This document shows positions 1 through 64,000 of a stretch of DNA of 64,000 bases, piece after piece. The notes beneath the pieces are model-generated. The model saw only the letters and a list, made by a program, of their open reading frames with translations, did not search any database and had not been told where the DNA came from. How positions within the stretch are numbered: position 1 is the stretch's first letter; each line of letters begins with the position of its first letter. The position numbers and the translations under genes were made by a program. The stretch is from Voacanga thouarsii. Lineage: Eukaryota; Streptophyta; Magnoliopsida; Gentianales; Apocynaceae. The DNA lies in assembly GCA_026120185.1 (NCBI GenBank), contig JANUWF010001659.1, positions 5,270,001-5,334,000 on the forward strand, written 5' to 3'.

Positions 1-1030
1 AAGTAGGTGATCGGCCTACTGGCCAAGATACTACTCCTTCTCTATACCCAAATAACAACCGGGTGTCCATTATGGTAAAACACAGTCACTTGACTGAAAA
101 GAACACTGCTAGCTTGGACCGGCACGACCCACTGGACTGACGTCCTATCCGGGAAGGACTCACCCCTCAGAGGTGGCCACCTGCTGAGAGACTTACCCTA
201 ACGCCTCAAGGACTAGTCCTAGTACTCCACCCTTATTGAGTACTAAACGGCATTTCCCACTTGGGATAAAATGAACAAAACATGATTCCACATGAAACTG
301 GCAATTTAGGGGTCTCCAAAGTCGTTATCAAAATCAGTTTTAGAAAGTATTTTGAGTTTGAGTAAATCTGCTCAATAATACAATTGTTTGAAATAAGGAA
401 GAATCCCTCCCTCAATTGTCTTTGCATAAATGAGTGTCCATACACTCTACATTTAGCTTGCCATAAGAAAATATTTCACATCAATCAGGTTTTATGCAGG
501 AGCTTACCTAATTCTTGCTCACAACAATAAGGTCTCCAACAGCTGACCTAACCCCACATGGGCAAATACAAATCACAATCAATTCTAAGCCAAAATCCAC
601 TTCATCAATTTTAAATCAACACAACTTACTACTACCATGATCCTAGTGTCCCAAGATTTAAGGTTAAACACTAAGTAAATAGGTTTAAGAGTTGAGCCTA
701 GTGTGATATTTAAAATAATTAATGGTTTGGGAAATAAATTTTAATAAGTTAAAAGCTTAAATCTTGTTAAGGAAAACTTAAAGTTTATTTGATCAAGAGT
801 CCTAAGAAGTTTTAGGTAAAATAATGATTTATTAGTACTTTAGTTGTTAGAAAATAATTGATAGCTAAACTAAGTTGAAAATGAATTTAATGAGTCTTGT
901 TGGAAAAATAATAAATAAATTCTTATTGGGTTTTGATTAAAAGAGAATAATCAAATTTGTAGTAATAAATATTTCACTAATCATAATTATTTCCATAAAA
1001 GGCTTTAATTGATTTCATTATTTTAAATAA

Positions 1031-1053
1031 CATATATATATATATATATATAT
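1031..1053. repeat. (AT)n microsatellite
   Basis: Uninterrupted AT dinucleotide run inside the G-family LTR. Confidence 0.9.
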
Positions 1054-1767
1054 TATTTTCTAGCAAAGCTGTTATTTATTTGACTAAAATATCCTTATTG
1101 TTTATAATAGTCCAAATCTACCCTTCCTAGGGTTTTTCCAAAAATACAAAAGAAACATTATTTTGTTGAATATTTTATTCAAGAAGTAAAATTAGTTTAG
1201 GGACAACTAGATCATGATTCAATTTCCTATGGCTAACCACAATCAAGAACATATGCAATCCTTCCATTCATCAAATCGACCAAATCGTGCACATAAGCAT
1301 AGTTCTAAATTTATTAAGACATGATCTAACCTCTACTAGCATAAATATGATCATGGCTTCAATAATCTAACATGCATATAAATTATATTCACCAAAGGTG
1401 ACATAATCTCTAGCATGCTTTATCTCAAATACTTCATGCATCAAACCTCAAATCATCACACAATCAATCAAGATAATCCTCACATGCATAAATCTCATCC
1501 CCTTCACAATCATACAAATGTTCATACTTCAATCTCAACAATATATATATACTCGAATCCTATCACCATCCGCCTACAATCAACATCATCTTAGAGACAT
1601 AATTCTAGAGTTTAAAAGAAGGATTGAAGGCACTTACTTGATTGATGAATGCCTGGAAGGAGTTTAGAGTATATCTCAACTCCTAGATGTCTAACTTTGT
1701 CCAAGGGAGATGGCGAGAGCATGATTAGGGGAGAAGGAGTCATCCGGCCAAGAAAGAGGAATTTCGG

Positions 1768-1769
<2 letters not shown>

Positions 1770-1834
<65 letters not shown>
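1770..1834. repeat. (GA)n microsatellite in G LTR
   Basis: About 32 GA units, reading (CT)n in the LTR sense, followed in the LTR sense by CTCGGCC. The G LTR at 33856 has a shorter (CT)n at the same relative place. Open frames here encode only Arg-Glu or Ser-Leu repeats and are not genes. Confidence 0.95.
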
Positions 1835-1840
<6 letters not shown>

Positions 1841-3478
1841 AGGGAGGGAGAGATCATTAGTATGTTTATTCACATAGGTTTTCACTAGAGATCAAGTTTG
1901 GAGAAGATGAAGTTGATAGAGTAAATTTACCTTGAAGATGTTCTTGTCCTTCACAGAAATTTCTGGTTTTGATCCGAAGTAGCAAGATGATTTGAGGAGT
2001 TTGATGTTAAGGATGGTGTTGAAGGACTCACAACAGTAAGTAGGTCAAATCTGGAGATTTTAGTGAAGGTTTGAGGTGGTTTGGAGGGGTATTAGGTGAA
2101 AGAAAGTAGTAGGTGTTCTTGGTGTAGTGTGTGTGTTCTTGGAGATTGAAGGGAATTGAGAGATTGTAGTGTAGTTACCGAAAATTCTGAGGGAATTAGG
2201 CTGGCCGAATTTTTGTAGGGTTTAGGGAGTTGTTTCTCTGATTTGGAAGGGAAAAGGAAAGGTTAGTTGGTACAATCCTTGAAGAATATTTTTAGGTAGT
2301 GAATTTGGAAACTAAATATTTCTAGAATATCTTGATAATTGAAGAGCTTTGAAGGTCTCCTATGGCTGACTGGTTGAGCAGTTTTTCTGAGGAATTAAAA
2401 CTGGTTCAAGGTAGCTTAGGGTGGCCGAAACTAAGGTGCACAATGATGAAGAAGAAGTTTGGTCAATGGAGTGATATATTATGGAAGGTTGCTAAACAAA
2501 GATGGCAGGAATTTTGGAAACCAATCAAGCAAAATTGTAGGGATTTGGTGGAGGGATTTTCGGGTAGCCATTGCTGGATTTCATGCAGAAGCTTAAGGGG
2601 AACAATGGAGCTTTGTTACTGGAGGTTTAAGGAAGGTTTTTGCAGAATAAGATTGGTGTTTCGGCTGGGAGAGAAATAGGAAACAAGGCTGGAAAATTTC
2701 CTGCACAATTTTTTCGCTGAACAGTAATTTCTGGGCAGATTTTCAGCTGCCATTCCCAGCCACTTGCAGAGAGTTTGAAAGGGAACTTCAGGGGTATTAA
2801 AGGCTTGTTTCTAGCCTTCTTCATAGTGGAAAAACATGGCTAAGGTACTGAACAAAACCTGGAAGAAAACAGCTTGGTTTTGGACTCCCAAAGCTGTGAT
2901 TTGTGCAGGAATTTTTCCTGCTTTTCCTCCAGCTTTAAGCAGTCCGAAAATGGCTACAAATTTCAGATTACAAACTGATCATAAAGACCATTTTTCTGGT
3001 AGCATTTGAGAGGAAATTCTATCTAAGAAACTCGACATTTTAAAAGCACCACAAGCTGGAAAATTTTCAGCTCATTCCAATGAAGAAGATGAACTAGCTA
3101 GAGAGAATTTTTCAGCAACCTTACTAGAGGGATTTTCCTCTTGGAACTTCCCACAACTCTTCCACATTTTTAGACCATAAGAAGTCTTTTACTAAGACAT
3201 TTTGATCCTAAAAGACCTCAGCACTTTTTTGAAATTTCCGGAAAGAAGATGGCTAGAACATCTTGGTTAAACTAAGGAGTTAAGAATTAAGGAAAAATCA
3301 AAGATCAAGGGAAAATGAATTCCCTTTAAGAAATTCGAGTAGAGCAAGGAAGTGGAATGAGATTACCCTTACATGTCTCTCTCTTGGGACATCATCCCTA
3401 CCTTACCCTAAGCTCATAAGTCCGAAACTATTTCTTTCCAAGCAAAAAAAAAAAAATTTAATCAAGCTAAAGCTTCCA

Positions 3479-3546
3479 TGATGGAATTTGAACCCTAGAC
3501 CTCAAGAATTAATTCTAAGGCTTTAACCACTAAACCACAACAACTC
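3479..3546 (-). other. tRNA-like segment inside G LTR
   Basis: On the minus strand an A-box-like TGGTTTAGTGG is followed about 37 nt later by a B-box-like GGGTTCAAATTCC, as in tRNA genes. The same segment lies in LTR sense in the other G LTRs at 25774, 34100 and 63812. The stems are too degraded for a working tRNA. It is probably a tRNA or tRNA-derived relic captured by the LTR. Confidence 0.5.
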
Positions 3547-3791
3547 TTGTTGATGTTTTCACTAGAAAAATTATTTTCTAATCCATCCACAAGCTATTTC
3601 CCTATTTTCACCTCGGGCAAAAATTACCATTTTGCCCCTCTCACGCAATACTCATCGACAAGACTTCAAGACAATAAAACTCAAATCCAAAGCACATAAA
3701 AATCATATAAAAACATATTTAATCATGAAATAAAATATGATATGCATCCCAGCCCCCTTACTCTAAGGTTGGTTTTGATTGGGGTTTCACA

Positions 3792-5514
3792 AGTAAGACA
3801 TGGAATTCATGATTTAAAACCAAATTAAAAGAGTACAAAGTTAGCTAGTAGAACATAGTCAAAGTTAGTAGGTTAGGTTACAAGGGTATAAACAAATACA
3901 CAAAAAATAATAGATAGCACCTTTTGGCGGGAAGAACATTTGTACAGATTTACATATTCACCTATTTACACAGTTAAATCAACAAAATTCAAGCTTTCAT
4001 GCTATTGTTCCCCGGCAATGGCACAAAAAACTTGATGCGTATGGATTTGGGTATAAAAATCATATATAAAAAAAAAGCACATTCCCAGTCAAGTTTAAAT
4101 TAAAACGTTAAACCCAAACTACACATATGAGCAAGTGTACCCATTATTAACCGAGCATAGGGTTCAAACGAATGTCAATCCTCAAGGAACAAGTAGACAT
4201 TAATCCCTTTTTTTTCATTGTTTAACCGACTCAATAAAGTGAAAACGAAATAAAATCAAAAGAAAATAAAAATAAAAATAAAAATAAAAATATATACATA
4301 TTAAGGATGGATAATGTAACTTAAACAATTGTTTAGACAAACATGATATTAAAGTACCTAACCATTATCATAACTAATCATTCTCTTGGCACCATGAAGG
4401 AATAAGATAAATTAGCATCACTTGGTCTGTCTCAACTAATTCATCCACAAGATGCATTAAACACAATCCTTGATTCAATTTCCTTGGTCTGGCAAGTTTA
4501 AAACATGAAATTAATCAATAAATCCTTGGTCTGGCAAACATCAATTAACCTTTAATTACTCAATCCTCAGCAATTAACCTCTTTGGTCTAGCAAGTTAAT
4601 AGCCAATAAATATGAAATTAATCAATTACAACCACCATCAACCTCTTTGGTCTAACAAGTTAATGAAAAGAAACAACTAATTAATCTCGTAATACGCCCA
4701 AGTAATTAAATACCAAGAAGAACAATCAATTAAACAAATGATTAAATAACTCTAAAAATCATGAATATCTAAAACAATGTTGAATTACAATAAAACAATT
4801 AACATATCATAGTTCAAGAAAAAAAAAACAAAGTAAAAGAAAGCCCTCATAGATAAGCCTCCTTCTTCTTCCTTTGAAGTCCTTCTTGCACAACCCTCCT
4901 TGAATTGAAGAATTCCTCCTTTGATTGAGTGATTTTCTATGATGATAAATGAACTCCCCCCTTTTCCCTTGTGTTTTCCTTCTATTTATAGGCTTAGGAA
5001 GTGCCTAAACTCATAGGTACAATGTTCTTGGCCGAGTAGAAATTGAAAGATACTAAAACTCTACATATTAGCAAAAACTATGTAGAAAAAATCAAGCACC
5101 GTCTTAACTTCAAGGCACAGCCGGCGCTGCCTTAACTCTCGGAGCTGGCACTGATTGTGTTCTGATTTTCTACTTGTTTGGCGATTTTTTCTAAAATTTG
5201 CACAATGAAGACCATAATGCAGTCGGCGCCGGTTCCACTTTGTTTTGCTCTGTTTCACTAATTTTTCTGTCTTTTCGAAGTTCGTGTCAATAGTGCATTG
5301 TCGGTGCCGATTCCAATGCCCTAGCCGACGCCGCCTCTAATATGTTTTGCGACGTTTTTGTTTCATTTTTCCCTAAAAATCTACAATAATGAACAAAATA
5401 CCTTTCCAATGGTAAAATCCTAAATATGAAGGAATATGACTATTTATTGAACAAAATGTATCACAAAAGAACCTCAAATAACTAGGAAAAATCTGACTAA
5501 TTCAGCCCCTATCA
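3792..5514 (-). mobile_element. A1: leader, primer site and LTR of an Athila/Tat-type element
   Basis: On the minus strand the LTR runs from 5514 (TGATAGGGGCT) to 4033 (CGCATCA), 1482 bp, and is followed by a primer-binding region and a leader that matches those at 50160-50381 and 54300-54606. The leader is cut at 3791 by the G LTR. The outer (5') edge at 5514 abuts the internal region of an oppositely oriented relative, A2, so A1 probably inserted into A2. The LTR contains GC-rich GGCGCC-type phrases at about 5100-5350. No coding sequence of A1 is present in the window. Confidence 0.75.
4006..4031 (-). promoter_or_regulatory. Primer-binding site of A1
   Basis: Minus strand TGCCATTGCCGGGGAAC just inside the LTR end. 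This is a close variant of the TGGCGCCGTTGCCGGGG site of Athila/Tat-type Ty3/gypsy elements. Confidence 0.7.
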
Positions 5515-8500
5515 GGGAGTATTGCTTAATATTCTATCCCTCCTTTATCATTTTTGGTCCCTTTGGAGATGCTTTATTGTGTTAACTTTTGGCCAATAAG
5601 GACATTGTCCAGTTCAAGTGTGGGGAAGTGGTGTGGTGATATTCTTTGTCCAAGTTTTGTCAATATTTTGGTGTTTTCTTAGTGTTGAGTTACTTTGGAA
5701 AAATTTTGAATTTTGATTTTTAAAATTTGAAGAAATTTGGAGCTAAACTAAAATTGTTTGTTTATAATGGAATTATGATTTTCTTTTTAACTTTAGATAT
5801 GAATTTGTCATTCATTATGGTTTGATTTTTATTAAAAGGTAAACTTTGGTGTGAAGTTGGATTTTTGCTAAGACTTAAGAGTTTAAGTTAACATTAGTTA
5901 TATTGGGTTTTTGAGTTTTGTTTTATTCTTTAAGTTTGAATATGGGTGTTGATTAATTCTTATTATGGATTTAAAATTTTCTTGACTTTGAATTCTGAAT
6001 AAAGAATATGAGGGAAAAAAATTTTGAGTGAAAAAAGAAAAAATGTGAGTTGAAAAAAATGTTGCTTTAATTGGTTGAAAAAAAAAATAGAGACCTTTGC
6101 AAAAAAAGGGGGCCAATACGATGAGTGGAAGAGAAGAAACAAAAAAGTATCACACTCTCGTAAGGCTATCCCGAAGGTAAGAAGGTAAGGAAAGAAAGAA
6201 GAAGGAAAAAGAAAATTGCTAAAAAAAATGATAAATGATGACTACAAAGGGGCCAATATGGTACATGAAGAGAAATCCATACACTAAAGGCTATCAATTC
6301 CCTAAGACATTGAAAAAAAAAATAGAATGAAGTGTTTTCCTTGTTTAACTAACTTAAGTTGTGTAAATTTGAGCTTATAATGCTTAAATTGGTTAAATGG
6401 CTTAACTTGCATGATTTATATTATCTATGTTTTTTGCTTGAGGAGTTAGATGATCTTCTTGCACTAGATATAAGCTTGTTAAAGTTAACTTTGATGGCCT
6501 TGGGATTGTTTAATTTAATACATGACTTTACAAGGTTTTAGAAGGGTTGAATGAATGACTAGTATGTTAGGTATCTCATGCATATCATATATGGTGCAGC
6601 AAAAAAATAAGAACAAGATACCATCCCAAGATCTGCATACGTGTGGAAAACAAGACATAAAGAGAAGAAGATCACCTTTCTAATGAGTCCCTATCATTAA
6701 AATTTTCCTTTCTCATCTGAGACGCGATCTAGCAATCCTCTTGATCAAATACCACGAGAGTTGAATGTCCAGCCACTACAATCACAATCTGTGACTATCT
6801 CTAACAGAAATCCATACGGAGAATCACACTCAAGCACCAGGATTTTTCTATGCTAGCAGAAAACAACAATGGTGGCTAGGGTTTTATGAAGATCAACGAG
6901 AGAGAAAAAGAGAAGAGAAGGGAGTCGTGTATCCCTAGGGTTTTTGGAGTTGTTTTTCGTGTGTTCTTCATCAATAAGGAATTGTGTATATATCCCATAT
7001 ATTACACGAAAATCTCTTGCTGAAAATACTCCATCTAAGAATTCTAAAATAGTTAGAATTCCTTAATTGTAATTGGAAATATCAAGTTCTCACAATTATA
7101 AATTAGACCATAAATTTTAACTAATTATAATTTGGCCACAACAACTTCTCTTTCTTGCAATTAACCCTACTATGTTATCAAATAACATCTTGAGTATATA
7201 ATCCTCTATTGTGTGTGACCTATTAGGTTTCCCTGTCAATTGGTAGCAAACATAAATTAATCCAAATGTCTTTGAGATTAGCAATCCATAATTAATTAGA
7301 ATTAATCATATTAATTCTAATCAGGATTGGTATATTAATTCATCATTTAATAAACCTATATTCCCAAATCATGGGTAGTATCTAGCAACACATCATGACC
7401 ATCCAAGAGTCCAGGAAGTCAAGTGGCTTGACATGAACCCTTCAATAACAAACTACAGTGCAATTAGCTCCTTTAACGACACAATATCTCATTCAGTTTG
7501 GAGTACAGAATTAGTGCCAACTCCCTCCAGAATATTTATTAATTCTGGCCTAAATATAATAGTACTTGTACTGGAAACCCACTACTTTAGATGTATATCA
7601 ATTGGAACTGTTTCCAATACACAGATGTCTTGGCCAAGGACCCCTTGAGTAGTAATTCCTACAAGTGACCATGAGATATTCGCCCCTACTATTAGGAGTG
7701 GTGAATCCTTTATTGACCTTCTCAACTACTTTCATTTACCTCACAATGTACCTAATATCCATCCCATAGGTGGTCCTCGACCTGGCTCCAGAGATTGGAA
7801 TCAAAGTACAATGCTCAGCAAACAAAGTACCTTGGAGATCTCAAGTCTAAGGATACTTGCATGCTTGCTATATTGAGATTATATCACTAGCACTAAATAG
7901 TTATCCATGTGATTATCTCATAGCTAGGTCATCCAATGTACTTGTTCTCTTAACAAACATCCACGTGTTAACTTTGAGTATCTCAATACTCACGAATATG
8001 AGAAACGCCGCCTAATCAAATCAGGAAGTCTAACACATGCTAGTCTTAACTCAATAATGATGTCCTTTCAAAGTACTAAGACTATACAGTATAGTAGAAA
8101 TCTCATATCATGATCTCTATCATGATTTGCTTAACACAGTATTGTACTAGCGACTTTATCTAATAGTTATTTTACATAAAAGTAAACAAAAGATACTATA
8201 AGATAAATAACGCCTTTTATTAAAAAAAAAAAAATGTGTCATATACAACGTACAAGTGATTGGCTCTAAGGAATAACGCTAACAAAGTATGTGTTTAAGG
8301 TTGGAAAAAGGTTATGTCTTCATTATGGATGAATTTTCTAAGGGAAATTTTGCTAAATTATTTTGTCTTCTTTTAAATGCTTAGTGTTTTAAATCTTATT
8401 TGCTTGAGGACAATCAAATGTTCTAGTGTGGGGCTATATGGTAGGGGCTAAAATTACCATTATTTTCCTAGTTATTTGAGCTTTTTTTATGATACATTTG

Positions 8501-9936
8501 TTGTAAAAATAACTAGGCATATTTATTCCTATTTTACAGTTTGCTTGTAAAAAGGATTTTTGGCAAATTTGTATAGATTTGAGTTAAAATCAAGCAGAAA
8601 GTGAATAATTCCAGAATGTACCAGGCACCAGGCCTAGCCAAGGGACCAGGCGCCTAGTCCATTCTGGTCCAGCAGAGGAATTCGAGCTACATTTAGTACA
8701 AAAGCAGAACAGGCCTGGCTCCAAGTTTGGCAAGTGTAGCAGGTGCTAGGTCCATTCTATTTGCCGAGGAGAAAGGAACAAAAACATAGCAAAAATAGAG
8801 GCAGAACAAAGTGCACCTAGTGCCAAGTGGGTCGAAGGTACCTGGCGCCTAGTATGCTCTGGAAGTCAAATATTCTATGCATGAATTTAGAAATTCTCTA
8901 ATGATTTTGGTATTTTTTTGAATCCTACTCAGCTATGACTTCCTAAGCCACGAATTTAGCATCCAAGAGGCTTATAAAAGCATAAGAAAACACAAGAGAT
9001 GGGTGTGATTTAAGGGATCCAAGCAAGCTACTCAATCACCACTCAAAGAAGTATTGTTCAAATGAGGTTTTCAAGAGAAGAAGAAAGGCTTATCTATGAG
9101 TTTTGTCTTTTATCATTTGTTTACTTTTCTAGCACAATGTCATGATTAATATTTTGATTGCAAATGGATATTATTTTGGAGATTATGATTTTGAGTTAAT
9201 TAGAACTTTTGATCAGTTGATTGTTGCTCTTAAGATTTGATTACTTATTTTTCTTACGGAGTTGGTTGATTGATTTTTGTTATTAACTTCCTTGAAAAAG
9301 AGGTTGGTAATAACTTCAATTAATTAATTTCATATTTGTTATCTCTAACTTTCTTGAAAAATGGGATAATTGGTTAGAACATTGGTAATCAATGGTTAGT
9401 TGACGATTACTAGAATATGGATTCATTGACAAATTTCATGTTTTAAATCACCAAAAATACAGGGGTTTATATGAGGATTTATTTGAATACATCTTTTGCA
9501 TAAGTTAGTTGAGATAGAATATGCTCACTAATTTAACTAGAAGCTAGTGAGTCTATGGATTGCAAACAAAGTGGGCATATATTAAACCCTTCATGATGTC
9601 AAGACGACAATTAATTGTGATGAATACTATGTGGTTTATTATTGTGTTATCAAGATGATTGTTTAGTTATATGAAATTACATCCTTGAGTTATTCTATTT
9701 TTATCTTTATTTATCTTCATTTTTAGTGTCTTCTTATTTTATTGGCTAAACAATAAAGATTTGGATCAAGTAAGGTGGGAGCCTAAGTTCTCGTAGATTC
9801 GATACTTGCTATTTCTTATACTCTACGATAGGTATACTTGCCCGTATGTATGGTTTTAGTGGTTGGCATTTTATTTAAAGTTTGATTGATTGTGTAATTT
9901 GTTGGTAATATTTTTTACAATAAAAAACACGCATCA
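5515..9936 (+). mobile_element. A2: 3' internal part and 3' LTR of an Athila/Tat-type element
   Basis: The LTR is 8439-9936 (TGGTAGGGGCT to ACGCATCA, 1498 bp), preceded by a G-rich GTGTGGGGCTATA tract acting as polypurine tract. Upstream, 5515-6564 plus 8290-8438 is the non-coding 3' region, matching in reverse 37476-38640. It contains a second tract, TTCAAGTGTGGGG, near 5616. A copia solo LTR interrupts it at 6565-8284. The LTR end joins sequence (GACCTAGCCTAATTATC) that matches the inside of the geminivirus array near 12393, so A2 inserted into that array. No gag or pol is visible. Confidence 0.75.
6565..8284 (-). mobile_element. Solo LTR of Ty1/copia family C
   Basis: 1720 bp. On the minus strand it starts TGTTAGCGTTATTCC at 8284 and ends near 6565 with the family end that reads TGTTAGGTATCTC on the plus strand. 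It matches the LTRs of C3 over its whole length. Flanks TAGTA (6560-6564) and AAGTA (8285-8289) fit a 5-bp target duplication with one change. There is no primer site or polypurine tract beside it, so it is a solo LTR left by LTR-LTR recombination. The antisense frame at 7433-7648 recurs in other copies of this LTR and is not treated as a gene. Confidence 0.85.
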
Positions 9937-10293
9937 GACCTAGCCTAATTATCAGAAATAGCCATATCCTCTATCAATTGTGCACTAGATCACAAGAATA
10001 AACCTCATCAACGTGGCAAGCCTGTTTAAATATATAATGTTGTATTCTTTTTGTATCTCGCTTCACGACCAATGTAAAATAGAAAATGTTTTTTTTTTAA
10101 TTAGCATGTCCATTGTAAAGGGCCCATCAAACTTCACTTTGAGTTTTTTTTATCTTCAATGTTGACACCGCTCAACATATCATTTTAAATTGTTTACACT
10201 TTTAAATTTAATCACAATTTGCCACTAAAGTTGTTTCAATTTTTGATATATTTAACCAACAAAATGCACAAGAAGTTTGTCGGGATGCCATCT

Positions 10294-11075
10294 TCATTAT
10301 AAAACACCATACGACAATTAATTGAAAATGTTGCAATACTTGGGAAACTACTTTCCCAAGTTATAAAATATATAAGGGCATTACTAGAAATATTACCGTA
10401 ATTACCCCCTGTACGACCTATATCATCTTTGAAAGACATAAAAATAATTATGGCCAAAAAATGCTCTTAACTCAACAAATCAAATTACACGACTAAGCCC
10501 CATTTCTTGAACAACTTTTTTGAACCTAAGAAACACCTTAAATCGATCCGTTACATCGGACCTGAGATGAAGATTGGCCTTGAACCCATTATAACCGACA
10601 GGAGTCCCAAAAACATCTGCAAATGATGGCTTTGCATCTTGTTCGGGCCTACTGTCAAGTACCTGGAAAAGTGACAATACTCCTTAAATTAACAGAAAAG
10701 GCTTAACATCACTCTCCCCCATGTCGTCTTTATTTTTTATAATTGGAGAATTTACAATAGTAAATGATCCATTAAAATTTGTAGACCCCAAATAGATACT
10801 ATTTCTTCTTCTTTGCAAATGCAGAATCCCCAGTAAAGGCATTGTAAGAAAGTCTTCAATCACACAAGCATTATTAATGCCCGACCCAGGAACAATAGTT
10901 TCATCTACCATACTAGTACGCGCATCTGTAATGATCCTATAATTTTCACGGAATCTACATCTGTTAATATAAAACAAATTCCTATTTCCCCACCCATTAA
11001 TATAATTTCGACCACTCCTATTATTATTACTGCTATAAATTGGTCTAATCCTATAAACATCTTGACAATGACCCA
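10294..11075 (-). pseudogene. Geminivirus-like coat protein remnant, unit 1
   Basis: Broken open frames at 10977-10684, 10677-10480 and 10457-10294 on the minus strand follow one protein in order: an Arg/Asn-rich N-terminal part, then RRRNSIYLGSTNFNGSF, then VLDSRP with DVFGTPVGYNGF, then DRFKVFLRFKKVV, and a C-terminal part with SNALIYFITW and a terminal FYN. This order (basic nuclear-localisation region, beta-rich core, terminal Y-N) and the length of about 260 codons fit geminivirus coat proteins, which build the twinned capsid and bind ssDNA. Unlike units 2 and 3, the stop after FYN is lost. It lies downstream, in virion sense, of the origin at 11471. At least two frame breaks make it non-functional. 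Confidence 0.7.
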
Positions 11076-11396
11076 GTTGTAACTTTCACCAAAATTGCCA
11101 GCCTTTATTCACATCTAACAACTCATACATTCAGTTTAAAACCACACAAAAGTTCAAATGTCATATTAGATATACCTTTAGTTTGAATACAACAAACTCT
11201 TTGGCTAGTGTAACACAATGTCATTTACATATTGACTGTTAAATCATCACCCCGAATAAATAGCCTCCAATTATACATTCCTGATATAATTGACTGCACC
11301 ACACATGTACAGTTTATTAGGTCAAATAGCGTACCATGTTGGCACATGAGACCCACAACATTAACTTTACATCCCAAATTTAAATTTTCAATTTGA

Positions 11397-11407
11397 ATTT
11401 AAATAGT
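11397..11407 (-). promoter_or_regulatory. TATA-like element ahead of coat-protein remnant
   Basis: Minus strand CTATTTAAATT lies between the origin and the coat-protein remnant. Unit 3 has the same CTATTTAAATTC near 14953. The placement suits a virion-sense promoter, but AT-rich DNA makes chance matches common. Confidence 0.35.
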
Positions 11408-11470
11408 TCCTAACAGTAAAGTCACTCCAATTGGTGTGAGCCCCACAATTTCGTCACTCCAAATCCGGTG

Positions 11471-11497
11471 GCCATCCGGTAATATTAAATGGATGGC
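11471..11497 (-). promoter_or_regulatory. Geminivirus-type origin stem-loop, unit 1
   Basis: Arms GCCATCC and GGATGGC make a perfect 7-bp stem. The loop, read on the minus strand, holds TAATATTAC (11487-11479) exactly. In geminiviruses Rep nicks this nonanucleotide to start rolling-circle replication. It lies on the same strand as the coat-protein sequence, as in the virus. A direct repeat GTCACTCCAA (11421 and 11453) sits nearby, on the coat-protein side. Confidence 0.85.
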
Positions 11498-12390
11498 TGG
11501 ATACATGGAGTGTTGAGATGTGCCCAAAGGACTTCTATAAATTCCATTGTAGTTGCTCCAATTCAAGGCACAAATTAAATTGCAATGAGTTATGTAGCAT
11601 CTAAAGTGAGTTTATTATTACTTAAATGCCACTAAGTCTTCACGTTTTAAAGAAATGAATCTGTCTACCCACCATAGTAATGGAGTCCTCCAATATTAAA
11701 TCACTTGAGCAATACTTCAGCTCGAGAGATCAAGCTCGCATTCCCAGCCTGGCCTGAAACATCACTACAGTGTCTCAGAGGACATTGCCTTGTATCAACC
11801 ATTGTGAAATTCAATATAAACTAACGACCCTTTTAATGCACAGGGAATTGTAACAATGTTTCTTTTTTATACTTGATTGATCAGTCCTGACCAATTGCAG
11901 GCAGAATAAAAATTCCCTATTAACTGCCCCATTGATTTACACTATTACGGGCAGTCATCCATCTCAATGAATGATCCTTGTCTGTGGAAAATCTCGTACG
12001 AGGTGACACAATAAGACATTCGCTCAAAGACTAAATTCTACAAATTAAAGGCTTTTTGGAAACTCTCAAGTGCAAAGAAGCCAACAGAGATGAAGTATCG
12101 AAAACCGACGACAACTGTACATTCAATGTGTTCACTTAAAATGACATCGATATTTTAGCATGTCCGTCAAAAACTAACTCCTAAAATACTGTGTCGGTCA
12201 ATATCATCTTAATATGCCAAAGGAAGTCAATAATTCTATATTCCACAAGTCCTTTCTCAACAAGCCAAATAATCAATTTCAGTAGGTCCAGCATTAAACA
12301 TAGGCCCAACCATGTGTAAAGATGATATTGGGTCATCTGTTTCCGAAGCTAGTTCAAATAGTATATCCAATACTATTCAATTGGACCCAA
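11498..12390 (+). pseudogene. Decayed region where Rep is expected, unit 1
   Basis: A plus-strand TATA box (TATAAA, 11536-11541) is followed by an ATG in the context ATGCCACTAAGTCT and about 0.75 kb that aligns along its length with 15055-15920. This is the position and direction of the complementary-sense Rep gene. A short frame SSRFKEMNLSTHH near the start resembles a worn Rep N-terminus, but the rolling-circle HUH motif, the Walker A motif and any long frame are absent. The call rests mostly on position. It could instead be other viral or flanking DNA carried with each unit. Confidence 0.35.
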
Positions 12391-12751
12391 CCTAATTATC
12401 AGAAAAAGTCATATCCTCGATCATTGTTGCACTAGATCACAAGAATAAACCTCAGCCACATGGCAAGCCAATTTAAATATTTAATGTTGTATTCTTTCTG
12501 CATCCCACTATGCGGCCAATGTAAAATAGAACATTTTTTGTTTTTTAATTAGCATATCCATAGTAAAGGGCCCATGAAACTTCACTTTGAGTTTTTTTTT
12601 ATTTTTTTTATCTACAACGGTGACACCTCTCATGATATCAGTTTAAATTGTTTACACTTTAAAATGTATCCATAATTAGCAACTGAAGTTGTTTCAATTT
12701 CTGATATACGTAACCAACAAAATGCACAAAAAGATTGTTGGCATGCCATAT

Positions 12752-13471
12752 TCAATTATAAAACATCATACGACTGTTAATTGAAAATTTTACAATATTT
12801 GGGAATTTACTTTCCTAAGTTCTCTAATAAATAAGGGCATTACTATGAATATTACCATAATTAATCCATGTATGACCTATATCATCTTCGAAAGATGTAT
12901 AAAAACAATTACAGCCAAAGAATGCTCTGAATTGATCAATTGAAATTACACGACTGGGCCCCTTTCCTTGAACAACTTCTTTGAACCTAATCAACACCTT
13001 AAATTAATCCCAAAAACATCTACAAATGATGTCTTTGCATCTTTTCTAGGCCGACTGTCAAGCACTAAGGAAAATGACAATACTTCTTAAATCAACGGAC
13101 AAGGCTTAACATCACTCTCTCCCATGTCAACTTCATTTTTTATTATTAGAGAATTTACAATAGTAAATGATCCATTAAAATTCACTGACCCCAAATGGAT
13201 CCTATTTCTTCTTCTTTGTGAATGCAGATTCCCCAATGAAGGTATTGTAAGAAAGTCTTCAATCACACAAGCACTATCAACGGCCGACCCAACAACAATA
13301 GTTTGATCTACCATACCCTATACACACATATGTACCATGCTTGCAATTTTCATGGAATCTATGTCTATTAATATAAAAAAAATTGTATTTCCCCTCCTAT
13401 TAACATAATTACCATTTCTCCTACTATTATTACTTCTATAAATTAGTATTATCCTATATACATCTTGAAAA
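12752..13471 (-). pseudogene. Geminivirus-like coat protein remnant, unit 2
   Basis: The N-terminal half is open at 13314-13087 and contains VIEDFLTIPSLGNLHS, RRRNRIHLGSVNFNGSF and MGESDVK, matching units 1 and 3. A deletion of roughly 55 bp near 13004 removes the segment containing the GYNGF motif. The C-terminal part follows with a stop directly after FYN (12752). The gene has no origin in its own unit because unit 2 ends near 13708. Non-functional. Confidence 0.65.
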
Positions 13472-13911
13472 TGAACTAGTTGTAACTTTCACCACAATTG
13501 CCATATTTATTCACATCTAACAACTCTTAGATTCAATTTAAAACCCTACAAAAGTTCAGATATCATATCAGATATACCTTTAATTTGAACACAACAATCA
13601 CATTGGCTACTGTAACACGATGTCGTTTTCATACTAATTATTTAAATCTTCACCCCGAAGAAATAGCCTCCAATTATACATTCTAGATGAGATTGACTGC
13701 ATCACACTTGTTTTTTAATTAGCATATCCATTGTAAAGGGCCCATCAAACTTCACTTTGAGCTTTTTTTATCTACAACGGTGACACCGCTCAAGATATTA
13801 GCTTAAATTGTTTACATACTCAAATGTAACCAGAATTAGTAGCTAAAGTTGTTTCAATTTCTAATCTATTTAACCAACAAAATTCACAAGAAGATTGTCG
13901 GGAATCCACCT

Positions 13912-14613
13912 TTAATTATAAAACACTATACCACTATTATTTGAAAATGTTACAATACTTGGGAATCTATTTTCCCAAGTTATAAAATAAATAACGGCAT
14001 TACTACGAATATTACCATAAGTACCCGTTGCATGACCTATATCAACTCTGAAAGACGTACAAAAAAAATTACGACCAAAGAATGCTCTGAACTCATCAAA
14101 TGAAATTACACGACTGGGCCCTTTTTCTTGAACAACTTCTTTGAACCTAATCAGCACCTTAAATAGATTTGTTGCATCGGCCTTGCCATGAAGATCATCC
14201 TTGAACCCATTATAACCAACAGGAGTCCCAAAAACATCTGTAAATGATGGCTTTGCATCTTTTCTAGGCCTACTGTCAAGTACTAGGAAAAATGACAATA
14301 CTCTTTCGATCAACGGACAAAGCTTAACATCACTCTCCCCCAAAAAATAGATCTTATTTCTCCTTTTTTATGAATGCAGGCTCCCCAGTGAAGGCATTGT
14401 AAGAAAGTCTTCAATCACACAAGCACTACCAAAGGTCGACCCAGGAACAATAGTTTCATCGACCATACCAGTACACGCATATGTTCTATGACTATAATTT
14501 TCATTGAATCTACGTCTATTAATATAAAATAAATTCCTATTTCTCCTCCCATTAACATAATTACCACCTCTCCTATTATTATTACTGCTACAAATTGGTC
14601 TAATCCTAGACAT
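13912..14613 (-). pseudogene. Geminivirus-like coat protein remnant, unit 3
   Basis: This is the best preserved copy. The minus-strand frame 14343-13912 is open for 143 codons, from MGESDVK through VLDSRPRKDAKPSFTDVF, NLFKVLIRFKEVVQEKG and FFGRNFF to SNAVIYFITW and a final FYN stop. The N-terminal part is in another frame at 14613-14368 (basic, Arg/Asn-rich, then VIEDFLTMPSLGSLHS). About 65 bp present in units 1 and 2 is missing between them near 14343. The spacing of motifs along the frame is that of a geminivirus coat protein. The origin at 15024 lies upstream in virion sense. It cannot encode a full protein as it stands. Confidence 0.75.
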
Positions 14614-15023
14614 CTTGAAAATGATCTAGTTGTAACTTTCACCGAAATTGCCAGCATTTAATCACATCTAACAACTCCTACATTTAATTTAAAACCCCAC
14701 AAAAATTCAGATATCATATGAGATATACCTTTAATTTTAATTCAACAATCTTGTTGGCTAGTGCAACACAATGTCGTTTTCCTATTGACTGTTTAAATCT
14801 TCACCCCAAAGAAATAGCCTCCAATTATACATTCCTAATATAATTGATCACACCGCAGTTGTACAATTTATCCGGTTAGATGGCCCATCATGTTGGCATG
14901 TGAGACCCACAACATAAACTTTACATCCCAAATTCCAAATTTTCAATTTGAATTTAAATAGTTTCTAACAGTAAAGTCACTGTAATTGGTGTGGGGCCCA
15001 CTATTTATACACTCCAAATCGAG

Positions 15024-15054
15024 CGGCCATCTGGTAATATTAAATGGATGGCCG
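15024..15054 (-). promoter_or_regulatory. Geminivirus-type origin stem-loop, unit 3
   Basis: Arms CGGCCATCT and GGATGGCCG form a 9-bp stem with one G-T pair. The minus-strand loop carries TAATATTAC (15042-15034) exactly. A GTGGGGCCCAC palindrome lies just left of it (about 14992-15002), similar to GC-rich elements of geminivirus intergenic regions. Confidence 0.85.
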
Positions 15055-15920
15055 GACACGTGAATGGCTATGATGGGACCCAAGGGACTTCTATAAATAC
15101 CACTCTAGTTACTCAAATTCAGGGTACGTATTAAATTAGAATGAGTTCTGGAGCATCTACAGTGAGTTAATATGCCACTAAGTCTCGACGATTTAAAGAA
15201 GTGAATCTATCTACCCACCATAGTAAAGGAGTCCTCTAACATTAAATCACTTGACTAATACTTCAGCTCAAGAACATATGAATCCTTTGTAACATCTGAC
15301 CTCATAGAGATCAAGCTCGCATTCCCTGCCTAGCCTTAAACCTCACTACGATGTCTCAGAGGACATTCCCTCTATATCGACCATTATCAAATTCAATATA
15401 AACTAGAGACCTCTTTCAATGCGCAGGGAATTGTAACAGTGTCTGTTTTGACACCTGGTTGATCGGTCCTGTGCAATTGCAGGCAGAATACAAATTCTCC
15501 ATTAATTGCCCGATTGATTTACACTATCACGGGCAGTCTTACTTCTCAATAAGTGATTTTTGTCGGTGACAAAATTGAACATTCCCTCAAGGACAAAATC
15601 CTACAAAATAAAAGCTTTTCTAAAACTCTCAAGTGCAAAGATGCCAACAGAGATGAAGTACTGACAACCAACGACAACTATACATTCAGATGTGTTCACT
15701 CAAAATGACATCGATTTTTGGCATGTCAGCTGGAAACCAATGCCTGAAATACTGTGCCAGTCAATGTCATCTTCGTATGCCAGAAGAAGTCAATTATTCC
15801 AAATTCCATAGTGCCTTTCTTTCCAACAAGCCAGATCATCAATTTTAGTAGGCCTAGCCAGATGCAATGATGGTATTGGGGAGGATGTTTCCGTGAGCAT
15901 TAAATATAGGCCTTTCTTTT
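15055..15920 (+). pseudogene. Decayed region where Rep is expected, unit 3
   Basis: TATA box TATAAAT at 15092-15098, then ATGCCACTAAGTCTCGACG at 15172, colinear with unit 1 but with a roughly 20-bp insertion near 15275. Stops occur in all frames. The first codons after a one-base shift read SRRFKEV, suggestive of a Rep N-terminus but too short to prove it. The segment ends near 15920 with rearranged pieces of the unit-1 end, then T-rich DNA. Confidence 0.35.
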
Positions 15921-16687
15921 TTTCTTTTTTTTCCCTTCAAAGCATCCTCCCCAGGATGTACCTTGTCTCTTTTTTTTTTTTTTTTTACTTTTGTTTATTT
16001 TTCTTTTTTTTACAGTTACCATGAAGCTGATATTTTTTTTTCTTTTGTTTACCTCTTAGCATTTTCTTAGCTATTATGGATAAGATGTATTTTCCTCAAA
16101 CAAGGTCCTCAGTAATGCAACATAAAAACTTTATTTTTAACCTATTCAGAATGATATTTATTTTTATATTTATATATTCATTAAAATTTACCTAGTTTGG
16201 TGAAGTAATAACCTCGCTTCTTTATGTGTGTGTGTGTGTGTGTGTATAACTCATAATTTATAAAAAAAACTATGACTTCTATATTAAACGTTTAAATTAA
16301 AAATTACACACTTTAAACTAAATTATATTTAAAATATAATTAAATACCTTTGAAATATGTATAACATTGTGATTATTGATATGTACATAAAAACATAAAT
16401 CACGCCTTATCTTCTTTTTTAAAAAAAAAAATAGCTTGCCCCTTTATTCTCCCTCCAAAATTTTTAATATTTTTTGAACTCCGTCCAAAACACATTTAGG
16501 GCATCGCTAAAAACTCCTCCCATCTCTTTTACTCATATTCTCCCTTAATACGCAAGTTTTTTCCAACACAATTCTTACTTCTCATCTACATAAAGAAGAC
16601 TTCTTGACAGAAAAAAAAAGGTACATAAAATACATAATTATTTTAATGATTTTTGTGACTAAAACTTCTGCTAGGTCTTCTGCGCGG
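15921..16687. other. T-rich unannotated stretch with (TG)n
   Basis: Long T and A runs and a (TG)n tract at about 16225-16245. No open frame with recognisable content and no match seen to the LTR families in this window. The frame beginning at 16604 is low-complexity Phe/Leu. Confidence 0.6.
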
Positions 16688-17150
16688 TCATGGATTTCAT
16701 TAATTTTTTTTGTTTTTTTTTCTTTTAAACTGCCACCATTTGTTTGTTTGTCCTTTTTTTTTTTCTTCTTCTTATTTTCCTTGTTGAATTTGGATGCTAT
16801 TGATGGGTGTATGGCTACGTATGATTATGTGACATGACCAGGAACAGAAGTTTATATATGCAGCCATGGATTTGGTTGTTTTTTTTCCCTTCTGAACTGT
16901 CGCGGTATGTTTTGTTGTGTTATTTTATTTTGCTTCTTTTCCTTCTGGAATTTGGATGGTATTGTTGATAGGATGTATGGCTGTGTGTGATTGAGGAATA
17001 TAAGTTTATAAATGTAGCCATGGATTTGGTAGTTTTTTTTCCTTGTGATTTGCCACCATCTGTTTTCTTTTTCTTTTTTTTTGGGAGGGGGGGGGGGTTT
17101 CTTTTCCTTATGCAATTTAGATGCATGGCCAAGAACATAAACAATATAAC
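16688..17150. repeat. Minisatellite, about 154-177 bp unit, ~2.7 copies
   Basis: Units start with CATGGATTT at 16688, 16865 and 17019 and share, in order, a T-tract, a CTGCCACCAT-like phrase, TTTTCCTT, AATTTGGATGGTATTG, GTATGGCTGTGT and AAGTTTATA. The third copy is truncated and contains a G homopolymer. Frames in it are T-tract artefacts. Confidence 0.75.
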
Positions 17151-17955
17151 AACTATATTCATGTAGCTATCTCCCAACATGTGATAAAGCTTCTGTATAG
17201 TTGACTCTCTAAGTTACAAATATTACTTCACATGCCAAAATGAATACATTTCAATTTATCATGGGTTTTTGATTTTTCCATAGCAAGGAACATAGAGATC
17301 TCAATGTAACAACTACAGTATTCACGTATTTCGGTATAATGAATGAAGAGTGCTAATACAATGCTTTATCAATGGTAAAATTCACTCTTCAAATATAAAG
17401 CTTATGAAAATATAAAAGGAAATATTTTATGCATGATTTGAAAGGGTCAAATTAAAGCTTCTCTACTACTGAAGAACTAGACATACACAAGAAATAATAG
17501 AAGTATATGCCACAATAAAAAACTTGGTTCACAGAAGTTCAAGCAGTAAACTTGAGCGCTAAGGTAGGAATACACATATAGATGATTAGAGCACACAACT
17601 AAGGCATGATAGAACACCTTAAAAATCCTTCATTGAAGAAATACAAGGGGAGCAAACAAAAACTAAAATTGTCCAATAGTATACAACACCTCTCTTGTTA
17701 CACATGAAGTATCTCACAACTCAGTTGCCAAACCACATTAGTTCACTATATCCCATTTTGCGTGTTTCATAATCAGTAACACAATGTGAAGAAATGGCTA
17801 TAAATGTAATCATCATCTAGCATTTCTACAAATGGGTAACCATTTCTGCATGTGATTATCATGGCTATGGCAATTCTTATGCTTTCCATATTCATAAGTA
17901 ATTGATTATGCATGTATCTTTTTTTTGGTATTTTTGTTGAAATAGGAGAAACAAC
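17151..17955. other. Unannotated stretch left of copia C2
   Basis: No open frame of note, no repeat family recognised. It may be the older host sequence into which C2 inserted. The last bases before the LTR are ACAAC. Confidence 0.5.
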
Positions 17956-19613
17956 TATTAGTGTTGTGTATTAGAGGCAATCATTTGTACCATATATATT
18001 GCATAATAATTAATAAAAGACGCATTCATTATCTTTCAGTTTAATTATTATATCTGAATATTTGTATAAACGGTTTGATAAAGTCTCTAGTATGACACAG
18101 TGTTAAAGAAATCATGATAAAGATCATGATATGAGATTCCTACTACATTATGTAGTGTTTGTTTTGGAATAATCCCTAGCCATAGTGTTAATGAGATAGA
18201 ACATTATTAATACGCCAAGATTAGCACATGTTATATCTCTTGATTAGATCAAGCGATGGTTCTCAAAACGTGAGTATTGTGATACTCAGGATTAATATGT
18301 GGATGCTTATTATATGAACAAGTTCATTGGATGAACAAGCTATGAGATAATCACTTAGATGAGCTATTGAGTGTCAGTGATAAAATCTCATTATAGCAAG
18401 TGTGCAAATATCCTTAGACTTGATATCTCTAAGGTATTTTGTTTATTGAGCATTATACTTTGATTCTAATCTTTGGAGTCTTACAAGGACTGCAAATAGG
18501 ATAGATATTGGGTATAATATAGAGCAAACGAAAATAGATAAAAGGGTCAATAAAGGATTCACCACTCCTAAAAGTATGAAAGTATATCTAGGGCTACTTG
18601 TAGAAATCATTAGTTATGAAGTCCTTGGCCAAGACGAATATGCATTGGAAATAGTTTCAAATTTGATACAGATATCGAATAATGGATTTCTTGAACAAGT
18701 ACTATAATATTCGGGTAAGAATTAATAATATTCTGGATGGATTTGGCACTAATTTCATGCTCTATACCGAATGAGATATACTATAGTGAAAGGAGTTTAT
18801 TACATTGGTTATTTGCTATTGAAAGGTTCACGTCAAGCCACTTGACTTTCTAGACTTTTGGGTGATCAAGAGTCATTGCTAGATGTCGCTTTTGATATGC
18901 TAAATATGGATTTATTAATTAGAGAATTAATAAATTAATCTTATATTTTATTTAGGATTATTAATTCTAAAGCTATTAGAATTAATTCATATTATGCTAC
19001 CAATACAACCAGGAAGCCTAATGGGTCACACACAATAAAGGTTTGAATGCTCAATATATATTATTTGATAATATTGTGGGGTGGTTAATTAAGAGAAGAA
19101 GATATGTTTATAGATAAATTATAAGTTTGTTATAATTTAAGGGACTTGGTTGTAATTATGTAAATCAAGGGCCCAATTGTAGACATTGGATCTTTGAGGA
19201 CTTAATTGCAATTAACCTAAATCCTAAAACCTATAAACAAGGGAAACGTTTCCTATTGCTGCGTGAGATTTTGGACAATCAAAAAGAGGATTTTCGGACC
19301 TTCCTCTTCACCTCTTTCTTCTCTAATTAACCCTAGCACCTTCTCTTCTACTAGCATAGTTTGAGCGGGCTTCATGAGCAATTCAACCTTGTGTGGATTG
19401 TTACTAGAGACAATCCTACTCTTAGATTGTAGTGGCACAAGGTGGATAGTCAAAATAGAGGAGTTGGCTCAACAAAAGTTTTTGTTTTCTGCCATAGAAG
19501 GTAATCTCCGTTTCATTCCTCTATTCCCATTTTAATTGCAAAATCCTTGGGCATGGATTTCAAAGTTATTTCTGTTGCATTCTTATTTGATAAGCATGAT
19601 GAAATCCCAACAG

Positions 19614-19625
19614 TGGTATTAGAGC
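19614..19625 (+). promoter_or_regulatory. Primer-binding site of C2
   Basis: TGGTATTAGAGC one base after the LTR end: the initiator-Met tRNA type TGGTATCAGAGC with one change. Confidence 0.85.
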
Positions 19626-21409
19626 GTTCGTGTTTGTGTTTTAATAATTCTTTAATCGCTTTGAAATCGTTTTTTAGTATGTAACTGTATGATTATAGTG
19701 ATTGTATGTCTACTACTTTGTAGGTGTGTTTGGGTTTTCTGGTTTGAAGAGTCTTTGAGTCATCGAAAAATGGTTGGGAAAGTGTTTCCATGTGGGTCTC
19801 TATTTTGGCATAAGATTTTCTGCAACCAAGTTTTTGATTCAACAATTTGGATTGCTGTTTAAATTGTGATGTTGATTACAATTGGTTGTTAATATTGATT
19901 AACAATGCTTGATATCAAAATTGCTTTGAACGGTATGAAAATCACGTTGCTATTCATGGAAAATTTACAGCAAAATCCGTGGAAGAAGATGAACAGTAAT
20001 TTTTCCGCCTCCACATCATACTTGGCGCGGGTACATTCAACTCACCTGGTGCTAGGTACACTCTATTCTTCCCCTACGCGTGCCTCCAGAGCAAACCTAG
20101 CACCGAGTACGTTTGACCAACCTGGTGCCAAGTGCACTCTATTCTAGCACTGTTTTATAAATAAAATAAAAATAAAAAAATAAGTTTTTTTTTTATCTTT
20201 TCTAATTTTGAGAATAGGTTCTAATAATGATTAGAATTTATTTGAAACCTATGATTTTGGATAAAAATATTTTTAAAATTACATGTAGGACCCATAATTT
20301 TCTAAAAGTTTGATTTCAGCTCAGAACTTTCCAAAATTCGATTTTGGACCCAGATTTCTTCAAAATACTAATTTTGTATGTTTGTACATTGGATGCTTTA
20401 TGTGATGTATTTTAAGCACGTTTTGTTGGCTTAGGGATGGTTATTGACTAAGACCAAACTTATCTGTTCATGTATCTTTATCACTTTCTTTTTATTTAAA
20501 AAGGGTATGCGTATCCTGCCTTATCTCAAAATTCTTGTGTAATTCACTTCTCATCTAACTTCCCTCGAATGAAACTCAAGGTTCCTTTCTTTTAGAAATT
20601 ATGTAATTAGTTTATATAGATAAGATTGAGGTAGAATTTAATTTTACATGATTTTGAAGACGGCATTCAAAATAAAGCAAGATGGTAAGACATTCAACTT
20701 AAATCATGCATGAACAAATAGGGTTGACCTTACTAATTTCCTTTATGGCTTGAGAAAATTAATCTAGAGAGTCCATAATCATGCCACATAATTTTTTATT
20801 ACTACGTTTATCAATTTATACTGCTTATTGATAAATTGAATGCATGCCAAATGATGAGACAACTAAAAGGAATAAATCCCTCAAATAATATTATATCTAA
20901 TGCCTTCTATTAATATAGTAAGAATGAGAGCACTTTTTCAAACTAGGTTGTTGGGCATATTCAAGCCTACTTGGCATTGAGTATGTTCAAGCTATGGAAT
21001 TTAATTCCTGATTAATGAGTTGAGTTTAACTAATTTCTTTATCCCGGTTGCGCTAACCCAAGCATAAAGAATATTAGAGGTAAGGTTGGGATAGTATTAA
21101 ATACTTTAATGATTAAAAGATATTTATCACCCAATGATACAATAGTTACATTTGATGTAATTGGTATTTGATACCTACCATTGAACTTAAGAGTGGCTTG
21201 TTGGGCAAACCCAAGGTCATTCTTAACGAATTTGGATACTTGTCCACTAGGAAAGCTTTCAACGGGCTTTTTCAAGCCAATAGTAGGGGCTATTGATTTG
21301 AGTAAAATAGTGAAATAAAAATGCATTTAATTAATAACCTAATTACTTGCGTATTATGATCATATACATGTTCAAATTACTTTATCTTTACATCTAGGTC
21401 ACTTGCATT

Positions 21410-22462
21410 ATGTCGACGAACCTAAACCTACATAGCATCTTGGAAACAAATAAGCTCAATGAATCAAACTATTTTGGTTGGTATAGAAACTTGAGAATTG
21501 TTCTTAAGTCAAAAAAGTTACTCTACGTGCTAGATACTCTTATTTCGCCACCTCTAGCCCAAGATGCTCCTGCTGATGACTATACTATCCATAAGAAGCA
21601 CAAGGAGGACAATGATACTGTATCATATATTATGCTGGTTTCAATGACTCCTGGGTTACAAAAACAGCATGAGCATATGAATGCTCAAACCATTATCTTC
21701 CATCTTAAAGAGCTGTTTGATAAAAATAAAAAAAAAAGAAACTAGAACTGAGAGATATGAAATCTCTAAGTAATTGTACCGTTCTGAAATGATTGAGGGT
21801 GCTTCAGTGGCCACTCATGGGCTACAGATGTTGGGCTATATTGAAAGGCTTGGGTCTCTTGGTCTTAATAGATCATGATTTAAGTGTTGACTTAATTCTA
21901 CAATCATTACCACGTAGTTTTTCACAATTTGTGATTAATTATCACATGAACAATATTGAGACCACCATATCTGAGCTTATGAATTTGCTTAAGACTATTG
22001 AATTATCTATGAAGAAGGATGACAAGGCAATCTTGTTAGTAGGTTCTTCGTCTTCTAAGAAAAAAGTTCCCAAGAAGAAGAAGAAGAATTCTATCAAGCC
22101 CAAAGGAGGCGTGAAGAAGAAGGAAGCAGCCACTAAAGGCCCATGTCATCATTGTGGCACGATGGGCCATTGGAGGTGCAATTGTAAGGCCTACTTGGAG
22201 ACCGTGAAGGAAAAGAAGGAGAAGGAGAAGCTTGAAAGCACTTCTACTTCTACTCTTGGTATGTTTATGATTGAGATTAATACTGCCTTTAGTAATGAGA
22301 TATAGGCATTGGATACCGGTTATGGATCTCATTTGTGTAATAATTTGTAGGGACTAAAGAGTAGTAGAAGAGTGGAAAAGGGTGATATGGACCTGCAAGC
22401 TGCAAATAGAGCAAAGGTTGTTGCACTAGCTGCGGGGACTTATCATCTTAGTGTTCCTTCTA
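21410..22462 (+). pseudogene. Copia C2 gag and N-terminal protease
   Basis: The first 111 codons (MSTNLNLHSILETNKLNESN) are the usual copia gag start. A frame break near 21740 follows an A-run. A second frame, 21793-22305, carries helical gag sequence, a lysine-rich stretch and a zinc knuckle CHHCGTMGHWRCNC (CX2CX4HX4C), which packages RNA. A stop at 22303 interrupts the run into the protease, whose LDTGYGSHLCNN carries the catalytic Asp. The coding ends at 22462 in the phrase YHLSVPS. Defective: two breaks plus the truncation. C3 carries the same protein at 44037-45255. Confidence 0.85.
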
Positions 22463-24855
22463 TGTAAAACCCCGCTACCTACATACCCCAAAAAGGGCGG
22501 GGATGTCGCAACGTCCGTAGGACAAGGGGTCTTTATAACTAGGTAATAGAAAACATAGAAGGAAATAACTTAATAACGGACTTATTGCAATCCCATAACA
22601 AATACTTTTACAAGTCTTGAAATAAATAGATGGTAAGTAAAATCTCTAACAACTAAATACATCAAGACAAATCTTCCAAGCTCACGGCATCATACGTAAA
22701 TTAACCTTCCAAGTAAGATCGACTTGAAGACATGATATAAAATGTGTGTGAAATATTTTCCAGTAAGTCCTATGTGTGCTCATGGTATTTAAGGAAAAAC
22801 CAGCTCATGTATGCAAGTTTTGAACAAGTTATATCAAAAAGTCTGCAATTCCAGAAATTTACCTTTGAACACTAAGTGGTGTTTTATCTGCATTTATAAA
22901 GTAAAAATGTTTATCTTGAAAAGAAATAACCATTCTAATAAAATTGACTATGAAGTTATGCATCATGAATGGACATGGCACCACAGCTTGTGCACCATGT
23001 TAAGGGAACAGTCTGGATGCCACACTTTATGCATCATGACAAGAGAATGATCAGGATGCTACACTTTGTGCTTTCTGATACAAGGTGGGTGTATAGCCCT
23101 CCGGTGAGATACTCCTCTATCTCTACACTCAAACATACCGGTTGTCCACTCTAGAAATAAACAGTCCACCTGAATTGTACTACTAGCTCAGACTTGCCTG
23201 ACCAACAAGAACTGTCATCTTGTCTAGGCAGGGTTCAACTCTTAGAGGTGGCCTCCTACTGAGAGACTTACCCAACCCTTCAAAGGCTAGTCCTAGTAGT
23301 CTATCCTTCTTGAGTACTCAATGTTGTGTTTATTCCACTTGGAAAATATAAAATCAATGAAGAGTTTTTTTTTTTTTTTAAAGTAGCAATTATAGTTTCC
23401 AAACAACTTTAGGTAAAATTTCGTTTAAAGAAAATTTATTGTTTTGTTCGAAAAAATTTTTTCTTGACAAAAATTATTTTATTTTAGAAGAAGAAATAAA
23501 TTGTCAATAATTGCACTCAAGGTACATTTTTCATGACAATCAGTGCATTCGACTTGCAGAAACACATTTGTTCACAAACATCTTTATTCAAGAACTTATC
23601 TAATCTCTTGCTTTTCCTTGATACAGTAGCCTTCCAAGATAGTTCAAGGCAACCTAACCCTATCTGGGGTATGTACAGAGTATAGGTCCTTACATCTTGG
23701 CAATATTTGCTTTAAATAAATAATTCCTAGTCTAACATGCTTAAGCTCAACTAGATACAACAATATCTAGTTATGACAACAATGCCTGAAGCTTTATCAC
23801 TAATTGATAAGGTATTTTATAGAATAAAATTAATTTGATAAGTTAAAATAAATAGGTGTTATAAATAATAAATAAATAATAAACTATAATATTAAGTATT
23901 TATTAACAAATAATAAATAATGAGTAATATTAATAAATAAAATTAGTAATAAATAATGAGTACTATTAATAATAAATCCTAAATAATATTGGTAATAAAT
24001 TATAAATAATATTATTACAAATAATAAGTAATATTAATAGTAGATTATAAATAATTTTAATAATAAATAATAAGTAACAAATATAATTAATAATAAATAA
24101 AATATTCTCATATAAATAATATTTAAGAGTGTAAATAAAAGTTTTAGTAAGGCTATCTAATAATAATAAGAATATAAAAGACATTTGATAGTAATTAATT
24201 CCAACATATTATTTATATCTAATAATGTTTAATAAAAATATTCTATTTATTTATGTAATAAAATACCAATATTTTAAATAATTATTAGTTTTGAAAATAT
24301 TTGTGTTCACCAAAAATAGCTAATTAAATAAAATAATAATATTAATTATATTAATAATAATAATGATAGTAAGAATAATACTAAAAATAATAAAAGTAGT
24401 TCTTACAATAATTTTTAATGACAATTGTGGAAACAACCTCTTGGCAAATGTAGGGGGAAGGTTGCGTATATATTGGTTCCCTCACCCTACTCCTACAAGG
24501 CGGGGAGCGCTTGGCGCACCAGGGCTAGCCCTAAAAAATAGTGAAATACTAGAGAAAATTTATATACATATTTATACGCGCATGGATTCAACAAATAACA
24601 TGTAAATTTATCCAAAAATAAGCTTGTATTAATATACAACACAATAAGGGTGATATTCTATAAGCCATAATATTATTTATAGGTTTATTGAAAAATATAA
24701 CATCTTGAAGGCATAATCAACAATGATGGTTTAATGTCTATTGTACATCAAACATCCATAAAGCTCTTAAGCATAATGAACATACAATTATCTTAAAGCA
24801 TAATCCCTACTTCATGAGTCAAAACATTAATTCAATGCTTCATGTCTTAAATCTA
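22463..24855 (-). mobile_element. Inverted 3' portion of a G-family LTR
   Basis: Starts TGTAAAACCCCGCTACC on the plus strand, the reverse complement of the LTR end GGTAGCGGGGTGTTACA at 28831. It aligns in reverse to 26638-28831 over its length, ending by clear match at about 24797 (ATTATCTTAAAG) and possibly reaching 24855. There is no primer site at its LTR end; copia protease sequence abuts it instead. The interior includes long runs of TAAT/AAT-rich sequence (about 23820-24370). Confidence 0.8.
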
Positions 24856-25529
24856 TTAACTTAGAAACTCTTGGCCTAAATTTTCACCTCCTCGATCAGA
24901 TCTAAGAGTTTCAATACTTTTGCAAAGTTGTTTCTCTACTTCATTGTTGAAGTCTTTTGACTTGTCAAATGCTTCAGACTTGTATTTCATTAAATACAAA
25001 TACCCATATCGTAAATCGTCATCGATGAAGGTTTTAAAGTAGTGATTACCTCCTCTTTCTTGTATAGACATTGGGCCACATACATCTATATGTATTAGTA
25101 TAAATAACTCTTTAGCCCTTTCTCCCTTTCCAGAAAATGGAGTTTTAGCCATTGTACCAAGTAAACAAGTTTCGCATGTGTCATATAATTCATAATCAAA
25201 TGACCCCCAAAGTCACCCAACTTGTATAACTTAGATACGTGTTTTTCATTTACATAGCCTAAACAACAATGCCATATGTAAGACAAGATTGAGTTATCTT
25301 TTCTTTACTTTTTACATTTATATTGAGAATTGGATTATCCATGTCTAGAATATATAAACCATTAACCAAAGTTGCAGAACCATAATGGATATCATTTAAT
25401 GAAAAAGAAAAACATTTATTCTTAAAATTTAAATAAATTCCAAATAAGTCTAAACAAGCAACTGAGATAATGTTTTTCAATAAAACTTGTACAAAATAGC
25501 AGTTTTGAAGTTCTAAAATTAATCCAAAA
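24856..25529 (-). pseudogene. Copia C2 pre-integrase and integrase, inverted
   Basis: On the minus strand, frames 25480-25259, 25286-25095 and 25152-24856 follow copia in order: LLKNIISVACLDLFG, YGSATLVNGLYILDMDN, a degraded zinc-binding region with ample GHV-type residues (WHCCLGYVNEKHVSKL), THAKLVYL, then IHIDVCGPMS and FIDDDLRYGYLYLMKYKS with the first catalytic Asp, ending GGENLGQEFLS. It begins exactly at the residue after the C2 protease break at 22462 (intact C3 reads across that point as PLGLILEL). Several frame breaks. It is best read as the missing middle of C2. Confidence 0.8.
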
Positions 25530-28500
25530 TGTATAACCCATCTAAACCTACCTTAGAGTAAGAGAGATGGGATGCATATCATGTCATCATGCATAAAATA
25601 TATCTCTTGAATGATTTTGTGTGCCTCAGAATTGTGGTTTATGGGTTGTATGATTTATTTGTGCTTGTTAAATAGAAATGGTAAAAAGGTAATTTTACTT
25701 GAGGTTGAAATAGGAAGTTGGCTTAATGCTTAGATAAGAAGAAGATTTGGTTGAGAAAATAAGAACAAGAGTTAGTGTGGTTAAGTGGTTAGAGCATTGT
25801 GATTTAATCTCTAAGGTCTTGAGTTCGAATCCAATCACCTAAGTTTTATTCATATTTATCTTTACCAATGTTTGCATTTTCTTCTTTCTTACATTCCTTA
25901 AAGTTAGGAATGTTCTTTTAGGGAAGAAACAATGGTAATGTCTTAACCATGGGATCTTGTTTTAAAAAGAATCTTGTCTCCATTATTTTTGCAAGCCTTG
26001 TCTCCATTGCTTAGGATTTTGAAATTCTAGCACTTGTGGGATAGGAGTTGGCCGAAAATGTGGAGGAAGAATAGGAAGAGGTTTCAATCAAATCACCATA
26101 GCTATTCCTTCAAGAACTTCATTTTCTTCTTGTTCTTGTTTTGGTTAAAATCTTGAAAAATTTTCAGATTTTCTTCAAAGCTGGTTTTCAAAATTTGCAG
26201 CAAGCATTCTCTAGCTAATTCTTGCAAAGAACCAACCATCTTGTGTGAAGTTGAAGGCTAAAATGCATTTGATTTTCACAGCATTGCATACTGCACCAAA
26301 CCAGAATTTTTTTCCGGCAAACAAGCAACCTTTGAACATGAATATTGTGCTATTCGTTGGTGCTCAAGAACACTTGGAACTTTCGCCTTTCTTCTCCAAG
26401 ATGATGGCTGGAAAACCACCATTAATGGAACTTCAAACACCCCTAAAATCTAGCAGCAAAATCATTTCAAAGAAGACAAAAAATCCTACACAAAACCATT
26501 TCAAATCCTAACAGTTCTTAAGCTTCAATTCCAGATTTTTTTTTTTTCCAGCTTTGCCTAATCAATGCTAAGGCCAAATTTCTTCATCAAACTTCATCAT
26601 GTTTTGGCCATAATGCAGCCATGGACAGAACCTCTTGGCTTTAAGATCATTGTATGTTCATTATGATTAAGAGCTTTATGGATGTTTGATGTATGATTGA
26701 CATTAAACCATCATTGTTGACTATGCCTTCAATATGTTATATTTTTCAATAAACCCGTAAATAATATTATGGCTAATAGAATATCACTCTTGTTGTGATG
26801 TATGTTAATACAAGCCTATTTTTGGATAAATCGACATGTTATTTGTTGGATCCATGTCTGTATGAATATGTATGTAAATTTTCCCTAGTATTTCACTGTA
26901 GTCATTAAAATTTATTGTAAGAACTACTTTTATTATTCTTACTATCATTATTACTATTAATATTATTATTTAATTTAATTGACCAATTTCAGTGAACACA
27001 AATATTTTCAAAATTAATAATTATTTAAAATATTGGCATTTTATTATATAAATAAATAGAATATTTTTATTAAACATTATTAGATATAAATAATAATATA
27101 TTGGAATTAATTAATATCAAATGTCTTTTATATTCATATTATTATTACTTAGCCTTACAAAAACTTTTATGTACACTCTTAAATACTATTTATATCAGAA
27201 TAATTTATTTATTATTAATTTTATTTGTTATTGATTATTAAAATTATTTACAATTTATTATTAATATTACTTAGTTTTTTTTAATAATATTATATATTAT
27301 TCATTACCAATATTATTTAGGATTTATTATTAATAGTACAAATTATTTATTACTAATTTTATTTATTAATATTACTTAATATTTATTATTTGTTAATAAA
27401 TAGTTAATATTATAATTTATAATTTATTTATTATTTATAACACCTATTTATTTTAAATTATTAAATTAATTTTATTCTATAAAATACCATATCAACTAGT
27501 GTTAAAGCTTAAGGCATTATTGTCATAACTAGATGTTGTTGTATCTAGTTGGGCTTAAGCATGTTATACTAGGAATTATTTATTTAAAGAAAATATTGTC
27601 TGGATGTAGGGACTTATACCCTGTGTTTACCCCAGGCAGGGTTAGGCTACTTGAACTATCTTGAAAGGCTATTATATCAAGGAAAAGCAAGAGATCAGTA
27701 AGTTCTTGCATAATGATGTTTGTGAACAAATGCATTTCTGCAAGTCGAATGCACTAATTGTCGGGAAGATGTACCACGAGATGCAATTATAGACAATTTA
27801 TTCCTTCTTCTAAAATAAAATAATTTTTGTCAAGCAAACAAATTTTCAAGTAAAACAATAAATTTTCTTTAAATAAAATTTTACCTAACGTTGTTTGGAA
27901 ACTATAATTGCTATTTCAAAAAAAAAAAACTCTTCATTGATTTTATATTTTCCAAATGGAATAAACATAATGTTGAGTATTCAATAAGAGTAGACTATTA
28001 GGATTGGTCTTTGAAAGGTTGGGTAAGTCTCTTAGTAGGAGGCCACCTCTGAGGGTTGAACCCTACCTAGACAAGACGACAGTTCTTGTTGGTCAGGTTG
28101 GTTGAGCTAGCAGTACAGTTCAGGTGGACTATTTATTTTTGGAGTCGAAAACCGATATGTTTGGGTGTAGAGATGGAAGAGTATCTCAATCGGTGGGTCG
28201 TATACCTACCTTATATCAGCATGCACAAAAGTGTGGTATCCTGATCATTCTCTTGTCATAATACACAAAGTGTGGCATCCTCACCATTCTCTTGACATGG
28301 TGCACAAAGTGTGGTGCCATGTCCATTCATGATGTATGGCTTCATAGTCAACTTTATTAGAGTGGTTATTTCTTTTCATGTTGAGCATTTTTACTTTACA
28401 AATGCTAATAAAACACCGTTCAGTGTTCAAAGATAAATTTCTGGACTTACAAACTTTTTGTTATGACTTGTTCAAAACTTGCATACATTAACTGGTTTTT

Positions 28501-28831
28501 CCTTAAATACCATGAGCATACATAGGACTTACTGGGAAATATTTCTCACACCTTTTATATCATGTCTTCAGGTTGATCCTGCTTGGATAGTCAATTTACT
28601 TATGCTGCCATGAGTTTGGAAGATTTATCCTGATGTATTTATTCGTTAAAGATTTTAGTTACCATTTATTTATTTCAAGACTTGTAAAAGTATTGTTTTG
28701 GGATTTTAATAAATCCGTTATTAAGTTATTTCCTTCTATGTTTTCTATTACCTAGTTATAAAGACCCCTTATCTTAAGGGCGGGGCGACATCCCTGCCCT
28801 TTTTGGGGTACATTGGTAGCGGGGTGTTACA
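25530..28831 (+). mobile_element. 5' LTR of G element
   Basis: Starts TGTATAACCCATCTAAACC and ends GGGGTGTTACA, followed by a primer site, so it is the 5' LTR. Length 3302 bp. Up to 26637 it matches the 3' LTR 33856-35036. There the 3' LTR continues (TTCTCCATC) while this copy jumps to TTAAGATC, so about 1 kb or more including the (CT)n tract is deleted. Flanking base block CAAAA precedes it. It sits inside the displaced C2 copia sequence. Confidence 0.8.
25774..25840 (+). other. tRNA-like segment inside G 5' LTR
   Basis: A-box-like TGGTTAAGTGGTTAGAGC and B-box-like GAGTTCGAATCC, spaced as in a tRNA gene. This is the best preserved of four copies. A weak TTAG/CTAA pairing closes the ends. 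Not a working tRNA by its stems. Confidence 0.55.
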
Positions 28832-28833
28832 AG

Positions 28834-28846
28834 TTGTATCAGAGAT
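28834..28846 (+). promoter_or_regulatory. Primer-binding site of G element
   Basis: TTGTATCAGAGAT two bases after the LTR end, an initiator-Met tRNA type site (TGGTATCAGAGC) with changes. Confidence 0.75.
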
Positions 28847-29083
28847 TAGGTTTTGGAAGCTATTGAAAATATTTGGATTTACTACATTAAGCTTTGTAAT
28901 CTCTAGTGATAATCTATGTGTTCTAGTTTTAGGATGGTTAGGAGATTCGCGTCCGTTACCTGAGATTGTCCTTTTATATGTGGTAAAACACCTGCTCTAG
29001 TCCCTATAGTCGACCTATCCTCTTCGGGCATAGAACTCGAACCTGGGTTAAATTGGTTTGAGTGAGAGAGCAGTGATAGTGAG

Positions 29084-29629
29084 ATGGAGATTAAGGTTAC
29101 CAACCCTACTATGCCTAATAACGGTAAAAAAGAGAAGATGGAAGTTAAGGTTACTATAATAGAGTTACCCAATCCGGAGGGAGGTGTTGAGGATGTGCGG
29201 GTGGTGGATTCTCCTATACCATTGGTTGATTTAGTCTCAGATAGTGAGGCTAGGGAGAAAGCTCCTAATCTTGACTTAGGTGGTGAAGGAGGAGATGAGA
29301 TGGGTGATGCTGATGATGAGAGAGGAGAATAGATGGGCAATTCTAATGGCAAAGTCAAAGGAGGGATGGAAGAGTTTGATGATGAGGAGGAGGAGACAAT
29401 TATGCCTTCTCGGACTTACTAATAGGAAAATTTGACATTATCCCCTTTTGGCTTTAACTTTGATGAGTCCTGTGATGAGGGATCTAGTCAGAAGGATAGA
29501 CTCACCTCGGGTATGAGAGCACTTAGGGAGTCAATCTTAGGGGTGATGAACAAGGGTAAGTGGAAGGTGGAGAAGAGTCCTATGAAGGGTAGAACTAATG
29601 GTTATACACTTAGTTTTGGATTGGAATAG
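29084..29629 (+). pseudogene. Extra acidic ORF upstream of gag in G element
   Basis: Frame 29084-29332 (82 codons: MEIKVTNPTMPNNGKKEK..., acidic GEGGDEMGDADDERGE end) continues in the same frame past a TAG (29330) as MGNSNGKVKGG, FDDEEEE, two stops near 29420, then an open run LTLSPFGFNFDESCDEGSSQ to 29629. I recognise no domain. The composition, acidic with Ser/Gly and few hydrophobic blocks, suggests a disordered protein. Position between primer site and gag is unusual for chromoviruses. It may be an accessory ORF or an N-terminal gag extension now out of use. Confidence 0.4.
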
Positions 29630-30017
29630 ATGGCAAGAAGCGAAGATGGAATAATGGTTCGAAGAATCTATTTCCAAATGCTAGAGTGATGACTAGAGTA
29701 GGGAGAAGACTTAGTGGATTTGTGATGCAATTTATTGATTAGGGAATCTATTTATTGAGTTCATGGCCATATTTACTTTCTTATCTATGAGTATTTCATT
29801 CTTATAGAGGTATCATCTATGGTATCTAATTTCTTTGTGCTAAAGTATGATTTATTTTGAAGAAAGCTTTTGAGTATTTCACTTCTTTCAAAAAGAAAAA
29901 AAATACTCTAATATGTTTAATAAGTGAGCAAAAGTTATAAATGTTATTTTTGCATTATATGTTTACATTCGTATGTATGCATTTGCCGACTTATAATTGT
30001 GGTGATGATGATCAAAG

Positions 30018-31760
30018 ATGGCGCCTAGATGTAAAATTCCCACAAGAGGCAAAACTGGTCAAGTCAAAAGTGTTAGAATTCGTGGAACCCTAAAACATCC
30101 ACGAATCCCTCCTGAGGACCCAAGTAAAAGATTAAGAAGATCTAAGGTTTAAGAATTACCTTTGGTTGCTGTAATCAAAATCCTTCGATTCTAATTGCGT
30201 TGTTGTACGTTTAACCCGAACAATCACCAGACGCTGCAGTATGCGAACGTCCTCTATCAGATACACACCGTGAACTCACTCGATACCTGGGGAGTGCTAG
30301 CACCTAGGGTTTGAGAGGTTTCTTTTTCTGGTGGATGAAGGCACGAATTTTACAACAGAATTGGCACACCCAAGAAGACGGCTAGGGTTTTTCTTAAAAA
30401 TCCACTCCGAACCTCTTAGAGTCCAACTCTAATAATATCTTATCATATTCTAATTTAAATTCAAATTAAATTAAAACTAATATGATAAGATTCTGTCATT
30501 ATCTCGGTAATTTAACTAATTAATTTACCGAGTCAGATTCTTATAATTTGGACATCATCCAGATACATCGAATGTGGACATATTTCCAGATTCATTGTAT
30601 CTGGTAAATTTTTTAAGTACGATTAACTTAGACATATTTCCAGATTCATCGAATCTGGTCACCAGAAAAATAACCTAACAAGTTCACTTATTGTATGACC
30701 CTATAGGTTCATTTAACACTGGCAGTGTACCTAAATCATATTTAAATGGCCCACAGGTTATAAGCGGTTTCTAGCAAAACATTATAACTATCCAGGTTAA
30801 ATGAAGATCGGTGATCTCTTTGAACCAAACCATAATTTTATATTTAGTCCTTTTGTCACACGATATCCAGATTAAGCATAAGGCACGGAGCATGTCATCC
30901 TTATTAATCTTAATCAATCGTTTCTTGATTTCATAGTAGACTGTTCAAACAAATGATATCAATATCTTAGATTGATATATTTGAGCACAACCATGCATTT
31001 TTAACAGTCTAACTTATCAAGGGGCCCATGGATATCTCTCCTATAATTGAGAGGGACAAATTCCTTCACAATCAATCATATTTCTCTCCTTGATTTATTC
31101 TATATCCAATAGTAGTCTAATTTATTATCTGGTTAAAGACAACTTTAGACAATGTCAAAATATAGAATTTATCAAGTAGGAAACTATGATGAATTTAGGC
31201 CGAAGGACTTTCAATATTATTATGGCTAGAAAGTACTTATGACATATTCCATGAAGTACTTTCACAGTGGGTCATGTCCAATACAATGTTCTCTAACATT
31301 TATTTATGTCTTGACTCGATATCACAAATATCCATGGCCAGTAAAACATAGCCATCAAGTCACAAACATACTAATCTTAATTTATTATTATTCCAATAAT
31401 AATAATCGATCAGGGACATTTTTAGAATAGTCATTGTATTCATTTTAGGGTTTTACTATCAAGTCACGTACTTGATGACCAACAAAACAAAACTCACTAT
31501 TCATGGAAAGGAAAGCCTCATATTATTATATAAAACATAATGACAATAGTATAAGAACAAATTGACTCTAGGGCATATCCCCAACAAAAAGACCTTCAAC
31601 ACCTAAAGATGAGCTAGCGGAGCACTCGTAGCTAAATGTGAGAAAGAGCATAAAGAAGAGCAAGAGACAAAACCTAAGGGATCTTCTAAGGTGACAGTTG
31701 GACAACTCTGATTAAGATCCTACCACTGAATTCTACTAGCTAGAGAAATATAGTTATTGG
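30018..31760 (+). pseudogene. G element gag start, split by a solo LTR
   Basis: ATGGCGCCTAGATGTAAA at 30018 opens MAPRCKIPTRGKTGQVKS, a basic start typical of Ty3/gypsy gag. The solo LTR and its AAAAG duplication interrupt it at 30071-31591. The frame then reads PSTPKDELAEHS before stops. No zinc knuckle was found. Confidence 0.4.
30071..31586 (-). mobile_element. Solo LTR of a different copia family (Angela-like)
   Basis: 1516 bp. On the minus strand it starts TGTTGGGGATATGCCCTAG and ends CCACGAATTCTAACA. Perfect 5-bp target duplication AAAAG at 30066-30070 and 31587-31591. The start motif is typical of Angela/Tork-type copia LTRs of plants. Neither primer site nor polypurine tract is present, so it is a solo LTR. 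No second copy in the window. Confidence 0.9.
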
Positions 31761-33399
31761 AGGAAATAAGTTAAAGCCATAGGTGATGACCAAATTAGTT
31801 GAGTAGAGAAAATGTGAGATCAGATGCACTCGTCATACCAGGTTAATTCTTTATTTCTCCTGAAAGAATATCCCCTTTGATCTTTGTTTTGCACAGCCTA
31901 TATATATTGCATAATGTGCTATTCATTTGAGTAGTGTTAAGCTAGACCATAAGAGTCGAATCTGTCAACTATGAATAGTTATAGGTTTTCTTATTAATTG
32001 TTTAAGCATTCCTCATCATGTAAGGAAGTAACGAACTATACGTTTGATTTGCGAGATGAAATTTTAGCTGGAGAAGTAAAATTTATCGGGAATCTGACTT
32101 GTTTCCTTTTGAGAATTATAGTAGCATATTAGGTATGGAATGATGGTAAAATCAAAGAGTTAAGTTGGTTATAGAGATAGAATAATACATCTTTGTAGAT
32201 TAGATAAGTATGATTAAATTTTAGAAGTGGTAAGGTGAAGGAAGTGTAGAGCATAATGGTAGGAGTAAAGGTTCATAAACTATTGTTGAATGAGTACTAA
32301 ATATCTCTCGCCTGGTGTTTTAGCCTGCGAGACCCAGCAGGAATGGTATAAGAAAAGGTTGGAATTTTAAAGCTATGAAGTGACCAGAGAATATTAGATA
32401 GTTTGGTCATTAAAGATATACTACTCCTAAGTTAGACTTGAGATAAGGATATTATTAAGTGTGAATTTGAGAAGAAGATATACTTAAGATTGCAACTAAC
32501 ATTGGGAATAGGTACAAAGGACGGGTGGTGATGTCATACTGATTAACAATGACTCTAATGCTTGTAGAGTAGATGCATAAGCTTTCAATCCTTCTTTGAT
32601 AATTTTGTGGTGACTTTTTAGACAACACCTGATGTATTTTGAATGCCATGAAGGATGTGGAACAGTTGAAATTCGTGTTAGAAAATGGAGATAACATGAA
32701 TTTCTATTAAGTTTGGAAAGTGAAAGTTTAGTTGAGCATAGTTCTATTTCTAGAATGAGAGGTAATCAGGAGCAGTTTTAAGGTAGTCCTAGCCAAGGTA
32801 GACGCTGCATAGGATGTCATCAAGTATTGTATCTAAGTAGGATCCTAGGTTCACTGTAAGATGTTAGACTAAGTTCCTAGAGATAATGGGATCAACTTAG
32901 AAGTTCTGTGCCACTGCATATCCTCAAAATTGATAGCTGGTCGAAGAGACTTATTCAGATACAGAAGGACATATTTTGGTTATGTATACTATACATTGTG
33001 GATAATAGGACTAAAAGTGTGTCGCATGCCAGTAGGCATACAACATCAATTATTGATCCTCTATTGGATTGCCCTATATGAAGAGATGCAAAGCAAGACA
33101 TATTAAGTACTAAGAGAAAGAATGAAGACGACTTGGAGTCAGTAGAAGAGCTATATGAATGACAGGAATAGAATGATGGAACTGTCGTCTATGGATTGGG
33201 CTTACCAGACATTTTATTGAGATTACGAGGCATGTTTCATATATCTCAACTAAAGACATACGATCTTGATCCGAAATATGTTTTAACAACAAGCCTTTAC
33301 TATTGTAACCTGATTTGGGTTACATGGAGAAGCTGATTAGGATTCTAAATTGAAGTATCAAGACTATTCGAAATAAGCAGATACCAAAGGTGAAAGTGT

Positions 33400-33840
33400 T
33401 ATGGGAGCACCACATACACAAGAAGCTAGTTGGATTATTGCAACCATTGCTAATACCAAAATGGAAATAGGATGAGGTAGTAATGGAATTGGTCACAAAC
33501 TTACCCATGTCACAGACCTAAAAGGATGTCATTTGAGTAGTGGTTAATCAACTAACAAAGGCAGTGAATTTTATCCCCGTAAGTGTAAGGGACTTTATGA
33601 AATGGTTAGCTCAGACTTATGTACAGAAAATAGTAAAGTTGCATGAAGTACCCTCAAGTATCGCCTTTAACTGAGACCTGAGGTCTATATTGCAGTCTTA
33701 GGAAAAAGTTCCAAATAACTATGGGTTTTGATTTGAAGTTCAGCATGCCGGTTCATAAGATGTCACGTGGGAAGAATGGATAAAGTAGAGATATCCTGAC
33801 TTGAGAGAAAGGTACGCCTGAATTTTAGGACAAAATTCTT
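33400..33840 (+). pseudogene. G element integrase and chromodomain-like remnant
   Basis: The frame reads LLQPLLIPKWKWDEV, VVNQLTKAVNFIPVS and LAQTYVQKIVKLHEVPSSI with internal stops: the core of a Ty3/gypsy integrase, which inserts the cDNA. After a frame break FSMPVH matches the FSTAFH-type block, and then the sequence jumps straight to DVTWEEW and RYPDL, the end of a chromodomain-like tail as in Tekay/Del chromoviruses. The integrase C-terminal half including the catalytic Glu is therefore deleted. Non-functional. Confidence 0.75.
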
Positions 33841-33841
33841 C

Positions 33842-33855
33842 AAAGGAGAAGAGGA
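33842..33855 (+). promoter_or_regulatory. Polypurine tract of G element
   Basis: AAAGGAGAAGAGGA directly before the 3' LTR start TGTAAAACCC; primes plus-strand DNA synthesis. Confidence 0.85.
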
Positions 33856-34099
33856 TGTAAAACCCTACCTAAACCTACCATAGAGTAAGAGGGATGGGAT
33901 GCATATTATGTAATCATACATAAAATATATCTCTTAAATGATTTTGTGTGCTTTAGAATTATGGTTTATAGATTGTATTATTTATTTGTGCTTGTTGAGT
34001 AGAAAGGGTGAAAAGGTAATTTTACTTAAGGTCGAAATAGGAAGTTGTCTTGAGGCTTAGATAAGAAGAAGATTTGGTTAAGAAAATAAGAATAAGAGT

Positions 34100-34170
34100 T
34101 AATGTGGTTAAGGGGTTAGAGTATTGTGATTTCATCTCTAAGGTCTTGAATTCAAATTCTATTACTTAAG
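34100..34170 (+). other. tRNA-like segment inside G 3' LTR
   Basis: TGGTTAAGGGGTTAGAG followed by GAATTCAAATTCT at the same offset from the LTR start as in the 5' LTR. More degraded than that copy. Confidence 0.45.
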
Positions 34171-35730
34171 TTTTATTCATATTTATCTTAACCAATATTT
34201 GAATTTTCTTCTTTCTTACATTCCTTAAAATTAGGAATATTGTCTTAGGAAAGACACAATGGTAATGTCTTAATCATGGGATCTTGTTCTAAAAAGAATT
34301 CTTTTCTCCATTATTTTTGCAAGCCTTGTCCTAACCTCTTTGAATTTAAACTATTCGTAATTCTTTAATTCATCTTTATATCCATACAATTCTTGGATAA
34401 TTACCTTTCTTGGAATTCAAAATTCCAGCTCTTGTGGTATAGGAGTTGGCCAAAAATATGGAGGAAGAATAGGAAGAGGTATCAATCAAATCACCATAGC
34501 TATTCCTTCAAGAACTTCATCTTCTTCTTGTTCTTGTTTTGGTTAAAATCTTGAACATTTTTCAAATTTTCTTCAAAGTAGGTTTTCAAAATTTGCAGCA
34601 AGATTTCTCTACCTAATTCTTGCAAAAAGCTAACCATCTTGTGTGATGATGAAGGCTAAAATGCTTTAGATTTTGGTAGCATTACATGCTGCACCAAACC
34701 AGATTTTTTTCTAGCAAACAAGTAACCTTTGAACATGAATATTGAGCTATTCGTTGGTGCTCAAGAACACTTGGAACTTTCCCCTGTCTTCTTCAAGATG
34801 ATGGCTGGAAAACCACCATTAATGGACCTTTAAACACCCCTAAAATCCAACTGCAAAACTGTTCCAGCATTGCCTAATAGTTCTGCACAAAACCATTTCA
34901 AATCCTAAGAGTTCTTAAGCTTCAATTCTAGATTTTTTTTCCAGCATTGCCTAATAAATGGTAAAGCCAAATTTCTTCATTAAACTTCATCATGTTTCGG
35001 CCATAATGTAGCCATGGACAGAACCTCTTGGCTTCTCCATCTACCTTGATTATTAGGACTCCATTAACATACCTTAAAACAATCCTATCTTCATTCTATT
35101 CAAAATTATTCAAACTTCAAATTAAATTTCAGATTTTTGTTACATTAAACACTCACCTAGAAAGATAATAAAACCCGAAATTCAACTACTATTCCATAGC
35201 CATATTTGTCCATCCCAAAGCTGGAACAACCCTCCATTCCATGATCAAAGCTAGTTCAGCCATATACCATTGAAGGACAAGGAACCTTCCAAGAGCAAAC
35301 ACCATTACCCAATCCTATACCTCAAACATCTCCACTGTTCTCTCAATTTGAATTTTGAAAAACTTGAAACTCTTTCTCTCCTTCTTGGATAACTAAAAGC
35401 CTCCCCCTAGCTAGTCCATTCGGGCATCATTCACATACACGAAATCATTCTTTCTCTCAATTCCTCTCAAAAACACCAAGATCACACACTAACATCTTCA
35501 ACCTTCAATCACCTCTATTCATCCCAAATCACTCCAAGAACCATCAAACCAACTAGGATGCGGTCCATACTCCCTCATAGGCCACTCCATAACTTCAAAA
35601 ATACCAAAGTTGATCTTCTATTCGGATCAAACATACCTTTTCGGTCAAGAACAATATGAACATCAGGAAGGTAACTTTAAACACCTTAGACCTTCTTCAT
35701 CTCATCATCACCATTTCAATATCATCCTAA

Positions 35731-35756
35731 TCTCTCTCTCTCTCTCTCTCTCTCTC
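35731..35756. repeat. (CT)n microsatellite in G LTR
   Basis: Thirteen CT units, same relative place as (GA)n at 1770-1834. Confidence 0.95.
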
Positions 35757-35986
35757 GGCCAAACCTAGGATGGCCATTCTTGGACGAACATCAACTAAGG
35801 AAGGACCTTCAAGCATTCAAGGACCTTCATTGACCAAGGTGATATCTTCAACAAATGATTATCAAAACAAGTATTTTCTTTCATGATCTCCTCTTCAAAT
35901 TCTCAAACATAAGGCTCTTAGATGATGGATTTGATAGGTTTATTGAATAATATGGGGTTGGAGATATGTATGTGGGTGAAGGGAAT

Positions 35987-37475
35987 AAATCATCAAATTT
36001 AAATCCATCCCTAGTCAAGTTTAATAAAAACATTAATCCCAAAATACACATACGAGCAAGTATATTCATCGCAAGTATAGTATAGGGAATTAATGAGTAT
36101 TGATCCTCAAATGATCAAGTACACACTAATCACTTTTCATTCATTGTTTAACCGACCCAAATATAAGTGTGAAAGTCATAAAAAGAATAATTAAGAAATA
36201 TATACAACTCAAGGCTGTTAAAATCTGCAATTTAGACAATAACTTTTGAAAATATGATAACAAATCACTTAGCCAATATCACAATCAACTAGTATCTTGG
36301 TTTCACAAAGGATTTTATATATATCCACTTCATTTGCAATCCATGGAATCACTACTTTTAGCTAAATTAGTGAACGTATTCTGTCTCGACTAACTTATCC
36401 AAAAGATGCATTAAGATTAATCCTCATATAAACCCCTATAGTCTAGGTGATTTAAAACATGAAATTAGTCAATAAATCCATATTCTAGCAATCATCAACC
36501 GACCTTTAATTACCTATGTGCTAGACAATTAACCCCCATTTCAAGCAATTTAAGAGATAACAAAAATGAAATTAACTAATTGAAGTCATTACCGGCCTCT
36601 TTTTCAAGCAAGTTAATAACAAACATCAATCAACCAACTCCATAAGAAAAATAAGTAATCAAATACTAAAAATAATATTCAATTTATCAAAATAATAAAT
36701 TACTCAATAAATCATGAATCCCAAAAATAATGTCAAATTATAATGAGAATATTAAGTACACAATTGTTTAAGAAGAAGAAAATAAAGATAAAAGAAATCA
36801 CTCATAGACAAGCATCTTTATTCTCCTAGAAGACTCTCTTGAATAACCCTCATTGATTTTGTGAATTCCTCCTTCAATGAGTATTTAGAATTTTAGCTCT
36901 TGGATTCACCTCTCTATGTCTCTCTCTTTCTCTTGTGTTTTCTCTTGCTTTTATAGGCCTCTTAAATGCTAAATTAATTGCATGAGAGATCTTGGTGGTG
37001 TAGGAATTAAAAAATACCGAAATCTTTGGAAATTTCCTAAATTCGTGCACAGGATTTTCGCCTTCCAAACTGGGCCAGTGCCAGGTACTTTCAACCCACT
37101 TGGCACCATATGCAATCTATTCTTCCTCTGGTTTTTGCTCTGTTTTCACTAGCCGAACAGAATGGACCCGGCGCCTAGTCCACTTGCCAGACCTAGCGCC
37201 AGATCTATTCTATTTTTCTCCTGAAAGTTGCTCGGTTTCTTCTGCTTGACTAGAATGAACATGGAACCCAGTCCCTTGGCCGGGCCTGGCTCTAGGTAAA
37301 TTCTAGAATTGTTTACTTTTTACTTAAATTTAACTTAAATCCGCATAAATTTGCCAAAAACACTTTTTACAAGGAAAATGTCAAATATGAAGGAATATGC
37401 TTAGTTATTACAACAAATGTATCTCAAAACAACCTCAAATAACTAGAAAAATAATAGTGATTTTAGCCCATATCA
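35987..37475 (-). mobile_element. A-family LTR 1 (3' LTR)
   Basis: Minus strand start TGATATGGGCTAAAATCA at 37475. The end (TTACGCATCA in the other copies) is missing at the left. GC-rich module at 37065-37310 with phrases such as CCCGGCGCCTAGTCC. Confidence 0.8.
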
Positions 37476-37490
37476 CATACCCCCACACTT
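37476..37490 (-). promoter_or_regulatory. Polypurine tract beside A LTR 1
   Basis: Minus strand AAGTGTGGGGGTATG directly before TGATATGGG. Similar tracts recur at about 38513-38535 and 38828-38842. Confidence 0.7.
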
Positions 37491-38859
37491 GAACTTTTGC
37501 TTGTCCTCAAGCAAAACACTGTAGCCAAGAAAAATCATCAAGAAAACACAAATTCTTTTTTATTCGAAAATTTTGTTTACAAAGCACCAAGGATTATCAC
37601 TTCAAACCACAGATACAAGTCTTGTCATTTACACCATTTGAAAATCATTCAAACTTTGAAACATTTGATAAGATACCACAAAAATCTTGAAGTCAAATTA
37701 ATCAAGTGTTTACATTAGTCTAAAAAAATTATTTCACCCTTCAAGTAAAAATATAGATAACATAAATCACATAAGTCAAGCCATCTACCAACTTAAGTAT
37801 TATAAATCCAAGAATTGCACAAACTCAAGTCATGATGTAAGGAAAGTGCTCTAATTTTTTTTTCTCCATTTTTTCTAATGAGTATGGGAATTGAGCCTCA
37901 AGTGTACGGATTTCTCTTCACACGCCGTATTCGCCCCATTTTAGTCATTTTTTCTGCAAACAATTATTTCTTTCTTTTACTTTAGGGAATTCATTACCTT
38001 AAGAAAGTGAATTTCTCTTCCCTATCTGTATTAGCCCCCCATAACAAGCGAAATTAATTTTTTTTCCATCTTCAAAGAGGAAACAACAACTCATTTTTCA
38101 ATTCTTCAACTTAAAAGAAATTTTCACAATTTTTTCCCACAATCATTCGTCTCAAAGATCTTTTATCAACTCACACTCATCATCATAACTCAAAGCTACG
38201 CAAAATTTAAAATCATAATACAAGAGTTAGCTAATAAACTTTACCTACATCCATCATATTCTCCATATTCAAATTAGATGAGTCAAATAACATTCAAACA
38301 CTAATGCATAAACAAGATTAATAAAAATTATTAAGTCTTGACAAATATCCTATCTATTAAACCAACTTCACAAAAATAAATCCACCAAATGAATGACAAA
38401 GAATCCTATTCAAGAAAGAAAAGAATTACAATCTTGCTTAAACAATGACAACCACTGAAAAGTTAGAAAAATTTTCGAAAATTGAATATGGAAAAATATT
38501 TCTTCAATCTCATTCCCCCCCCCCCCCCACTTGAACTGGATATTGTCCTCAATGGCAAAAAATTAACACATTCAAGCGTCTCCAAAGGGACTAAAAATAA
38601 TAAAGGGGTAGAAAGATTAAGAAATATTTCCCAAGTGCAATAAAGTGCCAATAGATATCGAAACTAGAAATAGAGAGAATGGCTTGTTCAAGAGGATATT
38701 ATTCCTACCTATAAAACAAAACACAAATAAAAGCATAATGAAAATAATAAAAAAATACCTAAATAAAAGAAAACAAACAAAATAAAAATACTAAAAAATC
38801 CTAAGAAAGTAAATAAAGAAACGACTTACTCCCCCACACTTAAGATGGAAAAATTTTCC
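37491..38859 (-). other. Non-coding 3' region of first A internal
   Basis: Aligns with 51900-53460 and in reverse with 5515-6560. Contains a C homopolymer (38514-38530) and the second and third G-rich tracts of the minus strand. No open frame conserved between the copies. Confidence 0.6.
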
Positions 38860-39525
38860 TTATTTTGGGAAATAACACCTAACAACTAAAAATGGAACAT
38901 AGATAAAACAAAAGAATGACCAAAAGACCAAAAGAAACCGAAAGTCAAAACAAACCCTAAGCACATAAAAACACTCTTTCCATTCATCATGCTTCTGCAT
39001 CAAACCTTTGTAAAAGAAATTAATGATCAATGAAAAAGGTAGGCATGATGAAAGTAGAAATAAGAGAGGATTTTGAAAAATAGAGGGTTTATGGAAAATA
39101 TTAGTTGCAATGAATGTAAATGTATGACCTCCATTTCGTAACACCATTTTAGACATACAAATCAAATTCCCAACACAAAGATGTAAATTATGCCTAAAAA
39201 GTGTATAAATATTAGAATCACCATTTATCCCTTCAAAAGATTTGTCACAATTAAAATTTCTCTTAAAACTTAGCAATTGAGTTCTTAAAGATAGGATCAA
39301 GAAATCAGTACTTTTCGATACATCTACAAAAATTATGTTACCTCCCTTTGAATGGGGTGAAGGGTAGAAATTACCACCATCCGTCAAGGACTTCTTACGA
39401 TGTAGCGTTGAAAGATCCAACTCCTTGAAGAATGACAAATTCAACACATCATCATTTGGACCCTTGTTCACTAAGAATTGAGAAAAACCTAAAAAATCAT
39501 GTGATAAAAAGATATTAGAATTATT
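38860..39525 (-). pseudogene. C-terminal part of A-element ORF, first copy
   Basis: Open on the minus strand from NSNIFLSHDFLGFSQFL to the stop at 38860, and collinear with 53994-53461: FLSHDFLG, NKGPND, VLNLS, KELDLS, DGGNFY, IYTL, HNLHLCVGN, FTFIATNIFHKPSIFQN, then a hydrophobic C-terminus (LLFLLSSCLPFSLIINFFY). Its first 17 codons in the open frame come from the copia LTR and do not belong. The N-terminal half lies beyond C3 at 49728-50060. I recognise no family. Conservation between two diverged copies suggests it once encoded protein. Confidence 0.5.
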
Positions 39526-40878
39526 TGTTAGTGTTGTACCCTTGAGGCAATCACTTGTATACTGTATATGACACATTTTATTTTAATAAAAGACATTATT
39601 TATCTTACAGTTTCTTTTGTTTACTTTAAGTAATATAACTGTTTAATAAAGTCCCTAGTATAACACTGTGTTAAGGAAATCATAATAGAGATCATGATAT
39701 GAGATTCCTACTATACTGGATGGTGTTAGTACATAAATAGTCCCCAGTCATAGTATTAATGAGACAGAACAACATTAATTTGTTAAGACTAGTAAGTGTT
39801 AGACTTCCTGATTTGATCAGGCGGTGGTTCTCATAACTGTGAGTATTGAGACACTCAAAGTTAACACATGGATGCTTGTTAAAGGAATAAGTTCATTGGA
39901 TGACCTTGCTTTGAGAAAATCACATGGATAACTATTTAGTGCGAGTGATATAATCTTAATATAGCAAACATGCAAGTATCCTTAGACTTGAGATCTTCAA
40001 GGTACTTGGTTTGCTGAGCTTTGTACTTTAATTCCAATCTCCGAAGCTCGATCGAGGGCCGCCTATAGGATGGATATTGGGTACATTGTGAGATGAACAA
40101 AAGTAGTGGATAGGGTCAATAAAGGATTCACCACTCCTAATATTTGGGGTGAATATTTCACGGCCGCTTGTAGGAATTACTACGCGGAAAGTCCTTGGCC
40201 AAGGTGATTGTGTATTGGAAACTGTTCTAATTGATACACATCTAGAGTAGTGGGTTTCTAGTACAAGTACTATTGTATTCGGGCCAGAATTAATTCTGGA
40301 GGGAGTTGGCACTAATTTCGTACTCCAAACCAAATGAGATATTATATGGTGAAAGGAGTTAATTATACTGAAGTTTGTTATTGAAGGGTTCATGTCAAGC
40401 CACTTGACTTCCAGGACTCTTGGGTGGTCATGATGTGTTGCTATATACCACTCATGATATGGGAATATGGGTTTATTAACTGATGAATTAATAAACCAAT
40501 CCTAATTATAATTAATAGGATTAATTCTAATTAAATATGGATTATTAATCTCAAAGACGTTTGGATTAATTTATGTTCGCTACCAATTGACTGGGAAACC
40601 TAACAGGTCATACACAATAGAGGATTATATACTCAAGATGTTATTTGATAACATAGAGGGGTTAATTGCGAGAAAGATAAGTTGTTGTGGACAAATTATA
40701 ATTAGTTATAATTTGTGGTCCAAGTTGTAATTGTAGGAACTTGATGTTTCAAATTACAATTAGGAAATTCTAATTGTTTTAGAATTTCATATTTTCAATG
40801 GATTTTGGAATATATATTGGATATGCTCGAAACCCTAATCCAAGGCTGATTCACACAAAAATAGGAGCCACTAAAAAA

Positions 40879-40942
<64 letters not shown>

Positions 40943-41280
40943 TTGCTAAAAATGAAATAGCCCTAACTGCCATCTTTCTCTACTAGCACAAGAAATTTTG
41001 GTGCTTGAGTATTTCTCTGTGTGGATTACTGTCAGAGTTAATTACACACTGTGGCTATAGTGGTTAGACGTTCTATCCACGTGGAGTTTGCACAAGAGGA
41101 TTGCTGGATCGTGCCTCGACTTGAAGAAGAAATTTTGTTTTTCGGACAATCAAACAAAGGTAAAAAGTTGTTACCTTTATTATCTTTATATCTTGTTTTC
41201 CACGCATAGGCGGGTCCTGGGTTGGTATCTCGTTTATTTTTTATTTCACCATATAGGATGCGAGCCTAAGACACCTAATA
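39526..41280 (+). mobile_element. C3 5' LTR
   Basis: Starts TGTTAGTGTTGTACCC, ends CACCTAATA (the 3' LTR has CGTAACA). A TATA-like GGAATATATATTGG at about 40806 precedes the (CT)n tract 40882-40938. The antisense frame 40393-40028 is a by-product of the LTR sequence. Confidence 0.95.
40882..40938. repeat. (CT)n microsatellite in C3 5' LTR
   Basis: About 28 CT units; partner tract in the 3' LTR at 49320-49385. Confidence 0.95.
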
Positions 41281-41281
41281 A

Positions 41282-41293
41282 TGGTATCAGAGA
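41282..41293 (+). promoter_or_regulatory. Primer-binding site of C3
   Basis: TGGTATCAGAGA, initiator-Met tRNA type, one base after the 5' LTR. Confidence 0.9.
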
Positions 41294-44036
41294 CATGTTA
41301 TGTGTGGTCTACAGGCATTGTTTTGGCATGAAAAACAATTTTCATATATTCGTGCTTGTCTTTGTTTGCTGTGAAAATCATTTTCACTCGAGTCGAAATT
41401 GTTTCGAGCTTTGTGGGTTGGGTCTGTAGCACAATATGATTGTATTAAAGTTATAGCATATTTCGAAAGGTGCTTTCTTTTTGTGCTGAAAATTTTCTGC
41501 TGAAAAACGTTTTCTTAAACATGGTAGTTGCCCTGCGATTCATCTTGTGAATTTGATTTTCTTTTTTTTTTTTTTGGTCTAAACTAACAAATTGGTTGTT
41601 GTTTTGAGCCTCAAAACAGAAAATTCTATTGAGAATTGTTCTTACTAAAATTCTGCAGAAGATTAGGGCACCAGAAATTGTTTCTGGAAAATTTTTCTGA
41701 AAATTGCTGCCACTTCCCGGCTATAGCTGTCGTCTGCTCTAGCCTCCAAACTGGTGCTAGTTCCATTCTGTTCAAAACAGAAATCATTTTTGGAAGAGCA
41801 AAATTTTTTTAAACCATAACAGAGCCGGCGCCAGCTCTAGCTTCCAAATTGGTGCCGGTTATGCTCTGTTTTGCACAATCCAGCTGTTTTAAATAAAAAA
41901 ATTTGGAATAGAATTTTGAAAAGGGAAAAATCTCATTGGATGAGAGGCGGCAAAATAAAAATTTTTCAAAATAGTGACGGGACCTAAAAGCTTTTTTCTC
42001 AAAATTAGTTTTGAAACAAATAATTTTATTTTTCAAAATACCGATTTAAAAATTTTAAAATTAATGTATTTTTCTAAAATATTGATTTTAGAGTTTATTT
42101 TATTTTTCCAAAATAATGATTTTGGAATAATAAAAGTATATGTTTATTTTGGTTAAGCATAGTTAATGGCATGGTGGATGGTTATTGACTAAAACAAATT
42201 ATATCTGTTCATGCATTTTATAGTTTTGGTTTTTTATGAAATAGGGCCTGCGTTTTTTGCTTTCTCTAGAGTTCTTGTGTAATTTTGTTCTCATCTAACT
42301 CCCCTCGAATGTAACTTGAGGTTTTCTCTCTTTAGGAAATTATGTAATTTGTCTACATAGGTTAGATAGGAGTAGAATTATTTTATTTGAAGATGGCAAC
42401 CAGGACAAGGTGAGAAGGTAAGACCTTCTACTTGAATCATGCATGAACACATAGGGTTAACTATATTAATTTCTTTTATGGCTCAAAGAAATTAATCTAG
42501 GGTAAAGTTCATAACCATACCACGTAATTGCTTTATTACCATGATTATCAATTATGTGATTTATTGATTTTTACGCATGTCATTCAACGAAATCACTAAA
42601 AGGAACAAATCCCTCAATTAATATTAAACCTAATTCCTTCCGTTAATATAGTAAGAACAAGAGTCCTTTTTCGAGACCAGGTTGTTGGGCAAACCCAAGC
42701 CTACTTGACATCGGGCATGTTCAAGCTATGGAATTAAATTCCTGATTAATGGGTTGTGTTTAACTAAGTTTTTTATCCCAGTTGGGAAAACTCAAGCATA
42801 AAGAAATTTAGAGGAAAAGTTGTGGTAGCCCAAGAGGTTTTAAGATTAAAAGCTGTTAATCACCCAATGATCCGATAGTTACATAGGATGTAATTGGTAT
42901 TGGATACCTTCCAATGAACTCAAGGGTGGCTTGTTGGGCAAACCCAAAGGGCTTCTTGAGGAATTTGCATACCGATCTACTAGGAAAGCTTCCAACGGGC
43001 TTTCCCGAATCAGCAGTGGGGGCTATTTGATGAGACTTCGCTTCATCATGAAGTTCAAGATAAAGGAGGGGGAGGTGTGACCATACAAAGACAAGGGCCG
43101 GCGATAAAGATGGATGAAACTAGACTAAAATGGAGGCCTCTAGAGGACAGCCGGCGTCGGCTCCAAGCAGCCAAACCGGTGGCGGCTCCATTTTGTCCAC
43201 AATGGCTGTGCTCGGGCAATTCAACCACCGAAGACAGAACACAGCTGGCGCCGGCTATGATGTCCAAACCGGCGCGGCTGCACTCTGGGTACCCATCGAC
43301 AGTCCCGCTTTTTAATGCTTTTCTCCGATTTTCTTCATTTTTTTATTGCTTGTAAAGACTTATTATGCCCCAAAAACTGTAATAGAATATCAGGGTTTAC
43401 TTAGCTAGGGTTATGATAGTATAAATAGAACCTTAGTCATTTGAAAACACAACACACAACATTTTGAAATCAGATTGAGAGAGAATCTTAAGAGCCAAGC
43501 CTCTTTGTTCAACTTGTTCAAAACCAAGCTTAAGGGTTAGTCCTCTTTTTGTAAGAGTCTATAAATCTTTTGGATAATCCAATGTTATTTTCTTTGAATG
43601 GGTCTTAGTTGCTTTGTTCTTCTAAGGTTTGCTTGAAATTCAATAGTTGGGTGCCTATTTTCTCTATTCTATTTATTTTTGCTTGCCCTTATTGCTTCAA
43701 GGATATTAGGGTGAGAATGTAGTAGAACATTTTACTCATCTTGAGGGTCTTTGAGGCTTTGTTCTTCAAAGGTTTGAAAGAGAGTAGGTAGTTGGATTAC
43801 TTCCTCATTTTGTCACAAGAAAAGTCCCTGTTTTTGGTCCTTTTGTTTGAACTGAACACACAGCCACTAAAACACCACAACACCAAGAAAAGCCACCACA
43901 AAAAGTCATATCACAATTGGTTTGAGTAAAATAGTGGAGTAAAAATGCGCTTAATTAAAGTCCTCATTATTTGCATATCATATGCATATAAAAGTAGCTA
44001 ATGCTCTCTATCTTTATATTTAGGTCACTTGTATCA
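41294..44036 (+). other. C3 leader
   Basis: About 1.9 kb of leader plus an inserted solo LTR. Aligns with the C2 leader, including the TTGTTGGGCAAACCCAAG phrases at 42681 and 42931. GC-rich module at 41715-41875. No conserved frame; unusually long for copia. Confidence 0.7.
43028..43913 (+). mobile_element. Solo LTR (886 bp) inside C3 leader
   Basis: Absent from the C2 leader, where GGGGCTATTGATTTGAG is continuous. Starts TGATGAGACTTCGC and ends GTCATATCA, flanked by CTATT (43023-43027) and CAATT (43914-43918), a 5-bp duplication with one change. TATA box AGTATAAATAGA near 43421. Contains the GC-rich module at 43135-43310. Family not recognised; could be a TRIM-size LTR. Confidence 0.75.
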
Positions 44037-44870
44037 TGTCAACAAATTTGAACTGACGTAGTATCTTCAAAACCATCAAGTTAACCGAATCAAACTATCT
44101 CGACTGGTATAAAAGTTTGAGAATCGTTCTCAAATCGAAAAAGTTGCTCTACGTGCTAGATACTTTTATTCCACCACCACCAGCCCAAGATGCTCATGCT
44201 GATGAGCATGCTTTCCACGAGAGGCACAAGGAGGATAGTGATACAGCATCACGTATTATGTTGGCATCGATAACTCCTGAGTTGCAAAAATAGCACGAGC
44301 ATATGGATGCTCAATCGATCATTTTACATCTTTGAGAGCTATTTGATGCCCAAGCCAGAACAGAGTGATATGAGATCTCAAAGCAACTATTCCATTGCAA
44401 AATGGCAGAGGCTTCTTCTGTGGCCACTCATGGGCTAAAGATGCTGGGCTTGATAGAGAAGCTTGGATCTCTCGGGTTTGTAATGGATCATGACTTAAGT
44501 GTTGACTTAATTCTACAATCTTTGCCTAATAGTTTCTCACAATTGTGATTAACTATCAGATGAACAAGAATGAGTCCATTATTCATGAGTTGATCAATCT
44601 TCTCAAAACTGCGGAGTCCTCCATGAAGAAAGATTCTAATGCGATTTTAATGGTAGAATCTTCCTCTTCTAAGAAGAAAGTTCAAAAGAAGAAGGAGAAC
44701 GCTCCCATGAAGCCCAAATGTGGTGTGAACAAGAAAGACGCAGCTACCAAAGGTCTATGCCATTATTGTGCTAAGATAGGTCACTGGAGGCATAATTGCA
44801 AAGCCTACTTGGAGACCATTAAGGATAAGAAGTAGAAGGAGAAGCTTACAAGCACTTCTACTTCTTCTCC
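44037..44870 (+). pseudogene. C3 gag
   Basis: ATG at 44037 (MSTNLN) hits a stop at the seventh codon. Beyond it the gag frame is readable with further stops to 44545, then is open at 44545-44835 with the basic SSSKKKVQKKKENAPMKPK stretch and zinc knuckle CHYCAKIGHWRHNC. It aligns with C2 gag throughout. Structural protein that packages the element RNA; non-functional here. Confidence 0.85.
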
Positions 44871-44874
44871 AGGT

Positions 44875-45255
44875 ATGTTTATGATTGAGATAAATACTAC
44901 CTTTAGAAATAAGATATTGGTATTAGATACTGAATGTGGATATCATTTGTGCAATAACTTGCAGGGACTAAAGAGCAGTAGAAGGCTAGATAAGGCGATG
45001 TGGACCTACGTACTGCAAATGGGGCAAAGGTTTGCTGCACTTGCTGTGGGGATATACGAGCTGAACCTGCCTTTAGGATTAATTCTAGAATTGAAAAACT
45101 GTTATTATGTACCAGTTTTAATGAAAAACATTATCTCAATTGCGTGTTTAGATTTATGTGGATTTCATTTAATATTTAAGAATAAATGTTTTTCTTTTTC
45201 ATTGAATGTATTCATTATAGTTCAGCAACTTTGGTTAACGGTTTATATGTTCTAG
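44875..45255 (+). pseudogene. C3 protease and pre-integrase region
   Basis: Open frame of 126 codons starting MFMIEINTTF, with LDTECGYHLCNN at the protease active site, then LPLGLILELKNCYYV and LMKNIISIACLDL, the usual lead into the integrase. It stops at 45255 where the frame shifts into the next segment. Confidence 0.8.
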
Positions 45256-46043
45256 ACTTGGATAATCTATTTCTCAATATAAACAATAAGAAACCTAAAA
45301 TAGATAATTCTAACACCTCTTACTTATGGCATTATCGTTTGGGCCATGTAAATGAAAATCGTGTTTCTAAGTTACACACGTTTGGTGATTTAGGGTCATT
45401 TGATTATGAATCATATGGCACATGCGAGTCTTGTTTACTAGGTAAAATAATTAAAACTCGTTTTCCAGGAAAAGAAGAATGGGCCGAGGAGTTATTAGAA
45501 CTCATACATTCTGATGTATGTGGCCCAATGTCAATACAAGTAAGAGAAGGTTACAATAATTTCATAACTTTTATCGATGACTTCTCACGATACGGGTATT
45601 TGTATTCAATGAAATACAAATCTAAGGCCTTTGAAAGGTTCAAAGACTTTAAGAATGAAATAGAGAAATAACTTGGCAAAAGTATTAAGACTCTAAGATT
45701 TGATCGAGTAGGAGAATACTTGAGCCAAGAATTTCTGAGTTATGTTAGAAATAATGGGATATTATCTCAATGGACTCCACCACATACACCTCAACATAAC
45801 AGTGTATCTGAGAGAAGGATTCGAACCCTTCTAGATATGATACGAGCCATGATAGCTTTTGCAGACCTACCAAAATCGTTTTGGGGGCATGCAATAGAAA
45901 CTTCTGTTTATATATTAAACAGATTTCTGATAAAATCGGTTAATACTACCCCATTTGAGATGTTCTTTGGTAACAGACCAAAGTTATCTCACTTGCGAGT
46001 TATGGGGTTGTCATACCTTTGTCAAAAGACCACAGTCAGATAA
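45186..46043 (+). pseudogene. C3 integrase
   Basis: HHCC zinc-binding block WHYRLGHVN ... CESCLLGK, then IHSDVCGPMS and FIDDFSRYGYLY with the first catalytic Asp. A stop at 45669 is followed by FDRVGEYLSQEF (second Asp region) and TPPHTPQHNSVSERRIRTLL carrying the catalytic Glu. A further frame break near 46010 leads to the frame 45955-46380 (FVKRPQSDKLDSKFDKCLF), the usual copia C-terminal domain. All catalytic residues are present, but the frame is broken at two points. Confidence 0.9.
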
Positions 46044-46380
46044 ACTTGATAGTAAGTTTGACAAGTGTTTGTTTATGGGATATCTACAAGAATCTTTTGG
46101 ATATTACTTCTACCTACCCTCTGAAAACAAACTGTTTGTTTCGAAGCATGCCATCTTCTTAGAGAAGGAACACATGCTCAAAGGGGACAGTGGGAGTAAA
46201 ATTGAACTTAGTGAAGTTCATGAAGATCAAACAAACAAGGATCAACCGTCTAACCTCACATCTATTGAGAGAATAGATAACCTTCTAATACATAAGAACC
46301 TCGTAGATCTAGTAGGATACGTGTGGCACCTGAGAGATATGAATTTCTCATTAGTGACTACAATGACGTATTGCTCATAG

Positions 46381-47943
46381 ATAAAGAATGTTCTGAATAG
46401 TTCAGAATTTGGCAAATGGCTTGAGGCCATGAAGTCAGAGATAGATTCTATGTATGACAACTAAGTATGGACTTTGGTTGATTCACCCAAAGGAATTAAA
46501 CCTATTAGGTGCAAGTAGGTTTTCAAGTAGAAAACGGACATGGATGGTAACTTAGTTAACTATAAAGCACGTCTAGTGGCGAAGAGTTATCGTCAACAAC
46601 ATAGTATTGACTATGATGAAACCTTCTCACTAGCAGCCATGTTAAAATCCATAAAGATACTCCTAGCCATTGCTGCTCATCATGATTATGAGATTTGGCA
46701 AATGGATGTCAAAATAGCTTTCCTAAATGGAAATCTGACTGAGGAAGTGTATATGACACAACCTGAGGGTTTCAAATCTAGTGATAGCACAAAGGTGTGC
46801 AAGCTGCAAAGGTCTATTTATGGACTTAAACAAGCTTCTAGGAGTTGGAACATCCATTTTGATGAAACAATCAAAGAGTTTGGTTTCATTCAAAACATGG
46901 ATGAGCCTTGTGTATACAAGAAGGTTAGTGGGAGTGCAATCGTTTTCTTACTGTTTTATGTAGATGACATATTGCTAATAGGAAACGATATACCTATCTT
47001 GCAAACGGTTAATGTTTGGTTGTCCAAACAATTCTCCATGAAAGACCTTGGAGAAGGAACCTATATTCTCAGAATAAGAATCTATAGAGATAGATCCAAA
47101 AGGTTGCCAGGTCTTTTGCAGTCTACATACATAGATAAAGTGCTAAACAAGTTTAGCTTGGATCAATCCAAAAAAGGATTCTTACCCATGTCACATTGTG
47201 TAATCCTTTCAAAGTTGATGTCTCCTAAGACACAAGTTGAAATGGATCACATGAGTAAGATTCCATATGCCTCAGCAGTTGGATCTATCATGTACGCTAT
47301 AATATGTACTATGCCCAATGTATCTTGTGCTCTCAGTTTGACGAGCAGATACCAATCTGACCCTGGTGAGGGTCATTGGGTAGCTGTAAAGAACATCCTT
47401 AAGTACTTACGAAGGACTAAGGATGTGTTCTTAGTATATGGAGAAGGTGATTTGAAAATAAACGGGTTTATTGATGCCAGTTTTCAATCTGACAAAGATG
47501 ATTTCAAATCACAATCTGACTATGTGTTTAGGTTGTGCGGAAGGGCAATAAGTTGGAAAAGTTCCAAACAAGAGACTATTGCCAACTCTACGACAAAAGT
47601 TGAGTACATAGCTACTTCTGAAACAGCTAAGAAGGCTGTTTGGATCAAGAAGTTTATGACGGAAATGGGTGTGGTTCCTAGTGTTGTTGGTCCAATAACT
47701 TTGTATTGTGACAACAACGAAGCCATTGCACAAGCAAAGGAGCTGCAGTCTCACCAACGATCCAAACATGTACTGCTATACTATCACCTGATCCGAGAGA
47801 TCATAGATAAGAATGATGTAAAAATAGAGAGAGTTCCCATGGATGAAAACATAGTTGACCTGCTTACAAAAGCACTATCCCAAAAGAAACATGATTGTCA
47901 TGTTAAGTCATTCAATATTAGATACATGAATGATTGGCTCTAG
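46381..47943 (+). pseudogene. C3 reverse transcriptase and RNase H
   Basis: From 46540 the frame is open for 467 codons. Reverse transcriptase blocks: KARLVAKSYRQQHSIDYDE, WQMDVKIAFLNGNLTEEVY, LQRSIYGLKQASRSW and the catalytic FYVDDILLIGND. RNase H: GFIDASFQSDKDD with the first Asp, TTKVEYIATSE with the Glu, LYCDNNEAIA with the third acid, and a C-terminal IRYMNDWL. Stops at 46378, 46462, 46516 and 46528 separate it from the integrase. Longest intact coding run in the window; by itself it has no start of its own. Confidence 0.92.
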
Positions 47944-47950
47944 TATAAGT

Positions 47951-47957
47951 GGAAGTT
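47951..47957 (+). promoter_or_regulatory. Polypurine tract of C3
   Basis: AAGTGGAAG (47948-47956 region) just before the 3' LTR start TGTTAG; short but typical of copia. Confidence 0.75.
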
Positions 47958-49316
47958 TGTTAGTGTTGTGTCCTAGAGGCAATCACTTGTATATTGTATA
48001 TGACACATTTTATTTTAATAAAAGACATTATTTATCTTACAGTTTCTTTTGTTTACTTTAAGTAATATAACTGTTCAATAAAGTCCCTAGTACAACACCG
48101 TGTTAAGGAAATCATGATAGAGATCATGATATGAGATTCCTACTACATTGGATGGTGTTAGTACTTAAATAGTCCCTAGTCATAGTATTAATGAGACAGG
48201 ACATCATTAATGCATTAAGACTAGCATGTGTTAGACTTCCTGATTTGATCAGGCGGTAATTCTCATAACCGTGAGTATTGAGATACTCAAAGTTAACACA
48301 TGGATGCTTGTTAAAGGAATAAGTTCATTGGATGACCTTGCTTTGAGAAAATCACATGGATAATTATTTAGTGCCAGTGATATAATCATAATATAGCAAA
48401 TATGCAAGTATCCTTAGACTTGAGATCTTCAAGGTACTTGGTTTGTTGAGCTTTGTACTTTAATTCCAATCTCCGGAGCTCGATCATGGGCCGCCTATAG
48501 GATGGATATTGGGTATATTGTGAGATAAACAAAAGTAGTTGATAGGGTCAATAAAGGACTCACCACTCCTAATATTTGGGGTGAATATCTCACGGCCACT
48601 TGTAGGAATTACTACTCGGAAAGTCCTTGGCCAAGGCGATTGTGTATTGGAAACTGTTCTAATTGATACACATCTAGAGTAGTGGGTTTATAGTACAAGT
48701 AGTATTGTATTCGGGCTATAATTAATTCTGGAGGGAGTTGGCACTAATTCCGTACTCCAAACCAAATGAGATATTGCATGGTGAAAGGAGTTAATTGCAC
48801 TGAAGTTTGTTATTAAAAGGTTCATGTCAAGCCACTTGACTTCTAGGACTCTTGGGTGGTCATGATGTGTTGCTATAGACCGCTTATGATCTGGGAATAT
48901 GGGTTTATTAATTGATGAATTAATAAACCAATACTAATTATAATTAATAGGATTAATTCAAATTAATTATAGATTATTAATCTCAAAGACGTTTAGATTA
49001 ATTCATGTTCGCTACTAATTGATTGGGAAACCTAATAGGTCATACACAATAGAGGATTATATACTCAATATGTTATTTGATAACATTGAGGGGTTAATTG
49101 TGAGAAAGATAAGTTGTTGTGGACAAAACATAATTAGTTATAATTTGTGGTCCAAGATGTAATTGTGGGAACTTGATGTTTCAAATTACAATTAGGAAAT
49201 TCTAATTGTTTTAGAATTTCAGATTTTCAGTGGATTTTGGAACATATATTGGATATGCTCGAAACCCTAATCCAAGGGTGATTCACACAAAAATATGAGC
49301 CACAAAACAAACGTCT

Positions 49317-49391
<75 letters not shown>

Positions 49392-49727
49392 CTAAAAATG
49401 AAAACAGCCCTAGCTGCCATCTTTTTCTGCTAGCACAGGAAATTTTGGTGCTTGAGTATTCCTCTATGTGGATTACTATTAGAGATAATCCCACACTATG
49501 ATTATAGTGCTTAGACGTTCAACCCACGTGGAATTTGCACAAGAGGATTGCTGGATCGTGCCTCAACTGGAAGAAGAAATTTTGTTTTTCGGACAATCAA
49601 ACAAAGGTAAAAAGCTGTTACCTTTATTATCTTTATATCTTGTTTTCCACACATAGGCGGGTCCTAGAATGGTATCTTGTTTATTTTCCGCTGCGCCATA
49701 TAAGATACGAGCTTGAGATACGTAACA
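47958..49727 (+). mobile_element. C3 3' LTR
   Basis: TGTTAGTGTTGTGTCC to ACGTAACA, followed by the A-element target sequence ATTATCAC, which is continuous in the uninterrupted second copy at 53956. Confidence 0.95.
49320..49385. repeat. (CT)n microsatellite in C3 3' LTR
   Basis: About 33 CT units, longer than in the 5' LTR. Confidence 0.95.
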
Positions 49728-50381
49728 CTATTATCACTTAGAGGAGAATTGAATACCTCCGTTTCCACATTGGATAATTCTTCCTCATATCATTTCTCTT
49801 TTCCTTGGGGATTCTCTTGTTCAATCATATAGGCCTTTATAGCCTCCTCAACCAACATGGCAAGTCGTGCTTTTTAATGGCTCATATGTTTGGATGCTTC
49901 TTCATGCCGCTTAATCGAGGAATTTGTATTAGTGACAAAAGAATGCATTGAGGCTTGAAGTGATGTCTCACAAAAAACGCTAATCTGGGCATGCAAATTT
50001 GCTAAATTCTTGTCATTATAGCTTCTTTGATCTTGTGCCTAAAAGTAGTTATGATCAAAGAAAAAAATAAAAACCAAATTGAAAATAAAAACAAACAAAA
50101 ATAGTAAAAAAAGAAAAGAAAAAACAAACGGAAAAAATAAAAAATAAAAAATAAAGAAAAGAAAAGCACACTCATTCACATACTATCTAAATACAAAAGT
50201 TAGTGGTATTTATAGTATAATATGAAGTAAGCTAGTCAATTAAGTCACACAATGTTACAAACAACAAGATAGAACACCAATTTACACAAAGAACATATAT
50301 ACATATTGACATATTAACATGATTAAATCAACAAAATCCAAGCTTTCGTGATATTGTTCCCCAGCAACGGCACCAAAAACT
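49728..50381 (-). pseudogene. N-terminal part of A-element ORF, leader and primer site, first copy
   Basis: On the minus strand, below the leader, the frame reads FCETSLQAS and SSIKRHEEAS..., EEAIKAYMIEQENPQGKEK and, after a TGA, YEEELSNVETEVFNSP. It aligns with 54281-53940. C3 separates it from its C-terminal part at 39525. Its own start codon is mutated (ATGATCAC where copy 2 has ATGATGGACAAC). Primer site at about 50356-50380 reads GGTGCCGTTGCTGGGGAAC on the minus strand. Confidence 0.5.
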
Positions 50382-51884
50382 TGATGCGTAAATTTTGGGT
50401 GTATAAGTATCATCAAATTTAAATCCATCCCTTGGTCAAGTTAATTAAAATATTAACCCTAAAATACATATACAAGGAAGTATAATCATCGCAAGCATAG
50501 TATGTCGATTCCCAAAAGAACAAGTACACACAAATCACTTTTCATTCATTGTTTAACCGACACAAACAAAGTGGGAAAATAATAAAAAGAAAAGTAAAGA
50601 AATATACATACAACTCAAGGGTGTGAAAATATGCAATTTGGACAACAGCTTTTGAAAAAATGATAATGAATCACTTCGCCACTATCAGAATCAGCTAGTA
50701 TCTTGGTTTCATGAAGGATTTAATATATATCCACTTCATTTGCAATCCATGGAATAACTACCTTTTAGCTAAATTAGTGAACATATTATGTCTCGAATAA
50801 CTTATCCAAAAGATGCTTTAAATTCAATCCTCATATGAATCCCTATATTCTAGGTGATTGAAAACATGAAATTGGTCAGTGAACTTCTATTCTAGCAATC
50901 ATAAACTAACCTTTGATTACCTTTGTTCTAGACAATTAATCCCATTTTTCAAGCAAGTTAATAGATAAAAAAATATGAAATTAATTAATTGAAGTCATTA
51001 CCAATCACTTTTTCAAGAAAATTATTAACAAAAATAAATCAACTAATTACGTAAGAAAAATAAGTAATCAAATACCAAGAACAATAATCAATTGATCAAA
51101 AGACTAAGCTACTCACTAAATCACGAATCCAAAAAATAATATAAAATTACAATAGGAATATTAAGTACATAATTGTTTAAGAAGAAGAAAACAAAAATAA
51201 AAGAAATCACTCATAGACAAGCCTCTTTCTTCTTTTTTGAAGATTCTATTGAACAACCCTCCTTAATTTGGTGAATTCCTCCTCCAATGAGTGTTTGGAA
51301 TTTTAGCTCTTGGATTCACCTCTCTATATCTCTCTCTTTCTCTTGTGTTTTCTCTTACTTTTATTTGCCTCTTAGATGCTAAATTCGTTGATTGAGTTAT
51401 CTTGGTGGAGTAGGAATTAGAAAATAACGAAATCTTTCAAAAATTCCTAAATTCATGCATAGGATTTTAGCCTTGCAGAATGGGACTGGCACTGCGTACC
51501 TTCGACCCACCTGACGCCAAGTGCAATCTATTCTTCCTCTGGTTTTTGCTCTATTTTCACTAGCCAGACTAAATAGACTCGGTGCCTGGTCCCCTTGCCA
51601 GACCTGGCACCAAGTCTGTTCTGTTTTCTTCTTGAAAGTTGCTCAGTTTCCTCTGCTTGACTAGAATGGACTGGTGCCTAGTCCCTTGGTTGGGCTTGGT
51701 TCCAGGTACATTCTAGAATTGTTCACTTTTTGCTCGAGTTTAACTCAAATCTTCATAAATTTACCGAAAATACTTTTACAAGCAAAATGTCAAATAGGAA
51801 TGAATATGCTTAGTTATTACAACAAATGTATCTCTAAACAACCTGAAATAACTAGAAAAATAATGCTGATTTTAGCCCATATCA
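50382..51884 (-). mobile_element. A-family LTR 2 (shared)
   Basis: 1503 bp, minus strand TGATATGGGCTAAAATCA to TTACGCATCA, both ends intact. Serves as 5' LTR of one copy and 3' LTR of the next. GC-rich module at 51475-51715. Confidence 0.9.
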
Positions 51885-53460
51885 CATACCCCCACACTTG
51901 AACTTTTGTTTGTCCTCAAGCAAAACACTTTAGCTAAGAAAAATCATCAAGAAAACAAAAGTTCTTTTTTATTCAAAAATTTCGTGTACAAAGCACCAAG
52001 GATTATCACTTTCCTACAAACCATACATATAAGTCTTGTCATTTACACCATTTGAAAATCTTTCAAACTTTGAAACATTTTATAAGATGCCACAAAACTC
52101 TTCAAGTCAAATTAATCAAGTGTATACATTAGTCTAAAAAAATATTTCCCCTTTCAAGGAGAAATATAGATAACATGAATCACATAAGTCAAGCCATCTA
52201 CCAACTCAAACATTATAAATCTAAGAATTGCACAACACAAGTCATGATGTAAGGAAAGCACTCCAAATTTTTTTCGGCATTTTTCTAATGACCCAAGGAA
52301 TTGATAGCTTCAAGTGCATGGATTTCACTTCACACACCGTATTGGCCCCCTTTTTAGACATCACTCATCATTTTTCTCTAAACAATTCGTTCTTTCTTTT
52401 GTTTTACGGAATTCATAGCCTCAAGAAAGTGGATTTCTCTTCACTATTCATATTGGCCCCCATAACAAGCAAAAAAGAAAATTTTTTTCCATCTACAAAG
52501 AGGAAACAACAACTCATTTTTTCAATTCCTCAACCCACAAGAATTTTTGCAATTTTTTTTCCACAATCATTCCTCTCAAAGATCTCTTATTAACTCACAC
52601 TCCTCATCATAACTCAAACCTAAGCAAAATTTAAACTCATAATACAAGAGTTAGCCATTAAACTTTACCCACATTCATCATATTCTCTATATTCAAACTA
52701 GATGAGTCAAATAACAATCAAACACCAATGAATAAACAAGATTAATCAAAATTCTTAAGTCTTGACGGATATCCTATATAATAAACTAACTTCACAAAAA
52801 CAAATGCACTAAACGAATGACAAAGAATCATATCCAAGTAAGAAAAAGAATTACAAGCTTGCTTAAACAATGATAACCACTAAAAAATTTCGAAAACTGA
52901 ATATGGAAAAATATTTCTTCAATCTCATTCCCCCTCCCCCCCTCCCCCCTGCACCCCCACCACATAAACTTGAAATTATTCTCAATGGCTAAAAATGAAC
53001 ACATTCAATTACCTCTAAAGGGACCAAAAATAATAAAGGGTTAGAAAGTTTAAGCAATATTTCCTGAGTGCAACAAAGTGCCAATAGACATCAAAACAGG
53101 AAATAGAGAGAAGGGCTTGTTCATGGAGACATTATTCCTACCTATAAAATAAAGCACAATGAAAATAATAACAAAATAAAAACTCACCTAAATAAAAGAA
53201 AATAAACTAAAGAAAAATGCTAAAAAAAATCCTATGAAAGTAAATAAAAACATGACTTACTCTCCCACACTTAAAATGGAAAACGTTATCCTTATTTGAG
53301 GAAAATAACACCTAACAACTAAAAATGGAACTTAGATAAAATAAAAGAATGACCAAAAGACCTAAAGATACCAAAATTCAAAACATACCCAAAACACATA
53401 AAAAACAATATTTCCACTCATCATGCTTCCTTATCAAACCTTTATAAAAGAAATTAATGC
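51885..53460 (-). other. Non-coding 3' region of second A internal
   Basis: Minus-strand G-rich tracts at about 51885-51900, 52920-52965 and 53262-53275, as in the first copy. Long C-rich run CCCCCTCCCCCCCTCCCCCC at 52931. No conserved frame. Confidence 0.6.
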
Positions 53461-54281
53461 TCAAGAAAAAGGTAGGCATGATGAAGGTAGAAATATGAGA
53501 AGATTTTGAAAAATAGAGGGTTTATGGAAAATATTTATTGCAATGAATGTAAATGCATGACTCCCTGTCTGTAGCACCTTTTTAGACATCCAAATAAAAT
53601 TCCCAACACAAAGATGTAAATTATATCCAGAAAGTGTATAAATATTAGAATCGCCACTTTTGCTTTCAAAATATTTGTCCAATTTAAAATTCCCATTAAA
53701 ACATAGAAATTGAGTTCTTAAAGATGGGATCAGGAAATCAGTACTTTTTAACACATCGACAAAAACTAAGTTACCTCCTATTGAATGGGACGAGTGGTAG
53801 AAATTACCACCATCCTCCAAGGGCTTCTTACAATGTAACATTGAAAGATCCAACTCCTTGAGGTATGATAAATTCAACACATAATCATTTGGACCTTTGT
53901 TCTCCAAGAATTGAGAAGAACCTAAAAAATCATGTGATAAAAAGAGATTAGAATTATTATCACAAAGAGGAGAATTGAATACCTCCCTTTCCATATTGGA
54001 TAATTGTTCCTCATATCCTTCCTCTTTTCCTTAGGGATTCTCTTGTTCAATCGTATAGGCTTTATGGCATCCTCAACCAACCTAGTTAGTTGTATTCTTT
54101 GATAGCCCAAATGTTGGGATGCTTCTTCATGTCACTTAATGGAGGAATTTGTATTGGCGACAAAAGAATGTGTTGAGGCTTGAAGTGATGTCTCACAAAA
54201 AGCGTCAATCCGAGCTTGTGAATTTGCCAAATTCTCGTCATTGTAGCTCCTTTGATCTTGTGCCCTAAAGTAGTTGTCCAT
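53461..54281 (-). pseudogene. A-element ORF, second copy (unrecognised protein)
   Basis: Likely start ATG at 54281-54279 (MDNYFRAQDQRSYNDENLAN). Frame open to SSIK, where TGA replaces the Arg codon of the first copy (54132). A one-base loss near 54065 shifts the frame. The final frame, 53994-53461, is open for 177 codons (MEREVFNSPLCDNNSNLFL to SSCLPFS). Allowing for the breaks, the span is about 273 codons. N-terminal half is hydrophilic and helix-prone, C-terminal half mixed with a hydrophobic end. I recognise no domain; a worn gag-derived protein is possible. The upstream Met at 54350 gives a hydrophobic lead that copy 1 does not support. Confidence 0.5.
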
Positions 54282-54606
54282 GATGATGTCTATCAAATTA
54301 AAATTAAAAACAAACAAAAATAATAAAAAAATAAAGCACAGAAAAAACACACAGGAAAAACAAATATTAGAAAATTAAAGAAAAGAGAAACACACGCATT
54401 CACACACTTTCTAAATACAAAAAGTTAGTGCTATTTACAGTACAACGTGAAGTAAGCTAATCAATTAAATCACACAATATTACGAACAACATGATAGAGC
54501 ACTGATTTACACAAAGAACATATATACATATTAACATATTAACATGGTTAAATCAACAAAGTCCAAGCTTTCGTGATATTATTCCATAGCAACAGTGCTA
54601 AAAACT
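54282..54606 (-). other. Leader and primer site of second A internal
   Basis: Aligns with 50060-50381 and 3797-4032. Primer site at about 54580-54605 is worn (TAGCACTGTTGCTATGGAAT on the minus strand). Confidence 0.65.
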
Positions 54607-56110
54607 TAATGCATAAATTTTGGGTGTATAAAAATCATTAAATTTAAATACATCCCTTAGTCAAGTTTTAATTAAAACATTAATCCCAAAATATACATAC
54701 AAGTAAGTATACTCATCGCAAGTATAGTATCGGGAATTAATGTGTATCGAACCTCAAAGGAACAAGTATACACTAATCCCTTTTCATTCATTGCTTAAAC
54801 TACCGAAATAAAGTGATAAGATAATAAAAAAAATAAAGAAATACATATACAACTTAAGGACGTGAAAATCAAGAATTTAGACAATAGTTTTTGAAAACAT
54901 AATAAAGAATCACTTAGCTAATATCACAATCAACTAAAATTTTAGTTTCATGAATGATTTAATATAGACCCACTTTATTTGCAATCCATAGATTCACTAC
55001 CTTTTAGCTAAATTAGTGAACATATTCTATCTCGGCTAACTTATCCAAAAGATGCATTAAAATCAATCTTCATATAAACCCTTACATTCTAGGTGATTTA
55101 TAACACTAAATTAGTCAATAAATCCATATTCTAGCAATCATCAAACAACCTTTGATTGCCTGTGTTCTAGACATTTAACCTTTTCTTTCAAAAAAGGTTA
55201 AGAGATAACAAATATGAAATTTAATAATTGAATTCATTACCAACCTTTTTTTCAAGCAAGTTAATAACAAAAATCAATCAACCAACTTCGTAAGAAAAAT
55301 AAGAAATCAAATGCTAAGGACAATAATCAATTCATGAAAAGACTAAATTACCCAATAAATCAAGAATCCTAAAAACAATGGGAATATTAAGTACATAATT
55401 ATTTAAAAAGAATAAACCAAAGACAAAAGAAATGACTCATAGACAAGCCTTTTTCTTCTTTCTTCAAGACTCTCTTGAACAACCCTCCTTGATTTGGTAA
55501 TTTCCACCTTCAATGAGTGTTAGGAATTTTAGCTCTTAGATGCGCCTCTCTATATCTCTTTCTTTCTCTTCTGTTTTATATTGCATTTATAGGCCTCTTA
55601 GATGTAAAATTCATTGCTTGAGAGATCTTGGTTGAATGAATTAGAAAATACTGAAATCTTTAGAAAAATCCTAAATTTGGGCACAGGATATTTGCCTTCC
55701 AAAGTGGGCCTGGTGTTGGGTACGATAGACCCACCTAGCATTAGGTGCAATCTATTCTTCCTCTAGTTTTTGCTCTGTTTTCATTGGCTAGATAGAAGAG
55801 ACCTGGCACCTGGTCCACTTTCTAGACCTGGTGCCAGGTCTGTTTTATTTTCTTCCTAGAAGTTGCTCGGTTTTCTCTGCTGGACCAGAATGGACCTGGT
55901 GCCTAGTCCCTTGGCTGGGCCTAGTGCCAGGTACATTCTGAAATTACTCACTTTTTGCTCGAATTTAACTCTAATCTACATAAATTTGCCAAAAATACTT
56001 TTTAAAATCAAAATGACAAAATAGGAAGGAATATGCCTAGTTATTACCACAAATGTATCTCAAAGCAACCTTAAATAACTAGGAAAAATAATGGTGATTT
56101 TAGACCATAT
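54607..56110 (-). mobile_element. A-family LTR 3 (5' LTR)
   Basis: Reads TTATGCATTA at its 3' end (54607) and lacks the last two bases of its 5' start at 56110, where copia LTR sequence takes over (ATATTAATTGG). GC-rich module at 55695-55945. Confidence 0.85.
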
Positions 56111-57013
56111 TAATTGGTGGTATCTAGCAACACATGATGACCACCCAAGAGCTCAGGATGTCAAGTTGGTTCACATGAACCCTTCAATAACAAACTACAG
56201 TGCAATAAACTCATTTCACCATATAATATTTAATTCGGTTTGGAGTACGAAATTAGTGCCAACTCCCACCAGAATAATTTTATTTATGACCCGAATATAT
56301 TAGTAATTGTAGCAGGAATCCACTACTCTACATGTTTATCAATTGGAACTATTTCCAATGCATAATAACCTTGGCCAAGGATGTCACGAGTAGTAATTTC
56401 ACCAAATGGACGCGAGACATTCACCCCTATTCTTAGGAGTGGTGAATCCTTTATTGACCCTCTTATTATACCTAATATCCATCCTATAGGCGGCCCTCGA
56501 TCTGGCTCAAGTGATTGGAATTAATACAATACGTAGCAAACAATGTACCTTAGAGATTTCAAGTATAAGGATACTTGCACATTCGCTATATCGATATTCT
56601 ATCACTAGCATGAAATAGTTATCCATGTTATCATGTCATACCTAGGTCATCCAATGTACTTGTTCTATTAACAAGCATCCATGTGTTAACTTTGAGTATC
56701 ACAATAATCATGGATGTGAGAACCACCACCTAATCAAATCAAGAAGTTTAACATGTTCTAGTGTTAACTCATTAATGATATCCTATCTTATTAATACTAT
56801 GACTGGGGATTATTTAATTACTAATACTATACAGTGTAATTGGAATCTCACATCATAATTTTCTTAACACAATGTTTTACTAGGGACTTTATCTAACAGT
56901 TATTTTACATGAAAGTAAAGAAGATAAATTGAATGATAAATAATACCTTGTATTATAAAATAAATATGTCATATGAAAGTAAAAGTGATTGCCTCTAGGG
57001 CACAACACTAACA
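56111..57013 (-). mobile_element. Copia C4: truncated 3' LTR
   Basis: Minus strand start TGTTAGTGTTGTGCCC at 57013, then matches the C LTRs for about 0.9 kb until the A LTR. The other half of the LTR is missing, so the A array either truncated it or joined by recombination. Confidence 0.85.
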
Positions 57014-57410
57014 AACTTCCACTTGCACTGGAGTCAATCATGCATGTATCTAATGCCGAATGACTTAACATGCCTATCTTATTTCTTCTAGGATAGTGCT
57101 TTTGTAAGCGAGTCAGCTATGTTCTCATCCGTGAGAACTCTCTCTATCTTTACATCATTTCTATCTTTGATCTCCCAGATCAAGTGATATTGTCAAAGTA
57201 CGTGTTTAGATCATTGGTGAGATCGTGGCTCCTTACCTTATGCAATGACTCTGTTATTGTCAAAATACAAAGATATTAGGCCATTAACCCTAGGGACTAC
57301 ACCTAGTTCTGTCATGAACTTCTTGATCCAAATGGCTTCCTTAGCTGCTTCAAAAGTTATGTACTCAACTTTTATCGTAGAACATTTACTTGGTTTTTCC
57401 CCTCTTGTTT
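57014..57410 (-). pseudogene. Copia C4: RNase H end and polypurine tract
   Basis: Minus strand polypurine tract AGTGCAAGTGGAAGTT (57029-57014) beside the LTR. Upstream are worn pieces of the polyprotein end and, in the frame 57420-57238, KCSTIKVEYITFEAAKEAIW and IKKFMTELGVVPRVNG, matching RNase H of C3 (TTKVEYIATSETAKKAVW). Homology ends at 57410 (AAACAAGAG), where a different sequence starts. The first codons of that open frame are not copia. Confidence 0.8.
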
Positions 57411-58396
57411 GTGCAGGCACGCAAAAATTAAAGTAATTTCTAAGGGGCTACTTAGCTAAAAAGTTTGTAATTTAGTTATACAAAAGCACACTTTGGTTAT
57501 GAAATTCTTGGTGGACTATTATATTTTATAACAAAGGATGCTTATGTATTATCTAAAATTTGTACATATTAATGATTATGTAATGGGATATGGTGCATTT
57601 AGTGGACTATGATTTATAGATGTCAATATTCGCAGCGTTTATATAAAAATTATACATCACTAATATATTAATTTTAAATTTAAAAATAAATTTTTATACG
57701 ACACTCACCTTATGTCATACAAAAAATTAAATACGATTCTCATCTAAACGCTATGAAAAATATAAAATATGATGCTCATCTAAGCATTTTGAAATTTATT
57801 AAATACAATACTCATTTTTACGTATCTCGAATATAAGATGGTAAAGAAGCGACACACTAAGAACCTTCGTATATATTCGTATTATTTACGATGCACAAGA
57901 AATCGTCATACAAAATTAAACTTATATACGACACATAGAGATTGTCTCATATATCAGCCAAACAAAAGTATCTTATAAAAAATGCTAAACCACACGTACA
58001 TGACTATTGTATTTATTAGGCCAATATAACAGTGTATACGACAGCCTAAAAATTGTAGCATAAAAATCTTAGGATAAAAAGATCGGTCCAGGAATTGTCG
58101 TATATAGTCACATTTTAAGCGATGTCTTCACAACCATCGTTTATTCTGTCTCATTTGAATGGACTACGTACAACACTTTGTTGTGGTTTTTACAGCAGAA
58201 AAAATGGACATATCATTTAAACTGTCGTAAATACTATATTTGACAATTTTTTAGCCTTTGTTAAATTATAAATGATGCTTATACTTGCAACAAATAAAAA
58301 ACTGCCATAGGACCATCGTTAATGATATATACTACAGGCCGTTCACTATTTGTGATAGTTTTCAGGCCGCTGGAAACATCCTAAATTTTTGTAGTG
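57411..58396. mobile_element. CACTA-like (En/Spm) element, non-autonomous or partial
   Basis: The right end reads CACTACAAAAATTTAGGATG on the minus strand from 58396, the terminal motif of CACTA transposons. The interior carries many short inverted and direct TACGACA/TCGTATA/ACGATGG motifs, as in CACTA subterminal regions, and no long frame. The left end is uncertain: CACGCAAAAATTAAAG at 57418 is a worn candidate. It lies where copia C4 homology stops. Confidence 0.5.
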
Positions 58397-59671
58397 TAGG
58401 GTTCTCTCCAAGAACCCAAGGTCCTAAAATGCCTCTTCCTTCAATTCTGAGGTTATAATAGTGTATTTATAGGAAAACCCATGAGATTCATCAAAACAAC
58501 AAGAATAAGGATTTTTCAACGTGGTCTCTGTCTAGGTGACCTTAAAAGTTGCTTATAGGTGAGCATATTTCTACAAAAATCTTTCTTTTAGCTTCTTTTG
58601 CTTCCCTTTTTATCCTCATTCTTCTCAAATAATCTTTTTTCATTTCCTAAACAAAAGCAAGGTGAAAAGGGTGTAGTGAGTAGTGAATTGAGCAAGATTG
58701 TATCACAATAAAATCACAAATACTTTGAAAAAAATATGTACAATAAGCATTCATCACATAAAAAGACATGAAAAAATTTAAAGAAAAATATAAAAGAAAA
58801 TAAGTGAAAGTGATAGAATTTAAGCCCTGAACAAAGTTTTCTTAAGTAAAATAACCTCCAAATAAAAATCAGGTCTCTGTAGCACTATTACCATCATCAT
58901 TGTCTGAATGCCTAGCTTGAGTACCATATGGGCATATAGCCTCATGCTCCTCCTACCTCCTCCTCAACTCTTCTAAAATATGCAACTGCATTTGCACTGT
59001 TTGCAGTATCTGAGTGATTATCATATGTTGGTTTTTCAGTGTAACATTTAACTATTCCAACTTGGCACGTGTATCTCAATCTCATAAGTAGAAGTCAAAG
59101 TTGAGCTACTACCAATATGCTATGTAAAAGAAGGCATCGTTAGGTCGTTATCCTTAAATAAAGGCTAAAAAATGCCAGGAAACTATACCTTAAAGGGCTT
59201 TATCCACCTTTTCTTCTAATCATTGTACTTGTATATGAAATTACTTAAAGTCCACTCTAACACAAAGTCTTGTGTGGTTGTCACCTCAGTAATCTCTCTA
59301 GAAATATCAAGTACTCCAAAGGCTTTGAGAACCTGCATAATCTCTAATGGAAAAACAAAGGCCTTGGAAGACAACGTTGATGCTATCACCTTCCTCATTA
59401 AAGTAAGGATCACAAGAGTAATGGGGAAAGGCTCATTATGAAGCATCTTGCGCAAGATATAAATATTAATGACCCTCACCTCATTGAAACTAAAAGCTCT
59501 ATAAAAGTTGTTAAATGCAAAGATGTACACTAGAGCTTTAAATCTGGTGTGTAAAGTCATCTACTGAAAATGGACAACAGGTAAGTTTGGATGGGAGATA
59601 GAAGAGCATCTCAACCAGTCAGCTGATCACTAACTACACTGAGAACATTGATGCAGGAATTCATAGGGCCT
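58397..59671 (-). pseudogene. Athila/Tat-type ORF remnant
   Basis: Frame 59560-59216 on the minus strand is open for 114 codons: MTLHTRFKALVYIFAFNNFY, FSFNEVRVINIYILRKML, FPITLVILTLMRKV and FVFPLEIMQVLKAFGVL. This spacing resembles the putative plant transposon protein domain found in ORFs of Athila/Tat-type elements. Further on the same strand (about 59060-58880) a NQHMIITQILQTVQMQLH-type coiled stretch and an acidic end follow, again as in such ORFs. A minus-strand TATA-like CTATAAATACAC near 58462 lies beyond it. Partial and interrupted; identity is by pattern only. Confidence 0.4.
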
Positions 59672-61416
59672 TGTTGGGATGCAGTTAATAGATTTCGAAA
59701 CTGCAATATTATACATGCCTAGTAAAAATTAAAATGAAATTCACACAACAGGATCACTTGTATCTAATTTAATGGATCAAAAGGAAGGAGAAAATTTTCG
59801 ATACCTGAAAATCACAGCTTATAAAAAGTTTTCTCCATTGGCAGAATTCTTTTGGAAATTTGTACAAGCCTTGTACCACTAACTTCCAAGTATATGAATT
59901 TCTTTAATATTAATCCACACAAAGAATTATACTCCAAAGAAAAAATGCCAATAATTTATGCTAGGAAATTTTGATGGCTTTATAGGGAATTAATCTAGAA
60001 GTAAAAGTTGAAATGAAAAGGCAACAGTGTATCGTTCTGCGTATACCTTCTTCAAGGTGGCTATTTTTCCTTTTATAAGAAACCACCGCCTCTGAAGTTC
60101 AGAAACCATAGAAAATTTGTGAGTTTCCTAAACCTTTTAGGAACAATAACACGCCATTTTCTTTTATGGGCTTGGGATTCCCAAATTGCTATTAAGCCCA
60201 AAAGGTTCATTAATCGTAATTTGGCCCCTGGAGTTATAACTACATTATAATTCACCTTCATAATTATTTCTTTGTACAAATCAACCCTATAATATTATCA
60301 TACAATATCTTGAATACCTATTCCTTTATTATGTGACCTATTATGTTTCTATGATTAATTGCTAGCAAAATATGAACTAATTATAATTAGTATAGAATTA
60401 ATAATCCTTGATAATTAGAATTAACTTATTAATTCTAATTAGGATTAATTTATTAATTTATAAATTCATAGTTAGTAGATCATGAGTGGCATCTAATAAT
60501 GCATCATGACTATCCAAAAATCTAGAATGTGAAGTGGGTTGAGATGAACTTTTCAATAGAAAAATATTAGTGCAATAAACTCCCTTCCTCATACTATATC
60601 TCATTTGGTTTAGAGTGTGGAATTAGTAGAAACTCCCTTTGAAATATAATTAATTCTAACCCCAATTAATTTGTACTTCTTACAGAATCCATAACCAAAC
60701 ATGTGTATCATTCGGAACTCTTTCCAATAAATAACTACCTTGGCCAAGGATTTCTTGAGTAATGATTGGCTACGAGGGGTCATAAGATATACACCCCTAC
60801 TATTAGTAGTGATAAATCCTTTATTGACCCTCTCAACTACTTTTATTTACTTTACATTGCACGCAATATCCATCCTCTAGGTAGTCCCAATGAGAGTCCA
60901 ACGAGAGTCAAAATATAACGCTCAGTAAACAATGTATCTTAGAGATCTCAAGTCTAAGGATACATGCACAGTTGCTATATTAAGATTCTGTCACCAGCAC
61001 CAAATAATTATATACATAATTATCTCATAGCTAGATCATCCAATGTTCTTGTTCATGTAACAAGAATCTACGTCTAAATATTAAATAGCACAATACTCAC
61101 AGATGTGAAAACCACCACTAGATCCAATAAAGAAGTCTAACACGTACTGGTTTTGGTACATTAATGATGTCCCATCTCATTAATACTATAACTAAGGATT
61201 ATTTAAGCACAAGTATTGCATAGTACAGTAGGAATCTCATATTATGATCACTAACGTGATTTTTTTAAACTATATATTGTACTTTAGACATTATCTATCA
61301 ATTTTATAAAAATGCACACATGAAGTAAAGAAACTGAAAGATAAATGATGTCTTTATTAAATAAATGTAGAAAATACATTCTACAAATGAATTGGTTCGA
61401 TGGCATAACTCTAACA
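59672..61416 (-). mobile_element. Copia C5: 3' LTR
   Basis: 1745 bp, minus strand TGTTAGAGTTATGCCATCG to GCATCCCAACA. Polypurine tract GTGAAAGTGGAAGAT follows at 61417-61431, so the element body lies to the right. It is a divergent member of family C. Confidence 0.85.
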
Positions 61417-61555
61417 ATCTTCCACTTTCACTAGATCCAATTATTCATGTATTGAATACCAAATGACTAAACATGACTATCATATTTTTTTGAGGTAGAG
61501 CTTTAGTAAGCAAATCAACTATGTTCTTATCAACGGGAATTCTCTCTATCTTTAC

Positions 61556-62312
61556 TATTAAGGGTAAAATAATCGCAATGTGGTAGCACTGTTCCTTAAC
61601 TTTTCAGCATGCTTTTATGAGATAAACAATGATTTTCTACTCAAAATGTATTTTGATAGATCTTAAGAATTATTGATGAAAAATGAGTAGAATTAGGGTT
61701 TAAATGATGCATTGTTATGGTTTGAATGAATACATGCACATTTGAGGTCTTGAAATACATATTTCATAGCTTATTTAAGTGCTTTTCAGGGGCACGGCTT
61801 GATGCATGACCATACATCAAGACTTATAAAACAGAACAGGCCTCAGAAGCCATGCACAACCTAGCCCGTGCATAGTAAAGAAAAGAAGAAGCTCCCAAAA
61901 AGTTTGCAGTAAAAGTGGAAAAAAGTGATCCTGCCATCTTCTTGGCCGAGGCATGGCCGTGCACCATGAAGGGCCATGTAATGATGTTGTGCTTTCTACG
62001 AGGAATTTTGAAGGATTTTATGCACGACCATAAGGCACGGTTGTGCATACATGCCATGCAAGTATTCGTAAGAGATTTTAGGAGTTCCTAAATTGATCTA
62101 AAGATGGTTTAAACATCGCAAATTTGACTAAAGATAGTTTAGAAGGCTTCCATAAAAATCAAATGATATCCAAGAACATATTTGCTAGATATTCTTGAAG
62201 ATACTTCTTTAAGAAGCATAATTCTTTAAGCTAAAAAATGCTTCAAGATGGTGGAGAAGGTAAGGAGGCAAGAGGAACTTGAGATTGGGAGCTTAGCAAG
62301 TTTTATCATCCA

Positions 62313-62388
<76 letters not shown>

Positions 62389-63481
62389 TTCCTTCTTGTT
62401 TCCAATTGTACTTTGTTTTCATGTTTTATGTTCACGACAATTCAAATTCTATCTTACTTTTAGATGATGATTTGAGTACTGATTCTAAAACTTTGAGATT
62501 ATTGGATTAAAGGATCCATCATTGATTATAAGATTGTCTTTTAAGTACGTATGCAATTTTGGAATTCTTCTCTTATCATTTGTGTTAATTTCTCGTGTTT
62601 GGCCAACATATTTGAGAGGGAATAATTGAATTGCTATGATAATTTATCGCTTAATTGTTTTCTTTATTTGGCAATTGTGTTGAGTTTCTTATGCATAATC
62701 ATCGTACATAACTTGTGTGATTGACAACTCAAGTTAATTAATCTTTTGATTGATCCCTAAGTAGCCTATATTACTTGGTTAGGTTTCGAGGTTAACTGGC
62801 TTAACTATTGATAGGGAATTGTGTAATGTTCAAGTTCATATTTTCGAGGTTAATTGGGTATGTTACTTAATATTGGTGATGGCTTGTATGCTTTTCAACT
62901 TTATTGTAAATCTATGGCAACTGGTTAATTGAAGTATTAATGTTTTTAAGAAATGGTTACTTAATTTGGATTAGGTTAATAATAGAGTTAGGGATTTTAA
63001 CTTACAGGTTAAGTAAGGGTTAATCCACTTTTGCAGGGATAGAGAATTTAAGATAGGTTCCTAAAATCAATTGCTCAAGGTAATCTAATCTATGACAAGT
63101 TTCCTAACTTGATCTAAAAACATGTTCCTAAAACAAGTGGTTTCCTAATTGGCTTGGATTTATTTTCCTATTTCTTATTTGTTTCCTTATTTACTCATGC
63201 TTTAGTTTAGGTACTTTCCTAATTATTTTCTCCCTATTTACTTTATGTTAATTTATCCTAAGAATTAATTTAAGTCAATTATTCAAGAGTTGTTTATAAG
63301 GTTAAGATAACAAGTAAATATAAGAATACACTTCTCTTGAGTTCCTTATGGGTTCGACACCATACTCACTATTATACTATGCTATATCTTAAAGAGGAGT
63401 GTTTATAAATTTCTTTTTGTTGTGTGCATGATGACAGTATTTCAATGACCTTGTTTTGAATGTTGTGATTCTCCTACAACA
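61556..63481 (+). mobile_element. Solo LTR E, Tat-like
   Basis: 1926 bp interrupting C5. Flanks TTTAC (61551-61555) and TTTGT (63482-63486) agree in three of five bases. It begins TATTAAGGGTAAAAT, ends CTCCTACAACA, and has a GGGTTCGACACCATACTCAC phrase near the end, as in Tat/Athila-type LTRs. GC-rich module (GGCACGGCTTGATGCATG, GGCATGGCCGTGC) at 61790-62050 and (CT)n at 62316-62389. Exact ends are provisional. Confidence 0.55.
62316..62389. repeat. (CT)n microsatellite in LTR E
   Basis: About 36 CT units with one TTT interruption. Confidence 0.95.
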
Positions 63482-63575
63482 TTTGTATTTTTCTTATCAA
63501 TGATTTCACAAATCAAGTGACATGACTAAGTACATGGTTGAATTGTGGATGAGATCGTGATTCCTTTACTTGTAC

Positions 63576-64000
63576 TGTGAAACCCCAACTAAAACCAACC
63601 ATAGAGTAAGGAGGTTGGGATGCATATCATATTTTCTTGCATGCATAAATATATTTTTATATGATTTTATGTGCCTTAGATATGTGACTTGTAGCCTAGA
63701 TGGCTCAATTGTGGTTATTGAGTAAGAAGGGCAAAATGACAATTTTTCTTGTGGAGGAATTAGCGAGATAGCTCTATTATTAAATAGGAAAAATATTTGG
63801 GAGAGAAAATAAGATTGTGGTATAGTGGTTAGAGCTTTGGAATAATTCCTTGAGGTCTTGAGTTCAAATTTCATCATTGGAGTTTTAGCATGATTAAATT
63901 TTATTTTGTGCTGAGTAGGCTATATTTTGGCCCTTGTATGCTTTAGGGAGGAGTAGGAATGTTGTCCTAGGGGAGACATGCAAGGAATATCCTAATCCTA
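63576..64000 (+). mobile_element. Start of another G-family LTR, cut by window end
   Basis: TGTGAAACCCCAACTAAAACC matches the LTR starting at 3791 (minus strand) and 33856. Preceded by TGTAC (63571-63575), inserted in C5 copia sequence. Only the first 425 bp are in the window. Confidence 0.8.
63812..63880 (+). other. tRNA-like segment inside G LTR at window end
   Basis: TGTGGTATAGTGGTTAGAGC followed by GAGTTCAAATTTC, same offset from the LTR start as in the other G LTRs. Confidence 0.5.

What the first reader, a model, noticed from the sequence alone, without database searches (positions are those of the whole stretch)
9937..15920. Endogenous geminivirus-like array in a plant chromosome
Coat-protein-like sequence in three copies and two stem-loops with exact TAATATTAC in the coat-protein sense occur together, in geminivirus order and orientation. 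Integrated geminivirus DNA is known from few plant lineages, and this copy has the virion-sense half (coat protein) rather than only Rep.
Basis: partly seen in the sequence, partly recalled or inferred. Interest (0 to 1): 0.9.

Follow-up and report, generated by a model that had tools for sequence, protein, structure and literature searches.

The report
Fossil two-part geminivirus: DNA-B array
This stretch of chromosome holds three decayed head-to-tail copies (one partial) of what is likely the second genome segment (DNA-B) of an ancient two-part plant virus, and the same genome also carries Rep-gene pieces attached to the same replication-origin region, so both halves of the virus were likely built into the plant's chromosomes.

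Summary
The array is real and geminiviral, but it is not the coat-protein half of a geminivirus. No Rep was found. That is the layout of begomovirus DNA-B (NSP + MP). The host assembly (1.35 Gb) holds at least 66 Gemini_coat and 98 Gemini_BL1 matches. Separate copies of the window's 220-nt origin region (11413-11632) lead into Rep genes, as expected of the common region that DNA-A and DNA-B of one virus share. A second family in the genome has an unrelated common region beside its own Rep and MP. A coat protein from that family matches capsid structures in the PDB; the window-type protein does not, and a tree separates the two. The three units differ about equally (K80 0.16-0.17) with little codon-position bias, so they probably decayed neutrally after integrating as near-identical copies. 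Endogenous geminiviruses are known; a DNA-B array traced to its Rep-bearing partner was not found described in the papers searched (a Rep-anchored survey mentions 'potential' NSPs). New variant of a known kind.

The parts
9937..15913 (.). Endogenous DNA-B array: three head-to-tail units, the middle one truncated
   Evidence: Direct repeats; blastn of the array against the window found no further copy
9937..12383 (.). Unit 1, 2447 nt, one circle length. The 12383-to-9937 join is continuous at 7 of 12 type I loci elsewhere, so it is not a deletion peculiar to this array
12384..13711 (.). Unit 2, truncated: NSP side only. It joins unit 3 at a 4-nt overlap (13708-13711), equivalent to a deletion of about 1.2 kb
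13708..15913 (.). Unit 3: NSP, origin and MP; right end locally rearranged
   Evidence: sequence
10239..11085 (-). NSP (BV1)-like relic, copy 1, broken
   Evidence: PF00844 4.7e-6 and 4.2e-4, 5.6e-7; pieces match NSP-like frames of other loci
12824..13488 (-). NSP-like relic, copy 2, broken
   Evidence: PF00844 0.012, 5.2e-4; about 85% nt identity of its unit to units 1 and 3
13912..14625 (-). NSP-like relic, copy 3, broken (stop and internal deletion)
   Evidence: PF00844 2.6e-10; C-terminal piece 55-71% aa identical to open frames of ten type I loci
11413..11632 (.). Common region of unit 1 (hairpin and TATA-like motif), shared with Rep-bearing pieces
14967..15187 (.). Common region of unit 3 (contains CACGTG and GGGACCCAAGGGAC; reading these as G-box and iterons is recalled knowledge)
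11471..11497 (-). Origin hairpin, nonamer 11487-11479
15024..15054 (-). Origin hairpin, nonamer 15042-15034
11713..12395 (+). Movement protein (BC1/BL1) relic, copy 1, broken; start placed by alignment with unit 3
   Evidence: PF00845 1.6e-4, 8.0e-23 at 11829-12212; C-terminal piece 12273-12392 has no Pfam match but matches the BL1 frame of L027
15259..15811 (+). Movement protein relic, copy 3, broken
   Evidence: PF00845 2.3e-7, 6.5e-3, 1.4e-3, collinear; 1.3e-8 and 3.2e-4
8399..9926 (.). Left flank: copy of a host interspersed repeat, whose homology ends about 10 nt before the array

Best explanation
The array at 9937-15913 is likely a head-to-tail concatemer of the DNA-B component of an ancient bipartite, begomovirus-like geminivirus that integrated into the host chromosome and then decayed. 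Shown: tandem units about 85% alike; geminiviral origin hairpins; an NSP/CP-family relic and a BL1 movement-protein relic diverging from each of the two origins; no Rep family match in the array; the same origin region attached to Rep elsewhere in the genome; divergence between units with little codon-position bias. Inferred: in the virus, DNA-B would have been replicated in trans by the DNA-A Rep acting at the shared common region. A multimeric replication product was then likely joined to the chromosome by illegitimate repair (a 4-nt overlap at the unit 2/3 junction), next to a host repeat. Both genes then accumulated stops and indels. The insert now most likely encodes no protein; any present role, for example as a source of small RNAs, is untested.
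For: Gemini_BL1 pieces on + in collinear order (profile 33-64, 69-101, 144-181 in unit 3; 117-151 in unit 1) and 8.0e-23 for unit 1. Gemini_coat on -. A Pfam scan of 106 ORF pieces (85 of at least 35 aa in the array, 21 of at least 62 aa in the 5-kb flanks) gave Gemini_BL1 (5) and Gemini_coat (4) as the only geminivirus families. Genome-wide 66 PF00844 and 98 PF00845 matches, 0 of 14 control genomes for each; 42 of 57 PF00844 matches outside contig C552 have a BL1 match within 3 kb, 25 of these divergent; none of the 98 BL1 matches is on C552, which holds 9 PF00844 matches. Common region: window unit 1 and five isolated copies agree at 164-179 of 215-219 nt (four) and 117/146 (one cut by its locus end); 100-nt flanks lie in the shuffled range. 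Rep beside it: L025 AL1 2.9e-37, L009 3.4e-20, L022 1.5e-7. Within one locus Rep-side and MP-side origins match 192/219 (L009), 159/172 (L017), 321/363 (L010), while type I and type II match only 20/23. CP test: L010 CP matches PDB capsids at 1.3e-8 and 7.8e-4; the window piece and the L009 and L017 frames match no capsid at E<=10. Tree: NSP-like against CP rows split 100/100. Decay: K80 0.159-0.169; third codon positions are the most changed in only 1 of 8 comparisons. Between families third positions are in excess, 0.58-0.66 against 0.33-0.48, so these were selected viral proteins before integration.
Against: No sequence annotated as NSP or BC1 could be fetched: two protein searches with window pieces found nothing, and neither did viral-contig scans. 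NSP identity therefore rests on architecture, the PDB contrast and a tree in which one CP (L010) is on a flagged long branch. No CP was recognised for the type I Rep-bearing component. Of the five isolated origin copies, L012's has no Rep beside it (it runs into MP sequence, so it may be deleted DNA-B) and L021's Rep evidence is weak (AL1_M 0.0049). A genome-wide Rep count could not be obtained. 15 of the 57 PF00844 matches outside C552 have no BL1 within 3 kb, and at least one of the 57 (C443:745190, the L010 CP) is a coat protein. One MP stretch (15402-15569) does show more third-position changes (12/56 against 8/56 and 7/55). The structure model was useless (pLDDT 36).
Confidence: 0.92

Rival explanations
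1. The PF00844 relic is a true coat protein of an unusual one-component geminivirus that carried CP plus a BL1-type movement protein, and Rep was lost from this array by deletion.
For: PF00844 covers both CP and BR1/NSP. Camellia endogenous transcripts drawn with CP, BC1 and Rep genes, and a 4.6-kb putative integron, have been reported (PMC7758297, sections 23 and 24).
Against: The unit closes without Rep in the window and at 7 of 12 type I loci. Rep sits on separate pieces that share the origin region with unit 1 but not its flanks. Coat proteins from the same genome behave differently in PDB searches and in the tree.
Confidence: 0.05
2. The array is contamination or an assembly artefact from a virus infecting the sequenced plant.
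For: Multimeric geminivirus DNA occurs in infected plants (recalled knowledge).
Against: The longest open piece in the array is 151 aa, units differ by about 15%, and the array lies in a 6.64-Mb contig among host repeats. BL1 matches lie on 41 contigs.
Confidence: 0.01
3. The array is retained by selection as a source of antiviral small RNAs or another host function.
For: Copies are many and clustered; a functional role of endogenous geminiviral sequences is proposed in the literature (PMC7758297 abstract).
Against: Little sign of coding constraint between units. No expression data were available.
Confidence: 0.05

Closest known systems
DNA-B component of bipartite begomoviruses
   Same: NSP-family gene virion-sense, BL1/BC1 MP complementary-sense, TAATATTAC hairpin between them, about 2.5 kb, common region shared with a Rep-bearing component (given as about 180 nt in PMC2974675 passages, and PMC8540022 passages)
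   Different: Integrated, decayed and tandem; NSP too diverged for the word-based protein search; common region about 220 nt; no exogenous relative identified
Endogenous geminiviral sequences of yam, tea, tobacco and others (PMC5014472 passages; PMC7758297 sections 17, 19, 23, 24)
   Same: Tandem repeats (yam, tobacco), mostly truncated genes, TAATATTAC origin (yam, tea), clustering
   Different: The survey was anchored on Rep and mentions only 'potential nuclear shuttle proteins' in Dioscorea alata and Camellia sinensis near Rep loci. Here the array is DNA-B only and its common region is traced to a Rep-bearing partner
Olea europaea geminivirus (PMC8000510 and PMC8540022, passages)
   Same: Bipartite, BL1-domain MP, A and B share a long common region
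   Different: Its DNA-B has MP in virion sense and no NSP; a Southern blot suggested it is not integrated
Endogenous geminiviral element of macadamia (PMC8626973, passages)
   Same: Degraded integrated locus
   Different: Figure legend names AC1-AC4 and AV1 genes, i.e. DNA-A type

Membership tests
Endogenous geminiviral element | Geminiviral protein-family matches inside host DNA | tested here: met
   PF00844 and PF00845; host repeat on the left flank
Endogenous geminiviral element | Virion-strand origin hairpin with TAATATTAC | tested here: met
Endogenous geminiviral element | Joined to host DNA on both sides in independent plants | not testable with these tools
   Only one assembly; no reads
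Begomovirus DNA-B | BL1/BC1 movement protein in complementary sense | tested here: met
   Plus-strand PF00845 in units 1 and 3; E 1.2e-15 to 1.4e-30 in type I sister loci
Begomovirus DNA-B | NSP (BV1) in virion sense | tested here: inconclusive
   PF00844 on the minus strand (virion sense); unlike CP in PDB searches and in a tree; no NSP reference available
Begomovirus DNA-B | No Rep gene on the component | tested here: met
   No AL1, AL1_M, AL2 or AL3 match among 106 ORF pieces; unit of 2447 nt closes on itself
Begomovirus DNA-B | Common region shared with a cognate Rep-bearing component | tested here: met
   Clear Rep beside 3 of 5 isolated copies, weak beside 1, none beside 1
Begomovirus DNA-B | Phylogenetic place within Begomovirus | not tested
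   No extant NSP or BC1 sequences in hand
   Window piece: no PDB match at E<=10; sister frames: no capsid match; coat proteins of the same genome do match
Mastrevirus | Mastrevirus-type CP | tested here: not met
   Window type lies apart from the mastrevirus CPs; the L002 CP is the mastrevirus-like one

The most novel reading that the evidence does not exclude
This genome is a fossil bed of whole two-component geminiviruses: at least two, perhaps three, bipartite lineages, probably outside the known genus, whose DNA-B components integrated together with their cognate DNA-A. It would give the first direct minimum age for the two-segment state and ancient NSP and CP sequences that can test whether DNA-B arose by duplication of DNA-A or by capture of a satellite.
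Probability: 0.5. Interest if true: 0.85.

Novelty: new variant of a known kind. Interest (0 to 1): 0.72.

Why it matters
The large survey of endogenous geminiviruses was anchored on Rep (PMC7758297, sections read), and begomoviruses have been dated from integrated sequences in Nicotiana (PMC3095596 passages, which do not contain the term DNA-B). How geminiviruses became two-segmented is open: DNA-B is proposed either as a DNA-A duplicate whose CP became NSP and which gained MP, or as a captured satellite (PMC2858149 passages). A decayed DNA-B whose origin region still matches a Rep-bearing partner in the same genome makes the age of that state, and the NSP-CP relation, directly testable. It also suggests that Rep-anchored surveys can miss DNA-B-only arrays such as this one.

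Tried and rejected
Structure route: AlphaFold on the 151-aa piece gave pLDDT 36; its BFVD search gave 78 matches with E<=10 and 0 with E<=0.001 and was discarded. IMG/VR scans found no relative. PDB searches with window pieces found nothing. Rfam: none at gathering threshold. An empty-site test gave no clear result: right-flank alignments to the repeat copies were weak (best score 56.0 against a shuffled maximum of 48.0, in T-rich sequence). Host identity was not resolved. The genome-wide Rep search (PF00799) was tried ten times, AL3 twice (60, 101) and AL2 once (61); none was answered, so Rep, AL2 and AL3 copies are known only from fetched loci. Rejected: 'coat protein'; chance nonamers; contamination. 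Corrected on checking: L012's isolated origin copy is not counted as Rep-side.
Full report
Observation. The region 9937-15913 is a tandem array of three related units. Unit 1 (9937-12383) is 2447 nt; unit 2 (12384-13711) is truncated; unit 3 starts at 13708, with a 4-nt overlap between the two. Exact TAATATTAC lies on the minus strand at 11487-11479 and 15042-15034, in stems of 7 and 8 bp. Of 91 nonamers in 60 simulated windows none had a stem of at least 6 bp with at least 3 GC. DNA folding gives z -2.18 and -3.05; the four other nonamers of the window have no GC stem and fold no better than shuffles.

What the genes are. On the minus strand, downstream of the origin in the virion sense, four of eight pieces match Gemini_coat PF00844. 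On the plus strand, on the other side of the origin, four of nine pieces match Gemini_BL1 PF00845, the movement protein (2.3e-7, 1.6e-4, 1.4e-3, 6.5e-3), and the whole-genome search scores unit 1 at 8.0e-23. A scan of 106 open pieces (85 of at least 35 aa from the array, 21 of at least 62 aa from 5-kb flanks) gave Gemini_BL1 (5) and Gemini_coat (4) and no Rep, AL2 or AL3 family. A unit with an NSP/CP-family gene and a BL1 gene diverging from one origin, with no Rep, is the DNA-B layout (as described in PMC8540022 and PMC8000510, passages).

Is the unit complete? The junction 12383 to 9937 is continuous not only in the window but at seven of the twelve type I loci fetched (L009, L012, L019, L021, L023, L025, L028), so it is not a deletion peculiar to this array. 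The C-terminal MP piece 12273-12392 gave no Pfam match of its own, but it matches the same 155-aa frame of L027 that holds a BL1 match of 1.2e-15.

The rest of the genome. The window is contig C829:5270001-5334000 of a 1.35-Gb assembly in 1848 contigs. It holds 66 PF00844 matches and 98 PF00845 matches, which the tool calls lower bounds; 0 of 14 control genomes match either. Nine PF00844 matches lie on C552; L002 there is a mastrevirus-like CP, 51% identical over 84% of its length to that of sweet potato symptomless virus 1. Of the 57 others, 42 have a BL1 match within 3 kb, 25 of them divergent; 15 have none. At least one of the 57 (C443:745190) is a coat protein, that of L010.

Common region, the decisive test. 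Using unit 1 as query on 20 fetched loci, a block equal to about 11413-11632 turned up apart from its usual NSP and MP neighbours at five places: L009:1074-1293, L012:5577-5792, L021:723-940, L022:3527-3746 and L025:1-147 (cut by the locus end). Ten of the 79 ORF pieces listed around these were scanned. L025 gives Gemini_AL1 2.9e-37 and AL1_M 2.5e-13. L009 gives AL1 3.4e-20 and 1.1e-9 and AL1_M 8.1e-14. L022 gives AL1 1.5e-7 and AL1_M 1.1e-7. L021 gives only AL1_M 0.0049. L012's copy runs into MP sequence and may simply be deleted DNA-B. Identity of unit 1 to these copies is 164-179 of 215-219 nt for four and 117/146 for L025, against 171/219 between units 1 and 3; the 100-nt flanks of the five copies lie in the shuffled range (shuffled mean 0.62, maximum 0.78), while the flanks of units 1 and 3 match 86/99 and 80/91. 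Within one locus the Rep-side and MP-side origins match better: L009 192/219. This is what the common region of a bipartite geminivirus looks like.

A second family (L010, L011, L013, L014, L015, L017, L018) has a different stem (where a nonamer was found: L010, L014, L017) and its own common region: Rep-side and MP-side copies match 159/172 in L017 and 321/363 in L010, while type I and type II match only 20/23 around the nonamer. L010 carries pieces of Rep (4.1e-38), AL2 (8.4e-16), AL3 (5.9e-27) and CP (2.8e-18); in L017 a third origin copy (7407-7679) lies beside a stretch 89% identical to L010's CP stretch, which supports placing that CP on the same component. L026 is a third NSP-like lineage.

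CP or NSP. PF00844 does not distinguish them. Coat proteins from the same genome match geminivirus capsids in the PDB: L002 2.7e-35; L010 1.3e-8, 7.8e-4 and 0.024. The window piece and its alignment match nothing at E<=10, and the open frames of L009 and L017 match only unrelated proteins at E 0.3-0.8. A tree of 22 proteins separates 11 NSP-like from 11 CP rows with 100/100 support; the L010 CP is on a long branch, which the program flags. L010 CP and L009 NSP-like protein still share 29/126 residues (BLASTP E 2e-4), consistent with CP and NSP being distant relatives. No annotated NSP could be brought in, so 'NSP' is inferred.

History. Pairwise K80 of the three units is 0.169, 0.165 and 0.159. 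In 7 of 8 codon-position comparisons third positions are not the most changed; the eighth, MP 15402-15569, has 12/56 against 8/56 and 7/55. Between types I and II third positions differ at 0.58-0.66 against 0.33-0.48 at first and second. So the proteins were under selection as viral genes, and the window's units most likely diverged after integration from near-identical copies. With plant neutral rates of 6.5e-9 to 1.3e-8 per site per year (recalled, not from a call), K80 0.165 corresponds to roughly 6-13 million years; gene conversion or methylation could shift this either way. The left edge lies about 10 nt from the end of homology to a host repeat (9926); the right edge is in T-rich sequence, and a short piece resembling unit 1 12291-12308 lies displaced there (sequence).

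Literature. Searches (open PubMed Central papers only; seen as listings, with passages or sections of nine papers read) showed no description of an endogenous DNA-B array or of a DNA-B traced to its cognate component. The closest is PMC7758297 (abstract and sections 17, 19, 23, 24 read), a Rep-anchored survey that reports potential NSPs in Dioscorea alata and Camellia sinensis and draws BC1 in Camellia transcripts; its supplementary tables were not seen. The general finding, an endogenous geminivirus, is therefore known; the DNA-B array with a matched partner is the new part.

Noticed in passing
G000:C552:998399-1022943 (L001-L008): Cluster of endogenous mastrevirus-like sequence: nine PF00844 matches on the contig; one CP is 51% identical to that of sweet potato symptomless virus 1; Gemini_mov lies next to another copy.
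   Followed up: partly
L010, L011, L013, L014, L015, L017, L018: A second endogenous bipartite family with an unrelated common region and, in L010 and L017, pieces of Rep, AL2, AL3, CP, NSP and MP.
   Followed up: partly
L026 (G000:C894:8770500-8776500): A third NSP-like lineage; against type II it shows a strong third-codon-position excess (0.51-0.55), so it diverged as a virus.
   Followed up: partly
window 23924-24036 and 27262-27375: Four further TAATATTAC copies without a GC stem, in an inverted pair of host repeats (22463-24422 / 26901-28831).
   Followed up: yes
window 15894-15910: A piece resembling unit 1 12291-12308 lies out of order at the right end of the array, as if displaced during integration or repair.
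   Followed up: partly
window 35987-57381 and 44875-47943: Repeated host elements and a copia-type reverse transcriptase (RVT_2 2.2e-55) in the surroundings.
   Followed up: no
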